From Salinisphaera sp. LB1 (GTDB lineage: Bacteria; Pseudomonadota; Gammaproteobacteria; Nevskiales; Salinisphaeraceae): a DNA stretch of 64,000 bases. A program made the translations under genes and the position numbers. The first letter of the stretch is position 1. Each line of letters opens with the position of its first letter. This document shows positions 1 to 64,000 of this stretch, in pieces. Location: assembly GCF_003177035.1 (NCBI RefSeq), contig NZ_CP029488.1, positions 3,354,501 to 3,418,500 on the forward strand. The letters run 5' to 3'. Under the pieces are notes generated by a model. It saw only the letters and a list, made by a program, of their open reading frames with translations. It was not told the origin of the DNA and searched no databases.

Positions 1-216
1 GAACTCGACCGCGGATACAACGCTCAAGAACAAATACTTAAGGGGTTCAGCGCCATGTTGTGAATAGATGGCGCTGGCGGTGATGTTGATGCCGCGAACA
101 TAATCAAAGTAATCGTCAATAGGCGCTGATCGAGCACACGCAGTTCCACTGCTGATGAATTCAGATAGGTCTACCGTAGACGATATTTCGTGGCGATTTA
201 CTTGAGGGGTATACAT
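1..216 (-). CDS. Unknown protein, N-terminal part, cut by window edge
   Basis: An open frame runs from an ATG at 216 to the left edge of the window without a stop, giving the first 72 residues. It begins MYTPQVNRHEISS and contains an acidic-aromatic stretch (PIDDYFDYVRG). I recognise no domain and assign no function. Its ATG lies only 3 bases beyond the TAG of the ATPase gene at 220, so the two are almost certainly co-transcribed and translationally coupled. Base composition is lower in GC than the recBCD block, as for its neighbour. It is therefore the most likely functional partner of the ATPase. Confidence 0.6.
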   Translation of the reverse strand, partial: MYTPQVNRHEISSTVDLSEFISSGTACARSAPIDDYFDYVRGINITASAIYSQHGAEPLKYLFLSVVSAVEF

Positions 217-219
217 TTT

Positions 220-1914
220 CTACACACTAACGAATTCTTCAGCGTAGGTGCGAATTCGTCGAGCCCATATTTCGCCTACGTAAGGCACCTTTCGTATTGA
301 GAGATCGTCATCGGCCAAAATATCTTGTATTTTTCTGATGCTGGTATGCGATTTTATACTCGATAACCGCCGGTCGGTGAGTGGCAGTTCGTCAATGGAT
401 GCGTTTATAAGCTCTTGATAAACTGAAGCATCGGATAATTCAGCCCCGCAATTCATGCAGAATCTCTGTTCTTCTTTAACTCTCGGTGCTTGGCAAGAAT
501 CACATGGCGGTAAGTCTAAGACACAGCGATCAATGTAGTCACTTCCAAGTAAGCTTGATGCTCTAGTTCGGACAAACGCATGGGCGTCTCGTTTGCTTAG
601 CGAATCGACTAACTCGGCAACCGAGTAGCTCTTGCCTAGTGATAGTGAGTTTTCAGTAACCACGATAGCGTTATGCACATCGTACCTTTGGAAGACGCCT
701 TTAACTCCTCTAGATACCGAGGGTTTCTTTCGTAACAAACCCGCATATTGAAAAAAATTGAGTATACGCTCCAGCTCAAGTGAGACTGGCTCGGCTATCG
801 CTACTGTAACTGCCTTTTTAGGAAGAGGCTTGTTTCGGTTATAAGTCTGAAGAGTAGATGTGATACTACTTTCGAGTTCTTTGCCAACTTCTATAAAGTG
901 TCTAAATCGAGGTAGTTTCGAAGATAGCGATGTATAGACGCCACGCACGGTCTCAGCGTGATCGGCAATCGCTGACATGGCTGAGGATCGAGTAGGTTTC
1001 GCTATATTCGCGTCGTCCATCAATAGCATGTCCGATAACATATTTAGGAACCCCCTAGGCAAGCCGTTAGCAGCGAGCGCAACAAGGTCTACTAGGTCTT
1101 CTCTATCCTCGAACTCTGTGCGCAAAACGTCCGGGATTCTTTTTTTGAATATTTCCCACATAAAGCCTAAGTAGGCCTCAGAGTCTGGCTCGTACCAAAT
1201 CTCAAGAAGCTCCGCCTCGTGGCCTACGTGAAAATTAGGCGAATAGCTCGTGATCCCAGGGTAGATAGCGGCTTTCGCTGAGATATTTCGAGAACGAAGT
1301 TCCCTGAAAATTTCAAAGAAATCCCGCTGTTGTTCAAGCGAAAAAGCGTGTGCGGCATCATCGAATAGAAGTACCACTCTATTGCGATCAAGAGTGCTCA
1401 GCCAATCGCTAAGCAAGCGGATAAGTAGGCTTGGAGTCCGGCTGAGATCGGTTTGTTCTAAAGCTCGCCCGGCCTCTAAAGCCTCTATTAACTCGCGACT
1501 TGATTCCAGTGCTGTACTAAGGGAGTGCGGTACTGTCTCGTCGAGGTCGGAAAAAGTTTCGGCGACGCCTTCGATGATTTTCGCAAGTACCCATTGCCGA
1601 AATAATTGTGCAGCGTTACCGGTTTTATGGAAAAGCGGCTCTAAGGCAAGTGATCGCGAGTAGTTAACGTAAACTCCTAACGCGGTTTGATTTGTGAGGA
1701 GGTCGTAATATGCCCTCTTGAGCATAGTCGACTTTCCTGAACCGCGCGGGCCGGTTAAGAGCTTTGCGCCTGGCCCCTTGAGTTTTTTTAGTAATAACTG
1801 GTCGCGCTTCGTGGTTACTGTCCAGGTATACAGCGCTTTTTTAGTCAGATATTCCGCGCGTTCTTCAAACACGCCTAAAAGATCTGGAGCTTCATGCTCA
1901 TTTGAAGTATTCAT
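220..1914 (-). CDS. P-loop ATPase (ORC/STAND-like) with zinc ribbon and C-terminal HhH-like segment
   Basis: This 564-residue protein has a Walker A motif GPRGSGKST at about residues 55-63 and a Walker B motif VVLLFDDA near 180-187, the layout of ORC/Cdc6-like or STAND ATPases. Cysteines at about 471, 474, 486 and 489 form a CxxC-x11-CxxC zinc ribbon. The last 40 residues (IRKVPYVGEIWARRI) resemble a helix-hairpin-helix, which suggests nucleic-acid contact. No signal peptide or membrane segment is visible, so it should be cytoplasmic. GC is visibly lower and codon choice more relaxed (AAA, GAT, TCT) than in recBCD, which suggests horizontal acquisition. It is paired with the unknown ORF at 1-216. 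A defence or mobile-element role is possible but not shown. Confidence 0.75.
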   Translation of the reverse strand: MNTSNEHEAPDLLGVFEERAEYLTKKALYTWTVTTKRDQLLLKKLKGPGAKLLTGPRGSGKSTMLKRAYYDLLTNQTALGVYVNYSRSLALEPLFHKTGNAAQLFRQWVLAKIIEGVAETFSDLDETVPHSLSTALESSRELIEALEAGRALEQTDLSRTPSLLIRLLSDWLSTLDRNRVVLLFDDAAHAFSLEQQRDFFEIFRELRSRNISAKAAIYPGITSYSPNFHVGHEAELLEIWYEPDSEAYLGFMWEIFKKRIPDVLRTEFEDREDLVDLVALAANGLPRGFLNMLSDMLLMDDANIAKPTRSSAMSAIADHAETVRGVYTSLSSKLPRFRHFIEVGKELESSITSTLQTYNRNKPLPKKAVTVAIAEPVSLELERILNFFQYAGLLRKKPSVSRGVKGVFQRYDVHNAIVVTENSLSLGKSYSVAELVDSLSKRDAHAFVRTRASSLLGSDYIDRCVLDLPPCDSCQAPRVKEEQRFCMNCGAELSDASVYQELINASIDELPLTDRRLSSIKSHTSIRKIQDILADDDLSIRKVPYVGEIWARRIRTYAEEFVSV

Positions 1915-1939
1915 GTGGAAATTCCGGAAAGCGGCGGGT

Positions 1940-2074
1940 TCAGGTCTTGCGTTCTGCGTCGATTCGATAGGTCTTTCGAAAATTAGTAGTTACAACACCA
2001 ATATTCCGGCCGCGCTGGTGTTGTATTGCTTGGAGCAAACCGGCGTTAATGCTCTCGAATGCGTCTTTAGACAT
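1940..2074 (-). CDS. Short ORF resembling the N-terminus of an XRE/NadS-type antitoxin
   Basis: A 44-codon frame starts with ATG at 2074 and ends with TGA at 1940, four bases after the recD stop codon. A GGGG run sits about 10 bases upstream as a possible ribosome site. The start, MSKDAFESINAGLLQAI, resembles the first residues of small helix-turn-helix antitoxins that accompany RelE/HigB toxins (pattern MSKxAFxxIxxGLxEAL), but the frame ends before any HTH. I read it as a truncated remnant. It might instead be a tiny leader ORF for the ATPase gene downstream. No toxin is visible next to it. Confidence 0.35.
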   Translation of the reverse strand: MSKDAFESINAGLLQAIQHQRGRNIGVVTTNFRKTYRIDAERKT

Positions 2075-2077
2075 AAT

Positions 2078-3967
2078 CTAATTCCCCACCGTGACGCGGC
2101 CCGCAAGCCCCGAAACTCTCGCAACCTGCCGACTAACGGCCCGCCGCAAAGCCTCACGCTCAGCAAAAACAACCAACCGCTCCCGCGCTCTGGAAAGCCC
2201 CGTATAAAACAACTCCCGCGTCAAAACCGGCACATCATAATCCGGCAAAACCAAGGTAACGGAATCAAACTCCGACCCCTGACTCTTGTGAATGGTCATC
2301 GCATACACGGAGTCGTGCGCGGGTAGCGCGCTTGGCAGGAAAGCCCGCAGGCCGTGGTCCCCCATGAACCAGACTCGAATTTGCCCGGAATCGTTGTATA
2401 GCGCAACACCGACATCGCCGTTATACAGCCCGGTGCGGTAGTCATTTTGTCTAACCATCACCGGGCGGCCGTGATACCAGGCGTCTGCCGGGTTGAAGTC
2501 GAAGCGGCGGGCGAGGTGTTCCGTGATGCCGGTGTTGATGGTTTCGCTGCCGGCCGGGCCTTTGCGTACGGCGGTGAGTACGCATTGTTGGCCGAGCTGG
2601 GCCAGGGCGAGGCTGGGGTCAGTGGTTTCGATCAGGCGCGCATAGTCGTCGGCCAGCCGGTCCATGAGTTGGCTGATGGCGGCGGCGTCGGAGCGTGGGA
2701 TATAGGCCAGATCGTCGTGGCCGTTGTTGAGCAGGGCTTCGGCGCCTTCCACATCACCGGCGTTCACGGCGGCCGCGAGCCGGCCGATGGTGCTGTCGGC
2801 GTTGAAGCGGCGGCTGGTCTGCAGGGTGACGACATGGTCGGCCAGGGCGTGGCTGGCCGGTTCACGCGCTTCGGCGAGCAGGTCGCCAGCGGCAGTCTGT
2901 TGCTCGGCGGTGAAGCGGTTCACGCCGGCGTTGGCGCAGATTTCGGCCAGCACGGAGCCGGATTCGACCGAGGCGAGCTGGTAGCGGTCGCCGAGCAGGA
3001 TGAGGCGGGCGTCGTTTCTGATGGCATCCGCCAGTTTGGCCATCATCGGCAGGTCCACCATCGAGGCTTCGTCGACGATCACCACGTCGTACGGCAACGG
3101 GTTATCGGCGTTGAAGCGCGGCCGGGTGGTGGCGCCGGTCAGGCCGAGCAGACGGTGCAGGGTGCGGGCGGTCTGCGGGATGTGTTCGCCGACGGCGGTG
3201 GGGTCGAAGTTCGTATCCGCACCCATGTCGTCCAGTCCTTTGCGCACCGATTCGAGCATGCGGGCGGCGGCCTTGCCGGTGGGGGCGGCCAGGGCGATGA
3301 GCGGCGGTGTTTCGTTTTTGTCGAGCGCGGCTTCGATCAGCACGCGCAGCAGGCGCACGATGGTGTAGGTCTTGCCCGTGCCGGGGCCGCCGGAGATGAC
3401 GGTGAAGTGGTGGCGCAGGGCCGCGAAGGCGGCGACGGCCTGCCAGTTGGTGGCATTCGGGTTGGCTTTGTCCGTTGCGAACAGGCCGCTGCCGGGTTTG
3501 AGCGTGTCGACGTTGACCGGGTTCGGCTCGGCCGCCATCAGTTCGCGCAGGCGTTTGGCGAGCCTGGTTTCGTAGGCGTGGTAGCGCTGCAGGTAGAGCC
3601 GGTCGTTTTCCAGGATCAGCGGTTTGATTTCGCCCGGTTCGCCGATGAGTTCGCTCGCCGCCAATGCGGTAGGTAGCTCGGCCTGGTTGGCTGCGCTCAT
3701 CAAGCCGGTCGGGATCGCATCCAGCGCCAGGCAGGTATGGCCCTGGGCGACCGCCCAGCTCGCCAGGGCGAAGGCGCGGGCGACCAGCCGGTCGGCGCCG
3801 TGGCGGTGAGCCCAGTGAGCCAAGGCGTTGTCGAGATCGGAGAGGCTGGCGTCTTCGGCGAGTGCCACGGCGTCTATCGGCGTTTCGGTCGCGTGCTCGT
3901 GCGTCTTTACTGGTTCGGATTCGACCGGCGCGGAATCGAATAGATCGCCCGTGCTTGATTCATTCAT
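2078..3967 (-). CDS. recD: Exodeoxyribonuclease V alpha subunit RecD
   Basis: RecD is the fast 5'-to-3' helicase motor of the RecBCD helicase-nuclease, which processes double-strand breaks and degrades linear foreign DNA. The 629-residue protein has Walker A GGPGTGKT at about 193-200, Walker B VVIVDEASMVDL around 300, and the C-terminal superfamily 1 motif AMTIHKSQGSEFDSV. I chose the ATG at 3967 (MNESSTGD). The frame stays open further upstream to a TTG at 4216, but that stretch lies in another frame of the toxin gene and is not RecD-like. The start overlaps the toxin-remnant stop in ATGA. Unusually, recD is separated from recB by about 1.9 kb of toxin-antitoxin genes and repeats. Confidence 0.95.
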   Translation of the reverse strand: MNESSTGDLFDSAPVESEPVKTHEHATETPIDAVALAEDASLSDLDNALAHWAHRHGADRLVARAFALASWAVAQGHTCLALDAIPTGLMSAANQAELPTALAASELIGEPGEIKPLILENDRLYLQRYHAYETRLAKRLRELMAAEPNPVNVDTLKPGSGLFATDKANPNATNWQAVAAFAALRHHFTVISGGPGTGKTYTIVRLLRVLIEAALDKNETPPLIALAAPTGKAAARMLESVRKGLDDMGADTNFDPTAVGEHIPQTARTLHRLLGLTGATTRPRFNADNPLPYDVVIVDEASMVDLPMMAKLADAIRNDARLILLGDRYQLASVESGSVLAEICANAGVNRFTAEQQTAAGDLLAEAREPASHALADHVVTLQTSRRFNADSTIGRLAAAVNAGDVEGAEALLNNGHDDLAYIPRSDAAAISQLMDRLADDYARLIETTDPSLALAQLGQQCVLTAVRKGPAGSETINTGITEHLARRFDFNPADAWYHGRPVMVRQNDYRTGLYNGDVGVALYNDSGQIRVWFMGDHGLRAFLPSALPAHDSVYAMTIHKSQGSEFDSVTLVLPDYDVPVLTRELFYTGLSRARERLVVFAEREALRRAVSRQVARVSGLAGRVTVGN

Positions 3968-4256
3968 TGGCGGCCCAGTCCGTAATCTTGGTGACGTGCA
4001 TAGTGGCGCACGACGAGTATCTGCAATGTCTGGTTCTGGATGCGATACAGCACGGAGAACGGAAATCTCGGCAGTACGAACATCCGCAAGTTGCGGCGGC
4101 GTTCCGGAAACGCCTCGGGCATAGCCATAATCATTTCGATGCTGGCATCGATTTCGTCGAGGAACGCTTGCCCAAACCCGCTTCCTTGCTCGCGTAGTAC
4201 GCCGCCTGCTCGGCAATATCGGCTGCGGCGTCGGGGTGTATGACGAGCCGCGCTAC
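3964..4256 (-). pseudogene. ParE/RelE-family toxin, frameshifted and lacking a start codon
   Basis: Two frames together give a clear ParE/RelE toxin. The first, from about 4256, reads LVIHPDAAADIAEQAAYYA. The second, ending with TGA at 3964, reads QAFLDEIDASIEMI and later FPFSVLYRIQNQTLQILVV with the usual RHYARHQDYG ending. The join needs one extra base near 4168-4173, where GGCCAA of the expected frame is GGCAA. In the first frame I also find no ATG, GTG or TTG near the expected start, just after the antitoxin stop. Two independent lesions argue for real decay rather than a sequencing error. The 3' end overlaps the recD start by four bases. Confidence 0.75.
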
Positions 4257-4489
4257 GACAGCGTGTCGCGAATGCGTTTCATCTCGTCGTGATAGTCGAG
4301 CGCGGTTTTCTCGCCGGTATCAAGCTCGCGAGCGCGTCGCTCGGCGAGGTCCAATGCCGCCTGCTCGGATAGGCTGGAACGCGTCGCGCCGGGCACGCTC
4401 GCCAGCAGTCGGGCCGCCAGGCGCAAACGCGCATCAGGCGGGATTTTCAGCGCGTCGTTTTCCAGATCCATTTCGGTTCGCTTTGACAT
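4253..4489 (-). CDS. Addiction-module antitoxin (PF09720-like, ParE partner)
   Basis: This 78-residue acidic-helical protein carries the pattern ALKIPPDARLRLAARLLAS and later ERRARELDTGE, typical of the small 'putative addiction module component' antitoxins that neutralise ParE/RelE toxins by direct binding. It is complete, from ATG at 4489 to TAG at 4253. The toxin gene directly downstream is broken, so the antitoxin may be a relic or may still cross-protect against a related toxin encoded elsewhere. A divergent higA gene begins about 200 bases away. Confidence 0.75.
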   Translation of the reverse strand: MSKRTEMDLENDALKIPPDARLRLAARLLASVPGATRSSLSEQAALDLAERRARELDTGEKTALDYHDEMKRIRDTLS

Positions 4490-4684
4490 ATCGGGCTCTG
4501 GTTTCGGCTTTGCCGTCTCCGATTATGACTTAGAATCGGAAACGCGAGTCTGAGCTTATTCCGCGTGGAATCGATTATTCAAACGCTTGTCGTCGATCTT
4601 AACGGGTCGCGCGAAAGTGCATTACGTGGCGATCAATGGATTATTAGTCGTGCCCGCTCCGATCATGCTTCTGGAGGCAATGAC

Positions 4685-4969
4685 ATGAGTCCGACACATA
4701 GAAGGGCCACGCATCTTGGCGTGATCTTGCTGCACGAATTTCTTGAGCCGCTGGGGCTGAGCCAGAAGCCGCTGGCGGCTCATCTCGGTACTTCGGTTCA
4801 GCGGGTGAACGAGATCATTCGCGGCAAGCGGGGTATTTCGGCGGATACGGCTTGGTTGCTGTCGGAAGCGTTCAATACGTCGCCGGAGTTCTGGATCAAT
4901 TTGCAGACGACGTACGATTTGTCGGCGCACCGGCCGACGCGGCATGTCGAGCCGATTGTGGCGGCTTAG
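4685..4969 (+). CDS. higA: HigA-family XRE antitoxin, orphan
   Basis: This 94-residue protein matches HigA antitoxins: a helix-turn-helix (LSQKPLAAHLGTSVQRVNEI), then GKRGISADTAWLLSEAFNTS and the family ending WINLQTTYDLS. HigA proteins bind DNA through the HTH and neutralise HigB mRNA endonucleases. I place the start at ATG 4685, 7 bases after GGAGG, although the frame is open back to 4565. No intact higB is visible upstream between 4490 and 4684 or downstream, so the gene is an orphan antitoxin or repressor. It is transcribed away from the ParE-type module. Confidence 0.8.
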   Translation: MSPTHRRATHLGVILLHEFLEPLGLSQKPLAAHLGTSVQRVNEIIRGKRGISADTAWLLSEAFNTSPEFWINLQTTYDLSAHRPTRHVEPIVAA

Positions 4970-5072
4970 TACGTTTTGGTGCAGGTAGGCGCTCGCGGGC
5001 CTGTGGTCTGTTCGGACCACCGGGTCGGTCTGAGAGGCGTGCGACTTGAATCGGCGATGAGTTGCGTTCAGC

Positions 5073-5731
5073 TTGGGGTTTCGCGCTGATGCGCGAGTCA
5101 CTTTCGTTTGCTTGTCCAAATGAAAGTAACCAAAGGAAACGACACCCTGTCTTGCGCCGATGCTGCGCATCGGTTCCCTCCCACCGCGGACCGCAAGCGG
5201 GACGGCCGGAAACTCGCTGACGCTCAAACATCCGGCCGTCTTTTTCCGCTTGCGGTCCGCGCTGCTCGGCGCTGCGCCCAAGGGGGTGAATACAAGCAAG
5301 CTCGCTGTTGCTCGCTCAAGGTTGAAGCCGTTCGTTTGTATTCGGACCCGTTGCGCAGCGACGGAGACGCGCAGCGGCAACGGGTGTCCGGCGCGCGGCG
5401 CCGGTGCGCGCAGTATGTTTGAGGATCGCCAAAGCGATCCCAGTTCTGCGCGCATCCCGTTGGCGGGAGCATCGGAGTATCGCCCCGAGAGGCGGAGCAG
5501 GGTCTTCCCGCAGCGGAGCTGTGGGATGCGACCCTCGGCGGGGCGAACCGTATGAGTCTTAGCCTCGGGCTCGTGCCGAACGCCGGCGGTCGCATCCCGG
5601 CTACGCCGGGAAAGCCCTGCTCCTCGCCTCGTACGGCAGGGCGAAGCCGGCGCTGTGCCGGGTGTCTTTCTTTTGGTGACTTTTCTCGGGCAAGCAAGAA
5701 AAGCCACTCGCGCATCAGCGCGAAACCCCAA
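5073..5731. repeat. 659-bp non-coding element with 26-bp perfect inverted ends
   Basis: The element starts TTGGGGTTTCGCGCTGATGC (5073-5098) and ends with its exact reverse complement (5706-5731). The match continues imperfectly for about 45 more bases inward on both sides (AAAGTAACCAAAGGAAACGACACCC against its counterpart). A second nested inverted pair lies at 5494-5533 and 5588-5623. Open frames across it overlap in several phases and match no protein I recognise, so I treat them as artefacts of GC-rich repeat DNA. It could be a non-autonomous transposable element or a large structured intergenic repeat. No transposase is present. Confidence 0.75.
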
Positions 5732-5775
5732 CTCGATCAACGACGAAACCGCTCGAAATCCGCCTCCGTCAACAG

Positions 5776-5880
5776 CGTAGGTCGGATTAGCGAAGCGTAA
5801 TCCGACATGGGTGCGCACCCGCAAGTGGTGGTGGGCGTTGCCTTGTCGGCTTACGGCCTGTGGCCTAAGCCGACCTACGT
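5776..5880. repeat. Paired hairpin intergenic repeat (BIME-like)
   Basis: The segment is bounded by CGTAGGTCGG (5776-5785) and its reverse complement CCGACCTACG (5870-5879). Inside are two hairpins: GTCGGATTA/TAATCCGAC around 5781-5806, and GTCGGCTTA/TAAGCCGAC around 5845-5874. This two-headed layout is typical of REP/BIME-type intergenic repeats in gammaproteobacteria. It lies just downstream of the recB stop and may stabilise the recCB transcript 3' end. Confidence 0.65.
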
Positions 5881-5892
5881 GGTGCTTAGTGC

Positions 5893-8800
5893 TCATGCCG
5901 GTATTTCTCGGTCCGCGGTTTGCCCGTCGAACAATGCATCGAGTGCTTCGACGAGCTCGATCGGAGGGCGATCGGCAAATACGCCGATATCGCTTTCGCC
6001 GTCCATGGCCCGTACGAAAAGATACTGCACACCCCCCAGATGCGTGGCCGGGTCGTAGGCCTCGCCCAGGCAGCGCCGCAGGTGCCGATGCAGGGCGACG
6101 GTGTAGATCAGGTACTGCAGGTCGTAGTGGGCACGGCCGATGGCGCGCTCGAGTGCTTCGTCGCGGTAGGCGGCGGGGGTGTCGCCGAGGCGGTTGGTTT
6201 TGTAGTCGAGGATGACGTAGGCGCCGTCGACTTCCACCACCAGGTCGATGAAACCCTGCATGAGTCCATACAGGATCTGCGCCGGATGGCCGCCGAGCGC
6301 GGCGGGCAGGTAGCCGGCTTCGCGCAGGGTTTCGACCAGCGCGCCGAGACGATGGCCGGACAGCCGCAGCATGAACTCCATTTCCGTGAGCAGTCGCCGG
6401 CTGTCCAGGCCGGCCAGTGGGCCGATGGCGGGCAGCGGTGTATGCAGTGTGCGGGCGAGGAGATCGGCGGTGTCGTCGATTCGCGGGTCGGTTTCGTCCT
6501 CGGCGATCAGGCCGTATTGGCGCAAGGTGTCGTGGACCTGTCGGCGTTGGGCATGGGCGAGCGGTTGGCCCGGTGCCGGCCAGGGGCCGTGCCTGGCATG
6601 CTTTAGTTGTTCTTCCAGCAGATCGTGCACGGCCGAGCCGAAGCGCACGCCGGACAGGCGCGCATCCAGCCGCGGCAGTTCGCCTTCGGCTCCGGCGTCC
6701 AGTGCGTCGCCGGGTGGGCTGGCCCGTTCATCCGCGGCCCCCGGCTCGGGCAATTCGGCCGGGGCGGTATCGGCTGGGGCATGGGCCAGGCGCGAAAAGC
6801 TGTAGGTGGACCAGCGCGGGCGGGCCGCGGGCAGGTCGCTGCGGGCGGCGCTGAGTTGTTCCGCGTCCATGGCGGCCGGCGGCTCGACGGCCGGCGCCGG
6901 GCGGCTGACGTCGACCCGTTCGACGGCGATCGCCTCGGGTACGGCTTGTTGCAGCCGGTCCAGCGCGCCGCCGCCGGCGATACCATCGCGATACAGCAGG
7001 TCGCCGAGCGCGCCGGATGTGCCGTAGTCGTCCGGCTCGCGCCAGCCGACGACCAGCGCCTGTTCGGCGCGGGTGAGTGCGACGTAGAGCAGACGCAGGG
7101 CTTCCGAGCGGGCTTCGAGCACGGCCTGTTTGACGTTCGCCGGGTCGTCGCCGACCAGATCGATCATGGCCTGGCTGTCGGTATCGTCCTCACCCGGGGC
7201 GTGGAAGACCAGCGGCGGCTTGTCCGGCGCGCCGGCGGTGCCGAGCCAGGGCGCGAACGGCAGGAAGACGATCGGGTATTGCAGGCCCTTGGCGGCATGC
7301 ACCGTGCTGATGCGCACCAGGTCGGCATCGGATTCCAGGCGCAGTTGGCTTTCGTCCTCGGCGCCGAGCGCGCCATCCTCGGCGGCGGCGATGCGCTCGT
7401 CCAGCCAGCGCACGACGCTGGCCATGCCGAAGCATTGGCCTTCCGCGTTGGCCAGCAGTTCGCCGAGCTGCAGATAGTTGCTCATGCGGCGTTCGCCGTC
7501 GGTGAGCGCGAGTACGCCGGGGGCGGCGGCCACGAACAGCTCTTCCAGCGCCGAGAGCACGCCGCGCGCCCGCCAGGCGTCGTGCAGGGCGTGGAAGCGC
7601 TCGATGGCGAGTTGCATCGCGTGGTCGTCGTCGGCCAGGGCGATAAGGTCGGCCAGACGCTTGCCGAGCAGCGCGGTGGGCTGGGCGGCGCGCACCGCGG
7701 TGGCGTCGTCGGGCTGGGCCATGGCCCGCAGGACGTGCCGCAGGTCGGCGGCCTCGGCGCTGGCGAATACCGAATCCCGATGCTGGCAGACCGCGCGAAT
7801 GCCATGGGCGGCGAGCGCGGCCTGCAGCGTGGTGGCTTCGCGATGATTGTTCACCAGCACGGCGATATCGCGGGCGGCGACCGGCTCCGTGGCGCCGTCG
7901 GCCCGCTGCCAGTGGGCGGAGTCGCCGTTCAGCAGTCGGCCGATGGCGGCGACGGTTTCGTCGATCAGGCGGTGCTGGTCGTCGTCTTTGGAGGGATTCT
8001 TGATTTTGCCGTTTTTCAGCTCGCTTTCGTTGCCGTGGAGCTGCCAGAACGTGAGCGCGTGGAGTTCCGCGCCGTTGGCGGTGACGAGCCGGTGGTCGCC
8101 CGTGCTGCGCCCGGCCTCGACGTGCGGGAAGTCGATCTCGGAGACGATAAAGGGGTCGGCGTCCGGCAGCCGGTAGAGTGCTTCGATGGCATCGAGCACC
8201 TGCGAGGTCGAGCGGAAGTTGGTGGTCAGCGTATAGCGAGCATCGTGCGCGGCATGGGCGGCGGCGAGATAGGCATAGATATCGCCGCCGCGAAAGCCGT
8301 AGATGGCCTGTTTCGGGTCGCCGATGAGCAGCAGCGCGCCGTGCTCGCGCCCGGGTGACCCAGTTTCTTCGGAAGATAAGTAAATACGCGACAGGCTGGC
8401 ATATTGCAGCGGGTCGGTGTCCTGAAACTCGTCCACCAGGGCATAGGGCCAGCGCGCGTGCAGGGCGTCGGCCAGCGCCGCGCCGGTGCGCTCGTGGGTG
8501 AGTGCGGTGTGCAGGGCGACGATGAGGTCGTCGTAGCTGTACTGCCGGCGCTCGATCTTGCGGGCGGCGGCGCGGGCGGCCACGGCCTTTGCGGCGTCGT
8601 CGATGGCCACGAGTTTCGCCAGCGGCTGCAGTTCAACGAGCACGGCGAGTGCCGCCTCGAGATCGGCCAGCGGTTCGGCGTAGGCCTGGTGTTTGGCGGC
8701 TTTCTTGAACTGCGGCGCCGGCTCGGCCAGCGTGAGCAGCCATTCGGGCAGGGCCGGTGTCGTGCCCGCTTCGATGGCGGCGGTGAGGCGCGTATCCAGA

Positions 8801-9609
8801 TCGGCGATCAGGCTGTGGATGTCGTCCTCGGCCGCGAGGTGTTTATAGAGATCGCCGGTCTTCAGCAGGGCATCGGCCGCGAAGGCTTCGGCCAATGTTT
8901 TTGCCAGCGGCGCGGCGGTGCCGGGCCAGGTTTCGGCCATCCTCGCCTGCAGCGTGGCCAGCCGCGCCCGGTCGATACCGGCCAGCCGGGCATGCGAGCG
9001 CGCGAGGATCGGCGCCAGCGTCTGGTACAGCGCATCCGGTGACGGCCACAGCGCCAGCACGTCGCCGGCGGCAGCGTCGGCGCCGAACACATGCGCGCGC
9101 CAGTAGTCGGCGGCAGCCTCGCGGTAAACGCTCGGATCGTCAATGGCTTCGCCGCGGTCGAAGGCCAGCGCGGATTCGAACGCGTTTTCGGTGGCTGCGC
9201 GCTGGGCGAAGCCATGGATGGTCACGATGGTGGCTTCGTCCACCCGGGCGGCGGCGTCGGCCAGCCGGCGGGCGAGGGCGTCGGGCGCCTCGTCGCAACC
9301 GGCGATGATTTGTTGCGTGAAGGCATGTTCGGCGTTGCCCGGCTCGGCTAGCTCGGGCGCGTGGGCGATACGCGCGGCATCGGCCAGCCGGGCGCGGATG
9401 CGTTCGCGCAGCTCCTGGGTGGCGGCACGCGTGAAGGTCATCACCAGAATGTCGCGCACCGAGGCGCGTTCTTCCACGATCAGGCGCAGATACAGCCCGG
9501 CCAGCGAAAATGTCTTGCCGGTGCCGGCGCTGGCCTCGATCAGGCGCAGGCCGGAAAGCGGCAGGGTGGCGGCGTCGAAGGGCTGGCTTTCGTCGGCCGC
9601 GGGGCTCAT
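5893..9609 (-). CDS. recB: Exodeoxyribonuclease V beta subunit RecB
   Basis: RecB is the 3'-to-5' helicase and sole nuclease subunit of RecBCD. At 1238 residues it is about the usual length. The UvrD-type motor begins with Walker A ASAGTGKTFSL at about 26-36. The Walker B/DEXX-type motif is ALVDEFQDTDPLQ, and a late motif reads STVHAAKGLQYPIVFLP. The C-terminal nuclease domain has the metal-binding ILDYKTN near residue 1135, followed by DLQYLIYTVALHRHL, as in RecB-family nucleases. The start codon overlaps the recC stop in ATGA. recD does not follow directly: repeats and toxin-antitoxin genes intervene. Confidence 0.96.
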   Translation of the reverse strand: MSPAADESQPFDAATLPLSGLRLIEASAGTGKTFSLAGLYLRLIVEERASVRDILVMTFTRAATQELRERIRARLADAARIAHAPELAEPGNAEHAFTQQIIAGCDEAPDALARRLADAAARVDEATIVTIHGFAQRAATENAFESALAFDRGEAIDDPSVYREAAADYWRAHVFGADAAAGDVLALWPSPDALYQTLAPILARSHARLAGIDRARLATLQARMAETWPGTAAPLAKTLAEAFAADALLKTGDLYKHLAAEDDIHSLIADLDTRLTAAIEAGTTPALPEWLLTLAEPAPQFKKAAKHQAYAEPLADLEAALAVLVELQPLAKLVAIDDAAKAVAARAAARKIERRQYSYDDLIVALHTALTHERTGAALADALHARWPYALVDEFQDTDPLQYASLSRIYLSSEETGSPGREHGALLLIGDPKQAIYGFRGGDIYAYLAAAHAAHDARYTLTTNFRSTSQVLDAIEALYRLPDADPFIVSEIDFPHVEAGRSTGDHRLVTANGAELHALTFWQLHGNESELKNGKIKNPSKDDDQHRLIDETVAAIGRLLNGDSAHWQRADGATEPVAARDIAVLVNNHREATTLQAALAAHGIRAVCQHRDSVFASAEAADLRHVLRAMAQPDDATAVRAAQPTALLGKRLADLIALADDDHAMQLAIERFHALHDAWRARGVLSALEELFVAAAPGVLALTDGERRMSNYLQLGELLANAEGQCFGMASVVRWLDERIAAAEDGALGAEDESQLRLESDADLVRISTVHAAKGLQYPIVFLPFAPWLGTAGAPDKPPLVFHAPGEDDTDSQAMIDLVGDDPANVKQAVLEARSEALRLLYVALTRAEQALVVGWREPDDYGTSGALGDLLYRDGIAGGGALDRLQQAVPEAIAVERVDVSRPAPAVEPPAAMDAEQLSAARSDLPAARPRWSTYSFSRLAHAPADTAPAELPEPGAADERASPPGDALDAGAEGELPRLDARLSGVRFGSAVHDLLEEQLKHARHGPWPAPGQPLAHAQRRQVHDTLRQYGLIAEDETDPRIDDTADLLARTLHTPLPAIGPLAGLDSRRLLTEMEFMLRLSGHRLGALVETLREAGYLPAALGGHPAQILYGLMQGFIDLVVEVDGAYVILDYKTNRLGDTPAAYRDEALERAIGRAHYDLQYLIYTVALHRHLRRCLGEAYDPATHLGGVQYLFVRAMDGESDIGVFADRPPIELVEALDALFDGQTADREIPA

Positions 9610-12600
9610 GCCGGGGCCTCGGCGTTGCTCTCGATCGGGCGGATCGCCTGATTCATCAGCCCGCTGATGGCATCGATCGCTGCGACGAAGGGGCTGTCGT
9701 CCTCGGTGTCGCCGAGCGGTGCCTCGGACGGGCCGAGCAGCATGGAAAAATACGGATCGCGCATGAGGTGATGCGGGTGATAGGCCGCAGGCTTGAAGCG
9801 AAAGCTGAGGTTGTCGAAGGCCTTGTTCTGCGTCGGCTTGTAGCTGTCATCCAGATCCGGGTGATAGTGCAGTGGCCGAGTCTGGCCCGCGAGGTACAAC
9901 TGCAGCAGATGCGCCAGCTCGGTGTGGGCGGTTTCGGCATCGACCCGGCCGGCGTATTCGATCCGCTCCGCGGTTTTCTTGTCGGGGGCGAAGCCGGCCA
10001 TGTGCATATCCAGTACGTGGCCGGCGGCCACCGCGGCCAGGTAATCGATCCAGTAGCGCAGGCGGAAGCGGGTCTTGAGCTTGCCGGTGCGCAGCCGACG
10101 CATCGCCCCGGGCCAGCACTGGGCGATGCGCCCGGTTACACGGACGATATGCGACTCAGGAAGGACCAGATCGAGCTGGATATCCAGCGTTTCCGGCGTG
10201 CCCTCAGCTTTCCACGCCTGCCAGATCGGCAACAGTTCGTTGACCGCCTCGGCCTGCTCGGCATAGTTCGGCGCGGCCAGGGGTGGCGGCGGCAGCGCAC
10301 CCCGGGCGCGTTCGAGCGCGGTCGGGGCCAGGTCGATCGCCGGTGCGTTCGTCTTGTCGGCGGATTCGAACAGGCGCTCACGCAGTTGCGCGGCAGCCAG
10401 CGGGTCGAGCGCGACCGGTTCGGCGTCGTCGACCTGGCGATCCTCGATCTCGAGATTGAGTTGGGTACGTTCGCGGAAGAAGACCCGGGCCGGGTGGTCG
10501 AAAAAGCGCTTGAGCGTGTCCAGATCGATGACCTCAATGGCTTCGGCTATCGGGGCGGTACTGTCGTCGAGCAGCGGTTCGCGCGTCCGGCGGGCGCCGA
10601 TCGCTGCGCGCGTGGCGTCGCCCCAGTCGTTGACATAGGTGAATACGCGGGCGTCCGGCTCGTGGCGCGAGAAGTAGCGTAGCGAAAACGGCTGCATCGG
10701 CTGGCGATGAATCAGCCGGCGCTCGAAGCGTTTTTTATCCTCGCCCCGGAAATAATGCCGGCGCAGGAATTCCAGTGTTTCGCCCACGATCGGCGAGGGC
10801 GGCAGTTCTTCGCCGGTATTCACGTCCTGGCCGATGTAGCTGATGTAGAAGGCATCGCGCGCAGCGGTGAGCGCCTGCAGGAACAGCAGGCGGTCGTCGT
10901 CGCGGATGTTGCGATCGCCCAGCCGCGGGGCGTCGAACATGGCGTTGAAGGCCCGGCCGGTGTCCTGGCGCGGGAAGGCGGAATCGTTCATGCCCAGCAC
11001 GCAGACCACGCGAAACGGTACGGCGCGCAGCGGCACCATGCCGCAGAAGGTGATGCCGCCGGCCAGGAACGGCTGGCGCTCGGTCGCGGTTTCCAGTGTG
11101 GCGCGCAGGCTGTCACGCACGGCCGGCCAGGACAGGCGCCGATCGGCGGTGAGCGGCTTGTCGCGGGTACAGTTTTCAGCCGGGTCGAAGCGAGCGAATA
11201 CGCTGCGCAAGGAATCGACCGCGCGTTGTTCGTCCGGCGCGTCCATCGATGGCGCAATCAGCCGATCCACCATGGCGTTGAGCCGCGTCTGCCATTCGCC
11301 CGGCGTGCCCGGCTCGGCGAGGCCGTCGGCGACGGTGGCGAGCGTGTCCTCGAAGCGCCAGAGTTTGCCGAGCGCGGCGGTGATGCCGCCTTCCAGATCG
11401 GACCACGGCGCCACCCCGGCGGTGAGCGTTTCGTCGTCGGACTGGACGACGCCCAGCAGCAGGCGGTCGAGCCCGAAGCGCCAGCTGTTCTGTTCGAACG
11501 CACCGGCGCCGAGTCCGGCCCGGTGATGGGCATCGCGCCCCCAGCGGATACCGGCCTCGCCGATCCACTTGGTGATCGCATCCAGCTCGCCGGCCGAGAG
11601 GCCGAACCGGCGCATGACCGCCGGCACGGCGAGCAGGTCGAGCAGTTCACTGGCCGCCCAGCGCGACAGCGGCAGGTCGAGCAGGGCCGAGACACAGGTC
11701 ACGATGGGATGGGCCGCCGAGCGGGCGCGATCGGCCAGGCCGAAGGGCAGGTAGCGCTCGGGCGGCGCGCCCCCGAAGACGGCCTGGATCGCCGGGGCGT
11801 AGGCAGCGACATCCGGCAGCATGACGATGATGTCGCGCGGGGCGAGCCGTTCGGCCTCGCTGATCTCGCCGGCCGCGACGCGCTTGTCGTCCGCGGCCAG
11901 GCGATCCAGCAGCTGGTCCTGCAGCACCTGGATCTCGCGCAGCGGGCTGTGACAGGCATGCACCTCGAACGAGGTGTCGGTGTCATCCATGCCCTGGGCC
12001 GAGCCGCTGCAATCCAGTTCGACGATGTCGGCCTGCACCCGGTGCAGCAGGGTGTCGGGCCGCGGGATGTCGTAATCCATCAGATCGCCCAGCTCGGGTT
12101 CGATCATGCCCGCGAACTCGTCGGAATACAGCACGCGCAGCGTATCCCGCGCCATGCGACCGAGCGCGGACAGCAGCGGGTGGCCGGCCTCGACCGCGGC
12201 TTCGCCGGGCAGCAGGGTGTCTGCGTCCGGGCTGGCGGCCGCCGGCAGATCGAGCGGCAGCCGGCCGGCGGTGATATCGCCCCAGTAGGCAGCACTCGGG
12301 TTCGGCAGCAGGAAATGCACATCGATATGCTCGGCCAGCGCGTAAAGCAGGCGCAGGTGATCGGGTGCGAGCGCCACCAGGCCGAAGCAATACAGCTCGT
12401 CCGGACAGAAATCGATCACGCGTTGTTGCAGCGTCGCCTCGTTGCCCAGGCGTGTGATGAAGTTCGTGAGCACGCGGGCGCGGTGCGTGGTGCCGAGGCG
12501 ATGGTCGCGCGTGAGCCAGTGCCACACGCGCGCCTGCCAGCGGCCGGGGTTGGACGCCGGCACCTCCCCAGCTTCCCAGGCGGCCAGCATGTCGGCGCGA

Positions 12601-13013
12601 TAGACCAGGTACTGGTCAAAGACATCCGCAAGCTGACGGGCGAGCTGGTAGCGGCGGACTTCGTCCACCGGCGTACCGAGATAATCCGACACGGCCGGCA
12701 CCTCGCGCGCGATCTCGGGGAGCGCGGCATACAGATGCCAGGGCAGGCAATCCGGTTCGAAGTGATCGCCCGCGTCGGCGCCGTCCATCGTGGCGTGCAG
12801 CATGTCCCAGATGAACGCGCCGGGCAGGCGGCCGTCGATGTTGGCGGCGATGCCTTCGCTTTCGGCCAGCTGGATACGCAGCCAGCGGCCGATGCCGGCG
12901 TTGGGCGCCAGTACGGTATCCACTGCCAGCGGCGCCCGCGATCGCCGCCCGCGCAACGCGCCGAACAGCTCGGCCAGCCGCGACAGATCGTTGTGGTGAT
13001 AGAGATAGAACAT
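9606..13013 (-). CDS. recC: Exodeoxyribonuclease V gamma subunit RecC
   Basis: RecC holds RecB and RecD together and scans single-stranded DNA for Chi. The 1135-residue product begins MFYLYHHNDLSRLAELF and contains the family stretches RWLRIQLAESEGIAANI and ITFCGMVPLRAVPFRVVCVL, with GMNDSAFPRQD just after. Length and order match gammaproteobacterial RecC. It is the first gene of the recCB pair and is divergent from the PEP-CTERM gene at 13327. The Chi sequence used by this organism cannot be deduced from this window. Confidence 0.95.
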   Translation of the reverse strand: MFYLYHHNDLSRLAELFGALRGRRSRAPLAVDTVLAPNAGIGRWLRIQLAESEGIAANIDGRLPGAFIWDMLHATMDGADAGDHFEPDCLPWHLYAALPEIAREVPAVSDYLGTPVDEVRRYQLARQLADVFDQYLVYRADMLAAWEAGEVPASNPGRWQARVWHWLTRDHRLGTTHRARVLTNFITRLGNEATLQQRVIDFCPDELYCFGLVALAPDHLRLLYALAEHIDVHFLLPNPSAAYWGDITAGRLPLDLPAAASPDADTLLPGEAAVEAGHPLLSALGRMARDTLRVLYSDEFAGMIEPELGDLMDYDIPRPDTLLHRVQADIVELDCSGSAQGMDDTDTSFEVHACHSPLREIQVLQDQLLDRLAADDKRVAAGEISEAERLAPRDIIVMLPDVAAYAPAIQAVFGGAPPERYLPFGLADRARSAAHPIVTCVSALLDLPLSRWAASELLDLLAVPAVMRRFGLSAGELDAITKWIGEAGIRWGRDAHHRAGLGAGAFEQNSWRFGLDRLLLGVVQSDDETLTAGVAPWSDLEGGITAALGKLWRFEDTLATVADGLAEPGTPGEWQTRLNAMVDRLIAPSMDAPDEQRAVDSLRSVFARFDPAENCTRDKPLTADRRLSWPAVRDSLRATLETATERQPFLAGGITFCGMVPLRAVPFRVVCVLGMNDSAFPRQDTGRAFNAMFDAPRLGDRNIRDDDRLLFLQALTAARDAFYISYIGQDVNTGEELPPSPIVGETLEFLRRHYFRGEDKKRFERRLIHRQPMQPFSLRYFSRHEPDARVFTYVNDWGDATRAAIGARRTREPLLDDSTAPIAEAIEVIDLDTLKRFFDHPARVFFRERTQLNLEIEDRQVDDAEPVALDPLAAAQLRERLFESADKTNAPAIDLAPTALERARGALPPPPLAAPNYAEQAEAVNELLPIWQAWKAEGTPETLDIQLDLVLPESHIVRVTGRIAQCWPGAMRRLRTGKLKTRFRLRYWIDYLAAVAAGHVLDMHMAGFAPDKKTAERIEYAGRVDAETAHTELAHLLQLYLAGQTRPLHYHPDLDDSYKPTQNKAFDNLSFRFKPAAYHPHHLMRDPYFSMLLGPSEAPLGDTEDDSPFVAAIDAISGLMNQAIRPIESNAEAPA

Positions 13014-13122
13014 GCAGCGAGCCCGCGGTCAATGAACAGTACCGGCCCGGTGCGCTGTGCCGCCCGGCCCCGACCCGTCGAGAAATTTAACGTGAATCGC
13101 ACGCTTTCGAACACCGCTGGCC

Positions 13123-13142
13123 AAGAAATGTCGACATTTCTT
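13123..13142. promoter_or_regulatory. 20-bp perfect palindrome between recC and the PEP-CTERM gene
   Basis: AAGAAATGTCGACATTTCTT is a perfect 20-bp palindrome in the 313-bp divergent intergenic region (13014-13326). It has no T-tract and lies between two gene starts, so it looks like an operator for a dimeric regulator rather than a terminator. The remainder of the region is AT-rich around 13185-13240 (A and T runs), as expected for promoters. A GGGAGGAG ribosome site precedes the ATG at 13327. The regulator is unknown. Confidence 0.45.
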
Positions 13143-13326
13143 ACAGGCGAGCTTCAAGCGCATGAGCGCGCCATATCGAGAGCTAGTAAAAAAATTTATT
13201 TAAAACAGGTATGTATAAGATTTTATCTGCGCTTTTTTTTGACCGGAATGGTGTTTGCGGGTTTGTACATACTCGTTGCTCATGCTCGTCGTGACAGCGG
13301 ATACACAAATCAATCAGGGAGGAGTA

Positions 13327-14049
13327 ATGCACTCCAAACACCTCATAGCATGCTCAGCCACCGTGCTTGCACTTGGCTTTTGCGCCTCCGCATCGGCATC
13401 CGTGATCAACTTCGATCAAGCCAGTGCAAACTCGCCGGCGGGTACGGTGTCGTACAACGGCGATGGCGGCCCACTTACGGGTAGTGGTATTTCCTTTGAC
13501 GAAGTCAGCCTTAATAGCGGCGCGGCGCCCAGTGGGCATAGCAGCACGTTAACTTGCCAGTCGTGCACCATAGATTTCAGTACTGGCGACAACATCTCCG
13601 AAGACGGCGAAAACCAGATTTGGAAATTCGCCGGTGGCGGAGCGTTCACCCTGAGCGGTACCGTGGTCGACGGTGGCCAGACGGTCGCCGATGGCACGCT
13701 GTTCAGCGGTGCATTCGACCACAATGGCGCCCAGTTCGTCGCCCGCACCGGCATTGACAGCTTGAACGCGAGCCTGAGCGGCAAAGACGAATTAAACGGC
13801 GACTTGGCGTCGTACTTCGGCCTGGGTAACAACACTGGCTTCGCTTTTTCGAGCACCGCAATCGCGCTTGGTAGCGCCACTTTTGGCCGCAACGGCAGCT
13901 TCGACAGCGGCCAGTTGCAAAACGCCGACGTTACAGTCAATCCGAACAACGTGCCGGAAGTGTCCCCGTTCGGCATGTTTGGCATCGGCCTGGCGCTCAT
14001 CGTCGGTGGGCTAGGCTTGCGTCGCAAGCAGATCGCTAGCGTAGCCTGA
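13327..14049 (+). CDS. PEP-CTERM-type exported protein
   Basis: This 240-residue protein has a signal peptide ending in SASAS near residue 25 and a secreted Gly/Ser/Asp-rich domain starting VINFDQAS. A CQSC pair lies near residue 79. The C-terminal sorting tail consists of PEVSPFGMFGIGLALIVGG followed by LGLRRK, that is, a PEP-like motif, a hydrophobic helix and basic residues. In known systems such tails are processed by exosortase (EpsH) during export with exopolysaccharide. No exosortase is in this window. The start follows GGGAGGAG, although the frame is open upstream to 13255. A strong terminator follows. Confidence 0.75.
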   Translation: MHSKHLIACSATVLALGFCASASASVINFDQASANSPAGTVSYNGDGGPLTGSGISFDEVSLNSGAAPSGHSSTLTCQSCTIDFSTGDNISEDGENQIWKFAGGGAFTLSGTVVDGGQTVADGTLFSGAFDHNGAQFVARTGIDSLNASLSGKDELNGDLASYFGLGNNTGFAFSSTAIALGSATFGRNGSFDSGQLQNADVTVNPNNVPEVSPFGMFGIGLALIVGGLGLRRKQIASVA

Positions 14050-14091
14050 TCGAGGCGGCTGCAAAAACCAGTTTTCAGCCCCCACGAAGAA

Positions 14092-14119
14092 AGCGGCCCC
14101 GCGCGAGGGGCCGCTTTTG
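14092..14119 (+). terminator. Rho-independent terminator after the PEP-CTERM gene
   Basis: AGCGGCCCC (14092-14100) pairs with GGGGCCGCT (14107-14115) across a 6-base loop and is followed directly by TTTT. It lies 42 bases after the TGA of the PEP-CTERM gene and is a textbook intrinsic terminator. Confidence 0.85.
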
Positions 14120-14319
14120 TGCTGTCAAGCCATTTCGGATCGAGGTTCTGCCCACAACACGGCGCTTGGACGATACCTCGTCAGGCTATGGCTCGGGAGT
14201 ACAGCAGGTGGCGTGTTCGCACTGCAATATGTCAAACGACAGTGCGCGTGAACCTCGATATCGAGACTACTTAATGTAACGCGCCCGCCACGGCACGGTG
14301 GGTGTCGGCAGCGCTAACG

Positions 14320-14603
14320 GATATCACGATCATCAAGGGGCCCAGTTGTTGCGCTGCTATCAGTTCGGCAGGCAGACGGCATGGCATTAGTTCTGCTCGC
14401 GTTGCGGCATCCACACCCATCACCAGTGCCGTGCGAACCCGGATCAGTACGCGGTGAACGTGGCCTGCGTCGAAGGATTGAGCCCGTTCGACTTCGCCGA
14501 GGTGCCGGTGGCCAACAGCATCGAGCATCCGCGCGATCACGACGGCCGCAAGCGGGCCGCGCTGGCGGGCGTGCTGCGGTTCGAGCCGATCGAGCCGCGT
14601 TAG
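14320..14603 (+). pseudogene. GFA-family (glutathione-dependent formaldehyde-activating-like) protein, degraded
   Basis: The stretch from 14391 encodes CSRCGIHTHHQCRANP and VNVACVEGLSPFDF, clear landmarks of the GFA/CENP-V zinc-binding family. Upstream in the same frame is YQFGRQTAWH followed by TAG at 14388-14390, where the family normally has Tyr (HYFC). Further upstream, DITIIKGP lies in a different frame, so there is also a frameshift near 14340. The 5' part with the first cysteine motif is not recognisable. The gene is therefore dead. An intact-looking open frame on the opposite strand (14271-14540) is only its shadow. Confidence 0.75.
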
Positions 14604-14613
14604 GCGGGGTATT

Positions 14614-15423
14614 TTAGTCGGCTTGGGCGAGAATCACGCTCGATGCCTTGAACAGAGCCGTGGCCGTATCGCCTTCGGCCAGCCCCAGGGTATCGGCCGA
14701 TTCGCGCGTGATCACGGCGGCCAGTGTGGCGCCGCCCGGCAGGCGCAGCGTGATTTCCGAGGCGACATCGTCGCGAATCACCGATTCGACCGTGCCCACC
14801 AGACGGTTTCGTGTCGACAGCCGGCTGTCCGACATATCGCCGGCGGCCACGATCAGCCAGCTGGCCTTGATTAGCGCGGTAATGGCGACACCGGGCTCGA
14901 TGCCCAGGTTGTCCGCGCTGGCGTTGGTGATGACCGCCGCCAGCCGGTCGCCACCGGCCAGTTCGAGATCCACTTCGACATTCACCGTGCCGCGGGTGAT
15001 CGCGGTCACGCGGCCGAGCAGCTGATTGCGTGCACTGGTCTGCATGGCAAGACGCTCCATGAGGTTGAGATCGTCGCCGGCCAGATGGGCGAGGCGGCGA
15101 TTGAGTTGTGCCAGGAACCGGGCCTGCTCGGCTTCGGCCGCGCGATAGGTCGCCACCAGGCGATGCCCACGCTCGGTCAGCCGCGTGCCGCCACCACCGG
15201 CGCCGCCGGTCGTGCGTTCCACCAAGGGCGTATCGGACAGATTGTTGGCGGCGTTAACGGCATCCCACGCGCCCTTGTAGCTCAGCCCGACCGCCTTGGC
15301 GGCCGCGGTGATCGAGCCGGTCTGGCCGATGGCTTCGAGCAGGGCGATGCGACGCGCGCCGATGCCGCCGGTGCGCGGACCGAGATGCAGCTGGCCTTCG
15401 AGGTGGGAAACGTCGGATGCCAT
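14614..15423 (-). CDS. modE: Molybdate-responsive transcriptional regulator ModE
   Basis: ModE is a dimeric repressor/activator that binds molybdate or tungstate and controls molybdate uptake and molybdoenzyme genes. The 269-residue protein has an N-terminal winged helix (IGQTGSITAAAKAVGLSYKG near 32-51), the family sequence ERTTGGAGGGGTRLTERG, and two C-terminal Mop/TOBE domains starting near residues 130 and 200, with the repeats ARNQLLGRV and TRNRLVGTV. This is the full E. coli-type architecture. No modABC genes are in the window, so its targets lie elsewhere. A tRNA-Arg gene lies 39 bases upstream on the same strand. Confidence 0.93.
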   Translation of the reverse strand: MASDVSHLEGQLHLGPRTGGIGARRIALLEAIGQTGSITAAAKAVGLSYKGAWDAVNAANNLSDTPLVERTTGGAGGGGTRLTERGHRLVATYRAAEAEQARFLAQLNRRLAHLAGDDLNLMERLAMQTSARNQLLGRVTAITRGTVNVEVDLELAGGDRLAAVITNASADNLGIEPGVAITALIKASWLIVAAGDMSDSRLSTRNRLVGTVESVIRDDVASEITLRLPGGATLAAVITRESADTLGLAEGDTATALFKASSVILAQAD

Positions 15424-15462
15424 GCGCGATACTCGCGTTGCCGGCGCGGCGAGAGTGAGAAT

Positions 15463-15539
15463 TGGCGTCCCCGACAGGAGTCGAACCTGTGACCTGCCGC
15501 TTAGGAGGCGGCTGCTCTATCCTGCTGAGCTACGGGGAC
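15463..15539 (-). tRNA. tRNA-Arg (anticodon CCU)
   Basis: Read on the minus strand, the sequence folds as a standard tRNA. The acceptor stem GTCCCCG pairs with CGGGGAC and is followed by discriminator G and an encoded CCA. The anticodon stem-loop has the CTCCTAA loop, giving anticodon CCU. The T arm contains GGTTCGACTCC. It decodes the rare AGG codon, like E. coli argW, which is a common attachment site for integrating elements, but no integrase is adjacent. Confidence 0.95.
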
Positions 15540-15688
15540 GCGCCGAGCGCGTAGATTAACGCAGCGAGCCGGCGAACACGAAGTGGCCCATGAGTGCCGG
15601 CCCTCCATGTCGCCGCGTTGCGGCCGCAGGCCCGCGCGTGATGCCCGCCATTGCGCCATGCGGCGGTGCGCGCCTCGCCTGGCGCGTT

Positions 15689-16429
15689 CTACTCGGAAGG
15701 CCAGGCCGGTACGCGAAAGTGCGCGGGACAGTTGTGTTGCGCGATGGGCGCTTGCATCAGCCCGGCATCCTGCGGGAATTCGGCCAGATGGGCGCGCGGG
15801 ATGGTCAACCAGAGCTGGCTCAGATAGCGCGAATCGTACGGCCCGCTGCAGCGCAGCTGCAGGGCCTGGGTCTTGCTGGTATCGAACGCGCGATCGAACT
15901 CGGCGCGCAGATTGGCCCGTGCGACGCGCTGGCCCGCATGCTGTCGCAGCCAGTCGCCAAGCGGGCTGTCGGCAATGCGCTGGCGCAGGCCTAGTTCGGT
16001 GGCGAAGAATCGCTGCGTATCGAAGTCGAAGCACTGCACGTGCTTGTCGTATTCGTGCGTCAGCAGGCTGCGGTCGAGCTGCGGCATGACGCGTTCGAGA
16101 TGGCGCCGCGTGGCGCGGTCGAGTTGCGGGGCCGCGTCGCTGTGGTGATAAAAGTCGCAGCCGCGCGACCACCATTGCCGGGCGGCCACGCCACGCGAGA
16201 TCAGATCCTGTGGGCGCGAGGCCCAGAGGCCATGCAGGCCGAGGCGCACGTCGTGGTTCTGGTCGGCCGCGCACTGGCCTTCGGCACAGAACCCCGGCTG
16301 CCAGGTCAGGGCCAGGGTGTAATGGCCGAAATCGGCGTGTTTTTTCGGCGCTAACGGTGAGTCGGCCTGGGCCGTGGCCACCACGGCGACAGCGAGAACG
16401 AACGTGGCGATGGCGATACGAATGCGCAT
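15689..16429 (-). CDS. RNase T2-family ribonuclease (RNase I-like), exported
   Basis: This 246-residue protein starts with a signal peptide (MRIRIAIATFVLAVAVV, cleavage near AQA). It then has the family opening HYTLALTWQPGFC, first catalytic block GLHGLWASRP and second block HEYDKHVQC, each with a catalytic histidine. RNase T2 enzymes cleave RNA non-specifically to 3'-phosphates and act in the periplasm or outside the cell. I chose the ATG at 16429: the open frame further upstream overlaps the next gene and is not family-like. The neighbours are also exported nucleic-acid or phosphate-ester hydrolases, suggesting RNA scavenging. Confidence 0.88.
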   Translation of the reverse strand: MRIRIAIATFVLAVAVVATAQADSPLAPKKHADFGHYTLALTWQPGFCAEGQCAADQNHDVRLGLHGLWASRPQDLISRGVAARQWWSRGCDFYHHSDAAPQLDRATRRHLERVMPQLDRSLLTHEYDKHVQCFDFDTQRFFATELGLRQRIADSPLGDWLRQHAGQRVARANLRAEFDRAFDTSKTQALQLRCSGPYDSRYLSQLWLTIPRAHLAEFPQDAGLMQAPIAQHNCPAHFRVPAWPSE

Positions 16430-16508
16430 GGGCGGCGTTGGGTCGTGTTGTCGGACGGGGCGGGCGGCGCAGGCCGCGGCGGCCGGACGCCGATTGCCCG
16501 CATCCGCT

Positions 16509-17786
16509 TCAGTGTGTACGCGGAGGATTGTAATGCCCGCCGGGCTCGATGGTGTGCACGTACGGGCCGTTCCAATCGCGTTCGAAGATGTCGTTGAGCG
16601 TGTGGGCGGTATCGGCGTCGTGCATGAACAGGGCGGCATCGACGCTGGCATCGAAATAACTGCGCGTCCAGTTGCCAGTGCCGATGTAGAGCGCGTTGCC
16701 GTCGGCCACCGCGTACTTGCAGTGCTCGACCCGGGCATAGGGAATGAAACCGCGTGGCGCGGCCGGCACATGGCTGTACTTGACCGTAATGTTGGGCAGT
16801 ACGGCCAGACTCTTCAGGTAGGCCTGCATCGGTTGGCGCAATGCCCAGTCGGCGACCACGATCTGCACGGTCACGCCGCGCGCGGCCGCATCGCGCAGCG
16901 CGGTATCCAGCACCGGCCAGTAACCGTTCGCGCCGTATTCGTTGATCGCCGACAGCGTCATCACCTGAAGGTGGACATCATGACGCGCCGAGCGAATGAG
17001 CTGGACCAGCGCCGATTGTTCGGTGGTGATCCAGTCCGGCATGAGCGTCGGCGGCGAGAATGCCTCGAACGCGGTGCCGGTGAGCCGGCCGTTGGCGTTG
17101 GCGACCGGGACCGGCGCCTGCCGCGTAACCGGCTCGAATGTCGGCGGCTCGGCGGCGCGCTTGCGCGCGGCCGGCAGATCGCCGTCGGCGGCCAGCCGCC
17201 AATCGAAATCGAAGGTGGCATCCAGTGTTCGGGCCATGCGCGGGCTGTCGATACGGGCGCCGAGTTCGTGAATCTGGTTCATGGCACGCCAGTCCCAATT
17301 GGCGCTGCCGATGAACGCCGCGTGGCCGTCGACCACGAAATACTTGGCATGCAGCACGCCCCCGGTGAGCCGGTCCACGGGCAATCGCTGGATCGTCACG
17401 TTGGCGAGTTTGGCCAGCGGGGCCAGGCTTTTATTGGTTTCGCTGGCGAACGTCGGGCCGGTTAGGATACGAATCTCCACGCCGGCCTTCGCGCGGTCGG
17501 CGATGGCGTGCATCACCGGTGCCAGGGCTTCGCCCGGTTTATCGGCCACGTAGAAGGCCGCGATGTCGATGCGATGGTGCGCCGACTCGATCATGGCGCG
17601 CCACACATCCGGCGTGCGCGCCAAGCCGGGTTCGCCGTAGATGCTGTGCTTCGGCACGCTCTCGACGATCTGGATATGGGCCGGCGCGATACTGGGGGCG
17701 CTTGCGGGCGCAGCGACGGCGGTGGTGTGAATGACCATACCCAGCAGCCCCATCACGGCCTGCGCGACATGCCGATCAATTCGCAT
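16509..17786 (-). CDS. Phospholipase D-superfamily hydrolase/nuclease, exported
   Basis: This 425-residue protein has an N-terminal signal peptide (MRIDRHVAQAVMGLLGMVIH, then AVAAPA) and two HKD motifs: HAKYFVVDGHAAFIGSANW in the first half and HCKYAVADGNALYIGTGNW in the second. Each has HxK-x4-D and a downstream GS/GT-x-NW. This pseudo-twofold layout is that of PLD-type phosphodiesterases, which hydrolyse phospholipids or nucleic acids. Within this cluster a nuclease role is reasonable but not proven. I chose the ATG at 17786, which overlaps the acid phosphatase 3' end by 11 bases, indicating one operon. Confidence 0.85.
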   Translation of the reverse strand: MRIDRHVAQAVMGLLGMVIHTTAVAAPASAPSIAPAHIQIVESVPKHSIYGEPGLARTPDVWRAMIESAHHRIDIAAFYVADKPGEALAPVMHAIADRAKAGVEIRILTGPTFASETNKSLAPLAKLANVTIQRLPVDRLTGGVLHAKYFVVDGHAAFIGSANWDWRAMNQIHELGARIDSPRMARTLDATFDFDWRLAADGDLPAARKRAAEPPTFEPVTRQAPVPVANANGRLTGTAFEAFSPPTLMPDWITTEQSALVQLIRSARHDVHLQVMTLSAINEYGANGYWPVLDTALRDAAARGVTVQIVVADWALRQPMQAYLKSLAVLPNITVKYSHVPAAPRGFIPYARVEHCKYAVADGNALYIGTGNWTRSYFDASVDAALFMHDADTAHTLNDIFERDWNGPYVHTIEPGGHYNPPRTH

Positions 17787-18618
17787 TCGACGCGGCCGGT
17801 TGCTTGTTGGCCTGCGGTTCCGCGGGCGCTGCCTTGGCTGCGGGCGGCGGCTGCCAGGCCTGGAGCGGGGCGTGGGTCCAGTTCCCGTAGCTCGCGTTGG
17901 GCAGAACGATGAAGCGGTTACCGAAGGCTTGGCGCATGCGCATGACGGTCGATCGCTGGCTTGCCAGCGAGGTGCCCGAGAATTCGGCGTCGAAGTCGTG
18001 CAGCGTATCGCCCACGAGCAGCAGAATGTCGTGGTTCCGGGCGATCGCATCGCGTCGCTTCTTCTTCGACGGGCCTTTCAGGCGCACCGACTCGGTCGAG
18101 ACTTGGGGCAAATCGTCGCGCTTGAGATTGGCGATGGTGGCGGCTTCATGCTTGGCCGAGCGATTGGATACATAGTAAATGGCCACACCGCGTGCATTGG
18201 CGTGGCGGAGAAACGCGCGTGCGCCCGGGATCAGGCGCGCCTGGGCGGAACCGACCCACTGATCCCAGTGCTTGGGGTACGAAAATCCGTCGACGACGCT
18301 GGCAGCTTCGTAGGGCGAGTTGTCGAGCACCGTCTCGTCGAGATCCAGCACGACCGCCGGCTGGCGCTTGCCCTGATGTTCGGCCAGCAGACGGTCGAGC
18401 CGGCGAGTGGCCACGTTGTAGGCCTGCAGCTGCAGTGCCCGGACTTCGGCACTCGCCTGCTGGTAACGATCGCCCATTAGGTGCGGGTTGGAAGTGATCG
18501 TTGCTGCATCCGGCTCGCCGCTGTCGGCGAAGGCGGGCGACAGGAGGGCGACCAGAACGAGCGCCGCGGTGGCGCACGAAATCGAGTACTTCATAAGCTT
18601 GGGTCCGGGCGTGTTCAC
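17776..18618 (-). CDS. Class C (HAD) acid phosphatase, e(P4)/5'-nucleotidase-like
   Basis: This 280-residue precursor has a signal peptide ending near AFA (residue 31) and the HAD nucleophile motif VVLDLDETVLDNSPY, characteristic of class C acid phosphatases. These periplasmic or outer-membrane enzymes remove 5'-phosphate from nucleotides. Supporting motifs are YYVSNRSA (motif II region) and LLVGDTLHDFDAEF (motif III/IV acidic residues). There is no lipobox cysteine, unlike the H. influenzae e(P4) lipoprotein. The C-terminus is Pro/Ala/Gln-rich. An alternative start is Met9 at 18594. Its position between nuclease genes fits release of phosphate and nucleosides from nucleic-acid digests. Confidence 0.88.
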   Translation of the reverse strand: MNTPGPKLMKYSISCATAALVLVALLSPAFADSGEPDAATITSNPHLMGDRYQQASAEVRALQLQAYNVATRRLDRLLAEHQGKRQPAVVLDLDETVLDNSPYEAASVVDGFSYPKHWDQWVGSAQARLIPGARAFLRHANARGVAIYYVSNRSAKHEAATIANLKRDDLPQVSTESVRLKGPSKKKRRDAIARNHDILLLVGDTLHDFDAEFSGTSLASQRSTVMRMRQAFGNRFIVLPNASYGNWTHAPLQAWQPPPAAKAAPAEPQANKQPAASNAN

Positions 18619-18802
18619 GAGAGATCGAGTATGCCGAGCCGGCCAAACGCGACAGGCATCAAGCCAACATCACAGCGCGTATGCATGACGACCGTATGTC
18701 ACGGCGGCTGTGGGGCGCTCAAAGCAAGCCGGCACGTCCGGGCGATTCATTGATCGCGCTCCATACGGTCGGGTGCGGCGGAGCGGCATCGCGTGCGGAC
18801 CG

Positions 18803-18905
18803 GAGCACTGGATAGGCAAGGCGCCGTATTCCAGGGTGCGGCTGATCAACGCGCCTTGCATGGCACGAACAATCACGCGAAATGCACGCCGCGCACCAAC
18901 ACTAG
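18803..18905 (-). repeat. CACTAG-ending intergenic repeat, copy C (after S1/P1 nuclease)
   Basis: Read on the minus strand, it begins TAGTGTTGG exactly at the stop codon of the nuclease gene and continues with TTCGCGTGATTGTTCGTGCC, GCAAGGCGCG and GGAATACGGCGC. These blocks recur in the repeats beside gspK (56828-56946) and gspG (59634-59749). The copy is diverged and seems shorter by about 18 bases near its start. The rest of 18619-18802 shows nothing else that I recognise. Confidence 0.55.
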
Positions 18906-19777
18906 CGCGCGAGGGAGGTATTGAGCACGGCGGCAAGTCGAACCCCGCCGCGCAGGATCTGGCGGCGCACGACGGGCCAGGTCTTGCGTTGATAGGTCGC
19001 GGACCAGTTGCGGCGCGGCGGTGCGGGGAGATCGGCGTACGCCACGCGGCGGGCGAGCCGGTGGGCCTGGTTCGCCCAGCGGACCGCGGCGGCGCTCAAT
19101 CGCGCGCCATGGATACCACGGCGCCATTCATTGCACTCGCGTGGTGTGATGCCAGCGTCGAGCCGTGCGGCCGCGGCGCGGGTCGGGGCGTAGTCGATCG
19201 CGTAATGGCGTCCGACATGCAGATCCAGCGCATGATCGACGATACCGCTGTCCCAGATGCGATGCAGATTGCTGCGATGACCGAAATAGCTGAGTTTGAC
19301 ATCGTTACCGCCCCTGTCGTCGTGGTCTTCGGCGTGTAGCGGCTGCTGCACGTCGGCGACGAAATGCACCAGGAACTTGAGTGCCTCGATGCGCTGGGCC
19401 TGCGGGGCCGAGCGGTCGGCCAGGACGTGCGCGAAATAGGAGATCCGCGCGACCACGCAGTCACCATGCGGGCAATCGCGTGCGGCGTTGTAAGCCGAGG
19501 CCTCCAGCGGAATGTCCACGTAATGCCAGGGCGCGGTGGCGGGCCGGGCGTGGCGGATCGCATCCGGCCAGGACGCGATCTCGTCGAGCCGATCATGGCC
19601 ATCGGCCGCTAATAGACGAGAAACTTCAGTTCGGGCGTGGGGTGTGAGATGCACGGCCGCGATATCGGCAATCAGCGCATGGCCCTGCGGCCCCCAGGCC
19701 TGCGCCGCAAGAGGCAGCGTGAGTCCTGCAATGGTGAGCAGGACACAGGCAAGGCGTTCGATGGGGTGAGGGCGCAT
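18902..19777 (-). CDS. S1/P1-family nuclease, exported
   Basis: This 291-residue protein starts MRPHPIERL, has a signal peptide ending in AAQA, and the mature protein begins with WGPQGHALIADIAAVHL. That N-terminal Trp supplies the first zinc ligand in S1/P1 nucleases. Other ligand motifs follow: WHYVDIPL, LKFLVHFVADVQQPLHAEDH, RGGNDVKL and NLHRIWDSG. The family cleaves single-stranded DNA and RNA and removes 3'-phosphates, using three zinc ions outside the cytoplasm. I chose the ATG at 19777. The TAG stop lies within a repeat that also ends two gsp genes. It belongs to the exported nuclease cluster. Confidence 0.9.
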   Translation of the reverse strand: MRPHPIERLACVLLTIAGLTLPLAAQAWGPQGHALIADIAAVHLTPHARTEVSRLLAADGHDRLDEIASWPDAIRHARPATAPWHYVDIPLEASAYNAARDCPHGDCVVARISYFAHVLADRSAPQAQRIEALKFLVHFVADVQQPLHAEDHDDRGGNDVKLSYFGHRSNLHRIWDSGIVDHALDLHVGRHYAIDYAPTRAAAARLDAGITPRECNEWRRGIHGARLSAAAVRWANQAHRLARRVAYADLPAPPRRNWSATYQRKTWPVVRRQILRGGVRLAAVLNTSLAR

Positions 19778-20325
19778 GGTCGAAGGGCGGACGACGGGTG
19801 GCGGGCCGAGTTTTAGCACACCATAGGCAGGACGTTCTCGCGCCGGCTGCACCTACCGTGATATTGCCCGGGGCCCGGAACGGGTCAAAACGAGGGGCAC
19901 AGGGGATGCCATGCGCCCGCTACTGGCTAGCGTCCGCGAATACGGCGGCATACCGCCGCGTACCGCGATATTGGATGAAGATTCCGATGTTAGCGCGGTG
20001 CGGGCCGTTGATGCGAAGCCACGCCCTTAATTCGCGCCGGCCGAAATTCCTCAATCTTGAGAATGACATGCATCGACGGGCGCGATGGAGGAGCCATATT
20101 CGATCATGCGACGCGTCCGCCAATGCCCGGCCACGGCCCGTGTGTATGGGTTTTGAACACACCGCGGCCGGGCTGCCGCAAGTCCCCGCATCATGTCAAA
20201 AATTGTTTTTTAAGGTGTCATGGCGCGGTAAAGGTTGAATGGAAATACTACAAGAAATTATGTTGCGTCAGGAACCGCTGCGCGCATTTCGGTTAATTTT
20301 CTAAACTGATTTCTTCGGGGGATTT
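19778..20325. other. 548-bp gene-free divergent intergenic region
   Basis: This region separates the minus-strand S1/P1 nuclease from the plus-strand ExeM-type nuclease. Short frames here lack ribosome sites and family resemblance. The last 120 bases become AT-rich (TTGTTTTTTAAGG, GAAATACTACAAGAAATT), consistent with a promoter for the downstream nuclease, whose ATG follows GGGGGA. I could not identify a convincing Pho box or other named operator. Confidence 0.5.
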
Positions 20326-22665
20326 ATGCGATCAGGGTGGGTGGCTGCCATGGCGGCATTGTCGTTGTCGATTCCAGCGGCACATGCGGCTGGCGGTGTT
20401 TATTTCAGCGAATACGTCGAAGGCAGTGGTTATAACAAAGCGTTGGAGATTTACAACGCTACGGGCGGCCCGGTTGATTTAAGCCGGTATGCGGTATCGA
20501 TCTACTTCAATGGGAGTGCCAATGCGGGCGCCACCATCGATTTGAACGGTACTTTGCCCGCCGGCAAAACCTATGTTCTGGCAAGCAGCCGAGCGGAGGC
20601 CGCTATTCTCGCTGTCGCGGGTCAGACCTACGGCGGTAGCCTTTTCAATGGTAACGACGCGATCTCGCTGACCCACGCCGGCAGCACAGACGATGTCATT
20701 GGTCAGATCGGCGAGAACCCCGGCTCGGCCTGGGGTAGCGGCGACGTGACCACGAAAAATCATACGCTGCGTCGTGACACCAGCGTTACGTCGGGCCGTA
20801 CCGATGGATCCGGCCCGTTCGATCCCGCGACGCAGTGGACCGGCGAGCCAGAAGATACCGTCGGCGACCTGGGGCAGTACACGGGCAGCACTGGTGGCGA
20901 TTCGGGCGGTTCGTCCTCATCAGTTGCTTTCGGTAGCTGCGGCGAACACGCGACGCTGATTCACGTAATCCAGGGGGCCGGTGATACGTCCCCGCTGGTT
21001 GGTCAGACCCGTGTGGTTGAGGCCGTCGTGACGGATGTTTCCGTCGAGGCCGGTTCATTGCACGGCTTCTACCTCCAGGCGCTGGATGGCAACGCCGATG
21101 CCGATCCCGATACGTCGGAGGGGCTTTTCGTCTATGACCGCGATGTCAGCGCCCACATCAAGCGCGGCGATCTCGTGCGCGTTCGGGGCGACGTGACGGA
21201 ATACAAGGGCGAGACGGAGTTCCAGAACGTGAATGGACTGGCGATCTGCGGTACGGGGCGGAGCGTCACCCCCGCCCAGCTGCGATTGCCGTTTATCGAT
21301 ACCGATGCGCCGGAGGCCTATGAAGGGATGGCCGTGAGCATCGCCCAAAAATTGACGGTGACCGGCGACTCGGGTCTTGGTCAGTACGGCGAGCTGACGC
21401 TGTCGGCCGCCGGCAGGCTCTATACGCCCACAAATGTAGTGCCGCCGGGCGCGCCGGCCAAGGCGCTCGCCGCCTTCAACGCTCGAAACCGTATCGTTCT
21501 GGACGACGGCAGCAGTGCGCAGGACCCGGATCCGATTATCTATCCCGCCCCTCAACTCACCGCATATCACACGGTACGGGATGGCGACACGATCACCGGC
21601 ATACAGGGTGTTCTGAGCTACCGTTTCGGCGAGTGGCTGATCGAGCCGACGACCCAGCCCGTCATTGATCCGGTCAATCCGCGTCCCGATGCCAGCGCAC
21701 TGCCGAGCGGTGGCAATCTGCGAGTCGCCAGCGCCAATATCGAGAATTATTTCAACGGCAACGGTGAAGGCGGCGGATTTCCGACGCAGCGTGGCGCGGA
21801 CACCTATGCCGAGTATCAGCGCCAACGCGCCAAAACGATTGCGGAACTGAGCAGCCTGCATGCGGATGTCATCGGGCTCATGGAGGTCGAAAACGACGGC
21901 TACGGGCCGGACAGCGCGATCCAGGATATCGTCAATGGTTTGAATGCCGCCGCGCCCGCGGGCACGCATTATGCTTTCGTCGATCCGGGTGGTAATAAAC
22001 TGGGCACCGACGCAATCGCCAACGACATCGTCTACAACACCGAGGCGGTAACTCCGGTCGGAGCGCCGGCCACGCTTCTGGCGCCGCCGTTTGACTACGG
22101 CAATCGGCCGCCGCTGGCGCAGACCTTCGAAACCAACAATCACGCCCGTTTCACTTACGTGGCGAACCATCTGCGTTCAAAAGGCGGGTGCCCGTCCGGC
22201 AATGATCCGAATGCCGCACAAGGCGATGGGCAGGGTTGCTGGAACGTCCAGCGGGCGAAGGCAGCGCAAAAAACGGCCGCCTGGCTTGCCACAGATCCAA
22301 CAGGTAGCGGCGATCCGGACTTCATTCTCATGGGGGACTTCAATAGTTATACCCGGGAGGACCCGATTGCCGCCTTCAAAACGTCGGGTTACACCAGCCT
22401 TCTCCAGGCGCGGGCAAGTGCGCATGCCTATACATACACCTACAAGGCTGAAGCGGGCGCCCTTGATCATGCGCTTGTGAATCAATCGATGCTGGATCAA
22501 GTGCTGGCCGTGATGCCGGCACACTTGAACGCGGACGAACCGAAGGTGCTCGACTACAACACGGAGTACAAAAGCGCCGGTCAGCTGTCGTCGCTATACG
22601 CGCCGACGCCGTATCGCGCCTCGGATCACGACCCGTTGGTGGTCGAACTCGATTTGACCCCCTAA
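20326..22665 (+). CDS. ExeM/NucH-type extracellular nuclease with lamin-tail domain
   Basis: This 779-residue exported protein has a signal peptide to about residue 21 (AAHA). A lamin-tail domain follows (YFSEYVEGSGYNKALEIYN, about 25-165), then an OB-fold-like region near 200-340 with VRVRGDVTEYKGETEFQ. The endonuclease/exonuclease/phosphatase domain runs from about 465 to the end: LRVASANIENYF, IGLMEVENDGYG with the metal-binding Glu, FILMGDFNSYTRED, and SDHDPLVVEL with catalytic Asp-His. The architecture matches ExeM-type secreted DNases used in biofilm DNA turnover. The C-terminus ends without a GlyGly-CTERM or PEP-CTERM tail, so free secretion, possibly by type II secretion, is inferred. 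Confidence 0.92.
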   Translation: MRSGWVAAMAALSLSIPAAHAAGGVYFSEYVEGSGYNKALEIYNATGGPVDLSRYAVSIYFNGSANAGATIDLNGTLPAGKTYVLASSRAEAAILAVAGQTYGGSLFNGNDAISLTHAGSTDDVIGQIGENPGSAWGSGDVTTKNHTLRRDTSVTSGRTDGSGPFDPATQWTGEPEDTVGDLGQYTGSTGGDSGGSSSSVAFGSCGEHATLIHVIQGAGDTSPLVGQTRVVEAVVTDVSVEAGSLHGFYLQALDGNADADPDTSEGLFVYDRDVSAHIKRGDLVRVRGDVTEYKGETEFQNVNGLAICGTGRSVTPAQLRLPFIDTDAPEAYEGMAVSIAQKLTVTGDSGLGQYGELTLSAAGRLYTPTNVVPPGAPAKALAAFNARNRIVLDDGSSAQDPDPIIYPAPQLTAYHTVRDGDTITGIQGVLSYRFGEWLIEPTTQPVIDPVNPRPDASALPSGGNLRVASANIENYFNGNGEGGGFPTQRGADTYAEYQRQRAKTIAELSSLHADVIGLMEVENDGYGPDSAIQDIVNGLNAAAPAGTHYAFVDPGGNKLGTDAIANDIVYNTEAVTPVGAPATLLAPPFDYGNRPPLAQTFETNNHARFTYVANHLRSKGGCPSGNDPNAAQGDGQGCWNVQRAKAAQKTAAWLATDPTGSGDPDFILMGDFNSYTREDPIAAFKTSGYTSLLQARASAHAYTYTYKAEAGALDHALVNQSMLDQVLAVMPAHLNADEPKVLDYNTEYKSAGQLSSLYAPTPYRASDHDPLVVELDLTP

Positions 22666-22742
22666 ACACATGGAATCGTGCGGCAGGCTATTGCCCCGGC
22701 ATTGCTGCCTGGTGTCGTTCAACACTCAAGGGAGACTCAATC

Positions 22743-23321
22743 ATGAAACTGCAACTTCTCGCCGTTCTGGCCACGGCCGGCCTGGCCTGCGGCGTGGCGA
22801 ATGCGACCGTCATCAACTTTTCAGGTTCGATCACAGGCGTGACGAATGCTGGCTCGGGGTTCTCCGCGGGCGACGCGCTCACCGGGTATCTGGATCTGGC
22901 CGACGATGTGAATATGAGCCCGGGTGCGACGTTCGGTAACGGCGACGGCGCCTATCCGGATGATTTGCTCCGCACGCTTAATCTGACGATTGACGGTATG
23001 GATTTCGTGAATCCGCTGACGTCTTACAGTGGGACGGTCGCGCCGTCGGGCAATACGCTCAGCGGATTCGTCGCGGCTTCCGGCCCCGACGATTTCGGCA
23101 GTAATTGCAGCTATTGCGTTGGCGAATTCCATGCGGATGGCTTCAGCATCACCAATTTTCTGGATGGAAATGCGGTGACGGGCGAGCTGTCGGCTGAAAT
23201 TCAGCCGTCGGGCTCTCTGCCGGTGGCCGAGCCGTCGAATCTGGCAATGTTCGGACTCGCCGTATTCGGCATTGGCGGCCTGGTTCGCCGGCGTATTGCA
23301 CGCGGACAGCACGACGCTTAG
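22743..23321 (+). CDS. Second PEP-CTERM-type exported protein
   Basis: This 192-residue protein has a signal peptide (MKLQLLAVLATAGLACGVAN, then AT) and a mature domain starting VINFSGSITGV, similar in opening to the protein at 13327 (VINFDQAS). It contains a CSYC pair near residue 121. The sorting tail is AEPSNLAMFGLAVFGIGG followed by LVRRRIARG. A GGGAGA ribosome site lies 8 bases before the ATG, 77 bases after the ExeM-type nuclease, so the two may share a transcript. The role is unknown; such proteins are typically surface or matrix proteins. Confidence 0.75.
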   Translation: MKLQLLAVLATAGLACGVANATVINFSGSITGVTNAGSGFSAGDALTGYLDLADDVNMSPGATFGNGDGAYPDDLLRTLNLTIDGMDFVNPLTSYSGTVAPSGNTLSGFVAASGPDDFGSNCSYCVGEFHADGFSITNFLDGNAVTGELSAEIQPSGSLPVAEPSNLAMFGLAVFGIGGLVRRRIARGQHDA

Positions 23322-24130
23322 GGCCAGCCGCGGTAGCACGCGACGTCGCCGCCGGGCGGCTCGAAAATCGTTTTGGCCAGAGGGGCAGGGCATGACCGCA
23401 ATCAGTCCGCGGTCAAGCCCTGCGACGCCGAAAAGCGCCTATCGCTCCATGACGAGGCACCGTTCGGCGGCTCTGCAGCTTCATGCGGAAATTCCGCTAT
23501 TTGATGATCTTTGGGGCAGGGCAAGGTGTCTCGGAAGCTTGCTGTTATCAGAAAAGCAAGAGCCGCCCGGCACGGCTGCTGACAATCGTTTACGCATTTT
23601 ATGGGCGCATACCTTAGCCGTTAGCAGTGTGTTTGATTGGGTTCTTGCAACGCCATTGACTTTATATTTTCAATCGATTCAAGAGTATTAGTTTTTGCAA
23701 AATATATTTATAAAAGAATTGAATTTCAATTGTTCTATAAAATAATAATTTAATTAATATCATGTGCTATAAAATGTGCCATGGTAACTATTATATCTTT
23801 ATATTTATGCGATTTAATATCTATCGAATGCAAATGTTTATTGCATAAAAGACGGGTTTGTTCGCGAATTATTTTCCGCAGCAGTATTGATCGCTGCGGA
23901 CGTCGCCCTGCGCCTTGCCGGGTGCGATCTCGACCCTTTGCCGGTCTGGCCGGAGAGTGCCAAAGCGCTACCAAGCGATTTTCACATGTACGAGCTGCAT
24001 TGCGACACGTTGATGCAATAAAGCTCCGCTAGCGTGTTGTCGCAATCTCGAACCTCGGGGGATCGAGATATTCCGACCAGTGTGGAGGACTGCCCTCCGC
24101 GTCACAGCCAAGGGAGGCTATTGGGGTTCC
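23322..24130. other. 809-bp gene-free, partly very AT-rich region before the TonB receptor
   Basis: The first 300 bases are GC-rich with no plausible gene. From about 23640 to 23880 the sequence drops to very high AT, with runs such as AATATATTTATAAAAG and TAAAATAATAATTTAATTAA. A 7-1-7 inverted repeat AATTGAATTTCAATT lies at 23717-23731; it is not a good Fur-box match. A frame ending TTGATGCAATAA at 24020 has no start. The AT-rich block is a candidate promoter or silencer-bound region, about 250-490 bases from the receptor start. Confidence 0.45.
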
Positions 24131-26335
24131 ATGTTATTCAATAAGCAAGTACGGCCGGCATTGCCGCTATTACTGACCGGCGGCGTTCTGATGGCGTCCG
24201 CGGCCATTGCGGCGACTACCGATGCCGGCACGAACAAAGGCCAGGCCGGCGACACGACGGCAGCAGCCCCGGCGCCAGCTGCGGCCGCGCCTGCCGCCGC
24301 CGCCCCGGCGTCGAAGAGCATGACCGTCAGCACTACGACGCTGGATGAGATTTCGGTAACGGGGCAGGCGGATTACCTGAAGCTTTTGACGGGTCAGGCG
24401 CAGGTGCCTGACGCCACACGCACAATTACCACGGTTACACAGGCACAGATTCAGGATGCGACGTCACCGGTACAGGATTTTGCGGCGGCGCTGACCAACC
24501 AGCCCAACTTCTTCCGTTCGCATACCGGGTCCAACGACAGCGGCAGCGACTTCAGGCTCCGAGGTTTCCAGAAAGATCATCTCAACGTAATGATCGATGG
24601 CATTCCCATCAACTCGTCGGACGACGGTTCTGTCTATACCAACGATGTCACCAACAACTATGCAATCAGCAGCATCGATGTTATGCCGGGCGCCGGTTCG
24701 GCATCGACGGTTGGCCTCAGCAACTTCGGCGGATCGATTGATGTTCACAGCAAGGATCCACAGCCGAATTTCTATGTACAGCCCTATCTGGGCGTCGGTT
24801 CATTTCATGCCAAGCAATACGGTGCGCAGATCAACACCGGGTCGTTCCTCAACGACAGCACGTCGGCCATCCTGAGTCTTTCCGCGCGCGACGGCGACGG
24901 CTACTACGACCATACGAACACCAAATATCGCAACGACGCGACGTTCAAGGCCATCAGCAAACTGCCGCTCGGCAAGCTCACGCTGTATTTCCACAGTACG
25001 GACCAGAGCTACAACTACTATCGCGGCATCACCGATGCCGAGAAGGCGCAATACGGCAAACGTTACAACGGATACAACGAAGATCCAAAAACGACGAACT
25101 ATTACGGCTACAATTACAACAAGTATTACAATAATCGCACTTACATCAAGTACGAGATTCATCGTGACAAGATCGATGTTTCTAACCAGCTGTACTACTA
25201 CCATGGCAGTGGGTACGGCGCGTCCGGTTATAGCGATTACAATACCGGGGATCTCTATCTCGAGAAGAGCTGGAATAAAACCAACCAGGTCGGCAACATC
25301 TTCCGTTTCGCCTACGATACGAAATACGCCACGTTCAAAACCGGGGTGTACTGGAGTTACCAGAACACGGACCATGTCGCGAACCTGAACCCGTTGTTCG
25401 GGGCGCCGGCTAAGAGCCCCGTTTATGACGAGACGGTCAAGAACAGCACTGAGCAGCCGTACATCGAAGTTGAAATCCGGCCGTTCAAGCACTTCACCGT
25501 CACCCCCGGCCTGAAGTACGCGCGCATCGACCGCGATTTCTACAATAACTCGTATAACGAGCATCAGACGGTTTCGTACAATCGCTTGCTGCCGTCGCTG
25601 GGCATGAACTATCAGTTGCTGGAGGGTTGGAACCTTTACGCGAACTACACGCGTTCGTTCAAGCCGCCGGGGTACAACCAGTTCTATAGTGGCCGGTTCA
25701 ACCTCGCGCTCGCACCCGAGGAAGCCGATAGCTACGAAGTGGGCACGATCTGGGATAAGGGTCCGTGGAGCGGGCGTTTGACGTTGTTCGATACCCATTA
25801 CCTGAGCTATATCCGCTCCAAGAGCTTTCAGGAGCCCAACGGTTCCGGCACGTTCTCGCAGCTCGTTAACGCCGGCGGGCGGGTCAACCAGGGGGTGGAA
25901 CTCGAAAACAGCTATGCCTTCAACAGTTGGTTGTCCGGCTTTGCGAACATTGGTTATCTGGACGCCTATTACAGCGATCACGGCCAGCCGCCCACGCAGT
26001 CGCCCCGTAACACGGATGCGCTGGGTCTACGGGTTAAATACAACGGCTGGTCCGGCGGTATCTCGGCAGATTACACCTCGGCCTATTACGTGAGTCTGTA
26101 CGATAACCAGTACTACAAGATCTCCAGCCACGTGGATACGAAGGCGTATGCGAAGTACGACGTTCCCGACGCCATCGTCAAAAATTGGGGCGTCAAAAAG
26201 ATGTCGTTTTCGGTCAATCTCGACAATCTTCTCAACGACCAGTACGTCACCGGCGCCGGCTACGGCCCGGCCAATCCGCGCAAGAAGTATGCGGAGCCGT
26301 TCAACGTTTTCGCGGGGATGTATGTTCGTTTCTAG
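24131..26335 (+). CDS. TonB-dependent outer-membrane receptor (siderophore-type)
   Basis: This 734-residue outer-membrane receptor takes up ferric siderophores or similar ligands using TonB energy. It has a signal peptide to about residue 28, then an unusual Ala/Pro-rich linker (TTAAAPAPAAAAPAAAAPAS), a TonB box-like LDEISVTG, and a plug domain with FRLRGFQKDHLNVMIDGIP. The beta-barrel contains GWNLYANYTRSFKPPGYNQF and ends in FAGMYVRF with the terminal Phe required for assembly. The barrel is rich in Tyr and Asn. I chose ATG 24131, although an in-frame GTG lies at 24080. No other iron-uptake genes are adjacent, so the ligand is unknown. Confidence 0.9.
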   Translation: MLFNKQVRPALPLLLTGGVLMASAAIAATTDAGTNKGQAGDTTAAAPAPAAAAPAAAAPASKSMTVSTTTLDEISVTGQADYLKLLTGQAQVPDATRTITTVTQAQIQDATSPVQDFAAALTNQPNFFRSHTGSNDSGSDFRLRGFQKDHLNVMIDGIPINSSDDGSVYTNDVTNNYAISSIDVMPGAGSASTVGLSNFGGSIDVHSKDPQPNFYVQPYLGVGSFHAKQYGAQINTGSFLNDSTSAILSLSARDGDGYYDHTNTKYRNDATFKAISKLPLGKLTLYFHSTDQSYNYYRGITDAEKAQYGKRYNGYNEDPKTTNYYGYNYNKYYNNRTYIKYEIHRDKIDVSNQLYYYHGSGYGASGYSDYNTGDLYLEKSWNKTNQVGNIFRFAYDTKYATFKTGVYWSYQNTDHVANLNPLFGAPAKSPVYDETVKNSTEQPYIEVEIRPFKHFTVTPGLKYARIDRDFYNNSYNEHQTVSYNRLLPSLGMNYQLLEGWNLYANYTRSFKPPGYNQFYSGRFNLALAPEEADSYEVGTIWDKGPWSGRLTLFDTHYLSYIRSKSFQEPNGSGTFSQLVNAGGRVNQGVELENSYAFNSWLSGFANIGYLDAYYSDHGQPPTQSPRNTDALGLRVKYNGWSGGISADYTSAYYVSLYDNQYYKISSHVDTKAYAKYDVPDAIVKNWGVKKMSFSVNLDNLLNDQYVTGAGYGPANPRKKYAEPFNVFAGMYVRF

Positions 26336-26342
26336 GTAGACG

Positions 26343-26894
26343 CTAGAACCCCGAGCCGGGCTCGGACAAAAACGCCGCTTCCTCGTCCGTGTTCGCACGG
26401 CCGAGGGCGGCGTTTCTTTGTGGGTAGCGACCAAAGCGTTCCAGCACGGCGCGATGCTTGTGTTCGTGTTCGAGGTAGTGCGCCAACCCCGGTTCCGAGA
26501 ACAGATCGAGCGCGCGGTCGTGTTCGGCGAGCGATTCACTGTGCATGAACGGCATGTAGACGAAGGCGCGTTCGTCGGCGGCGAGATCGCGCGGCGCGCC
26601 GGCCTCGATCGCCTTTTTCGCCAGCGCCAATGCCAGTTCGTCGCCGGCGAATGCCTCGGCGTGGCCGCGAAAGACGTTGCGTGAGAACTGATCGAGCACG
26701 AGGATCTCGGCGAGCCGACCGGTGGGTGAAACCCGCCAGTAGGCCAATGTCTCGGCCCGCGCAGCCGGAATCAGGGCGCCGAATTCGGCTGCAATCCGCC
26801 GGTCCAGCCGGGAGTTCGCCGTGAACCAGTCGCGCGGTTCCAGGATGTCGAACCAGAAGGCGTGTACTTCGCGCGCGGGGGCGGGCGTATTCAT
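26343..26894 (-). CDS. DUF924 family protein
   Basis: This 183-residue cytoplasmic protein matches the DUF924 family (TPR-like alpha-helical): VHAFWFDILEPRDWFTANS at the start, LAEILVLDQFSRNVFRG in the middle, then AFVYMPFMHSESLAEHDRAL and the ending RFGRYPQRNAALGRAN. The function of the family is not established. I chose the ATG at 26894, which overlaps the stop of the upstream acetyltransferase gene in ATGA, so the two are translationally coupled. The final 30 codons coincide with a strong hairpin that probably ends transcription from the opposite strand. Confidence 0.88.
   Translation of the reverse strand: MNTPAPAREVHAFWFDILEPRDWFTANSRLDRRIAAEFGALIPAARAETLAYWRVSPTGRLAEILVLDQFSRNVFRGHAEAFAGDELALALAKKAIEAGAPRDLAADERAFVYMPFMHSESLAEHDRALDLFSEPGLAHYLEHEHKHRAVLERFGRYPQRNAALGRANTDEEAAFLSEPGSGF
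26370..26415 (+). terminator. Hairpin terminator for the TonB receptor, inside the DUF924 3' end
   Basis: AAACGCCGC (26370-26378) pairs with GCGGCGTTT (26407-26415). An inner stem CCTCG-T-CCGTG pairs with CACGG-C-CGAGG around a TTCG tetraloop. The plus-strand side is followed by TTTCTTTG and lies 35 bases after the receptor stop. On the minus strand it is followed by GTTTTTG within the DUF924 coding end, so it could act in both directions. Confidence 0.7.
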
Positions 26895-29266
26895 GGTGCC
26901 TCGTCGGGTTGCCCGGGGGGTGCCCGGCCGGCGTTGCGATAGCGGGCGACATCGATCTCGGCCCGTACGCAGGTGGCGTCGTCGAGCGAGCGGTGAATGG
27001 TAAAGCCGAGGCTGCGCGCCAGTTCCAGCATGGGACGGTTGTCTGCGAGGATCTCGCCGTAGACGGTTTCGATGCCGCGGGCGTGGGCCTGGCGCAGCAG
27101 ACAATCGAGCAGGTGCCGACCAAGGCCGATACCGGTATGGGCGTGATGTACGAGTACGGCAAATTCGGCCTCGCGGCCGTCGGGGTCGGCAATGATCGTG
27201 CCCATGCCGGTCAGCTCGCCGGGCGTATTCGTAGGGCTGATGACCAGCGAGACTTCACGGTCGTAGTCGATCTGCGTCATGCGGGCGGCCATGTCATGCG
27301 AGAAATGGCGGATGGTGCTGAAAAAACGCAGCCGGATCTCTTCCGGACTCAGGCTGTCGAGCAGGTCGAGCACCAGCGGCTCGTCGGAAGGATGGATCGC
27401 ACGCACGATGTAGGTGCGTTGATCGCGCAGGGTCACGCGGTGGCGCATGCGCGCCGGGTAGGGCGACATCGCGAGCCGGTGACGCGCGGCGCGCGGCGCG
27501 GCGGTGATCTCGATCAGCGTATCGGTGGGCGTATGCAGCCGGCCGTGCGGGCCGATCGCGAGATGCAGGTCCAGCCGTGTCATCTCGGCGATGTCAACCA
27601 CCAGCTTTGACAGGCGCACCAGTGCCTGAGCCAGCGCCTCGACCGCTTCCAGTGTTGCCGACAGGCGCCCGGCGCTGGCGCCTTCGAGCATGCGGCGCGC
27701 GAGCAAGGCATCCAGCGGCGCGAAGCCATAGGCGGGCGCCACGCCCAACGCCTCGTCGGTGACGCGCATGACCATGCCGAGCTCGGGGTGGTCGAGCACT
27801 TCGATGCGCACGCGGATCGACGGGTCGGCGCCGGCGCGACCGCTCGGTGCGCCGACGATGCCATAGGCGGCGAGCGTTTCCTGTGTGTCCTCGGGCGAGA
27901 GCCATTCCACGCCGTCGTCGGCAAGCACATGCAGGCGATGGCGGAGGGCCTCGGCGTCGGCAGTGACCGTCGGGTCGGGCGGCGGCGTGGCCGTGAGCAG
28001 TTCGCGCGTTTGGTGATAGCGACGGCGGTAATGGATGGCACGGGCCGCCTCGTCGGCCGAGGCGAAGGTGGCCAGTCGCGCCCGGGCGCTCGCCGCCCGT
28101 GCCGGCAAGGCGGTGTGCAGGCCGAGCCAGACGGTCATGAGGCGCGCGTCGAGCTCGGCTTCGGCGATCGCCTCGACCATCGGCTCGTGGGGATGTCCGG
28201 CGACGGGGCTGTGTACCAGTAGCGCGGCGTCGACCCCGCGGTCGGCGAGCGCGAGGCGCAGCGCCGCAACCGTTTCGGTGCTGTCGGAGCTTGCCAGGTC
28301 GATGCCTGCGCCGGTGTTGTGGGCACGCGGCGCCGCATCGGCCAGTGCGTCGACGGTTTCGACGCTGGCTTCGACCGGCGTGAGCGCCGCCCGGCGCAGG
28401 GCATCGGTGCCGAGCGCACACACGCCCGCGCCGTTGCCCAGTACCATCACCCGATCCTGGCGCACGCTGGGCAACAATTCCAGCGCCGCCAGGCCGTCGA
28501 AGAGGCCGCCGAGGTTTTCGCACTCGACCAGACCGGCGCGGGCGAACGCCGCCGAGCGGGCCGGGTCGGGGCCGGGCGGCGTGCCCGAACGATCGGCCCG
28601 CGTCTGGAGTACCAGTACGGGTTTGACCCGAGCGGCCGCGCGCGCGGCCGACATGAACTTGCGTGGCTCCGCGATTTCGCCGATCTGGAGCACGACCGCT
28701 CGGGTGCGTGGATCGAGTGCGGCGTGATCGAGCAGGTCGGCCGCGTCGATGTCGGCTTCCGCACCGGTGCAGGCGAGCCACGAAAACCCGATGTTGCGCC
28801 CCAGGGCCCAGTCGACCGCCGCCGCGGTCAGCGATTGCGACTGGCTGATCAAGGCGACCTTACCCGGGCGGGGAAGCGAGGCCAGGGTGGTCATGTTGAG
28901 TCCGCTGCGGGTATCGAACACGCCGGCGGTGCGCCCGCCCAGAAGCCGCATGGTGGTCGGCCGTGCCGCGCGCAGCACATCGTCTCCGATGCGATCGGGC
29001 GCCGCCCATACCACCGCCCGGCAACCGGCCTCGGCCAGGGCGGCGATGATGTCGGGGCGGCCCCAGCGAGGGTCCATTACCACCGCGCACGGACCGGGCG
29101 ACGCGGGCAGGCGCGAGCGATGGGGGCGTGTCGCCACGTGCACCCGATCGCCCGCGGCGCTCGCTTCGAGATTGGCCAGAAGCTGTTTCTGGGCCGGCGT
29201 CGTCGGCTGGCCGAGTATCGACGCCTGCGTGCCGGAAAACAACGCATCGATATTGCGCAGTGTCAT
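26891..29266 (-). CDS. Acyl-CoA-synthetase-like/GNAT fusion (Pat-type protein acetyltransferase)
   Basis: This 791-residue protein combines ADP-forming acyl-CoA-synthetase-like (CoA-binding and ligase) regions, for example PRPGKVALISQSQSLTAAAV near 135-155 and a degenerate ATP-grasp-like part around 470-600, with a C-terminal GNAT domain from about 625. The GNAT landmarks are YIVRAIHPSDEPLVLDLLDS and HTGIGLGRHLLDCLLRQAH, the acetyl-CoA site. This is the architecture of Pat/YfiQ lysine acetyltransferases, which acetylate and silence enzymes such as acetyl-CoA synthetase. It is about 100 residues shorter than E. coli YfiQ. It is coupled to the DUF924 gene by an ATGA overlap. Confidence 0.82.
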   Translation of the reverse strand: MTLRNIDALFSGTQASILGQPTTPAQKQLLANLEASAAGDRVHVATRPHRSRLPASPGPCAVVMDPRWGRPDIIAALAEAGCRAVVWAAPDRIGDDVLRAARPTTMRLLGGRTAGVFDTRSGLNMTTLASLPRPGKVALISQSQSLTAAAVDWALGRNIGFSWLACTGAEADIDAADLLDHAALDPRTRAVVLQIGEIAEPRKFMSAARAAARVKPVLVLQTRADRSGTPPGPDPARSAAFARAGLVECENLGGLFDGLAALELLPSVRQDRVMVLGNGAGVCALGTDALRRAALTPVEASVETVDALADAAPRAHNTGAGIDLASSDSTETVAALRLALADRGVDAALLVHSPVAGHPHEPMVEAIAEAELDARLMTVWLGLHTALPARAASARARLATFASADEAARAIHYRRRYHQTRELLTATPPPDPTVTADAEALRHRLHVLADDGVEWLSPEDTQETLAAYGIVGAPSGRAGADPSIRVRIEVLDHPELGMVMRVTDEALGVAPAYGFAPLDALLARRMLEGASAGRLSATLEAVEALAQALVRLSKLVVDIAEMTRLDLHLAIGPHGRLHTPTDTLIEITAAPRAARHRLAMSPYPARMRHRVTLRDQRTYIVRAIHPSDEPLVLDLLDSLSPEEIRLRFFSTIRHFSHDMAARMTQIDYDREVSLVISPTNTPGELTGMGTIIADPDGREAEFAVLVHHAHTGIGLGRHLLDCLLRQAHARGIETVYGEILADNRPMLELARSLGFTIHRSLDDATCVRAEIDVARYRNAGRAPPGQPDEAP

Positions 29267-29661
29267 GCCGTGATGGCGCCTCCGGCGCGGTCGTTGGCGG
29301 TGGTCAGCGCGGTCGGCATGGCATCTCCGTCAGCCGTCGGTGCAGCGCCCGAAAGTCGGTTCAACACGCGCGCCCGGGTTGGCGGGGGCGGATGGTTTGT
29401 CGACCGGGCATCATGACATGCCGCCATGAGAGCAGGCTGCCATCGCCGACTCAAGTTGACCTTGGGCACAATTGATCGCAGCCCGGGGGCCTGCCCCCGG
29501 TTGCTTCGGCTACTACTTCGGGCAGCATTGCCTGTTCGGATCCTGGATCGCCCGACCCGATGCGGGCGTGCAATACCGGCCTGATCGGTGTGAACATAAT
29601 CTGGACTTGGCTCTGCCTTGGCGGCGAATATGTCAAAAACCGCATCGTACAAGAGGCTTAA
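29267..29661. other. 395-bp divergent intergenic region before the EAL gene
   Basis: There is no plausible gene here. A perfect 8-bp GC hairpin CCGGGGGC/GCCCCCGG lies at 29484-29501 without a T-tract, so it is not an obvious terminator. The EAL gene start is preceded by AGAGG. The region should hold the promoters of the Pat-like gene and the EAL gene. Confidence 0.4.
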
Positions 29662-30465
29662 ATGACGAACTGCGACGGCGATCACGCGCCGCACTGCACG
29701 CGCTGTGGCGGCGCGCTCGATTTCGATTTCACCATGGCGTTCCAACCCATCGTGGATGTTGCGGCCGGTGATGTCTTTGCCTACGAAGCCCTGGTGCGCG
29801 GGCCGGGAGGCGAGTCGGCCGCCTCTATTCTGGACCGGGTCGACGCCGGTAACATGTACGCCTTCGATCAGGCCTGTCGTGTGCGCGCGATCGAGGTCGC
29901 GCATGCGCTCGGTTGTGATCGGATGCTGTCGATCAATTTTCTGCCGAACGCGGTGTACTCGCCTGAGGCCTGCATCCAGGCGACGCTGGCGACGGCGGAA
30001 CGATTGGGTTGGCCGATATCGCGCTTGATGTTCGAGATCATCGAAACCGAAGCGGTACGCGATCGGCTTCACCTGCAGAACATCGTCGAGGCCTATAACG
30101 CCATGGGATTCACCACGGCGCTCGACGACTTTGGCGGCGGCTACGCCAATCTCGATCTGTTGGTCGATCTGCGCCCCGAGATCATCAAGATTGATCGCGA
30201 GCTGGTGCGCGATATCCCGGATACCCCGCGGCGCCAGGTCCTGGTCGAAGGCATGATCGCCATGGCCGCCAAGCTCGATATCCGCTTGATCGCCGAGGGG
30301 GTGGAAACCGGCGACGAGGCGGCCTGGCTTTACCGGCACGGCATTGCGCTGCAGCAGGGCTACTATTTCGCCCGGCCGGGTCTCGAGCAGTTGCCGAGTG
30401 TACCCCCGGCGTATTTCTCCGAGCTTGAAACTCAGGCGCGCATGTACGCCCAGCCGTCGCGCTGA
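29662..30465 (+). CDS. EAL-domain cyclic-di-GMP phosphodiesterase
   Basis: This 267-residue single-domain EAL protein should hydrolyse c-di-GMP to pGpG and so favour motility over biofilm. The catalytic set is present: YEALVRG (the EAL signature), MLSINFLPNAVY with the metal-binding Asn, FEIIETEAV, TALDDFGGGYANL with the Asp pair, IKIDRELV, and LIAEGVET. A short N-terminus carries C-x6-CTRC, a possible metal-binding tag not part of the domain. There is no sensor or membrane segment. Its 3' end overlaps the convergent DsrE-like gene by 34 bases. Confidence 0.9.
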   Translation: MTNCDGDHAPHCTRCGGALDFDFTMAFQPIVDVAAGDVFAYEALVRGPGGESAASILDRVDAGNMYAFDQACRVRAIEVAHALGCDRMLSINFLPNAVYSPEACIQATLATAERLGWPISRLMFEIIETEAVRDRLHLQNIVEAYNAMGFTTALDDFGGGYANLDLLVDLRPEIIKIDRELVRDIPDTPRRQVLVEGMIAMAAKLDIRLIAEGVETGDEAAWLYRHGIALQQGYYFARPGLEQLPSVPPAYFSELETQARMYAQPSR

Positions 30466-30746
30466 CGCTGGGCGATGTAGAGCACCGCGGCTTTCACGCG
30501 GGCAATCTCGGCGGGTGCCTCCAGGTCCTGACGGGCCAGGGTGTTCGCGCATAGCCGCAACAGGGTGTCGGTGTTGTCCGGTATGGCCAGGGCGGCGGCC
30601 ACGGCCGGGCCGTTGACCACGATCTCCACCGCCGCGGTCGGTTCGGCCGAGAGCAGGTTGCGGGCATTGTTGCGGGCGCGGGCCAGGGAGGCTTCGTCGG
30701 CGGCGTGAATGATCAGCCGCAGCGGCCCGTGTTCAGCGTCAGTCAT
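30432..30746 (-). CDS. DsrE/DsrF-like small sulfur-metabolism family protein
   Basis: The 104 residues include LRLIIHAADEASLARARNNA, an IVVNGPAV strand-loop and the ending VKAAVLYIAQRQRDGW, which resemble the DsrE/F-like fold of sulfur-trafficking proteins. One cysteine (LLRLCANTLA) occurs near the position where family members carry the sulfur-binding Cys. It is 15 bases downstream of the ABC transporter ATPase gene on the same strand, so it is the last gene of that operon. A sulfur link fits a sulfonate or taurine type of transporter. Its end overlaps the EAL gene. Confidence 0.65.
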   Translation of the reverse strand: MTDAEHGPLRLIIHAADEASLARARNNARNLLSAEPTAAVEIVVNGPAVAAALAIPDNTDTLLRLCANTLARQDLEAPAEIARVKAAVLYIAQRQRDGWAYMRA

Positions 30747-30761
30747 GGTGCAATCCCGGGT

Positions 30762-31499
30762 TCAGAGCGAATCGGCAATTTTGTGGGTGAGGGCGACGAA
30801 TGCGTTGTCGCCGCGCTCGCGCGGCCGGGGTAGATCGATGCGCTCGTCGCGCACGATGGCGGCCGGACTGCCGCGCATGACCTGAATACGGTCGGCCAGA
30901 TACAGCGCTTCGTCGATGTCGTGGGTGACGAACAACACCGCCATGCCGAGCCGGCGCCAGATCGCCAGCAGTTCGTCCTGCAAATGACGCCGGGTGAGCG
31001 CATCGACGGCGGAAAACGGTTCGTCCATGAGCAGCAGTCGCGGATGGACGGCCAGCGCGCGGGCCAGCCCGATGCGCTGGGCCTGGCCGCCGGAAATCGA
31101 ATGCGGCCAGCGATCGCGATAGGGTGTCATGGCCGTCAGTTCCAGCACTTCGTCGATACGTTGGTGGCGCTCGGCACGTGACAGATCCAGCCCGGCCAGG
31201 CCGTACTCGATGTTCGAGGCGATCCGCCGCCACGGCAGCAAGCGCGTGTCCTGAAACACGAAGCCGCGATCGCGGCTGCCACGATTGTTCGCCGGGGATA
31301 GCGTGATTCGTCCCGCACTGGGTGGAATCAGGCCCGCGATATTGCGCAGTAGCGTGGACTTGCCGACGCCCGAGCCGCCCACAATGGCGACGAACTCGCC
31401 ATCGGCGACGGCGAATTCCAGATCGGCGAACACCGGTGTGTCGTTGCCCGGATGATGGTAAGACAGGCTTTCGACGGTCAGCAGCGGCGTGGTGCTCAT
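30762..31499 (-). CDS. ABC transporter ATPase, nitrate/sulfonate/taurine type
   Basis: This 245-residue ATPase of the SsuB/TauB/NrtD class has Walker A GGSGVGKSTLLRN, the signature SISGGQAQRIGLARAL, Walker B LLLMDEPFSAVD and the switch motif LFVTHDIDEALYLADRI. It powers uptake by the permease and lipoprotein encoded just upstream. I chose the ATG at 31499, because it overlaps the permease stop in ATGA; an in-frame GTG lies three codons earlier. The substrate cannot be read from this subunit. Confidence 0.9.
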   Translation of the reverse strand: MSTTPLLTVESLSYHHPGNDTPVFADLEFAVADGEFVAIVGGSGVGKSTLLRNIAGLIPPSAGRITLSPANNRGSRDRGFVFQDTRLLPWRRIASNIEYGLAGLDLSRAERHQRIDEVLELTAMTPYRDRWPHSISGGQAQRIGLARALAVHPRLLLMDEPFSAVDALTRRHLQDELLAIWRRLGMAVLFVTHDIDEALYLADRIQVMRGSPAAIVRDERIDLPRPRERGDNAFVALTHKIADSL

Positions 31500-32296
31500 G
31501 GCCGCCACCGCAGCAGTTGTTTCTCGGCTATCGCGAACAGGCCGTCGGAGATGGAATAGATCAGCGAAATCGCCAGCATGTAGACCACTACCGCGTCATA
31601 AGCGCCGACGCCAGCGGCCGAATTCATTTGTTGGCCCATACCGGGTACGCCGAGCAGCTCCGCCGCGATCAGCGTCATCCAGGCCTGGCCGACCCCGGTG
31701 CGCATGCCCGACAGAATGCCCGGGGCGGCGCCGGGCAGGGTGATGGTCGTCACCCGCGATATGAAGCCGCCATGGCCGAAGGCGCGAGCGAGCTCGTAGT
31801 AGCGTGGATCGACGTTGGCCACGCCCGAGGCGGTGGCGAAATAATTCACCCAGAACACGCCGATGGAAATCACGAACGCCGCACCGGCGTGGCTGACATG
31901 AAACCACGCGATCGCGAACACCACCCAGGCCAGCGGCGGGATCGGGCGCAGGACGCGTGCGAGCATGTAGTGCAGATCGTCGAACAGGCGCGAACTGGCG
32001 GCCAGCAGACCGACCAGGAAACCCGCGACCGTCCCCGCGCCCAGGCCCCAGACGTAGTGAATCAGGCTCGAACCGATGGCGGGCAGGAGGTGCCCGCTGC
32101 GCCATTCACGAACGGTCGCGGCGGGAATCTCGAACGGATCGGGCAGCGTGCCGCGCGGCGCCCAATTGAACACGTACGCCGCTTTCCAGATGCCAACGAA
32201 CAGCACCACGCCGAACAGACCCAGCCCAATGCGCCGCACGCTGGCGCGCTTGGCGGCGCGCCGCCGTCGTTGTTCCGCGGACCGGGCCAAGATCAA
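31496..32296 (-). CDS. ABC transporter permease, SsuC/TauC type
   Basis: This 266-residue membrane protein has about six hydrophobic segments, the first at GLGLFGVVLFVGIWKA. The cytoplasmic coupling loop is SGMRTGVGQAWMTLIAAELL, the EAA-type motif of the BPD_transp_1 family, and GMGQQMNSAAG follows, as in sulfonate/taurine/nitrate permeases. The start is TTG at 32296, which overlaps the stop of the binding-protein gene (TTGA). It forms one operon with the lipoprotein, the ATPase and DsrE. Confidence 0.88.
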   Translation of the reverse strand: MILARSAEQRRRRAAKRASVRRIGLGLFGVVLFVGIWKAAYVFNWAPRGTLPDPFEIPAATVREWRSGHLLPAIGSSLIHYVWGLGAGTVAGFLVGLLAASSRLFDDLHYMLARVLRPIPPLAWVVFAIAWFHVSHAGAAFVISIGVFWVNYFATASGVANVDPRYYELARAFGHGGFISRVTTITLPGAAPGILSGMRTGVGQAWMTLIAAELLGVPGMGQQMNSAAGVGAYDAVVVYMLAISLIYSISDGLFAIAEKQLLRWRP

Positions 32297-33408
32297 CCGC
32301 CGTGGGTGTCGTTCGAGGCGCCATCGGCGCCGCTCGTCTTGCCGACCACCCGATCGTAGAAGGTGGTATCGAACAGGGCACCGATATCGAGCTTGGCCTT
32401 GAGCGTGCCCTGCGCGCGCTGGAAGTGATACATGCGTTGCGTCGCGTCCACGATGCGGTGCGGGTCGGCGACGAAGTTGGATTTCGAATGATCCAAGGCC
32501 GAGGCCACGATATCGCGCGGCAGGCGCCCGCCACCGACGTACTTGGCGACGGCGTCGATCGCCGAGCCATCAACGGCGACGAGCGTCTGGGTGGCCCGGA
32601 TATGCGCTGCCACCAGACGCTCGACCACCTTGGGATGCGCCTTGATGAACGCCTGGCGCACGGCGACGACCGCGCCCGGCTGGTTATCGAACAGATCAGC
32701 CCCGCTGGCCACCACGCGGGCCTTGGGCTGGCGCTTCTCGACGATCGACACGATCGGTTCGAGAATGGCCGCACCATCCACCGCGCCGGTGAGCAACGAC
32801 TGCTGTACCTGCGAGGCGCCCTGGTAGATGACGTCGACATCCGACGCATCGGCATGCAGCTTGTTCTTCAGCCAGTAGGCGAACACGGTCTGCGGCACCG
32901 ACCCGACCGGGAAGGTCGAGATCTTGGCCTTGTGCCCCGTGTCCTTGCGAAAGCGCGCAAACGCCGTGGCCGGATCGCCGTTGTTGAAATACGGCGCGAG
33001 ATCACCGAGCGCGACCACGCTGATCTGCTGGATGATGTTGGACGCCACAACCCGAATGTCCGCCCCCTTGGCGCGGGCTACCATGGTCGGGCCAATGCCG
33101 AAGTAGGCGATATCGAGCTGGCCGGATGCCAGCGCTTGCACCATGGCCGGGCCGTTCTGGAACGACACCAGGTCGGGATCGATGCCGGCCTTGGCGATAC
33201 CGCCGTTCTCGAGATTCACGAACAGCTGGGCGTCGGGCAAAATCGGCATGTAGCCGATCTGGGCCTTGACCTTGGCCGGCTGGCCGCCCGAGCCGCTGTC
33301 ATTGGTGGCCTGATCCGTATTGGATTGGCCGCAACCCGCGAGCGCGGCAAACAGGCCGAGCGCCACGAGCAGGGCAATTAGGCGGCGAGACGAAGGGCGT
33401 CGAAGCAT
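32293..33408 (-). CDS. ABC transporter substrate-binding lipoprotein (SsuA/TauA/NMT1-like)
   Basis: This 371-residue binding protein starts MLRRPSSRRL and has a lipobox LAALAGCG, so it should be lipid-anchored. The family opening IGYMPILPDAQLFVNLENGG is followed by LDIAYFGIGPTMVARAKGAD, then VIYQGASQVQQSLLTGAVDG and IRATQTLVAVDGSAI, the periplasmic-binding fold of the nitrate/sulfonate/taurine group. I chose the ATG at 33408 over an upstream start at 33477 because only it gives a proper lipoprotein signal. It is the first gene of the operon. A 37-bp palindrome lies 94 bases upstream. Confidence 0.87.
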   Translation of the reverse strand: MLRRPSSRRLIALLVALGLFAALAGCGQSNTDQATNDSGSGGQPAKVKAQIGYMPILPDAQLFVNLENGGIAKAGIDPDLVSFQNGPAMVQALASGQLDIAYFGIGPTMVARAKGADIRVVASNIIQQISVVALGDLAPYFNNGDPATAFARFRKDTGHKAKISTFPVGSVPQTVFAYWLKNKLHADASDVDVIYQGASQVQQSLLTGAVDGAAILEPIVSIVEKRQPKARVVASGADLFDNQPGAVVAVRQAFIKAHPKVVERLVAAHIRATQTLVAVDGSAIDAVAKYVGGGRLPRDIVASALDHSKSNFVADPHRIVDATQRMYHFQRAQGTLKAKLDIGALFDTTFYDRVVGKTSGADGASNDTHGG

Positions 33409-33501
33409 GGCGAAGACCGAAAATCCAGGATAATCCCGAAGCGCGCGCCCGGGCGTAATGCAGCGCGATATTGCCACACCCGGCCTGCTTTATAGTTTAT
33501 C

Positions 33502-33538
33502 CCGCATAAAACAGCTGATGATCAGCTGTTTTATGCGG
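33502..33538. promoter_or_regulatory. 37-bp near-perfect palindrome upstream of the ABC operon
   Basis: CCGCATAAAACAGCTGA (33502-33518) is repeated inverted at 33522-33538, with only TGA between. It sits in the 398-bp divergent region between the ABC operon (start 33408) and rdgC (start 33807), flanked by TTTATAGTTTAT. Its placement between two starts and lack of a T-tract favour an operator or attenuating hairpin over a terminator. The rest of 33409-33806 shows no gene. Confidence 0.5.
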
Positions 33539-33806
33539 CCGATGGCCGCGGCGAGCATGCCGCTGCCTACTCGCGCTGTTAACCTGGCATGAACGAGTTG
33601 TAATGCTCGGTTAATAATGCTGCAGTTGCTTGCAAGGCGCCTGCGACGGGCTCCGGCGCGACATCCGGCGTTGGCCGACGCGGTTGACTTCGGCCGTTCA
33701 ACGAATCGACGAGCGGCGCTTGAGGCTGGCGCCGCGCCCGCGTATTGTGCGCCTCGATTCGGGCGCGGGCGCGCGCCAACGTCATGATTTTCCCGAGGGC
33801 AAATGT

Positions 33807-34730
33807 ATGTGGCTACGTAATCTGTGCGTTTTTCTGGGCACCGACACCTTCCCCTGGAGCGCGGCCGATATCGAGAACGCGCTGGGTGAGGCGCTATGCC
33901 CGGAATGCGGCGACCAGACCGTATCCGTGGGCGGTTTCGTGCCCCCGATCAAGGGCGAACATGCAATGACCCATGTGGTCGACGGCCTGGCCGTGTGTGT
34001 GTACCAGGAAATCAGCCGCGTTCTGCCCGGCCCGGTGCTCTCGGAAGAAGTCGAGGAACGCATCGAGCGCATCCAGACCAACGAGGGCCGGACCGTTGGC
34101 CGCCGCGAAAAAGCCGATATCCGCGATCAGGCCCATTTCGAGCTGCTGCCGCGTGCTTTCACCCGCTCCAAGCGCACCGCCTGCGTCATCGACCTGCGCG
34201 CCAGCCGAGTATGGGTGGATGCCAGCTCCGACACCCGCGCCGAGACCGTGATCACCGCGTTGCGCGAGGCACTCGGCACGTTGCCGGTGACGCGACCCGA
34301 GCCGCGCATGAATCCGGCCGAGGAACTCTCGCGCTGGGTCGCCGACGAGCATGCGCTGCCCAATGGCTTCGAGTGCGGCGATCGCTGTGTGCTGGAATCC
34401 ACCGACGAGGTGAAATCCAGCGTGCGCGTCAATGCCATGGATCTGCAGGCTGACGAAATCCGCGCACATCTGGCCGGCGGCATGCAGGCGACCAAGCTCA
34501 ACGTGGCGGTGGACGATGCGATCGAGTTCGATCTGGACGATCAACTCGATCTCAAGCGTATTCGCGCACTGGATCTGATCCAGGACGATCTCGACTCGCT
34601 CGACACCGATGATGCCGTCGCCGAACTGACTGCCCGCATCGCGCTTCAGGGCGAAGCGCTGCGCGGCATTCTGGACCGGCTGTACACGCATTTCGGCGTG
34701 GTCGGCGAGGCGACCGAAACCGCGGCGTAG
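33807..34730 (+). CDS. rdgC: Recombination-associated protein RdgC
   Basis: RdgC is a ring-shaped DNA-binding protein that limits RecA access to DNA. The 307-residue product begins MWLRNLCVFLGTDTFPWSA and has the family stretches VSVGGFVPPIKGEHAMTHVV and LLPRAFTRSKRTACVIDL. Near the end it has LQADEIRAHLAGGMQATKLNV and RIRALDLIQDDL. Length is typical. I chose ATG at 33807 (MWLRN), as in all RdgC proteins, although the frame is open upstream to 33630. A gamma-glutamylcyclotransferase gene follows after 12 bases. Together with recBCD it is the second recombination function in this window. Confidence 0.93.
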   Translation: MWLRNLCVFLGTDTFPWSAADIENALGEALCPECGDQTVSVGGFVPPIKGEHAMTHVVDGLAVCVYQEISRVLPGPVLSEEVEERIERIQTNEGRTVGRREKADIRDQAHFELLPRAFTRSKRTACVIDLRASRVWVDASSDTRAETVITALREALGTLPVTRPEPRMNPAEELSRWVADEHALPNGFECGDRCVLESTDEVKSSVRVNAMDLQADEIRAHLAGGMQATKLNVAVDDAIEFDLDDQLDLKRIRALDLIQDDLDSLDTDDAVAELTARIALQGEALRGILDRLYTHFGVVGEATETAA

Positions 34731-34742
34731 CCGACGGTCAGC

Positions 34743-35318
34743 ATGTCCTACGACACCATCGAAGCGAATCGCAGCTCCGGTACCTTCGCCGACCACGACG
34801 AATTGTGGCTATTCGGCTACGGTTCGTTGATCTACAAGGCCGGCTTCGAATACAGCGAGCGCCAGCCCGCCACCATCGAGGGTTGGGTGCGGCGTTTCTG
34901 GCAGGGTTCGCACGACCACCGCGGTACCCCGGAGTCACCGGGGCGCGTCGTCACGCTGGTCGAGGCGCCGGGCGAAACCTGCTTCGGCATGGCCTATCGA
35001 ATTACCCCGGCGCACTTCGAATATCTCGATCACCGTGAGAAGAACGGCTATCTGCGCTTCGCCCAGCCGATGGCGTTCGAGGACGGCCAGGTCGAGCGTG
35101 GTCTGGTGTACATCGCCACCCCCGAGAATGCGGCCTGGCTGGGCGAGGCATCGATCGATGCCATCGCGCGCCAGATCGCAGCGTCCACCGGCCCGAGCGG
35201 GCCGAACCGCGACTATGCACTCGCTTTGGCTCACGCGCTGCGTGATCACGGCGCACAGGATAGGCATGTGTTTGCGGTCGCCGATCGCGTACGCGAGTTG
35301 ATCGCCGCCGAAGGCTGA
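34743..35318 (+). CDS. ChaC-like gamma-glutamylcyclotransferase
   Basis: This 191-residue protein contains the family opening ELWLFGYGSLIYKAGF, then IEGWVRRFWQGSHDHRGTP and GRVVTLVEAPGETCFGMAYR, as in ChaC-type enzymes that cleave glutathione to 5-oxoproline and Cys-Gly. The catalytic Glu lies in the HREKNGYLR region near residue 98. It starts 12 bases after rdgC and is probably co-transcribed with it. Confidence 0.87.
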   Translation: MSYDTIEANRSSGTFADHDELWLFGYGSLIYKAGFEYSERQPATIEGWVRRFWQGSHDHRGTPESPGRVVTLVEAPGETCFGMAYRITPAHFEYLDHREKNGYLRFAQPMAFEDGQVERGLVYIATPENAAWLGEASIDAIARQIAASTGPSGPNRDYALALAHALRDHGAQDRHVFAVADRVRELIAAEG

Positions 35319-35409
35319 AACATCTTCAGCCGTCGTGCGCGGCGGCGCGTGCACATTTCTAATGTAAGATGCAGCGTTTTATTGCGCCGCCGAGGGCATC
35401 GACCGCTCG

Positions 35410-36936
35410 ATGAGCCGCGACTCGAACGCCACATCCCAACCGTTGCCGCCCGGGCGGCTCGCTGCATTGACGATCGCGCTCTCGCTGGCGGTGTTCATGA
35501 ATGCGTTGGATGTGTCCATCGCCAACGTGTCGGTGCCGAACATCGCGGGCGATCTCGGCGTGTCCTCACAGCACGGTACGTGGATCATCACCTCGTTTGC
35601 CGCGGCGCGCGCGATCCTGCTGCCGATCACGGGCTGGATGGCCCGGCGCGTGGGCGAACTGCGACTGTTCGTTTGGTCGACGCTCGCCTTCACCGCGTTT
35701 TCCTTGCTGTGCGGCCTGGCCTGGAGCTTTCCGGTGCTGGTGGCCGCCCGGGCGTTGCAGGGCATGGCCGCCGGGCCGGTGATGCCGCTGTCGCAGTCGC
35801 TGCTACTGGCCAATTTCCCGCGCCACCGACACGGCTTCGCCAATGGCATCTGGGCCATGATGATCGTGGTCGGGCCCGTGCTCGGGCCGATTCTTGGCGG
35901 CTGGATTACCGACAACTATCACTGGTCGTGGATCTTCAACCTCAATGTGCCCATCGGCATGGTCGCGGCGCTTGTCACCTGGCTGCTACTGCACGAGCGC
36001 ATGCCGGCGCGCGGCAGCGATCATACCCGTATCGATCTGGTGGGGCTCGTGTTGCTGGCGGCCGGCGTGATCGCGGTGCAGACGTTGTTCGACCAGGGCA
36101 ACGACGATGCCTGGTTCTCGTCGCCGTTCATCGTCGGTTGTGCCGTGGTGGCGGTGGTCGCGTTTGCGTTTCTGCTGGTCTGGGAGTTGACCGACGCGTC
36201 TCCGGTGCTCGACCTGGCATTGTTCGCGCAGCGTAACTTCCTCGTCGCGACGATCGCGATCACTTTCGGTTACATGGCGTATTTCGGCGGCATCGTGGTA
36301 CTGCCGTTGTGGCTGCAGAACGATTTCGGCTATACCGCGACCTGGGCCGGTATTACCACGGCGTCGCTGGGCATCGGCGCGGTCGTGTTCTCGCCGATCG
36401 CCGGGCGGCTGACCGATCGCTTCGATCCGCGGCTACTGGTGACCCTCGGCTTCGGGCTGTTCGCCGTACTGTCGTTCGTCAAGGCCGATGCCAATTCCCA
36501 GATCACGTTCGCCCGTCTTTTCCTGACTCGGCTGCCGTGGGGCATCGGCTCGGCCTGTTTTTTGATTCCGTTGCTCACCCTATCGACCGCGGGGCTGCCG
36601 CCCGAACGGGTGGCGGGGGCGTCGGGGCTGTTCAATTTCATGCGGTTGCTGGCAATGTCGTTCGGCACGTCGTTGTCGCAGGCAGTTTGGGATCGGCGGC
36701 TGGATCTGCACGATCATCATCTGACCAGCCAGATCGCGGCCTACGGCCCGAACGTCCAGGCCTGGTTCGAGCGCGCGCGCCAAGCCGGGCTGACGCACGA
36801 ACAGGCCATGGCGAAACTCTCGAAAACCATCAGCCGGCAGTCGGCTCTGCTGGGCCTGAATGACGCCTACTGGCTTGCCGGCTGGCTGTTCATCGGGCTC
36901 ACCGCGCTGATCTGGTTCGCCCGGCCGAAAGAATAA
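35410..36936 (+). CDS. DHA2-family MFS efflux transporter (EmrB/QacA type)
   Basis: This 508-residue membrane protein has about 14 predicted transmembrane segments. MFS motifs include FMNALDVSIANVSVPNI in helix 1 (motif D1-like), GWMARRVGELRLF (motif A) and GPVLGPILGGWI (motif C, the antiporter signature). This matches EmrB-like drug/proton antiporters. No EmrA membrane-fusion or TolC-type gene is adjacent, so it may work alone or with subunits encoded elsewhere. The start ATG at 35410 lacks a strong ribosome site. Confidence 0.9.
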   Translation: MSRDSNATSQPLPPGRLAALTIALSLAVFMNALDVSIANVSVPNIAGDLGVSSQHGTWIITSFAAARAILLPITGWMARRVGELRLFVWSTLAFTAFSLLCGLAWSFPVLVAARALQGMAAGPVMPLSQSLLLANFPRHRHGFANGIWAMMIVVGPVLGPILGGWITDNYHWSWIFNLNVPIGMVAALVTWLLLHERMPARGSDHTRIDLVGLVLLAAGVIAVQTLFDQGNDDAWFSSPFIVGCAVVAVVAFAFLLVWELTDASPVLDLALFAQRNFLVATIAITFGYMAYFGGIVVLPLWLQNDFGYTATWAGITTASLGIGAVVFSPIAGRLTDRFDPRLLVTLGFGLFAVLSFVKADANSQITFARLFLTRLPWGIGSACFLIPLLTLSTAGLPPERVAGASGLFNFMRLLAMSFGTSLSQAVWDRRLDLHDHHLTSQIAAYGPNVQAWFERARQAGLTHEQAMAKLSKTISRQSALLGLNDAYWLAGWLFIGLTALIWFARPKE

Positions 36937-36964
36937 TCCCGCAACCGCGCGGCGGGCACGCGGG

Positions 36965-39373
36965 TCACGCCGGCGCAGCTTCGGCTTCCAGTGCGATCTC
37001 GATGGCTTCCTCCACGTTCGAGATGTAGCGGATATCCAGCGCTTCGCGGACGTTGTCGGGGATGTCGTCTTCGTCGCGGCGATTGCGGTCGGGCAGCATG
37101 ACGGTCTTGATGCCGGCCTGGTGGGCGGCGAGTGTCTTTTCCTTGACGCCGCCGATCGGCAGCACCTGGCCGCGCAGACTGATCTCGCCGGTCATGGCGA
37201 CATCGGCACGCACGTTGCGCTCGGTCAGCAGGGAAACCAGCGCGGTGTAGAGTGCGACGCCCGCGCTTGGGCCGTCCTTCTTGATCGCGCCGGCCGGCAC
37301 GTGGATATGAATATCCGACTTGTCGAGGCGTTCCTGATCGATGCCGAGGTTATCGGCCCGGGCCTTGACCAGTGACAGCGCGGCCTGGGCCGATTCGCGC
37401 ATGACGTCGCCGAGCTGCCCGGTGATGGTGAGCTTACCGTTGCCGGGCGCGCGTGAGGCCTCGACAAACAGGATATCGCCGCCGGCAGGGGTCCAGGCCA
37501 GTCCGGTCGCCACCCCGGCGACCCCGGTGCGCAGGGCGACTTCGTCGTCCACGCGGCGCGGGCCGAGGATGTCGTGCAGATCGTCCGGGCCGATCTGCCC
37601 GGGGCCGGATTTGCCCTCGGCGACCTGCACCGCGGCATAACGGGCGATGGCGCCAATCTCACGCTCCAGATTGCGCAGGCCGGCTTCGCGGGTATAACCG
37701 GCAATCAGGGCGTCGAGCGCGTCGTCGGAGATATCACACTGGGCGCGTGTCACGCCGGCCTGTTCGAGCTGGCGATCGATCAGATAGCGCTTGGCGATCT
37801 GTTTCTTTTCGTCGCGCGTGTAGCCGGGCACTTCGATCACTTCCATGCGATCGCGCAGCGGCCCCGGGATGGTGTCCATCACGTTGGCGGTGGCGATGAA
37901 CATGACTTTCGACAGGTCGAACGGCGTGCCGAGATAGTGATCGTTGAAGGAATCGTTCTGCGACGGGTCGAGCACTTCCAGCAGCGCGGATGCCGGGTCG
38001 CCGTGCGCCGAGGCGCCCAGTTTGTCCATCTCGTCGAGCATGAACACCGGGTTGCGCGTGCCGGCGCGGCGGATCTGGCTGATGATCGAGCCGGGCATGG
38101 CGCCGACATAGGTCCGACGATGGCCGCGGATTTCGGATTCGTCGTGCACCCCGCCGAGTGCGGCGCGCACGAACTCGCGGTTCATGGCGCGGGCGATCGA
38201 GCGGCCGAGCGAGGTCTTGCCCACACCGGGGGGACCGACGAAACACAGGATCGGCGCCTTGCCGTCGGGATTGAGCTTGTGCACCGCCAGATGCTCCAGG
38301 ATACGGCGCTTGATCTTATCCAGACCGTAATGATCCTCATCGAGAATCCGGCGCGATTCGGCGATATCGATGGCGTCCTCGGACAGTTTGTCCCAGGGCA
38401 GCTCGGCCATCAGCTCGAGATAGGTCCGCACCATCGAATACTCGGCGGACGATTCGTTCATCCGCTCCAGGCGCTTCAATTCGCGTTCGGTCTGCTCAGC
38501 GGCGTCTTCCGGCAGATGCGCCTTGTCGAGTGCTTCGCGCAGGCGTTCCGCCTCTTCGGCGACCGATTCGTCCTCGCCTAGTTCGCGCTGGATCGAGCGC
38601 ATCTGCTCGCGCAGCATCGCCTTGCGCTGATACTCGGACATCCGTTGCTGGGTCTGCTGGTTGATCTCGTTCGACAGCCGCATGACTTCCAGCCGGTAGT
38701 CCATGAACGACTGCACCAGCTCCAGCCGCGGCTCGAGTTCGATCGTCTCGAGGATCCGCTGCTTTTCCTTCGGCTTGAGGCCGAGATAGCCCGCGGTGGC
38801 ATCGGCGAGCAGCGAGGCCGACTCGATCGACTGGATGGCGTTGGCTAGTTCCTGTGACGGACTCTCCATGAGCTGGATCGCTTCCAGCGCGCGGTTGCGC
38901 AGGGTGGTCATCCGCGCATCGACATGCTTGTCGCCTTCGGGGGCGGGCTCGTCGATCCATTTGACCTTCGCGGCGAGTCCACCATTGTCGTCCTGGACGA
39001 ATTCACGCACGCGGAAACGGGCGATGCCCTGGCAGACCAGATGGTGCTGGCCATCGTTGCCGGTGACATAGCGCAGAATGTTCGCCGCGGTGCCGACCTT
39101 GTGCAGGCTGTGGGGCAAGTTGTTGGCGTCGCCGTCGGAATCGCCCAGCAGCAGGCCCACGGGTTGATCGGCACGCATGGCCCGCTGGGCGGCGTCGATC
39201 GCGGGTTTGCGATCGAGCACGATCGGCATGACCAGCTCCGGAAAGAGCACGGTTTCGCTCATCGGCAGGATGGTCAGCGTGTCCGGGCGCTGCGGCGTGT
39301 TCCGGTTGTAGACCAGCGTGGTGCTCGGCCCCTCGACGGTGTCGGGGCTGTCGTGATTGTCGGTTTCGGTCAT
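36965..39373 (-). CDS. lon: ATP-dependent Lon protease (endopeptidase La)
   Basis: This 802-residue protein has an N-terminal LON substrate domain (LTILPMSETVLFPELVMPI), a coiled-coil middle around 235-310, and the AAA+ domain with Walker A GPPGVGKTSLG at about 380 and sensor/Walker B FMLDEMDKLG. The serine-lysine protease domain has KKDGPSAG (catalytic Ser about 703) and GGVKEKTLAA (catalytic Lys about 746, 43 residues later as in E. coli). Lon degrades misfolded and regulatory proteins. The gene begins 4 bases after hsp20 and should share its heat-shock promoter. Confidence 0.96.
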   Translation of the reverse strand: MTETDNHDSPDTVEGPSTTLVYNRNTPQRPDTLTILPMSETVLFPELVMPIVLDRKPAIDAAQRAMRADQPVGLLLGDSDGDANNLPHSLHKVGTAANILRYVTGNDGQHHLVCQGIARFRVREFVQDDNGGLAAKVKWIDEPAPEGDKHVDARMTTLRNRALEAIQLMESPSQELANAIQSIESASLLADATAGYLGLKPKEKQRILETIELEPRLELVQSFMDYRLEVMRLSNEINQQTQQRMSEYQRKAMLREQMRSIQRELGEDESVAEEAERLREALDKAHLPEDAAEQTERELKRLERMNESSAEYSMVRTYLELMAELPWDKLSEDAIDIAESRRILDEDHYGLDKIKRRILEHLAVHKLNPDGKAPILCFVGPPGVGKTSLGRSIARAMNREFVRAALGGVHDESEIRGHRRTYVGAMPGSIISQIRRAGTRNPVFMLDEMDKLGASAHGDPASALLEVLDPSQNDSFNDHYLGTPFDLSKVMFIATANVMDTIPGPLRDRMEVIEVPGYTRDEKKQIAKRYLIDRQLEQAGVTRAQCDISDDALDALIAGYTREAGLRNLEREIGAIARYAAVQVAEGKSGPGQIGPDDLHDILGPRRVDDEVALRTGVAGVATGLAWTPAGGDILFVEASRAPGNGKLTITGQLGDVMRESAQAALSLVKARADNLGIDQERLDKSDIHIHVPAGAIKKDGPSAGVALYTALVSLLTERNVRADVAMTGEISLRGQVLPIGGVKEKTLAAHQAGIKTVMLPDRNRRDEDDIPDNVREALDIRYISNVEEAIEIALEAEAAPA

Positions 39374-39377
39374 GATT

Positions 39378-39782
39378 TCAGCGTTTGGCGAGCGTCAGGT
39401 ACAGACATCCGTCGGTCAACTCCTGGCCGGTGATGACCAGCCGGGGCCAGGGCAGGACGACGCGGCGCTCGAAGTGGCCGTGCGGAATCTCCAGGCGATG
39501 CAGCAGCCCGTCACCGGCCGGTGTGGGCACGCGGCGATCGCCGGCCACGTAGAGCGTGTCGCCAGCGATTTCGAGATCGGTCAGGGTGCGATCGGACACG
39601 CCCGGTAGGGCAACGATCACATAGACCGCGTCGGGCGTTTCGAATATATCGACCGGCGGCTCCCACTGTCGGCGGGGACGCGTTTCGACGCGGCGGAAGA
39701 ACTGACGCTGAATGCGATCGGCGCGTTCCTGGCGGCGCATCGCCTCGGACCACATCCAGCTCTCGAAATCGTCTACGGACAT
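39378..39782 (-). CDS. Hsp20/alpha-crystallin small heat-shock protein
   Basis: This roughly 134-residue protein has an alpha-crystallin domain: PPVDIFETPDAVYVIVALPG, DLEIAGDTLYVAGDRR and HRLEIPHGHFERRVVLPW, with the ending GCLYLTLAKR. Such ATP-independent holdases keep unfolding proteins soluble. I chose the ATG at 39782 (MSVDDFESW) over upstream starts at 39815 and 39839, because a heat-shock-like -10 element overlaps the earlier starts. It is followed by lon after 4 bases, pairing a holdase with a protease. Confidence 0.85.
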   Translation of the reverse strand: MSVDDFESWMWSEAMRRQERADRIQRQFFRRVETRPRRQWEPPVDIFETPDAVYVIVALPGVSDRTLTDLEIAGDTLYVAGDRRVPTPAGDGLLHRLEIPHGHFERRVVLPWPRLVITGQELTDGCLYLTLAKR

Positions 39783-39811
39783 CGGTTCGCTCGATTGATG
39801 ATTGCCTTTCA

Positions 39812-39840
39812 ACATAGGGACAGCCGACGGGTGACACAAG
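39812..39840 (-). promoter_or_regulatory. Sigma-32-like promoter for hsp20-lon
   Basis: On the minus strand CTTGTG (39840-39835) and CCCTATGT (39819-39812) are separated by 15 bases. The E. coli sigma-32 consensus is CTTGAA and CCCCATnT with a similar gap. Transcription would begin a few bases downstream, after the possible start at 39815, which supports ATG 39782 as the hsp20 start. Confidence 0.5.
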
Positions 39841-39857
39841 CGCTGTCGTGGTGTTCG

Positions 39858-40577
39858 TCAGCCGAGACCGAACAACCAGACGATCAGCGGCACCAGCAGC
39901 GCGGTCAGCGCGCCGTTGAGCCCCATGGCCAGGCCCGAGAAGGCGCCGGCCTGCTGGTCGTACTCGAAGGCCCGGGCGGTGCCGATGCCGTGCGACGACA
40001 CGCCCAGCGCAAAACCGCCGGCGACCGGGTCACGCAGGCCGAGCGCAGCCAGCAGCGGCAGGCCGAAGGCAGCCCCCAGAATACCGGTGATAATCACGAA
40101 TACGGCCGTAAGCTGCGGGCTGCCGCCGATCTGGTCCGACACGCCCATCGCGATCGGTGTGGTGATCGAGCGCGGCAGTAACGACAGCAGCATCTGGCCG
40201 TTCAGACCCAGTGACCAGCCGATGGCAAGCGTCGACAGAATGCCGGTCAGCGCGCCGACGAAAAGCGCGATCGAAATCGGCAGCACGGCGCGCTTCAGGG
40301 TATCGATCTGCGCAGCCAGGGGCACGGCGAGTGCGACCGTCGCCGGGCCGAGCAGGAAATTCACGAACTGTGCGCCCTGAAAGTATTCGTCGTAGGGTGT
40401 ACCGGTGGCAGACAGCAGCAACACGATCGCGCTGACCGATACCAGCACGGGGTTGAGTAGCGGAAACTGGCGGGCCTTGAAGTACAAATGCTTGGCGAGC
40501 CAGAACACGCCCACGGTGAGGGTCAGCCACAGCAGCGGCTGTTCGGCCAGATAGACCCAGATACGCGTGAACGACAT
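39858..40577 (-). CDS. lrgB: LrgB/CidB-family inner-membrane protein
   Basis: This 239-residue multi-pass membrane protein has the LrgB landmarks SLLPRSITTPIAMGVSDQIG, IITGILGAAFGLPLL and GGFALGVSSHGIGTARAFE. LrgB proteins work with LrgA-type holin-like partners in controlling murein hydrolase export, autolysis or metabolite transport. It follows the lrgA homologue by 3 bases. There are about seven transmembrane segments. Confidence 0.92.
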   Translation of the reverse strand: MSFTRIWVYLAEQPLLWLTLTVGVFWLAKHLYFKARQFPLLNPVLVSVSAIVLLLSATGTPYDEYFQGAQFVNFLLGPATVALAVPLAAQIDTLKRAVLPISIALFVGALTGILSTLAIGWSLGLNGQMLLSLLPRSITTPIAMGVSDQIGGSPQLTAVFVIITGILGAAFGLPLLAALGLRDPVAGGFALGVSSHGIGTARAFEYDQQAGAFSGLAMGLNGALTALLVPLIVWLFGLG

Positions 40578-40580
40578 CGC

Positions 40581-40937
40581 CTACGGCCCCTCGTTGCGCG
40601 GTCGCCATTTGAGCAGCCAGTGGAGGGTGACGGCGGTGACCACCAACGTAATGGCCGCGCTCGCCACGATCGTGATCGACAGTGCCACCCACTGTTCGGC
40701 CACCGCATGCAGATGCGCGATGATGCCGACCCCGGCCGGCACGAACAGCAGCGCGAGGTTCTGCAGCAGACCCTGTGCCGTGCGCTCGAATGGCGCCGGT
40801 GTGGCGCCACGCCACAGCAGATAAGCGAACAGCAGCAACATACCGACCACCGGGCCGGGCAGGGGAATGCCGGTGAGACGGATCACGATGGTGCCGATCA
40901 ATTGCAGGATGAGCAGCGCGGCGATCGATCCAATCAT
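40581..40937 (-). CDS. lrgA: LrgA/CidA holin-like membrane protein
   Basis: This 118-residue protein with about four transmembrane segments matches the family: LQLIGTIVIRLTGIPLPGPV near the start and QNLALLFVPAGVGIIAHLH in the middle. The tail is short and basic (RPRNEGP). I chose the ATG at 40937; upstream in-frame residues are Pro/Arg-rich and not family-like. It forms a two-gene operon with lrgB. Confidence 0.9.
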   Translation of the reverse strand: MIGSIAALLILQLIGTIVIRLTGIPLPGPVVGMLLLFAYLLWRGATPAPFERTAQGLLQNLALLFVPAGVGIIAHLHAVAEQWVALSITIVASAAITLVVTAVTLHWLLKWRPRNEGP

Positions 40938-41024
40938 GACGTTCCCTGGTTCGTCGCGAAGCCGGTTACGCGGGCCCGTCGGAGAGGGAAATAGAGCCGG
41001 CCGCACGGCCGGCCCACACCGGCC

Positions 41025-42116
41025 CTAGTCGAAGTAGCTGAAGGTGTCTCCATTGCGGATGCCGCGCACGCCTTCGTACATCAGACGGATGACGTTTTCG
41101 ACATCCGATCGGTGCACCATTTCCACGGTGGTGTGCATGTAGCGCAGGGCCAGCGCGATGAGGGCCGACGGCACGCCGTGGTTGCTGTAGGCGAAGGCAT
41201 CGGTATCGGTGCCGGTCGCCGGCGCGCGCGCCTGGCGCTGGAACGGGATGCTCTCGCGCTCGGCCGTCGCGATCAGATGCTCGCGCAGCTTGTTCTGCAC
41301 GGCCGGCGCATAGGCGATCACCGGCCCGTCGCCGATCTTGAGTGAGCCGTGGGTAGTCTGCTCGATCATCGGCGTGGAGGTGTCGTGGGTCACGTCGGTG
41401 ACGATGGCCACATCCGGTTTGATGCGCTCGGCGATCATGCTCGCGCCCTTGAGGCCGACTTCTTCCTGCACCGCATTGACCACGTAGAGACCGAAGTCCA
41501 GCTTGTGCCCGGACTCGTGCAGCAGACGGGCGACCTCGGCGATCATGAAGCCGCCGATACGGTTGTCGATTGCACGGCAGACGAACTTGTCGCCGTTGAG
41601 CACGCTGAATTCGTCCGGATAGGTCAGCACACAGCCGGGGTGGACGCCCATGGCCTCGACCTCGTCCTTGGACGAGGCGCCGACGTCGACGAAGATATTG
41701 TCCTTGGTCGGCGCCTTTTCGTTGCTCGGGTTGCGGGTATGGATCGCCGGCCAGCCGAACACGCCCTCGACCGGCCCCTTGTCGGTATGGATATGCACGC
41801 GCTTGGACGTCGCGATCTGATGATCCGAGCCGCCGTTGCGCAGCACGTAGATCAACCCCTTGTCGGTGATGTGATTGACGTACCAGCCGATTTCATCGGC
41901 ATGGCCCTCGATCACGACCTTGTAATCGGCATCCGGATTGATCACGCCGACCGCAGTGCCGTATGCGTCGGTGATGAAGTCATCCACATAGGGAGCGAGA
42001 TACGCCATCCAGAGTTTCTGCCCGGCGGACTCGTAGCCCGTCGGCGATGCGTTGTTCAGATAGCGCTCGAGAAACGCCATCGAATCGGCGTTGAGAATGG
42101 ATTCGGTATCGGCCAT
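41025..42116 (-). CDS. M42-family metallo-aminopeptidase
   Basis: This 363-residue cytosolic peptidase has the two-metal ligand set of M42/M18/M20-type enzymes: VIEGHADEIGW (His, Asp), CRAIDNRIGGFM (bridging Asp), VVNAVQEEVGLKGA (catalytic Glu pair), VTDVTHD (Asp) and YMHTTVEMVH (final His). The N-terminus LERYLNNASPTGYES is typical. Such enzymes form dodecameric tetrahedral aminopeptidases that finish peptide degradation. I chose the ATG at 42116; the frame upstream lacks family resemblance. Confidence 0.9.
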   Translation of the reverse strand: MADTESILNADSMAFLERYLNNASPTGYESAGQKLWMAYLAPYVDDFITDAYGTAVGVINPDADYKVVIEGHADEIGWYVNHITDKGLIYVLRNGGSDHQIATSKRVHIHTDKGPVEGVFGWPAIHTRNPSNEKAPTKDNIFVDVGASSKDEVEAMGVHPGCVLTYPDEFSVLNGDKFVCRAIDNRIGGFMIAEVARLLHESGHKLDFGLYVVNAVQEEVGLKGASMIAERIKPDVAIVTDVTHDTSTPMIEQTTHGSLKIGDGPVIAYAPAVQNKLREHLIATAERESIPFQRQARAPATGTDTDAFAYSNHGVPSALIALALRYMHTTVEMVHRSDVENVIRLMYEGVRGIRNGDTFSYFD

Positions 42117-42211
42117 GAAATATTCCGTTCGTACGCCGTCAGGCGCCTGAATGCAGGGTCGCATTGTCCGGCCGCCCGCGCGCCGGTTCAAGCGCGCCGA
42201 GCGGGGCTGGA

Positions 42212-42655
42212 CTATTGCTGGTGGCAGACGGTGATGGCGTTTCCGGTCGACCCGTTATCGCCATGGGCAAACAATGTGGCCTTGGCACCCCGGCCGGTGC
42301 CGCGGGTCCACCACTCGTAGTGCTTGCCGACATAACGCGCACCGTCGGCGGAGATGGCGATGTGCATCGGCAGTTTATGGCCCTGGTAACGCACGACCGC
42401 GTGGTTGGTATCGGGGTAGCGCGCGCTGATGGTGCTGCCGTTGTTGCAATCGTAGTCGATCGCGCTGTTTTGCGCGGCGTGATTCGTGGTTTGCGCGTCG
42501 TGGCGCGCCGGCTTGCCGCCGACCGGGCCGCCGGTGGTTGGCGTCGCCGAGGCAGCGGAACCTTCCGGCCGCGGCAGGGTGTCGGGGGCACAGCCGGCGA
42601 GCGCGATCAGGGCGATGGCGCCGGCCAGGGCCGGCGCGAAACAACGTCGAAGCAT
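42212..42655 (-). CDS. MliC-like lysozyme-inhibitor lipoprotein
   Basis: This 147-residue lipoprotein has a lipobox LIALAGC at about residues 16-22, a Gly/Ala/Thr-rich linker, and a C-terminal MliC/PliC-like domain. The domain starts DYDCNNGSTISARYPD and continues RYVGKHYEWWTRGTG, with a final cysteine (TVCHQQ) that can form the domain's disulfide with the first. MliC proteins inhibit C-type lysozyme at the envelope. The gene is monocistronic between the M42 peptidase and flavin reductase genes. Confidence 0.82.
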   Translation of the reverse strand: MLRRCFAPALAGAIALIALAGCAPDTLPRPEGSAASATPTTGGPVGGKPARHDAQTTNHAAQNSAIDYDCNNGSTISARYPDTNHAVVRYQGHKLPMHIAISADGARYVGKHYEWWTRGTGRGAKATLFAHGDNGSTGNAITVCHQQ

Positions 42656-42750
42656 GGGTGAGCCTTCAAATCATGTGGTGTTTGCAGCTTGTCACAGTCC
42701 GATGAATCCGGGCGAGATGGGCGGCACGGCGCGCGTACCGCCCCGTGACC

Positions 42751-43365
42751 CTATCCAGGCCGCTTCATCTGGAACCGATCGTCGCTGTCGATACCGAAAT
42801 AATCCGCCGGTCCACCGGCGCGCATGATCGGGGCGGCGGCGACCGTGTCGAAAATGCCGTCAACCAGCAGTCGCTCGTCGATATGCACGCCCACGACCTC
42901 GCCGATAGTCAGCCAGTTGTTGGTTTGCCCGCCGGCCGCGGTTCGCAGGCGAACCACCTGGCTCAAGCGACATTCGAAGGCGACGCTGGCCTCGGCCACG
43001 CGCGGCGCGGCCACGACGGCGCCGGCCACGGGCGTGAGCCCGGCCAGTTCGAATTCGTCGATCTCGGCGGCGACGCTAGCCGAAGTCTGATTCATCGCGG
43101 CGGCAAGATTCCGGCTGGCCAGGTTCCAGACGAATTCGCCGGTCGCCTCGATGTTGCGCACGCTGTCCTTGTAGCCGTAGCTGGAGAAGGCGAGCATCGG
43201 CGGGTCGGCACTGATGGCGTTGAAGAAGCTGTACGGGGCGAGATTACGCTGCCCCTGGGCGTCCACGCTCGACACCCAACCGATCGGCCGCGGCGCGATG
43301 ATGGATTTGAACGGATCGTGGGGCAGACCGTGCCCCTTGGCGGGTTCGTAGAAATGAAAGGCCAT
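42751..43365 (-). CDS. Flavin reductase-like FMN-binding protein
   Basis: This 204-residue protein has the split-barrel signature of the flavin-reductase-like (DIM6/NTAB) family: KSIIAPRPIGWVSSVDAQG, NLAPYSFFNAISADPPMLAF and KDSVRNIEATGEFVWNLAS. These proteins bind FMN and often act as NAD(P)H-dependent flavin reductases. The C-terminus ends RAGGPADYFGIDS, common in the subfamily. The physiological partner is unknown. Confidence 0.87.
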   Translation of the reverse strand: MAFHFYEPAKGHGLPHDPFKSIIAPRPIGWVSSVDAQGQRNLAPYSFFNAISADPPMLAFSSYGYKDSVRNIEATGEFVWNLASRNLAAAMNQTSASVAAEIDEFELAGLTPVAGAVVAAPRVAEASVAFECRLSQVVRLRTAAGGQTNNWLTIGEVVGVHIDERLLVDGIFDTVAAAPIMRAGGPADYFGIDSDDRFQMKRPG

Positions 43366-43572
43366 GCCATGTGTCGGCTTGATTGAGGCGAACAGCCTAT
43401 AGGGCCACCGGCGACAGATCTATCAATTCGACGGGCCTGGGCGCGACCGATGCCGTGGCGCGCCCGCCATGAGTGCCTGCGGGTGGCACGGTTGCCTTGG
43501 CTACGCGCCGATGTGCGCCGAATCGGGCATCGAGCCTTACAACGGGCCCGATGCCTCGATCCGGGCGTCGAT

Positions 43573-43977
43573 TCAGTCTTGCATCGCCTTGTGGATGCGC
43601 TGCTGCAGTTTGTGGTTGTTACGCGTCGCCTGGGCGATCTTGTTGTACTGCTTCACGGACAGCCCGTCCTTCTTGATCGTCTGCACGATCTGCTTGTTCA
43701 TGTGCTGGCGATATTGCTTGGCCTGCTTTTTGTTGTCGGCGTTCTTGATCTTCTGCTGCGAGTTGCTCACCAGAGACCGCATATCGTTCTGTGCCTTGGC
43801 GAATTTCTGCACCTCGGCCTGCGAGACATGCGTGGAACCGGAATTCGATTGCGAATAGCTGGACTGCATGCCCGAGTCGCCCGACGCGTTGGTGCCCTGG
43901 GCGAATACCGGCGCCGCGGTTGCGGCCAGACCGAGCGCGATCACGGTGGCAGTCGTGGTGAACAGCGATTTGTTCAT
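43573..43977 (-). CDS. DUF4168-domain exported protein
   Basis: This 134-residue protein has a signal peptide (MNKSLFTTTATVIALGLAAT, cleavage near FAQ), a Ser/Gly-rich linker and a basic helical DUF4168 domain with VQKFAKAQNDMRSLVSNSQ and LSVKQYNKIAQATRNN. The family is periplasmic with unknown function. I chose the ATG at 43977, preceded by GGACAAGAGC. Its tail is rich in Gln and His. Confidence 0.75.
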   Translation of the reverse strand: MNKSLFTTTATVIALGLAATAAPVFAQGTNASGDSGMQSSYSQSNSGSTHVSQAEVQKFAKAQNDMRSLVSNSQQKIKNADNKKQAKQYRQHMNKQIVQTIKKDGLSVKQYNKIAQATRNNHKLQQRIHKAMQD

Positions 43978-44100
43978 TGCTCTTGTCCTTTCGGTTGCAT
44001 TGAGTGAGCGATCCCCTGAGTCGGGACCGCACGGCCACCAACGATCGACCGGCGCCTTCGGTTCCATGCTCGGGGCAATCGATCGCGCAGCCGGGGCCGG

Positions 44101-45762
44101 CTAGCGCTTGCCGGATCGCCGCCCGCTGCGCAGCGAGGCTTCGGTAAGATCGATGTCGGCCATGATGCGGCGCATGGTGACGTCATTGATCTCGCCCTCC
44201 CGGCGCAAACGATAGAGCTCCTCGCGCTCGGCGTTGAGCGCGGCCAGACGCAGCGTGCGCTCCATGCCGAAGCCGCGTCGCGCGCGTCGCTTGTCCTCGG
44301 CGTCCGAATCCGGGTCCAGCCAGGGGCGATAAGCCGCCATCACGCGCGCTGCGACTTCGGCGTACAGCGAGGCCTCGTCAGCATCCTCGGCTTGTGCCTT
44401 GTGCTCCTCGCGCATGTAGTCCAGCGCCTGGATGGCGGCCCGGGCCGACGCGGCACGCGCGTCGCGTTCCTCGGTGGCGCGTGGATCATCCGCGGGCAGT
44501 TGAATGCGCCGCAGCAACGGCGGCAGCGTCACCGTGGCAAGGGCCAGCGACAACAGAATCACCCCCGCGGCGATGAACACGAACACGCCGCGCCCGGGAA
44601 ACGGCGTGCCGTCGCTTTCAGTCAACGGCAACGACAGGACAGCGGCGAGCGTGATCGCGCCGCGCACCCCGGCCAGGGTCGTGGTGGCGATGATCCGGGT
44701 CGATACGCGGGCCACGTTCTCGCCGCGCCGGCGTGCCCGCATCACGAACAGCTTGAGCATGATCCAGACCCACAGGTAGCGCGAGACCATCAGCAGCGCG
44801 AGCAGGGCGAACGGATACGCGGCGAGATGCCACCAGTCGACGCCGATCGACGCCTTGGCCTCGCCGGCATGCGCCACGATCACCGGGATCTGCTGACCAA
44901 GCAGTACGAAGATTACGCCGTTGAACACGAACTCGAGCATCGCCCACATGCCGCGGTTCTGCATGCGCGTGGTCAACTCGCCCTTGAGGGTATCGATGCT
45001 GTTGAGCGTCATGCCGGCCGCCACCGACGACAGAATGCCGGACACGCCGAGATGCTCGCCCATGAGATAGGCGCCGAACGGCAGTAACAATAGCAGCGCA
45101 ACGTGGCTGGACGGATCGTCGCCGCGCCACTGAGTCAGAAAATGCCGGATCTGCGCGAACAGCCAGGCCAACGCCCAGCCGACCGCCAGGCCGCCGGCGG
45201 CGATGATGACAAAACTGAGCGCGGCTTTCGGCAGCGAGAACGCGCCGGTGAGGGTAGCCGCAATGCCGAAACGCAACGCCACCAGGCCGGAGGCGTCGTT
45301 CATCAATGCCTCGCCCTGCAGAATATGCAATAGCCGCGGCGGAATATGAGCGTTGCCGGTGATGGCGGATACAGCCACGGCATCGGTGGGCGAAAGCACC
45401 GCGCCCAGGGCGAACCCCGCGGCCAGCGGCACCTGCGGGATCAGCCAGTGCACGAAAAAACCGACGCAGAGCACGGTGACCATCACCAGGCCGAGCGCGA
45501 GTGCGGTGATCGGGCCCAGCAGTCGCCGGAATTCGCGGCGCGGCATGCGCCAAGCGTCGGCGAACAGCAGTGGCGGAATGAAAAGCAGGAAGAACAGTTC
45601 GGGATCAAGCCTTACGTGGAGCCCGAAATGAGGCACCGCGAGCGCGGCGCCGAGCGCGATCTGGACCAGGGGACGCGGCAACCGGAACGGCAGGAGACCG
45701 ATCAGCACGCCGGAGGTGGCGACGGTGAGCAACAGGATCAGCGTGGTGATTACGATCGTCAT
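44101..45762 (-). CDS. CPA1-family Na+/H+ antiporter (NhaP-like)
   Basis: This 553-residue membrane protein has about 12 transmembrane segments. Antiporter motifs are LFIPPLLFADAWRMPRREF, ALGAVLSPTDAVAVSAI and GEALMNDASGLVALRFGIA, where the ND pair carries cation binding. A later conserved arginine segment reads LAGVRGAITLAAVLSL. A charged cytoplasmic tail of about 120 residues follows. I chose the ATG at 45762; the residues before it are not membrane-like. It should exchange Na+ or K+ for H+, useful in saline habitats. Confidence 0.9.
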   Translation of the reverse strand: MTIVITTLILLLTVATSGVLIGLLPFRLPRPLVQIALGAALAVPHFGLHVRLDPELFFLLFIPPLLFADAWRMPRREFRRLLGPITALALGLVMVTVLCVGFFVHWLIPQVPLAAGFALGAVLSPTDAVAVSAITGNAHIPPRLLHILQGEALMNDASGLVALRFGIAATLTGAFSLPKAALSFVIIAAGGLAVGWALAWLFAQIRHFLTQWRGDDPSSHVALLLLLPFGAYLMGEHLGVSGILSSVAAGMTLNSIDTLKGELTTRMQNRGMWAMLEFVFNGVIFVLLGQQIPVIVAHAGEAKASIGVDWWHLAAYPFALLALLMVSRYLWVWIMLKLFVMRARRRGENVARVSTRIIATTTLAGVRGAITLAAVLSLPLTESDGTPFPGRGVFVFIAAGVILLSLALATVTLPPLLRRIQLPADDPRATEERDARAASARAAIQALDYMREEHKAQAEDADEASLYAEVAARVMAAYRPWLDPDSDAEDKRRARRGFGMERTLRLAALNAEREELYRLRREGEINDVTMRRIMADIDLTEASLRSGRRSGKR

Positions 45763-45886
45763 CGAAAGTCGAACAAAGCCTTGTGTCGTGGTAACCGCTC
45801 GGGCCGCGCAGCGCATGCCGAGCGCGGCTCGCAGGAGCCATCGTGGATGGCCCGGCGCGCTCGGGCATCGGGAATGTTGGTTATTC

Positions 45887-46010
45887 TAGGGCCTGTTGCC
45901 GTTTCGTACGCGTGCCGCGTTGGAGATCGCAAATCGTGTCCGGCAAGGCGCGAGTTGCCGCGCCGCGGCGTGCCACGACCCAGACTCGCAACGCCGCCGG
46001 GCGCGATGGG
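45887..46010 (+). repeat. Half copy of the 261-bp MITE-like element
   Basis: It starts with the same 21-base end TAGGGCCTGTTGCCGTTTCG(T) as the full element at 48981 and follows it through GTGCCGCGTT, GCAAAT and AGGCGCG to about 46010. After that the sequence diverges and the right-hand end is missing. The rest of the 311-bp gap (45763-46073) between the antiporter and creatininase genes holds no gene. Confidence 0.75.
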
Positions 46011-46073
46011 CGGGCTGGGCAGCACCGGCGCGCTGGCGCATCATGGCCGGGTGTGCCGCAACCGTGATCATGC

Positions 46074-46889
46074 ATGAGGCGAATCCAACCATGGTCCGAC
46101 CTGACTGGACCTGAACTGGCGACGACCGCCGCGCAGGACCCGGTGGCGCTGCTGCCGGTGGCCGCGATCGAGCAGCACGGCCCGCATCTGCCGTTGGCGA
46201 CCGACGTGACAATTGGCGAGGGGCTCGTCGATGCTGCCATTGCGCAGCTGGAATGCGATGCCGCGCCCCTCGATCTGTTGATCCTGCCCACGCTGGCCGT
46301 GGGCGCGAGCCTGGAACACACCGGCTTTGCCGGCACGCTGAGCCTGTCCGCCGAACAGGCCATCGCCCAGATCCGGGCGGTGGGCGCCAGCGTGGCGCGC
46401 GCCGGGATCCGGCGCCTGGTGTTGTTCAACAGCCACGGCGGCAACAAGGCCGTGCTCGATCTTGCGGCGCTGCAGCTGCGGGCGGATTACGGGCTGCTGG
46501 TGGTCAAGGCCAATTATTTCCGCTTCGCCCCGCCGACGGGTGCGCTGGGCGCCGAAGAGCTGGCGCACGGCCTGCACGGCGGGGCGCTGGAAACGTCGAT
46601 GATGCTGCATCTGGCGCCCGGCACGGTACGCCGCGAGGCACTGGCCGATCACCCCTCGCTCGGGGCGCAGCGCGCGCGGGCGGGTGCCACGCTCGGCCCG
46701 GAGGGCGACGCCGGTTTCGCCTGGATGGCGGAGGATCTGAATCCGGCCGGCGTCACCGGCAATGCGGCGGCGGCCGACGCCGCGACGGGGGCGCGCCTGG
46801 TGGAGGCTTTCGGCGCACGCCTGGCCGAGATCGTGGCCGAAACGGCGACCTTTGATCTCGGCGCGCTCGGCGGGCCGGCTCGGTCGTGA
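46074..46889 (+). CDS. Creatininase-family amidohydrolase
   Basis: This 271-residue protein carries the creatininase metal sites: LLPVAAIEQHGPHLPLATDV (Glu, His, Asp ligands), GFAGTLSLSAE, LVLFNSHGGNKAVLDLAA and HGGALETSMMLHLAPG with the downstream Glu. The superfamily includes creatininase, MftE and the archaeal formamide hydrolase ArfB, which acts on a GTP-derived riboflavin or deazaflavin precursor. Its position 4 bases from a convergent GTP cyclohydrolase II gene suggests an ArfB-like step on a ribosylated pyrimidine, an inference. The start codon lies just after a half MITE. Confidence 0.85.
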   Translation: MRRIQPWSDLTGPELATTAAQDPVALLPVAAIEQHGPHLPLATDVTIGEGLVDAAIAQLECDAAPLDLLILPTLAVGASLEHTGFAGTLSLSAEQAIAQIRAVGASVARAGIRRLVLFNSHGGNKAVLDLAALQLRADYGLLVVKANYFRFAPPTGALGAEELAHGLHGGALETSMMLHLAPGTVRREALADHPSLGAQRARAGATLGPEGDAGFAWMAEDLNPAGVTGNAAAADAATGARLVEAFGARLAEIVAETATFDLGALGGPARS

Positions 46890-46892
46890 TCC

Positions 46893-48071
46893 TCAGTCCT
46901 GTTCGTTGCGGTCCGGGTCCGGCGTGTCGGTGAGTACCGGTTCCTGGAGCAGGGCGTCCAGCCAGTGGCCGGCCCGCTCCGCCTTGGTGGTCAGATAGCG
47001 CTGATTCTGCCGGGTCAGCCGACCGTAGATGCCACTGCGCCCGGCGACCTCGATCGGCTCGCGATTCATCGCGTCGATCTTGGCCGGATTGTTGGTGAGC
47101 AAATCGATATGCGCGACATCGAGCTGGGCCAGTATCTCGCGGGCCACGGCATAATCGCGCTCATCCTGGTCGAAACCGAGTACGCGATCGGCGTCGACCG
47201 TGTCCAGGCCGTCGTCCTGCATCTGGTAGGCCCGCATCTTGTTGGCCAGCCCGATGCCGCGGCCCTCTTGGGCCAGGTAGAGCAATACACCGCCACCGCG
47301 CTCGTGGATGGCGGCCAGGCTGGCCTTGAGCTGAGGGCCGCAGTCGCAGCGCAGGCTGCCGAAAAGATCACCGGTGAGGCAGGCCGAGTGCAGACGGACC
47401 GGCACCGGCGCCGGCCAGCACGCGGCGTCGCCGATGATGATGGCGACGTGCTCGCGCATGCCGTCGGCTTCGCGGAAGACGATGAAGCGCGAGTTGGGCG
47501 CGGCATCCAGCGGCACATCCGCTTCGCTCACGCGGCGCAGCAGCGACGGGGCGGCCTGGCGGTGGGCGAATACATCCGCCGCGGCGACCGACAACAGATC
47601 GCCGCGATCGAGGCGACGTGCGATGCGCGGGCCCAGATGATCATCCGGCTCGATCACGACCGCCGCGGGGATCAGCAAACCGCGGCGCATCAACGCCAGG
47701 GCGGCATGGCCCGCATCGGATATGGGCAGGGCCCGGCGTGTGTCGGGCCAGCGGGCGCCCGGATCGGCCGCCCACTGGATCAGCGCGTCGCGGCTGTCCG
47801 TGGCTTGCAATGCGATCGCGGCGGGTGCGCCGGCGGGAGAGCGGCCGAGGTGGGCCAGGCGATGCTCGGTCAGCACGAGCTGGGGCGCGTCGCGCGCGCC
47901 GGCACGCATTTCGTCCAGCAGCGCCGCGCTGGTGCCTTCGATGGATGCGACCAGATAGCGGGTTTGCGGCGTATCTATGACTACCGGCAGGCCGCGCCGA
48001 AGATCGAAGATCGCACGCTCGACATGTTGCATGAAGCGTTCCTGTATCGATTCCAAGTGCTGGGCAGTCAT
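46893..48071 (-). CDS. GTP cyclohydrolase II with degenerate RibB-like N-terminal domain
   Basis: GTP cyclohydrolase II converts GTP to 2,5-diamino-6-ribosylamino-4(3H)-pyrimidinone 5'-phosphate, formate and pyrophosphate. Residues from about 190 hold the RibA domain: SACLTGDLFGSLRCDCGPQL with the three zinc cysteines (C-x10-C-x-C), LAQEGRGIGLANKMRAYQM, and LLTNNPAKIDAM. The first 190 residues align in pattern with 3,4-dihydroxybutanone-phosphate synthase (RAIFDLRRGLPVVIDTPQTR) but lack its acidic REnEGD site, so that activity is probably lost. The gene is convergent with the creatininase and divergent from the RibD-type reductase. Its setting suggests a dedicated copy, not the housekeeping riboflavin enzyme. 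Confidence 0.88.
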   Translation of the reverse strand: MTAQHLESIQERFMQHVERAIFDLRRGLPVVIDTPQTRYLVASIEGTSAALLDEMRAGARDAPQLVLTEHRLAHLGRSPAGAPAAIALQATDSRDALIQWAADPGARWPDTRRALPISDAGHAALALMRRGLLIPAAVVIEPDDHLGPRIARRLDRGDLLSVAAADVFAHRQAAPSLLRRVSEADVPLDAAPNSRFIVFREADGMREHVAIIIGDAACWPAPVPVRLHSACLTGDLFGSLRCDCGPQLKASLAAIHERGGGVLLYLAQEGRGIGLANKMRAYQMQDDGLDTVDADRVLGFDQDERDYAVAREILAQLDVAHIDLLTNNPAKIDAMNREPIEVAGRSGIYGRLTRQNQRYLTTKAERAGHWLDALLQEPVLTDTPDPDRNEQD

Positions 48072-48138
48072 GCAACCGTGGCTTGCTAACGTGAATCCGC
48101 GGACGATAGGGCCGTCCGGAATCGTTTAAAGGCTGCGT

Positions 48139-48960
48139 ATGATGCCATTTATCGACAACACTTACGCTTGGCGCGTGATTCGCGATGCGCGCCGTCGAGC
48201 GGCCGACGACATCTGGCGGGTCGACCGAGCGCTGACGATCGAGCCCGGGGGCCGGTGGGCGGCCGATGCCCCCGTCGAGGCGGAGGCGGCCTTTTTGTTC
48301 GATAGCTTGCTGCCGCTGGCGTTCTGTCGCCGCGATCATGTGGTGGCGCAGCTCGGCCAGAGCCTGGACGGGCGCATCGCCACCGCGAGCGGACATTCCC
48401 ATTACGTCACCGGAGAGCCCAGCCGTGTTCATCTGCATCGACTGCGGGCGCTGGCCGACGTCGTGATCGTCGGCGCCGGGACGGTCGACGCCGATGATCC
48501 CCAGCTCACCGTGCGCCACGTCGCCGGCGATGACCCGGTGCGCGTGGTGCTCGACCCGCGCGCCCGGGTGCCGGCCGACCGGCGCGTGTTCAGCGATGGC
48601 GGGCCGCCAACGTGGCACGTCGTCGCCCCGGGTCAGGCGGCCGCGCCCGGCGCGTTGCCGTTGCCAATGGCCGGCACCGATAGCGACGGCCTGCCGCGGG
48701 CCATTCTCGACGCTCTGGCCGAGCGCGGACTGCATCGGGTGCTGATCGAAGGCGGCGGTGTGACCATTTCGCGCTTCATCGATGCCGGCTGCGTCGACCG
48801 GCTGCATACGGTCGTGGCACCGCTTTTGATCGGCTCGGGCCGGCCGGGGCTCGCCCTGGCCGAAATCGAAACGCTGCACCAGGCCCGGCGGCCGCGATGT
48901 CGGTCGTATGCGTTGGGCGAGGATCGGCTCTACGATCTGGATTTGCGGACGTCGCGCTAA
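48139..48960 (+). CDS. RibD C-terminal-type (pyrimidine) reductase, stand-alone
   Basis: This 273-residue protein holds a RibD_C/DHFR-like reductase domain from about residue 68: AQLGQSLDGRIATASGHSHY, LADVVIVGAGTVDADDPQL, HRVLIEGGGVTISRFID and VVAPLLIGSGRPG. In riboflavin synthesis this domain uses NADPH to reduce the ribosyl group of a GTP-derived pyrimidine to ribityl. The deaminase domain normally fused at the N-terminus is absent; in its place are about 65 residues of unknown type. It is divergent from the GTP cyclohydrolase II gene, 67 bases apart, which implies a joint regulatory region. Confidence 0.87.
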   Translation: MMPFIDNTYAWRVIRDARRRAADDIWRVDRALTIEPGGRWAADAPVEAEAAFLFDSLLPLAFCRRDHVVAQLGQSLDGRIATASGHSHYVTGEPSRVHLHRLRALADVVIVGAGTVDADDPQLTVRHVAGDDPVRVVLDPRARVPADRRVFSDGGPPTWHVVAPGQAAAPGALPLPMAGTDSDGLPRAILDALAERGLHRVLIEGGGVTISRFIDAGCVDRLHTVVAPLLIGSGRPGLALAEIETLHQARRPRCRSYALGEDRLYDLDLRTSR

Positions 48961-48980
48961 GAGCCTATTGGAATAGGCTC
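48961..48980 (+). terminator. Hairpin directly after the RibD-type reductase stop
   Basis: GAGCCTATT pairs perfectly with AATAGGCTC around a GG loop, starting at the base after the TAA stop. No T-tract follows; instead the MITE end begins at the next base. It may be part of the repeat element rather than a true terminator. Confidence 0.4.
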
Positions 48981-49241
48981 TAGGGCCTGTTGCCGTTTCG
49001 TACACGTGCCGCGTTGTAGACCGCAAATCCGTCGAGACAAGGCGCGCGTCGCCGGTCGTGGCGAGCCACGATCAAGACGCGCAACGCCGTATCGGCGGAT
49101 TTGCGGCCCAACCCGAAGGGACAAGCGCTGTTTTGCGGCAATACAGCGTTGTAGCTCAACGACTACGCTACGTTCGCTACGCCTCGTCTTGCCGCAAAAC
49201 AGCGCTTGGCGCGGACGCGGACGAAACGGCAACAGGCCCTA
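48981..49241. mobile_element. 261-bp MITE-like element with perfect 21-bp terminal inverted repeats
   Basis: The ends TAGGGCCTGTTGCCGTTTCG(T) at 48981-49001 and 49221-49241 are exact reverse complements, with TA at both outer borders, consistent with TA target duplication. Inside are a 19-bp perfect inverted repeat AAGCGCTGTTTTGCGGCAA (49123-49141 with 49189-49207) and another at 49021-49031/49096-49106. There is no ORF. It separates the RibD-type reductase from the methyltransferase gene, ending 2 bases before the latter's stop codon. Confidence 0.8.
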
Positions 49242-49243
49242 AA

Positions 49244-50095
49244 TCAGCGCCGGCGCGGATTGGGCAGGCCAAGCACGTCGACATGGCCGATGCACAGTCG
49301 CGCCCGGCCGCGCTCGACGGCCTCGACCCGCCGCGCCGCCCAAGCGGCCATGCGCTCGGCCTGATCCGGCTGCTGACTGGTTGCGGCCGAGTGCCAGCCC
49401 GCGATCAGGGCGCGTGCAAGGGCGGCGTCGTCGCGGCCGAGCTGCCAGTCGCTCGGCTGCGTAGCCACGGCATAACCGCATCGCGCCAGGGCATTGATCA
49501 ACACCGCCGGGGCGGCGGCGCCGAGGGCGAGACCGAAGCCTTTGTCGCGCGCCTGATCACGGGCGAGGGCCCGGCGCACGACCGCATCGTCCACGTCGGC
49601 ATCGGAGAACTGGATCCGGCCGTCGACGCTGAGCGTGATCAGTACCGCTGCGCCGGCGTGGGCGCAGGTCTCAGCCAGCGTGTCGATCCAGCCGCGCGAG
49701 ACGAGATCGATCAGCGCGGAGGCGGTGACCAGATCGGCGTCGCGCAGCACCGGGGCCAGCGGGGCGGCCAGATCGACGATCTCGGCGGACAGCTGGCAAC
49801 TCTCTCCGGCATCCGGCGGCATGGCGCGTTCGGCTGCGGCGAGCAGCTCGGCATCCTGGTCCAGCAGGCGCCACGCGACCGGCCGGTGCAGCCGCGGGGC
49901 CAGATAGCGCAGGTTGGATCCGCGTCCGGCGCCGAGATCCACCACCCGCGCGTGGCGCCCGGCGGCCGTGCGGCGCAGATGTTCGGCGGCGAAAAACGTG
50001 AGTCCGTGGGCCCGGCTGCGATGATCGACGGCTTCGCGAAGCGTCAGCCAATCGTCGGCGAAGTGCGAGCCCGCAGCGGGCAACGCGCCGCTCAT
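49244..50095 (-). CDS. Class I SAM-dependent methyltransferase
   Basis: This 283-residue protein has the SAM-binding glycine loop ARVVDLGAGRGSNLRYLAP near residues 48-66, an acidic strand end LLDQDAELL, then ADLVTASALIDLVSRGWID as the post-II region. The substrate cannot be read from sequence. It is the last gene of a four-gene overlapping set and its ATG overlaps the glycosyltransferase stop (ATGA). A methyl transfer to the product of the adjacent GTP-derived pathway is the simplest inference. The 3' end abuts the MITE. Confidence 0.8.
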   Translation of the reverse strand: MSGALPAAGSHFADDWLTLREAVDHRSRAHGLTFFAAEHLRRTAAGRHARVVDLGAGRGSNLRYLAPRLHRPVAWRLLDQDAELLAAAERAMPPDAGESCQLSAEIVDLAAPLAPVLRDADLVTASALIDLVSRGWIDTLAETCAHAGAAVLITLSVDGRIQFSDADVDDAVVRRALARDQARDKGFGLALGAAAPAVLINALARCGYAVATQPSDWQLGRDDAALARALIAGWHSAATSQQPDQAERMAAWAARRVEAVERGRARLCIGHVDVLGLPNPRRR

Positions 50096-51150
50096 GCGAG
50101 CGCGACCCGATCGAGGATCGCGGCAAAGCGCGCACCGGCGTCGTCCCAGTCAGGCAGGGTGGCGGCGGCCCGCAGCGCCCCCGCCGCCAGACCGGCGTAG
50201 GCGTCGGGATCGGACAGCAGCCGGCGCAGACCGTCGGCGAGCGCCTCGGAATCGCCCGGCGGCACCGCCAGCCCGGCGTCGTCCGGGAGCGTGTCGGCGA
50301 GCGCGCCGCCGGTGGTGGTGATGACGGGCAGGCCGTGGGCCAGCGCCTCGGTCACGACCATGCCGTAGCCCTCGTAGTAGGACGGCAGTATGAATAGGGT
50401 AGCGTCGTCGTAGGCAGCCGAGAGCGCCTGCGGCGGGCGGCTGCCGTTGAGATGAATGCGCCCGGCCAGCTGGTGACGATCGATGGCGTCGCGGATATCG
50501 GCCACGCACGCCGGGTCGCGTTCGGTGTCGCCGATGAAGTCGCAACGCCACGCCAGATCGGCGACTTGTGCCAGTGCCGCCACCAGAACGGCGTGGCCCT
50601 TGCGCGGAATCAGGCTAGCCACGCAAAGCAGGCGTGGCGTACCCCCGCGCTTTCGCAGTGCGATACCGGCCGGCTTGTCCAGACCGGGTGCCACGATATC
50701 GAGATCGGCGCGGGCGACGCCGTAGGCGCTGGCCAGGCGCCGGGCGGTGAATTCGCTGGTGACGATGACGTGCGCGGCGTTGGCGAGCGCGCGTCGCTCG
50801 TTCGCGAACAGGCGATCGGCCAACGCGCCGTCGATGCCGGATTCGTCGGCCAGTGGATGATGGATCAGCGCCACCAGTCGAAGCCGGTCCGATTCGCGCG
50901 CAATAATCTCCGGCAGGGCGCCGAACACGAGCCCGTCGACGATCACCAGTTCGCCATCGAGCCGCGCGGCGAGCGCTGCGGTCAGCGCCGACGCCGCCGG
51001 GTCGTCGGCCTCGGGAAAACGGCCGGCGAGCCCGACGACTTCAATGGCATGGCCGGCGCGGCTGGCCGCGCGCGAGATGCGGGCGTCGTAGATATAGCCG
51101 CCGGTGTACTGTGTCGGGTCGCCGGCGACCAGCATCAGGGTCGGTTTCAC
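50092..51150 (-). CDS. GT4-family glycosyltransferase
   Basis: This 352-residue GT-B enzyme has an N-terminal YTGGYIYDARISRAASRAGH, a hinge region PRLLCVASLIPRKGHAVLV near 170-190, and the GT4 donor site FILPSYYEGYGMVVTEALAHG with the E-x7-E pattern. It should transfer a sugar from a nucleotide-sugar to a small acceptor. The start is GTG at 51150, overlapping the pterin-synthase-like stop (GTGA). No lipopolysaccharide or exopolysaccharide genes surround it, so a small-molecule acceptor from this locus is more likely. Confidence 0.87.
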   Translation of the reverse strand: MKPTLMLVAGDPTQYTGGYIYDARISRAASRAGHAIEVVGLAGRFPEADDPAASALTAALAARLDGELVIVDGLVFGALPEIIARESDRLRLVALIHHPLADESGIDGALADRLFANERRALANAAHVIVTSEFTARRLASAYGVARADLDIVAPGLDKPAGIALRKRGGTPRLLCVASLIPRKGHAVLVAALAQVADLAWRCDFIGDTERDPACVADIRDAIDRHQLAGRIHLNGSRPPQALSAAYDDATLFILPSYYEGYGMVVTEALAHGLPVITTTGGALADTLPDDAGLAVPPGDSEALADGLRRLLSDPDAYAGLAAGALRAAATLPDWDDAGARFAAILDRVALA

Positions 51151-51545
51151 AGCTCGGCCTCGTAGCCGGCCCAGGCGATGTGCGACTCGGACAGTTGCAC
51201 GCCCATCCGGCAGAGACCGGCCGCGCCCGCGCCGAGGCGCCCGTCCGCAATCGCCTGTTGCAGGCGATTGAAGATTTCGCCGGCCATGAATTCGGTGGTG
51301 GTGTTGCGTCCGGCCATGGCCGGGTTGTCGTCGAGGTTACGCAAATTGAATTCGGCCAGCGCTGCCGACAGCGCGGTCGAGGCGGCGCCGATATCGACCA
51401 CCAGATCGTCGTCGTCGAGGGTCTGGCGATAAAAAGTGACATCGACGACATAAGTGGCGCCGTGGAGCGCCTGGGCGGGGCCGAACGTCGGGCTGGAGAA
51501 ACTATGGGCGATCATGATGTGATCGCGCACGGTCAGGTGATACAT
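51147..51545 (-). CDS. Divergent 6-pyruvoyl-tetrahydropterin synthase/QueD homologue
   Basis: This 132-residue protein has the PTPS fold pattern: DHIMIAHSFSS at the start, LHGATYVVDVTF, NTTTEFMAGEIFNRL and the ending QLSESHIAWAGYEA, which keeps the late Glu. Several usual active-site residues are missing. The zinc motif HGHxY is HGATY, the catalytic Cys four residues before it is Ala, and the Asp-His pair region reads FNLRNLDD. It probably performs another reaction or only binds a pterin-like compound. I chose the ATG at 51545, overlapping the dehydrogenase gene by 13 bases. Confidence 0.8.
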   Translation of the reverse strand: MYHLTVRDHIMIAHSFSSPTFGPAQALHGATYVVDVTFYRQTLDDDDLVVDIGAASTALSAALAEFNLRNLDDNPAMAGRNTTTEFMAGEIFNRLQQAIADGRLGAGAAGLCRMGVQLSESHIAWAGYEAEL

Positions 51546-52537
51546 GGCGGATCCTGGCAGTTGGCGTAGACGATGCGCTGGCACAGTGTACGGTCTGCGG
51601 GATCGGCCAGCCGTTCCATGATCGCCGGCAGGCTGTCGAAGTCGGCGTCGTCGGCGAACAGTACGTCGAACCGGGCATCCGCGCACAGGTCCAGCGCCAG
51701 CGCGAGCCGGCGCCGGTGACTCCAGCGGGCGGCGCGCGCAGGCGAGACCGTGCCCACCTGGCTCGCTTTTAGCGTGAGCCGCCGCGAATGGAACACCCCG
51801 CCCAGGGCCACACTGGTTGCCTGCGTGCCGAACCAGCTCAGTTCCACGATCTCGGCCTCGGGGCCGGCCAGGGACAGCGCGGTATTCAGCCCCGCGGCGC
51901 TCGCGCTGGCATGGAACACCAGATCGCGACCGCCGGTCGCGTTTTCGGGTCGGGCGAATGCCGCGCCCAGCGCCGACGCCACCGAGGCGCGGCCGCTGTC
52001 GATATCGACCAGTTCCACCGCGACGCCCGGCAGATCAACGCACAGACCGGCCACCAGGCTGCCGATCACGCCGGCGCCGACCACGCTGATCCGGTCGCCG
52101 ACCCGGGGGCCGGCGTCCCACAACGCGTTGACGGCGGTTTCCATGTTGGCTGCGAGCACGGCGCGCTCGGCCGGCACGTTCGGCGGCACGGCCACCACGG
52201 CATCGCGTGGCACGACGTACCGCGTTTGGTGCGGATACAGACAGAAAACCGGACGGCCGAGCCAGCCCGGCGGTCCGCGCTCGACCACGCCGACGTTGGC
52301 ATAACCATGCTTGACCGCACCGGGCAGGGTGCCGGCCTGGAACGGTGCACGCATGCGGTCGTATTCGCTTTCGGGCACGGCCCCGGCATAAACTAAGGTT
52401 TCGGTGCCGCGGCTGATCGCTGAATAGGAGGTTCGGACGACCACGTCGTCCGCGCCCGCGCAGGGCAGGGTTTCTGTGCGCAGGCTGGCGCGGCGCGGCG
52501 GCTCGAGCCAGAGTGCCCGGGCGATGTCAGCGGTCAT
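51533..52537 (-). CDS. Medium-chain dehydrogenase/reductase without clear catalytic zinc site
   Basis: This 334-residue MDR-family protein has an N-terminal GroES-like part (VVVRTSYSAISRGTETLVYA) and a Rossmann dinucleotide loop VVGAGVIGSLVAGLCVD near 155-171. An acidic ELVDIDSGRAS follows, which favours NAD(H). The usual GHE zinc motif is replaced (KHGYANVGVVERG), so the catalytic zinc seems absent. It is the first gene of the overlapping minus-strand set and probably oxidises or reduces the sugar or ribityl part of the product, which is inference. I chose the ATG at 52537. Confidence 0.82.
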   Translation of the reverse strand: MTADIARALWLEPPRRASLRTETLPCAGADDVVVRTSYSAISRGTETLVYAGAVPESEYDRMRAPFQAGTLPGAVKHGYANVGVVERGPPGWLGRPVFCLYPHQTRYVVPRDAVVAVPPNVPAERAVLAANMETAVNALWDAGPRVGDRISVVGAGVIGSLVAGLCVDLPGVAVELVDIDSGRASVASALGAAFARPENATGGRDLVFHASASAAGLNTALSLAGPEAEIVELSWFGTQATSVALGGVFHSRRLTLKASQVGTVSPARAARWSHRRRLALALDLCADARFDVLFADDADFDSLPAIMERLADPADRTLCQRIVYANCQDPPCIT

Positions 52538-52700
52538 GGCGGGCCGATGATGGACATGGTGGCCTAGACTAAGCGTTCGGCAGGCCCTTGGCCAGATTAC
52601 GGCGCTCGGCTGCACTATGCACTTACAGTGCGTGCGTTGTATTTTATAAAAATGAATCGATGGGGTTCGGCCGGCCACAGCCGGGCCAAAGGGATGGGTT

Positions 52701-53936
52701 GTGAAGAATAGTTTTTTTGAGCGTTTCATCAGCCGCGGAACCCTGGTTTTGCACCACGCCGACGGTGCGGAACAGCGCTACGGTTCCGGCGAACCGGTCG
52801 CCCACGTGCATCTGCGGACGACCAAAGTGCTCAGGCGTTTGCTGGCTGATCCGGAAATGGCCTTCGGCGAGGCCTATATGGACGGCGACTGGTGGCCCGG
52901 CGAGGGCGGCCTGCAGGCGGTATTCCGCCTCTATTTCGCCAACGAGAACAACTTGCAATCCAATCGTTTGATGGATCTAGCGCGCCGCGCGTTCCACAGC
53001 GTGCGCGAAATGAATACCCGCATGCGCGCCGAGCGCAACGTGCAGCACCACTACGACATCGACAACGAGCTTTTCCAGCGTTTCCTCGACCCGGAAATGC
53101 AGTATTCCTGTGCCTATTTCGAACACGAGGGGATGTCGCTGGACGAGGCGCAACGCGCCAAGCTCGCGCATATCGGTCGCAAGCTGTTGCTCGAACCGGG
53201 GCAGAAGGTGCTCGATATCGGCTGTGGCTGGGGCGGGATGGCGCTGTTTCTGGCCCGCGAGTACGACGTCGATGTGGTCGGGCTGACCTTGTCCAACGAT
53301 CAGTACGATCATGCCTGCCAACGCGCCGAGACGCTCGGTCTGAGCCACCGCGTGACCTTCCTCAAGGAGGACTATCGCGAGCATCAGGGCGCCTATGACG
53401 CCATCGTGTCGGTGGGCATGTTCGAGCATGTGGGGCGGCCGCAGTATCAGACGTTCTTCGATCAGGTCGCGCGCCTGCTCAAGCCGGACGGTCGCAGCCT
53501 GATTCATTTCATCGCGCGCAACGGCGTGCCGCCCAAGGACAGCCGCACCTGGATCCAGAAATACATTTTCCCGGGCGGCTATATTCCTTCCCTGTCGGAT
53601 TTCGCGCCATGTATCGAGAAAACCGGCATGTCCCTGTCCGACCTCGAAGTCTGGCGGCTGCACTACGCCCGGACGCTGGCCGCCTGGAACGTGCGCTTCC
53701 AGGCCGAGCGCGATGTGTTCCGCGAGCGGCTGGGCGAACGCTTCTGCCGGATGTGGGAGTTTTACCTGCTCGGTTGCGAAGCGATCTTTCGCTACGGCCA
53801 GCTCGTGGTCTACCAAGTGCAACTGGCGCACCGCAACGATGCCGTGCCCGTCACGCGTGATTATCTGTACGCCGAGCAAGAGCCGGAGCCCGCGGTTGCT
53901 CGGGCCCGGCAATCGTCGGTGAGCGCGGCCGGCTGA
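52701..53936 (+). CDS. cfa: Cyclopropane-fatty-acyl-phospholipid synthase
   Basis: This 411-residue enzyme transfers a methylene from SAM to unsaturated membrane acyl chains. Landmarks are MAFGEAYMDGDWWPGEGG, VQHHYDIDNELFQRFLDPEM with YSCAYFEH, the SAM loop VLDIGCGWGGMALFLAREY, and YIFPGGYIPSLSDF. The C-terminal WEFYLLGCEAIFRYGQLVVY is family-typical. The start is GTG at 52701. It is divergent from the dehydrogenase gene, 163 bases apart, and is probably not functionally part of that locus. Cfa enzymes help stress and salt tolerance. Confidence 0.94.
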   Translation: MKNSFFERFISRGTLVLHHADGAEQRYGSGEPVAHVHLRTTKVLRRLLADPEMAFGEAYMDGDWWPGEGGLQAVFRLYFANENNLQSNRLMDLARRAFHSVREMNTRMRAERNVQHHYDIDNELFQRFLDPEMQYSCAYFEHEGMSLDEAQRAKLAHIGRKLLLEPGQKVLDIGCGWGGMALFLAREYDVDVVGLTLSNDQYDHACQRAETLGLSHRVTFLKEDYREHQGAYDAIVSVGMFEHVGRPQYQTFFDQVARLLKPDGRSLIHFIARNGVPPKDSRTWIQKYIFPGGYIPSLSDFAPCIEKTGMSLSDLEVWRLHYARTLAAWNVRFQAERDVFRERLGERFCRMWEFYLLGCEAIFRYGQLVVYQVQLAHRNDAVPVTRDYLYAEQEPEPAVARARQSSVSAAG

Positions 53937-53967
53937 ACACGGCGGTCGGCCACGGTCGGTCTGGTTG

Positions 53968-53994
53968 GCGCCTCGGCTTGCGGTGGCGAGGCGC
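53968..53994. terminator. Possible hairpin between convergent cfa and gspN
   Basis: GCGCCTCG (53968-53975) pairs with CGAGGCGC (53987-53994) across an 11-base loop, in the 71-bp gap between the convergent ends of cfa and gspN. No clear T-tract follows, so efficiency is uncertain. Confidence 0.4.
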
Positions 53995-54007
53995 GCGGCC
54001 CGGTCAG

Positions 54008-54766
54008 TCAGAGGGCGCCGCGTTCGTGCACGTGGTACCAGCCTTCGCTGTCGGGTTTGCCGAGTTGCCGGAGCATTTGCTTGAGGCGACCGTCTGCCCC
54101 GGCGCGGGCGCGTAGCTTGACGTTCAGGTCATAGCGCCGATTCCGATCGGAGAGCGCCACCCTCCCGGTCAATGCCAGCGGCCCCTTGCTGTCGACAAGG
54201 CGCGCCTCGACCCCGTTGCTGTCGCGGTCCAGCCGTGCCTTGAAGCGGCCCAGGGGCAGCGGCGGGTTCAACAATTCCCACCGGCTGTCGGTGAGCTGGA
54301 CGGTACCGGCCAGCGCGCTGATGGCGAGCTTGTCATCGAACCTCAGGTGATCCAGATTCAGGCCGATCCGTCCGGACAGGGGCATGAACGTATACCCCGC
54401 CAGATCCGACAACCAGCCGACGGTCGCTTCGCCCTGGACGTCGTCGAGCGAGTTGGAGCCGAGCACACCGCGATGAATGTCGCCCGAGACATGGCCCAGA
54501 TCGCTGTCGACCCGTAGCGTTGCCGAAATCTCGCCGAGCAACAGCGCGGTCGGGTGTACGTGCCAGCGCACATTGCTCAGGGCGCCATGCGGTAGCACGG
54601 CGTAGGCCGCCTGGCCGTCGAGTAATGTGCCGGAAACCCCCTGCAGCCGAACCGGGGTATCGCGGGCGACCCAGCCGGCCACGAGGGACGCGGGCAGATA
54701 GGTCACGAGCCCGATCATGAAGGCGACTCCGCCGACGACCGCGAAACGCATGATCCGCCAGTTCAT
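54008..54766 (-). CDS. gspN: Type II secretion protein GspN
   Basis: This 252-residue inner-membrane protein has a single N-terminal transmembrane segment (MRFAVVGGVAFMIGLVTYLP) and a periplasmic beta-rich domain with PVRLQGVSGTLLDGQAA, as in GspN/XpsN. GspN is an accessory subunit found in some type II systems and links the inner-membrane platform to the secretin. It is the last gene of the operon. Its ATG shares one base with the gspM stop (TGATG). Confidence 0.87.
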   Translation of the reverse strand: MNWRIMRFAVVGGVAFMIGLVTYLPASLVAGWVARDTPVRLQGVSGTLLDGQAAYAVLPHGALSNVRWHVHPTALLLGEISATLRVDSDLGHVSGDIHRGVLGSNSLDDVQGEATVGWLSDLAGYTFMPLSGRIGLNLDHLRFDDKLAISALAGTVQLTDSRWELLNPPLPLGRFKARLDRDSNGVEARLVDSKGPLALTGRVALSDRNRRYDLNVKLRARAGADGRLKQMLRQLGKPDSEGWYHVHERGAL

Positions 54767-55269
54767 CAGGAGCCGCCCCGAACCAGGGTTAGCCGGGCCT
54801 CGACCCGGCCGGGGGCGCCCTCGGCCCGCGAAATCGTCGCCTCCGAGGCGACCACACCATAGTCGCTTTGCAAGGTTTTCAGCCAGTACAGCATGCGGTT
54901 GAAGTTGGCCTTGTCCAGGGTGACCATGGCTTCATCGTTGTTCTTCGGCTGAATATGGCTGACCGCACCGCCGAGATTGTGCGCGCGGCTGGTCGCATCG
55001 ACGATGCTCAGCAGGGACTGACCGCGACCCTTGGGCTCGCTGTGCTGTGACGAGGCGCGCAATAGCTTCGCCTCGTTGCGGATGCCGAGCATCCAGCGGG
55101 CCTGGTTGGATTCGGCCGTCACCTGTTCGCGGGCGTTGGCCAGCGCGCTGTTCAACGGGTGCCACAGGCCGTAGTAGAAGATCCCGATGGCCACCATGAC
55201 GGCGGCGGCCGCCACCATGATGCGCTCGCGCGGCGCCAGGCCCTGGAACCACGCCCTGAGCGCGTTCAT
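54766..55269 (-). CDS. gspM: Type II secretion protein GspM
   Basis: This 167-residue bitopic protein has a short cytoplasmic start with LAPRERIMVAAAAVMVAIG leading into the transmembrane helix, typical of GspM, and a periplasmic ferredoxin-like domain. The latter contains FNRMLYWLKTLQSDYGVVAS and ends VEARLTLVRGG. It partners GspL in the inner-membrane platform. The ATG at 55269 overlaps the gspL stop (ATGA). Upstream in-frame codons belong to another frame of gspL and are not coding. Confidence 0.9.
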   Translation of the reverse strand: MNALRAWFQGLAPRERIMVAAAAVMVAIGIFYYGLWHPLNSALANAREQVTAESNQARWMLGIRNEAKLLRASSQHSEPKGRGQSLLSIVDATSRAHNLGGAVSHIQPKNNDEAMVTLDKANFNRMLYWLKTLQSDYGVVASEATISRAEGAPGRVEARLTLVRGGS

Positions 55270-56489
55270 TGGCTCGCCCCCGGGCTTACAGTGGCCCGGA
55301 TCTGCACGCCCGAGGCGCTGGCGTCGGCGCCCTGCACGGATAGCTGAATATCGTCGCGCTGGGCGAATCCGGCGCGCAACGTCTCGACCGATTTCACGTT
55401 CTTGCCGTTCAGGCTGAGATTGAGTTTTCCGTTGCGGTACTGCATGGATTGAACTTGTAGATCGTCGGTCTGGCCGGTGACAGCGGCGACGGCCTGGACC
55501 AGCGGGAACAGGCCGCCGGCGCCGCCCTTGCCGCGCAACTGGCGAATGCCTTGTTCCGCCTGCACGCGCAGATCGTTGATGTTCTGCACCCCGGGAAAGG
55601 CATCGTGAAACGCGGCGAGTGTCTGCGCATGCAGGGCGTCGACCCGTTGGTCGAGCTGCCAGGTCTCGATGCCGCGCGCGACGATGGCGATGACGAGCCA
55701 CGCGGCGGCCAACGCGCCCGTGAGCATCAGCGGTCGCCATTGGGACTGGAACTGCGAACGCGGCGCGAAGGCCCCCTGGCGCAGATTGGCGCCGCCACGC
55801 AGGGCTTCGGGCTCGGCCAGCAGCATGGCCACCAGGGCATCGGCATCGGCACAGACGACGAGATGCAACGCCGGGCTTTCCGCGTCACCCGCCCAATCGA
55901 TAGCCAGCAGGCGTTGTGCCTCGGCGGCATCGATGGCGTACACGGTCGCGGCCATCGGCGCATCCAGTGCGCCCGCGACAATCGGCCAGAGATCGGTATC
56001 GCAGGCGAAGCCCGCTGTGGCTTCGGTGCGTGCCAGCACTCGATCCCCGCTGGCCGCGAGCTGCCAGTGATCGGCGCCGGGCGCGGGCAGGGCCATGTAG
56101 TCCGGCAGGATCCGCGTCGCCTCGATGCCAGCGGCGTCGAGCGCATCGCATACCGTTGTCATGCGATCGAGATCGATCACCGCAACCGGCGTCCCGCCAG
56201 CGCGGTCGGCGCTGCCGGCCAGGGCGAAATGCAGTTGCTCGACGCGCCCGGCGAGGCGATCCTCGAGTGCATAGCGGGCCGCCTGGAGCCGGCGCGAAGC
56301 CGTCCGGATCGGCGGCAGCGGTGCACGCGTCAGCAGCACATCCTCGCCCGGGATGAGCACCGATATCTCAGCATCCTCCCCCTCGATTGCGGCGGCAAAC
56401 TCGGCGAGCGAACCCCGCGTCAGCTGCCGCTCGTCATCGAGCCAGGCCGCTTGCGTTCCATCGAAATACACCGCCAGCCGTTGGGCCAC
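55266..56489 (-). CDS. gspL: Type II secretion protein GspL
   Basis: This 407-residue protein has an actin-like cytoplasmic domain (LAVYFDGTQAAWLDDERQ at the start, then ALEDRLAGRVEQLHFAL), one transmembrane helix near 245 (LMLTGALAAAWLVIAIVA) and a periplasmic domain ending ATVSPGAS. GspL recruits the ATPase GspE to the membrane. I chose the GTG at 56489 (VAQRLAVYF), preceded by CGGGGAG, over upstream starts in sequence without family resemblance. A 453-bp gap with a repeat separates it from gspK, so it may need its own promoter or read-through. Confidence 0.88.
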   Translation of the reverse strand: MAQRLAVYFDGTQAAWLDDERQLTRGSLAEFAAAIEGEDAEISVLIPGEDVLLTRAPLPPIRTASRRLQAARYALEDRLAGRVEQLHFALAGSADRAGGTPVAVIDLDRMTTVCDALDAAGIEATRILPDYMALPAPGADHWQLAASGDRVLARTEATAGFACDTDLWPIVAGALDAPMAATVYAIDAAEAQRLLAIDWAGDAESPALHLVVCADADALVAMLLAEPEALRGGANLRQGAFAPRSQFQSQWRPLMLTGALAAAWLVIAIVARGIETWQLDQRVDALHAQTLAAFHDAFPGVQNINDLRVQAEQGIRQLRGKGGAGGLFPLVQAVAAVTGQTDDLQVQSMQYRNGKLNLSLNGKNVKSVETLRAGFAQRDDIQLSVQGADASASGVQIRATVSPGASQ

Positions 56490-56827
56490 GTCAACTCCCC
56501 GAACCCGTATGCGCCAAGCCTGTTGGCGCCGGTATCTTGTCGTAATGCGCGCGGCTACGCCCATTCGTGGCAGGGCGCGCGGCGCCGGCAGGGGGCGTCT
56601 GTGTCGCCGCGCGGTATAACCCGGTCCACGCTCGGGCGCCGCCTCGCCCCCATATAAAATGTTTCGACACGATCGCTTGAATACGGCCCATGATGGGTGC
56701 CGGGCCATCCGGGCGCACCCCGCCGATGCGGCAGTCTAACGCAGTCCTGGCGTATGTTGGTCCGTCGCGTCGCAGGCGTACCCCGCGTCTCGTAACGCTC
56801 CTTCGTCGCTCTATTTCGGCGCCTTGC
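56490..56827. other. Gene-free stretch between gspK and gspL
   Basis: Between the gspL start and the repeat beside gspK lie about 340 bases without a plausible gene. It contains an AT-containing patch (CATATAAAATGTTTCG near 56650-56667) that could be a promoter element for gspL. Type II operons normally have gspK and gspL adjacent or overlapping, so this gap is an insertion. Confidence 0.45.
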
Positions 56828-56946
56828 CACGCCATGCGCCGTTGCGCGGATGCGCCGTATTCCCGGCTATGGCGCGTCCGGCCGCCTTGCCCGGCGAGAA
56901 AAATCACGCGAAAGCCATGATCTGCACTGACGTCACCGCGCACTAG
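56828..56946 (-). repeat. CACTAG-ending intergenic repeat, copy A (after gspK)
   Basis: On the minus strand it begins TAGTGCGCGGTGACGTCAG exactly at the gspK stop codon and continues TTTCGCGTGATTTTTC, GCCGGGCAAGG, GGGAATACGGCGC and GCGCAACGGCGCATGGCG. These blocks align with the copies after gspG and after the S1/P1 nuclease. There is no ORF and no obvious terminal inverted repeat. Confidence 0.65.
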
Positions 56947-57878
56947 TAAGCCTGGGTTGCCTGGCGGACGATATCGACCGCACCGTTGCTGGCGCGGTGA
57001 AGCACGCTGTAGAACTGGGTGGTGCTGTCGGCCACCTTGATACGGCCGGCGACCAGAAAGTATTGCGTGGCGACCGACAACGAGGCGTTCTTGAGGTTCT
57101 GTCCCGCCAGCGGGTTCGCGCCCTGAAAGGCTTTGACCGATTTCCAGGGCGAGCCCTTGCGCAGGTCGGCCAGTTTCTTGCCGGTGCCGGGCGGCAGCTT
57201 CGCCAGCGACTGAAGTACCGGCGCCGGCGCGGTATCCACATTGATCGCGGTGGCCGTCGGCAACGCACTGATGTAAGGCGCGAGCTCGCGGTAGAGCAGC
57301 GGGGTCATCCCGCGAACCGCCGCCAGTTCGCTCGGGCTGACCATGAGCGTATTGCCGGTCCGATAGGCCGGTGACTGGCCGAGATAATAATCGTCCTCGG
57401 CGCCGTAGGGCCGACGTGGATTGATGTCCGGGTCGATCCAGTCCGCCGCGGACTGGGCGATGGTCCGGGCGGTGATCGAATCGGTATCCGACACGTCCTG
57501 AATCAGGCGCGCGAACTGGGCCGCGGCGGCATCCGGATTGCCGAGCGCCAGGTTGTTCAGATTGAAGCGCCCCTGAAGATCGATGATGCGGCCGCTGATC
57601 GAGCCGCCGTCGATCGGCAGGTGGTCGACCGGTTGCGCCCAGGCTTCTTGCAGCGAGTCGATCTTGGAATGCCGGGCATCCTCGCGCAGCTTGGCGCCCA
57701 GCCAGTTCTCGATGCCGATGCCGTACCACCACGCCTGTTCGGCGTTCCATATGTTGCCGGAGCGATGCATGGCCAGCGTCATACGCGAGATCATCGCCGC
57801 ACTGATGATGGCCGACAACGCCACGATCAGCATCGCCATCAGCAAGGCAACGCCGCGTTGCCGGCTTCGCACGCTCAT
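56943..57878 (-). CDS. gspK: Type II secretion minor pseudopilin GspK
   Basis: This 311-residue large minor pseudopilin has the N-terminal prepilin-like QRGVALLMAMLIVALSAII, with cleavage expected after the Gly. GspK lacks the usual Glu5, as here. The large alpha-helical domain contains LQGRFNLNNLALGNPDAAAA, DWIDPDINPRRPYGAEDDYY and INVDTAPAPVLQSLAKLPPG. It caps the pseudopilus tip with GspI and GspJ. The ATG at 57878 overlaps the gspJ stop (ATGA). Its TAG stop falls on the repeat border. Confidence 0.92.
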   Translation of the reverse strand: MSVRSRQRGVALLMAMLIVALSAIISAAMISRMTLAMHRSGNIWNAEQAWWYGIGIENWLGAKLREDARHSKIDSLQEAWAQPVDHLPIDGGSISGRIIDLQGRFNLNNLALGNPDAAAAQFARLIQDVSDTDSITARTIAQSAADWIDPDINPRRPYGAEDDYYLGQSPAYRTGNTLMVSPSELAAVRGMTPLLYRELAPYISALPTATAINVDTAPAPVLQSLAKLPPGTGKKLADLRKGSPWKSVKAFQGANPLAGQNLKNASLSVATQYFLVAGRIKVADSTTQFYSVLHRASNGAVDIVRQATQAY

Positions 57879-58510
57879 AGATGCGCGCCCGGCATGGCGA
57901 ACAACAGCCGCAGATGGCCCCAGGCCCGGGTGTCGAGGCGGAGTTCGATGGCTACCGGCGGCGGCTGGGTGGCCTGGTTCGACAGATCGGAGACGGCGCC
58001 GTTGTTCTGCGGTGGCCAGCGATCCTGCCATTGGCCGTTCTTGTCGAGAAAACGCCATTCGATCTGGGTAACGCCATCGAGTAGATCGGTTTTCACCGGG
58101 GCGCTGTCCTGTGCCTGGTCGAGCACGCGGTAATAGGACCGCACGAGATGGCCGTGCGGCCCGAGCTGGTAGTGCACACGCTGCAGTGTCGAGCGCGGTT
58201 CCGACAACGGATTGGGCCAGCCGTCGCGGGTGATCTTCAGGCCGGTGTCCGGGTTGCCCATGACGGCCGGCTCGGCATCGCCGAAACGATTGCGCACCGG
58301 ACGCGCGACGACTTGCTCGATGTCCTGCTGCAGCCGCCAGGTCGCCATCTGCAGCATCTTGCTGCGATCCAGCGCGGCATCGATCGAGTCGCGCGTATCG
58401 ATCACCGACGACAGCCCGCCGTAGGCGATGGCGGCCATCACCGCGAACACCGCGATGGCGACGAGCAACTCGACCAGGGTGAAGCCGGACTGGGCGCGCG
58501 TCCGGCTCAC
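57875..58510 (-). CDS. gspJ: Type II secretion minor pseudopilin GspJ
   Basis: This 211-residue pseudopilin has the prepilin peptidase site and methylation segment SGFTLVELLVAIAVFAVMAA, with the Glu5 needed for assembly. The globular domain includes RLQQDIEQVVARPVRN and IEWRFLDKNGQWQDRWPPQN, the latter typical of GspJ. The start is GTG at 58510, overlapping the gspI stop (GTGA). It joins GspI and GspK at the pseudopilus tip. Confidence 0.92.
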   Translation of the reverse strand: MSRTRAQSGFTLVELLVAIAVFAVMAAIAYGGLSSVIDTRDSIDAALDRSKMLQMATWRLQQDIEQVVARPVRNRFGDAEPAVMGNPDTGLKITRDGWPNPLSEPRSTLQRVHYQLGPHGHLVRSYYRVLDQAQDSAPVKTDLLDGVTQIEWRFLDKNGQWQDRWPPQNNGAVSDLSNQATQPPPVAIELRLDTRAWGHLRLLFAMPGAHL

Positions 58511-58950
58511 GAGCCGCTCCCGGAGGTGGCGGTTTTCGTATGGCCGTTCGTGCTCGTCGTCGGCTTCTGATGCTGGGTCAGAAAACCGCTCAGCAATGTG
58601 ATCGAATTCTTGTCCGCCTGGTGGGTATCCGGATCGACCGCATACACGCGCACATCGGCGCGACGCACGCTGGCATCCGCGGTACCGCTGATGGTGGTCT
58701 GCCAATGCCACGGGCTTCCGGCCATGGTGACGTCGTCGGAGCGCGTGCCCGTGCTCGGCCAGTTGGCGGCGATCTGATATTCGACCAGCCGGTTGCGGGC
58801 GATAATCTGCGCGATGGTGCGCTGATGGATATACGTCGCGTAGTCCGCATTCTGGGCGCCGGCCGAGACAAAGGCGACCAGAGCGATCGCGATGACCGCC
58901 AGCGCAATCAGTACCTCGATCAGCGTGAAGCCTTCAGCGCGCTGTTTCAC
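58507..58950 (-). CDS. gspI: Type II secretion minor pseudopilin GspI
   Basis: This 147-residue pseudopilin has the processing site EGFTLIEVLIALAVIAIALV and the GspI-type motif RTIAQIIARNRLVEYQIAAN. It has a longer than usual Ser/Thr/Gly-rich C-terminal tail (TTSTNGHTKTATSGSGS). GspI nucleates the pseudopilus tip. The ATG at 58950 overlaps the gspH stop. Confidence 0.91.
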   Translation of the reverse strand: MKQRAEGFTLIEVLIALAVIAIALVAFVSAGAQNADYATYIHQRTIAQIIARNRLVEYQIAANWPSTGTRSDDVTMAGSPWHWQTTISGTADASVRRADVRVYAVDPDTHQADKNSITLLSGFLTQHQKPTTSTNGHTKTATSGSGS

Positions 58951-59600
58951 CGCGCCACCCGCCTGCGTTTGATCTGGCCGTTCGATGTACCCGTGATGTC
59001 GAAGCGATGCTTGACACCGTCGGCCGATAGCTCAAGCGTAAAGGGCAGCAGTTCACCGCTGGCGAGAAACAGCGCGGCAGGCACGGCCAGCTTCCGGTTC
59101 CTGGGCGCATTGTCCCGGGACTGCGCGCCAGGCTCGCCGGGCTGGCGATCCGCAATGGGCGATGCCGGCAGGGTCAGCGTATCGACCTGCCGCTTGTTCC
59201 GGCTGCGGTCGCCGTTGGGGTTGATACGGTCGAGATGAATGTCCTTGTCGAGCCGGCGCGGGCGCAATGGCGAATCTGCGCTGCGAATGACCTTCCAGCC
59301 CTGGTCGGTCAGCCGGATGAAGCGATAGCCCGGGTCGGTGAGCTGCAGCCCGATGGTGTCGCCCGACAGGATCGATTCGTCGGCCGCGTCCTGCGCCAGC
59401 GCCAGCAGACGCTGCGATGCGGTGTCGAGCCGGTCGCCCGGTCCGGTTGGGTTCACCGATAGCGTGGCAAACGTCAACACCACGCCGATGATGACCAGCA
59501 CGACCAGGATCTCGATGAGCGTAAAACCGCCCTGGGGCGACTGGTCCGGTGGCACGACCGGGGCGGCGGGGCAGGCTCGATCCGCGTGCCAAGCCTCCAT
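58947..59600 (-). CDS. gspH: Type II secretion minor pseudopilin GspH
   Basis: This 217-residue protein has an extended leader of about 27 residues before the prepilin site GGFTLIEILVVLVIIGVVL, then LDTASQRLLALAQDAADESI and IGLQLTDPGYRFIRL, typical of GspH. I chose ATG 59600 (MEAWHADRA), with GGAG about 8 bases upstream. The frame remains open to 59663 into the neighbouring repeat, so the leader may include repeat-derived sequence. Confidence 0.88.
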   Translation of the reverse strand: MEAWHADRACPAAPVVPPDQSPQGGFTLIEILVVLVIIGVVLTFATLSVNPTGPGDRLDTASQRLLALAQDAADESILSGDTIGLQLTDPGYRFIRLTDQGWKVIRSADSPLRPRRLDKDIHLDRINPNGDRSRNKRQVDTLTLPASPIADRQPGEPGAQSRDNAPRNRKLAVPAALFLASGELLPFTLELSADGVKHRFDITGTSNGQIKRRRVAR

Positions 59601-59633
59601 CGCGGTTTGTCTCCGGTAGGGCCAACTCATCGC

Positions 59634-59749
59634 GCCGTGCGGCGTTGCGGCCAGGCGCCGCATGCCCGGATACGACCCGTTGCCGCAGCTTGCCCGGCAC
59701 GAAAAAGCGTGCGGAAGCCGTGACGCAAGCTGACGTTACCGGACACTAG
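59634..59749 (-). repeat. CACTAG-ending intergenic repeat, copy B (after gspG)
   Basis: On the minus strand it begins TAGTGTCCGGTAACGTCAG at the gspG stop codon and continues CGGCTTCCGCACGCTTTTTC, GTGCCGGGCAAG and CCGCAACGCCGCACGGCG. It aligns with copy A over most of its length. It fills the gap between gspG and gspH and ends near the gspH ribosome site. Confidence 0.65.
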
Positions 59750-60210
59750 GAATTGTCGTTCAGCGTCCAGTTGCCGATATCGGCATCCGGACCGTCGCCG
59801 CCCGGCTTGTTGTCGCGGCCGAGGGTGTAGATATCGATCGGACCGTGCTGACCGGGATTGCGATAGTGATACACATGCCCCCACGGATCGGTCGGCAGGC
59901 TATCCAGATAGCCGCCCGATTTCCAGTTGCGGGGGACCGGCTGGCTGGTGGGCTTGTGCACCAGCGCCGCGAGGCCCTGCTCGGTGGTCGGATAGCGATA
60001 GTTGTCCAGGCGATACAGCTTGAGTGCCGAATCGATGGCCTTGATGTCCTGGCGCGCCTTGGCTTCGCGGGCGACGTCCGGTCGATCGATGATATTGGGC
60101 ACAACGATGGCGGCGAGGATGCCCAGAATCACGACCACCACCATGATCTCGATCAGCGTGAAGCCGCTTTGTCGACGCCGGCGGGCGGCGCGTTGATGAG
60201 AAAAATGCAT
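59746..60210 (-). CDS. gspG: Type II secretion major pseudopilin GspG
   Basis: This 154-residue major pseudopilin has the prepilin site SGFTLIEIMVVVVILGILAA, then VAREAKARQDIKAIDSALKL and YRYPTTEQGLAALVHKP. The calcium-site region GRDNKPGGDGPDADIGNW is diagnostic of GspG. I chose the ATG at 60210 with GGAG 8 bases upstream. The TAG stop coincides with the border of a repeat. GspG polymerises into the piston-like pseudopilus. Confidence 0.95.
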   Translation of the reverse strand: MHFSHQRAARRRRQSGFTLIEIMVVVVILGILAAIVVPNIIDRPDVAREAKARQDIKAIDSALKLYRLDNYRYPTTEQGLAALVHKPTSQPVPRNWKSGGYLDSLPTDPWGHVYHYRNPGQHGPIDIYTLGRDNKPGGDGPDADIGNWTLNDNS

Positions 60211-60248
60211 AGCGAAACTCCTCGCGGGCAACGGTGGAACCGGGCCGG

Positions 60249-61469
60249 TCACTTGACCAGTTGGTTGAGATTGAATACGGGCAACAGAACCGCCAGCACG
60301 ATCATGAGCACGATGCCGCCCATGGCGAGAATGACCGCCGGTCCGAGAATGCCCATCACGCCTTCACGGATGGTCTCGACCTCGCGGTCCTGATGATCGG
60401 CGGCCCGGCCGAGCATGGTATCGAGCTCGCCGGACATTTCGCCGTTGGCGATCATGTGCAGAGTGATGGCGGGAAATAGCTGTTCTCGCTGCAGCGCCCG
60501 ATGAATGGCGTCGCCTTCGCGCACGCGGGTGGCGGCGCGTTTGATCGCTTCGCGCATGGGCACGTTGGTCACCACGTCGGCGCCGATGGTCATGGCATCC
60601 AGTGCCGGCACGCCGCTGCTGGTGAGAATCGCCAGCGTCCGTGTGAAACGCGCGGTATTCACGGCGCGCGCGAAACGGCCGATCAGCGGGATGCGCAGCA
60701 CGAACGCATGGAAACGGCGCTTGAATGCCGGCCGGCGCAGGCCGTAGCCAAAGGCCGTGATCGCGGCGGCAAGCAGGAGGGCGAGCAGCCAACCCCAGGT
60801 GCGCAGGAAATCACTGGTGGCGATCAGCGCCACGGTGAGTGCCGGCAGGCTCGCATGTACGCTGTTGAACACATGCACCAGCTTGGGCACGACCGTGGAC
60901 AACAAGCCGATCACGATCGCGATCGACACGACCACCAGAAACGCCGGGTAGATGAGCGCGGCCAGGATTTTCTGGCGCAGCGCCTGTTGCTCCTCGACAT
61001 AGTCGGCCAGGCCGTTGAGCACCTCGTCGATATGGCCGGACTGTTCGCCGGCCGCGGCCGTGGCCTGGTAGAGCGGGCCGAAGCTTTTCGGGAAGTCGGC
61101 CAGCGCGGCGGCGAAGGTATTGCCCTCGACCACCTGCGAGCGCACGCCCACGATGATCTTCTGCACACGCTCGTTCTCGGTCTGCTCGGCCACCGCCTTG
61201 AGCGCTTCTTCCATCGGCAGGCCGGCATGGGCGAGGGTGGCCAGCTGGCGGGTGAACAGCGCCAGTTCGGTCACGCTCATGCCGCGTGAGAAGGACAACA
61301 GAGAGCGGCCGGACGCGCCGATGGCGCGTTCCGCGACCTCGTTCACCTCGATCGGCGTCAGGCCGCGTTCGCGCAGCTGGGCGCGGATGGCACGCGCGGC
61401 GTCGCCTTCCAGCACGCCTTTCTTGCGGCGGCCCCGGGCGTCGAGCGCGGTGTATTCGAAAGCACCCAT
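60249..61469 (-). CDS. gspF: Type II secretion inner-membrane protein GspF
   Basis: This 406-residue platform protein has two repeated T2SSF domains: LALFTRQLATLAHAGLPMEE near 68-87 and FTRTLAILTSSGVPALDAM near 270-290. Three transmembrane segments are seen, the last at GPAVILAMGGIVLMIVLAVL, and the ending is LPVFNLNQLVK. The N-terminus FEYTALDARGRRKKGVLEGD is typical. It lies between GspE and the pseudopilins, as in most T2SS operons. Confidence 0.95.
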   Translation of the reverse strand: MGAFEYTALDARGRRKKGVLEGDAARAIRAQLRERGLTPIEVNEVAERAIGASGRSLLSFSRGMSVTELALFTRQLATLAHAGLPMEEALKAVAEQTENERVQKIIVGVRSQVVEGNTFAAALADFPKSFGPLYQATAAAGEQSGHIDEVLNGLADYVEEQQALRQKILAALIYPAFLVVVSIAIVIGLLSTVVPKLVHVFNSVHASLPALTVALIATSDFLRTWGWLLALLLAAAITAFGYGLRRPAFKRRFHAFVLRIPLIGRFARAVNTARFTRTLAILTSSGVPALDAMTIGADVVTNVPMREAIKRAATRVREGDAIHRALQREQLFPAITLHMIANGEMSGELDTMLGRAADHQDREVETIREGVMGILGPAVILAMGGIVLMIVLAVLLPVFNLNQLVK

Positions 61470-61483
61470 GGATAATGCCGCCG

Positions 61484-63043
61484 CTAGCCTTCGCGGGTCA
61501 CGCGCAGTACTTCCTCGAGCGTGGTCCGGCCCGCCAGTACGTTGGCGCGGCCGTCCGCGCGAATGCTGGGCGTGGCCTTGCGGGCCTGGGCTTCGAGTGC
61601 GTACTCCGCAGCCTGTTCATGGATCATCTGTCGCAGTTCGTCATCGATCACCACCAGTTCGTAGATCCCGGTCCGTCCGCGGAAACCGGAATGGTTGCAG
61701 TGTTCGCAGCCGCCGGGTTTGTGCAATGTCGGCGGCTGATCCGGATCGGCCTTGAGCAGTTCGCACTCACGGCGATCCGCGGTGTAGGGCAGCTTGCAAT
61801 CGGGGCAGAGCGTACGCACCAGCCGCTGGGCCATGATGCCGATCAGCGAGGACGATAATAAGAATGGCTCCACGCCCATGTCGCGCAGCCGCGCGATCGC
61901 GCCGACGGCGGTGTTGGTATGCAGCGTGGAGAGCACCAGATGCCCCGTCAGCGACGCCTGAACCGCGATCTCGGCGGTTTCCAGGTCGCGGATCTCGCCG
62001 ATCATGACCACGTCCGGGTCCTGGCGCAGGATCGCGCGCAGCCCGCGCGCGAAGCTCATGTCGACCTTGGTGTTGACCTGGGTCTGGCCGATGCCGTCGA
62101 GGTAGTACTCGATCGGATCCTCGACCGTCATGATGTTGCGCGTGCGATCGTTGATACGGGTGATACCGGCATACAGCGTGGTGGTCTTGCCCGAGCCGGT
62201 CGGGCCGGTGACCAGGATGATGCCGTGCGGTTTGTGCACGAGTTCGTCGATCGCGGCAAGCGTGTTCTCGGGCATGCCGAGCTGCGGCAGATCGAGCCGG
62301 CCGGCCTGTTTGTCGAGCAGGCGCATGACCACACGCTCGCCGGTGCCCGACGGAATGGTCGACACGCGCACGTCGACCGGCCGGCCGGCGATGCGAACCG
62401 AAATGCGCCCGTCCTGCGGTACGCGTTTTTCCGCGATGTCGAGCTTGGCCATCACCTTGACGCGCGAGATCAGCCGGGGCGCGAGCTGGCGCGGCGGGTT
62501 CAGCACTTCACGCAGCACGCCGTCGACGCGAAAGCGTACGGTCAGGCGCGATTCGAAGGGCTCGATATGGATATCCGACGCGTTTTCCTTGATCGCCTCG
62601 GTGAGCAGGGCGTTGATCAGCCGGATGATCGGCGCATCGTCCGAGGACTCGAGCAGATCGGCCGGCTCGGACAGCGCGCGCGCGGCATCCGACAGATCCA
62701 TGTCGTCATCCATGCCCTCGACGATCTGGCTGGATTCGGCGTCGCGGTTTTCGTAATCGTTCTGCAGCATCGCATCGAAGGCGCCGGCGGCAACGGTTTC
62801 GACCCGTAGCCGGCGTTTGGTATGCCGACGGACTTCCAGTAGCGCGGCGGCATTGACCGGCTCGCGCACGATCACGCGCACGCTGGCCTCGTCCTGGTCG
62901 CCGAGCATGATGCCGTAGCGCTTGGCGAAGGCGAACGACAGCCGCTCCAGCCGCGGCGCTGTGGACGTGCCGTCATCGGCATTGACCCCAAGCGGCTCGC
63001 CGTCGATGGGCTCGAGCGTAAGGGACTCGGCGCTGTTGCTCAT
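61484..63043 (-). CDS. gspE: Type II secretion ATPase GspE
   Basis: This 519-residue hexameric ATPase powers pseudopilus assembly. It has an N1E-like N-terminal domain, Walker A VTGPTGSGKTTTLYAGI near 275, the Asp box, Walker B region VVMIGEIRDLETAEIAVQAS, the His box LTGHLVLSTLHTN and the zinc-binding tetracysteine domain CPDCKLPY...CEHCNHSGFRGRTG. The last is typical of GspE. The ATG at 63043 follows GGGAGG. Its gene directly precedes gspF, 14 bases apart. Confidence 0.96.
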   Translation of the reverse strand: MSNSAESLTLEPIDGEPLGVNADDGTSTAPRLERLSFAFAKRYGIMLGDQDEASVRVIVREPVNAAALLEVRRHTKRRLRVETVAAGAFDAMLQNDYENRDAESSQIVEGMDDDMDLSDAARALSEPADLLESSDDAPIIRLINALLTEAIKENASDIHIEPFESRLTVRFRVDGVLREVLNPPRQLAPRLISRVKVMAKLDIAEKRVPQDGRISVRIAGRPVDVRVSTIPSGTGERVVMRLLDKQAGRLDLPQLGMPENTLAAIDELVHKPHGIILVTGPTGSGKTTTLYAGITRINDRTRNIMTVEDPIEYYLDGIGQTQVNTKVDMSFARGLRAILRQDPDVVMIGEIRDLETAEIAVQASLTGHLVLSTLHTNTAVGAIARLRDMGVEPFLLSSSLIGIMAQRLVRTLCPDCKLPYTADRRECELLKADPDQPPTLHKPGGCEHCNHSGFRGRTGIYELVVIDDELRQMIHEQAAEYALEAQARKATPSIRADGRANVLAGRTTLEEVLRVTREG

Positions 63044-63190
63044 GTCGCGATCCTCCCGGTCGACAAAGCGGTCACGAACTGGGCCCTGATATCAAATGCG
63101 TCGCGGGCATTGCCGACCCACAAGGGCTGTTTCGGCATTCACGCCGGCCGACGCCCACGGCCCCATTGATGGCGATGCCGGACATGGCGC

Positions 63191-64000
63191 CTAATCCGAG
63201 AACTGATCGCCACGCCGCTTACCCGTCGGCGACGAGCCGTTGTCCTTGGGCTGTACGCCGGTGTGCGAGCCGCCGCTGAAATTCTGCATCTTCGGCAGTT
63301 GCGGGCGCTCGTTGCCTTTCATCAGCGGCAGACGTTTGCGCGACTGCTGCATCTGCAGATGGCGCAGATATTTGTACTTCGCGGCGCTGTAGCGGTTGGA
63401 TTCGCCGTCGCCACGCAGGATCGTCGGGCGGATGAAGTTCAACAGATTGCGCTTGTTGCGATCGACCGCATTAAAACGGAACAGGGAGCCCAGTATCGGG
63501 ATATCGCCGAGCACGGGCACCTGGTTGTGCGTGACCTGGACATTGTTGTCGATCAGGCCGCCCAGCACCAGGATCTGGCCGTTCTGGACCTCGACCGCCG
63601 TCTGCAACGTGCGGCTGTTGGTGATCAGGCCGGCGTTGGTCGTCTGTTGCGCGCTGGGCGCAATCGACGAGACTTCCTCGTCGATCGTCAGCTGAATGGT
63701 GTTGCCGGCGCTGATCTGCGGAATGAAGGCGAGCTGGAGACCGACATCCTCCCGGTTGATGGTCTGGAAGGGGTTGTTGCCGTTGCCGACGCCGGACGTG
63801 CCGCTGGTATAACTGCCGGTGACGAACGGCACCTTCTGCCCGACCTTGATCTGTGCCTCCTCGTTATCGCGCGTGATCAGCGACGGCGTCGACAGCACGT
63901 TGGTGTCGACATTGTTCGACAGCGCGTTGACCAGCAGCGCGAAATTGACTTCGCCGTTGGTGCTGCCGAGAGCCACGTTGAGCCCCTGCTGGATCAGGTT
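63191..64000 (-). CDS. gspD: Type II secretion secretin GspD, C-terminal part
   Basis: About 270 C-terminal residues are visible; the frame stays open to the window edge. The secretin core shows NVLSTPSLITRDNEEAQIKV, VGQKVPFVTGSYTSG, QTINREDVGLQLAFIPQIS and GQILVLGGLIDNNV with VPVLGDIPILGSLFR, all diagnostic of GspD. A Gln/Lys/Gly-rich tail follows and probably forms the S-domain for pilotin binding. GspD is the outer-membrane channel. No gspC lies between it and gspE; gspC may be further upstream. Confidence 0.95.
   Translation of the reverse strand, partial: NLIQQGLNVALGSTNGEVNFALLVNALSNNVDTNVLSTPSLITRDNEEAQIKVGQKVPFVTGSYTSGTSGVGNGNNPFQTINREDVGLQLAFIPQISAGNTIQLTIDEEVSSIAPSAQQTTNAGLITNSRTLQTAVEVQNGQILVLGGLIDNNVQVTHNQVPVLGDIPILGSLFRFNAVDRNKRNLLNFIRPTILRGDGESNRYSAAKYKYLRHLQMQQSRKRLPLMKGNERPQLPKMQNFSGGSHTGVQPKDNGSSPTGKRRGDQFSD

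Follow-up and report, generated by a model that had tools for sequence, protein, structure and literature searches.

Layout of the locus

The 64,000-nt stretch of Salinisphaera sp. LB1 DNA analysed here (the window; all coordinates are positions within it) carries a conserved seven-gene locus that probably diverts the first riboflavin intermediate into a compound other than vitamin B2. Open frames and Pfam matches placed the locus at 46074-52537, with the following predicted products:

46074..46889, + strand: creatininase-family hydrolase, 271 aa (PF02633, E 9.8e-65)
46893..48071, - strand: GTP cyclohydrolase II (GCHII), 392 aa (PF00925 GTP_cyclohydro2, E 1.5e-55)
48139..48960, + strand: stand-alone RibD-type reductase, 273 aa (PF01872 RibD_C, E 5e-38)
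49244..50095, - strand: class I SAM-dependent methyltransferase (MT), 283 aa (Methyltransf_12, 21.6 bits, below cut-off; assigned from model and Foldseek)
50092..51150, - strand: GT4 glycosyltransferase, 352 aa (PF13692 Glyco_trans_1_4, E 1.7e-28; PF00534, E 6.9e-27)
51147..51545, - strand: PTPS (T-fold) homologue of the SCO6650 type, 132 aa (PF01242, E 1.1e-20)
51533..52537, - strand: MDR-type dehydrogenase, distantly BchC-like, 334 aa (NCBIfam BchC, 49 bits, below cut-off)

The open frames, Pfam and the MT model confirmed the original prediction of seven enzymes side by side with the last four overlapping. MT and GT4 share ATGA (50092-50095), GT4 and PTPS share GTGA (51147-51150), and PTPS and MDR share 13 bases (51533-51545), provided that PTPS translation begins with the ATG at 51545, which is also where its conserved alignment starts. 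GCHII and the reductase are divergent from the four-gene operon MDR-PTPS-GT4-MT. An Rfam gathering scan of the window for riboswitches returned one tRNA as its sole match. A viral origin was rejected, as none of six pattern matches in viral contigs was a relative.

Conservation across taxa

Among 60 relatives, the order MDR, PTPS, GT4, MT, reductase, GCHII was kept at all 14 loci whose PTPS match was strong (13 congeners and one of three other family members), and creatininase was present at 13 of these, one locus ending at a contig end. This conservation of order appears to be more than chance. A wider census, anchored on MDR and covering the best 80 of 96 relatives, showed MDR, PTPS and GT4 together at 61 of 67 non-Salinisphaeraceae loci, which belong to Proteobacteria, Actinomycetota and one Gemmatimonadota MAG. 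When sampled Pseudomonadota were searched from PTPS instead, MDR adjoined all 26 strong relatives and GT4 and MT were each present at 24 of the 26, while none of the four loci examined from 13 weak matches had MDR, GT4 or MT. The cluster is real and old, and its product is probably useful to many bacteria, because versions of the cluster occur in very distantly related ones.

All seven genes together are found mostly in Salinisphaeraceae: at 12 of 13 loci in the family and at 2 of 41 loci of at least 20 kb outside it (best 80 of 96 relatives). Spread more widely is a core of MDR-PTPS-GT4, joined by MT and reductase at about two-thirds of the 41 long loci (best 80 of 96 relatives). The expected co-occurrence of all seven genes therefore held across phyla for this core, but not for the full set.

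GCHII, the reductase and the supply of riboflavin

GCHII scored 187.7 bits in Pfam (cut-off 23.3) and 227 bits against the RibA subfamily model NF001591 (cut-off 148). Alignment with 2bz0 showed that the zinc Cys cluster, the QEGR motif and the Tyr aligned with E. coli Tyr105 are all kept, with Ala replacing the Arg before QEGR (YLAQEGRG against YHRQEGRN). By these marks it belongs to the GTP cyclohydrolase II family. A comparison of its unassigned N-terminal extension of about 180 residues with DHBP synthase, to see whether it might be a decayed copy, gave a probability of 25.5 over 63 columns.

LB1 has no GCHII other than the window copy, and the cluster GCHII is the only plausible one in all 14 genomes of the genus. 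A second working GCHII in half of the genus was considered and rejected: all seven second copies (in 7 of 14 genomes) are RibBX, lack the zinc cysteines and share at least 90% identity along the protein (seven sequences, four aligned). PMC10012899 describes RibBX, whose GCHII domain is dead, as a variant of the riboflavin pathway.

Deaminase, lumazine synthase, riboflavin synthase and DHBP synthase were sought at the locus and located elsewhere. Because ribD, ribE, ribH and ribB lie elsewhere in the genome and there is no other GCHII, the cluster GCHII must, on this gene content, also feed riboflavin in Salinisphaera sp. LB1. The earlier statement that this is not the riboflavin pathway thus fails for GCHII and stands for everything else at the locus. 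The locus and the riboflavin pathway (ribA, ribD, ribB, ribH, ribE) have an identical first enzyme, common to both in this organism, but the cluster reductase is grouped with MDR, PTPS, GT4 and MT and lacks a partner deaminase.

The reductase scored 131 bits against RibD_C (cut-off 24.1) and its nearest solved relatives are riboflavin-pathway reductases, which together mark it as a putative RibD-type reductase; it fell below equivalog cut-offs, so family assignment does not fix its substrate. A Pfam search for an N-terminal deaminase domain found RibD_C alone, unlike bifunctional RibD. Since a second, canonical and complete RibD encoded elsewhere in the genome serves riboflavin, the cluster reductase would be free for another product. 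GCHII and reductase occupied one open frame at 9 of the 22 non-Salinisphaeraceae loci with both genes (best 80 of 96 relatives), as confirmed by Pfam in two of the loci, and this fusion points to consecutive steps. The relatives' neighbourhoods thus support, far beyond the family, the proposal of a conserved locus branching from GTP via GCHII and a deaminase-less reductase.

The strongest alternative, which we judge unlikely, is that a scattered ribA happens to lie beside an unrelated operon and that MDR-PTPS-GT4-MT alone is the functional unit, with a substrate not derived from GTP. It is favoured by the riboflavin duty of the sole GCHII, by the divergent orientation of GCHII and reductase, and by their absence from many relatives' loci: GCHII was missing at 37 and reductase at 23 of 67 loci outside Salinisphaeraceae, many of them contig-cut, and at 18 and 13, respectively, of the 41 loci of at least 20 kb (best 80 of 96 relatives); these gaps also count against the proposed route from GTP. 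However, the locus GCHIIs form several separate tree lineages that share the same neighbourhood, the two genes are fused at nine loci, and the reductase persists at loci without GCHII, for example in Kushneria (L084-L088) and Thiohalocapsa (L140).

The creatininase-family protein and the GCHII Tyr position

The window copy is the only creatininase-family member in the genome and conserves the EQHG, H and HGGxxETS positions of creatininase 1q3k. It scored under every cut-off of the MftE, creatininase and ArfB models (22 bits for ArfB, cut-off 180). We propose it as a candidate formamidase or amidohydrolase of the pathway. BrbF, a creatininase-family enzyme, deformylates a GTP-derived formamide according to the available text of PMC9478397. 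The window protein shares with BrbF and ArfB its Pfam family and a position adjoining a GCHII, but it is far below the ArfB cut-off, and its formamidase role is predicted from family membership.

Met or His replaced the GCHII Tyr at all 11 non-Salinisphaeraceae loci with creatininase, and Tyr was kept at all 19 without it (best 80 of 96 relatives). Such a pairing would follow if the changed GCHII stopped at the formamide and creatininase carried the reaction to its end. The Met/His GCHIIs are possibly one clade (support 89/77 in the GCHII tree), and the association may therefore represent one event. Salinisphaeraceae GCHII retains Tyr although creatininase is present, so creatininase is not obviously needed there as a formamidase.

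MDR, methyltransferase, GT4 and membrane-gene companions

MDR had no match in Pfam, its best NCBIfam match was BchC (49 bits, cut-off 291), and its relatives are annotated as 'zinc-binding alcohol dehydrogenase'. It showed the highest conservation between genera in the cluster (59-60% to the other genus), behind the CFA synthase that flanks the cluster. MT was below the Pfam cut-off (21.6 against 30 bits). Its structure model (pLDDT 92.5) matched class I SAM methyltransferases in Foldseek, with 3mgg the best (E 3.6e-11) and modest best TM-scores of 0.54-0.59 to the query, and MT is assigned to that class on the model. From these enzyme families, the product would be glycosylated and methylated.

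At the loci outside Salinisphaeraceae, CDP-alcohol phosphatidyltransferase was found at 49 of 67, LPG_synthase_TM at 44 of 67 and either at 54 of 67 (best 80 of 96 relatives). Both were present at 6 of 14 Salinisphaeraceae loci; neither was found at the window locus. Cytochrome b561 adjoins the reductase in Thiodictyon and Rhizobium. The added membrane genes in many relatives hint at a membrane-linked product. It is conceivable, if improbable, that the ancestral product was a membrane-linked GTP-derived glycolipid or phospholipid and that LB1 makes a soluble or simplified form after losing the two membrane genes. These companions and the nearby cytochrome b561 favour this reading, but neither membrane gene is universal, and the LB1 genome's own paralogues differ from the cluster type (24-60 bits or no match against the cluster profiles). 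To our knowledge, no lipid acceptor or donor for the cluster product is known. Equally tentative is the idea of a GTP-derived ribityl-pyrimidine/pteridine glycoconjugate, attached to or crossing the membrane in most lineages, which would be a new and possibly redox-active compound class in several phyla.

The PTPS homologue

The profile of the PTPS homologue matched 3d7j (Streptomyces SCO6650) with E 1.2e-56 over 131 positions; the PDB entry was deposited as uncharacterised. The available portion of PMC5041015 gives the HGH motif as a PTPS subfamily marker. This motif of PTPS-I, II and III (QueD, PTPS and folate type) was found in none of the 79 rows showing the position: HGA replaced it in 76 of 80 rows and HGV in 3 of 80, with one cut row lacking the region. 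Loss of the motif, a point absent from the original prediction, therefore makes ordinary pterin-synthase chemistry doubtful.

A pterin or 7-deazaguanine route, with the homologue acting like QueD or PTPS, is highly unlikely. The PF01242 match and the relatives' public annotation as '6-carboxytetrahydropterin synthase' agree with it, but the homologue reached 35.6 bits in the QueD model, whose cut-off is 89, and Pfam found GTP cyclohydrolase I, QueC and QueE families in none of the seven genes. Together with the HGH loss, the QueD score led us to reject queuosine or biopterin chemistry.

Proposed pathway and known systems

Gene content, conservation, the sole GCHII, the GCHII-reductase fusions in relatives and the HGH loss are observations; the chemistry proposed below for the diverted riboflavin intermediate, from each reaction and its place in the sequence to the type of compound made, is inferred. 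GCHII would open GTP, and removal of the formyl group, with or without the creatininase-family enzyme, would give 2,5-diamino-6-ribosylamino-4(3H)-pyrimidinone 5'-phosphate. The stand-alone reductase would then convert ribose to ribitol without deamination. The PTPS homologue and MDR may rework the resulting ribityl-diaminopyrimidine, perhaps closing a pteridine ring, and MT and GT4 would complete the molecule, the same GCHII supplying riboflavin too in Salinisphaera sp. LB1. If true, this route leaves riboflavin synthesis after one step and is spread over several phyla. It would explain the orphan crystal structure 3d7j and the many relatives publicly annotated as queuosine enzymes without motif support, and the shared GCHII would tie the vitamin B2 supply of Salinisphaera to the cluster pathway, making a direct genetic test possible.

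The least probable reading, which was rejected, is an azapteridine antibiotic pathway resembling those for toxoflavin and pseudoiodinine. Both of these begin with GCHII and RibD and employ methyltransferases (for pseudoiodinine, PMC9911603), so that in their clusters too GCHII, a RibD-type protein and methyltransferase lead to a compound that is not a vitamin. Their RibD is full-length, however, whereas our cluster has no RibD deaminase domain; their partner genes differ, and the genes listed for them include no PTPS, MDR or GT4. None of the seven window genes belongs to the WD-40, sulphatase-modifying-factor or glyoxalase-type dioxygenase families given for the pseudoiodinine operon in PMC9911603.

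Literature searches on the cluster found no characterised pathway with this gene set, in agreement with the original prediction. Judged by MDR next to an HGH-less PTPS homologue, the window locus appears to be an SCO6650-type cluster. Annotated Streptomyces loci hold CDP-alcohol phosphatidyltransferase, MDR, PTPS, GT4, MT, creatininase and ribA together; the window locus differs in having the reductase and in lacking CDP-alcohol phosphatidyltransferase and LPG_synthase_TM. Streptomyces coelicolor SCO6650 (3d7j), a close relative of the window PTPS homologue, is said to be without zinc and without PTPS activity. The S. coelicolor GCHII SCO6655 reportedly has a Tyr to Met change that makes the formamide intermediate its product, unlike the window GCHII, which keeps Tyr and is the only GCHII of its genome. 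In the available text of PMC2853524, SCO6655 is listed as 'GTP cyclohydrolase II, riboflavin metabolism', with expression opposite to the predicted flux.

Gene layout and conservation of the locus

The locus is a genuine, widespread, uncharacterised biosynthetic unit, and the first two steps of its pathway, by GTP cyclohydrolase II (GCHII) and the RibD-type reductase, can reasonably be inferred. Because individual parts are already known from Streptomyces coelicolor, we rated it as a branch of the GTP-to-riboflavin route and not as categorically new.

The original prediction had placed all seven genes exactly, with open frames on both strands, and its overlaps (ATGA, GTGA and 13 bases) were confirmed within the block MDR-PTPS-GT4-MT, the 13-base overlap depending on a PTPS start at 51545. 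The predicted methyltransferase (MT) was matched weakly by sequence and clearly by a structural model. The MDR dehydrogenase found no match in a Pfam search and was distantly BchC-like by family-model comparison. The Rfam scan of the 64-kb window returned one tRNA and nothing else. G+C content dipped to 0.47 at 1-2000 and 0.56 at 22001-26000, against ~0.65 elsewhere in the window.

Among 60 relatives, the PTPS homologue was matched in 15 (14 strongly and one, genome G018, weakly), the strong matches comprising all 13 congeners and one of three other family members. The order MDR, PTPS, GT4, MT, reductase, GCHII was identical in all 14 strong loci. The creatininase gene was present in 13 of them, one of these being cut by a contig end; in genome G002 it was not found in the ~2.9 kb of contig past GCHII.

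Distribution beyond the family

The MDR-anchored scan covered 84,980 species genomes, and the census took the best 80 of 96 relatives: 13 Salinisphaeraceae and 67 other loci. The Salinisphaeraceae were assigned by contig identity with congeners and include two records labelled Lysobacterales SP48 and Endozoicomonas G2_2 (L082, L083), whose contigs agree in length and content with those of genomes placed in this genus. The complete seven-gene set was found in 12 of these 13 loci and, elsewhere, in 2 of the 41 loci of at least 20 kb (Crossiella and Pseudonocardia).

Genes in non-Salinisphaeraceae loci among the best 80 of 96 relatives: all 67 loci, many cut by contig ends; then the 41 with at least 20 kb
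PTPS: 66; 41
GT4: 61; 40
Reductase: 44; 28
MT: 40; 29
GCHII: 30; 23
Creatininase: 12; 10
CDP-alcohol phosphatidyltransferase: 49; 28
LPG_synthase_TM: 44; 31

The best 80 of 96 spanned three proteobacterial classes (Gamma-, Beta- and Alpha-) and many Actinomycetota. Also included were one MAG of Longimicrobiales, with MDR, PTPS, GT4, MT, reductase, creatininase and CDP-alcohol phosphatidyltransferase, and one of Kofleriaceae, with MDR, PTPS, reductase and CDP-alcohol phosphatidyltransferase. Three betaproteobacterial MAG bins from metagenome FW021 (L069, L070, L071) carried MDRs 71-78% identical to that of the window, nearer to it than most congeners' MDRs are, through either transfer or mis-binning.

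Since the census was anchored on MDR, an independent test was started from PTPS. At 1e-8, 39 of 398 Pseudomonadota genomes matched, 27 strongly (both counts include the genome itself). MDR adjoined PTPS in all 26 other strong loci, and GT4 and MT were each present in 24. In four of the 13 weak matches, which were pooled from the 60-relative and Pseudomonadota sets, the loci were examined and contained none of the eight other genes. Annotated plasmid records with the same gene set came from Streptomyces, Thiodictyon, Rhizobium, Methylosinus and Microbacterium. A short version lacking GT4 occurred on a Rhodobacteraceae plasmid. On the Thiodictyon and Rhizobium plasmids a cytochrome b561 gene adjoined the RibD-type reductase (L149:12534-13091, L150:11026-11565).

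One flanking gene was also recorded:
52701-53936 (+), cyclopropane fatty acid synthase adjoining the cluster
The same flank occurred in all 14 Salinisphaeraceae loci examined; beside the 67 other loci among the best 80 of 96 none was found except in L101 and L114, whose matches were short and weak.

The PTPS homologue

Of 80 aligned cluster rows, 76 had HGA and 3 had HGV in place of the PTPS-family motif HGH; the one remaining row was cut and lacked the motif stretch. The closest solved structure was S. coelicolor SCO6650 (3d7j), deposited as uncharacterised; this protein reportedly lacks zinc and PTPS activity.

GCHII and riboflavin supply

GCHII and reductase domains shared one open frame in 9 of the 22 non-Salinisphaeraceae loci with both (among the best 80 of 96):
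L091, L123, L134, L137, L141-L145, GCHII-reductase fusions
Pfam confirmed two of the nine, and all nine record titles named Actinomycetota genera.

The genome studied here carried ribD-ribE-ribH at one site and ribB at another, and its sole GCHII was that of the cluster. A second GCHII domain was found in 7 of 14 genus genomes (three of the 14 assemblies being <90% complete), always within RibBX and without the zinc cysteines; it was not found in the other half, this genome included. The order in the RibBX half was ribD-ribE-ribBX-ribH (L158-L164). RibBX without GCHII activity is described for other bacteria in PMC10012899. Because there is no other GCHII, and the second copies are RibBX without zinc cysteines, the cluster GCHII most likely also feeds riboflavin in this genus.

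By Pfam assignment, CDP-alcohol phosphatidyltransferase and LPG_synthase_TM genes stood beside many loci, including 6 of 14 in Salinisphaeraceae. All six of these genomes carried RibBX; G008, the one other genome with RibBX, had neither gene. Neither was found in the window, and this genome's other members of the two Pfam families did not resemble the cluster type. In two loci the phosphatidyltransferase domain was N-terminal in a protein of ~800 residues (L115:15496-17931, L090:15417-17765), the rest of which found no match in Pfam.

GCHII residues and creatininase

At the alignment column of E. coli Tyr105, all 14 Salinisphaeraceae GCHII rows had Tyr, 13 of them from loci with creatininase. 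Outside the family (among the best 80 of 96), the 11 loci with GCHII and creatininase had Met (7) or His (4), and all 19 GCHII loci without creatininase in the examined stretch had Tyr; the Salinisphaeraceae, with Tyr and creatininase together, break this rule. In L131, the twelfth creatininase locus, GCHII was not found in the examined stretch. The Met and His rows clustered in the GCHII tree with moderate support (89/77), so the change with creatininase may have been one event. Cluster GCHII rows fell into several well separated groups, which would fit repeated recruitment into the loci. A creatininase-family formamidase, BrbF, is described for Sinorhizobium and Brucella in PMC9478397.

The Salinisphaeraceae GCHII (window 46893-48071) carried the motif YLAQEGRG, where other cluster GCHIIs mostly had R preceding QEGR, or RGHEGR.
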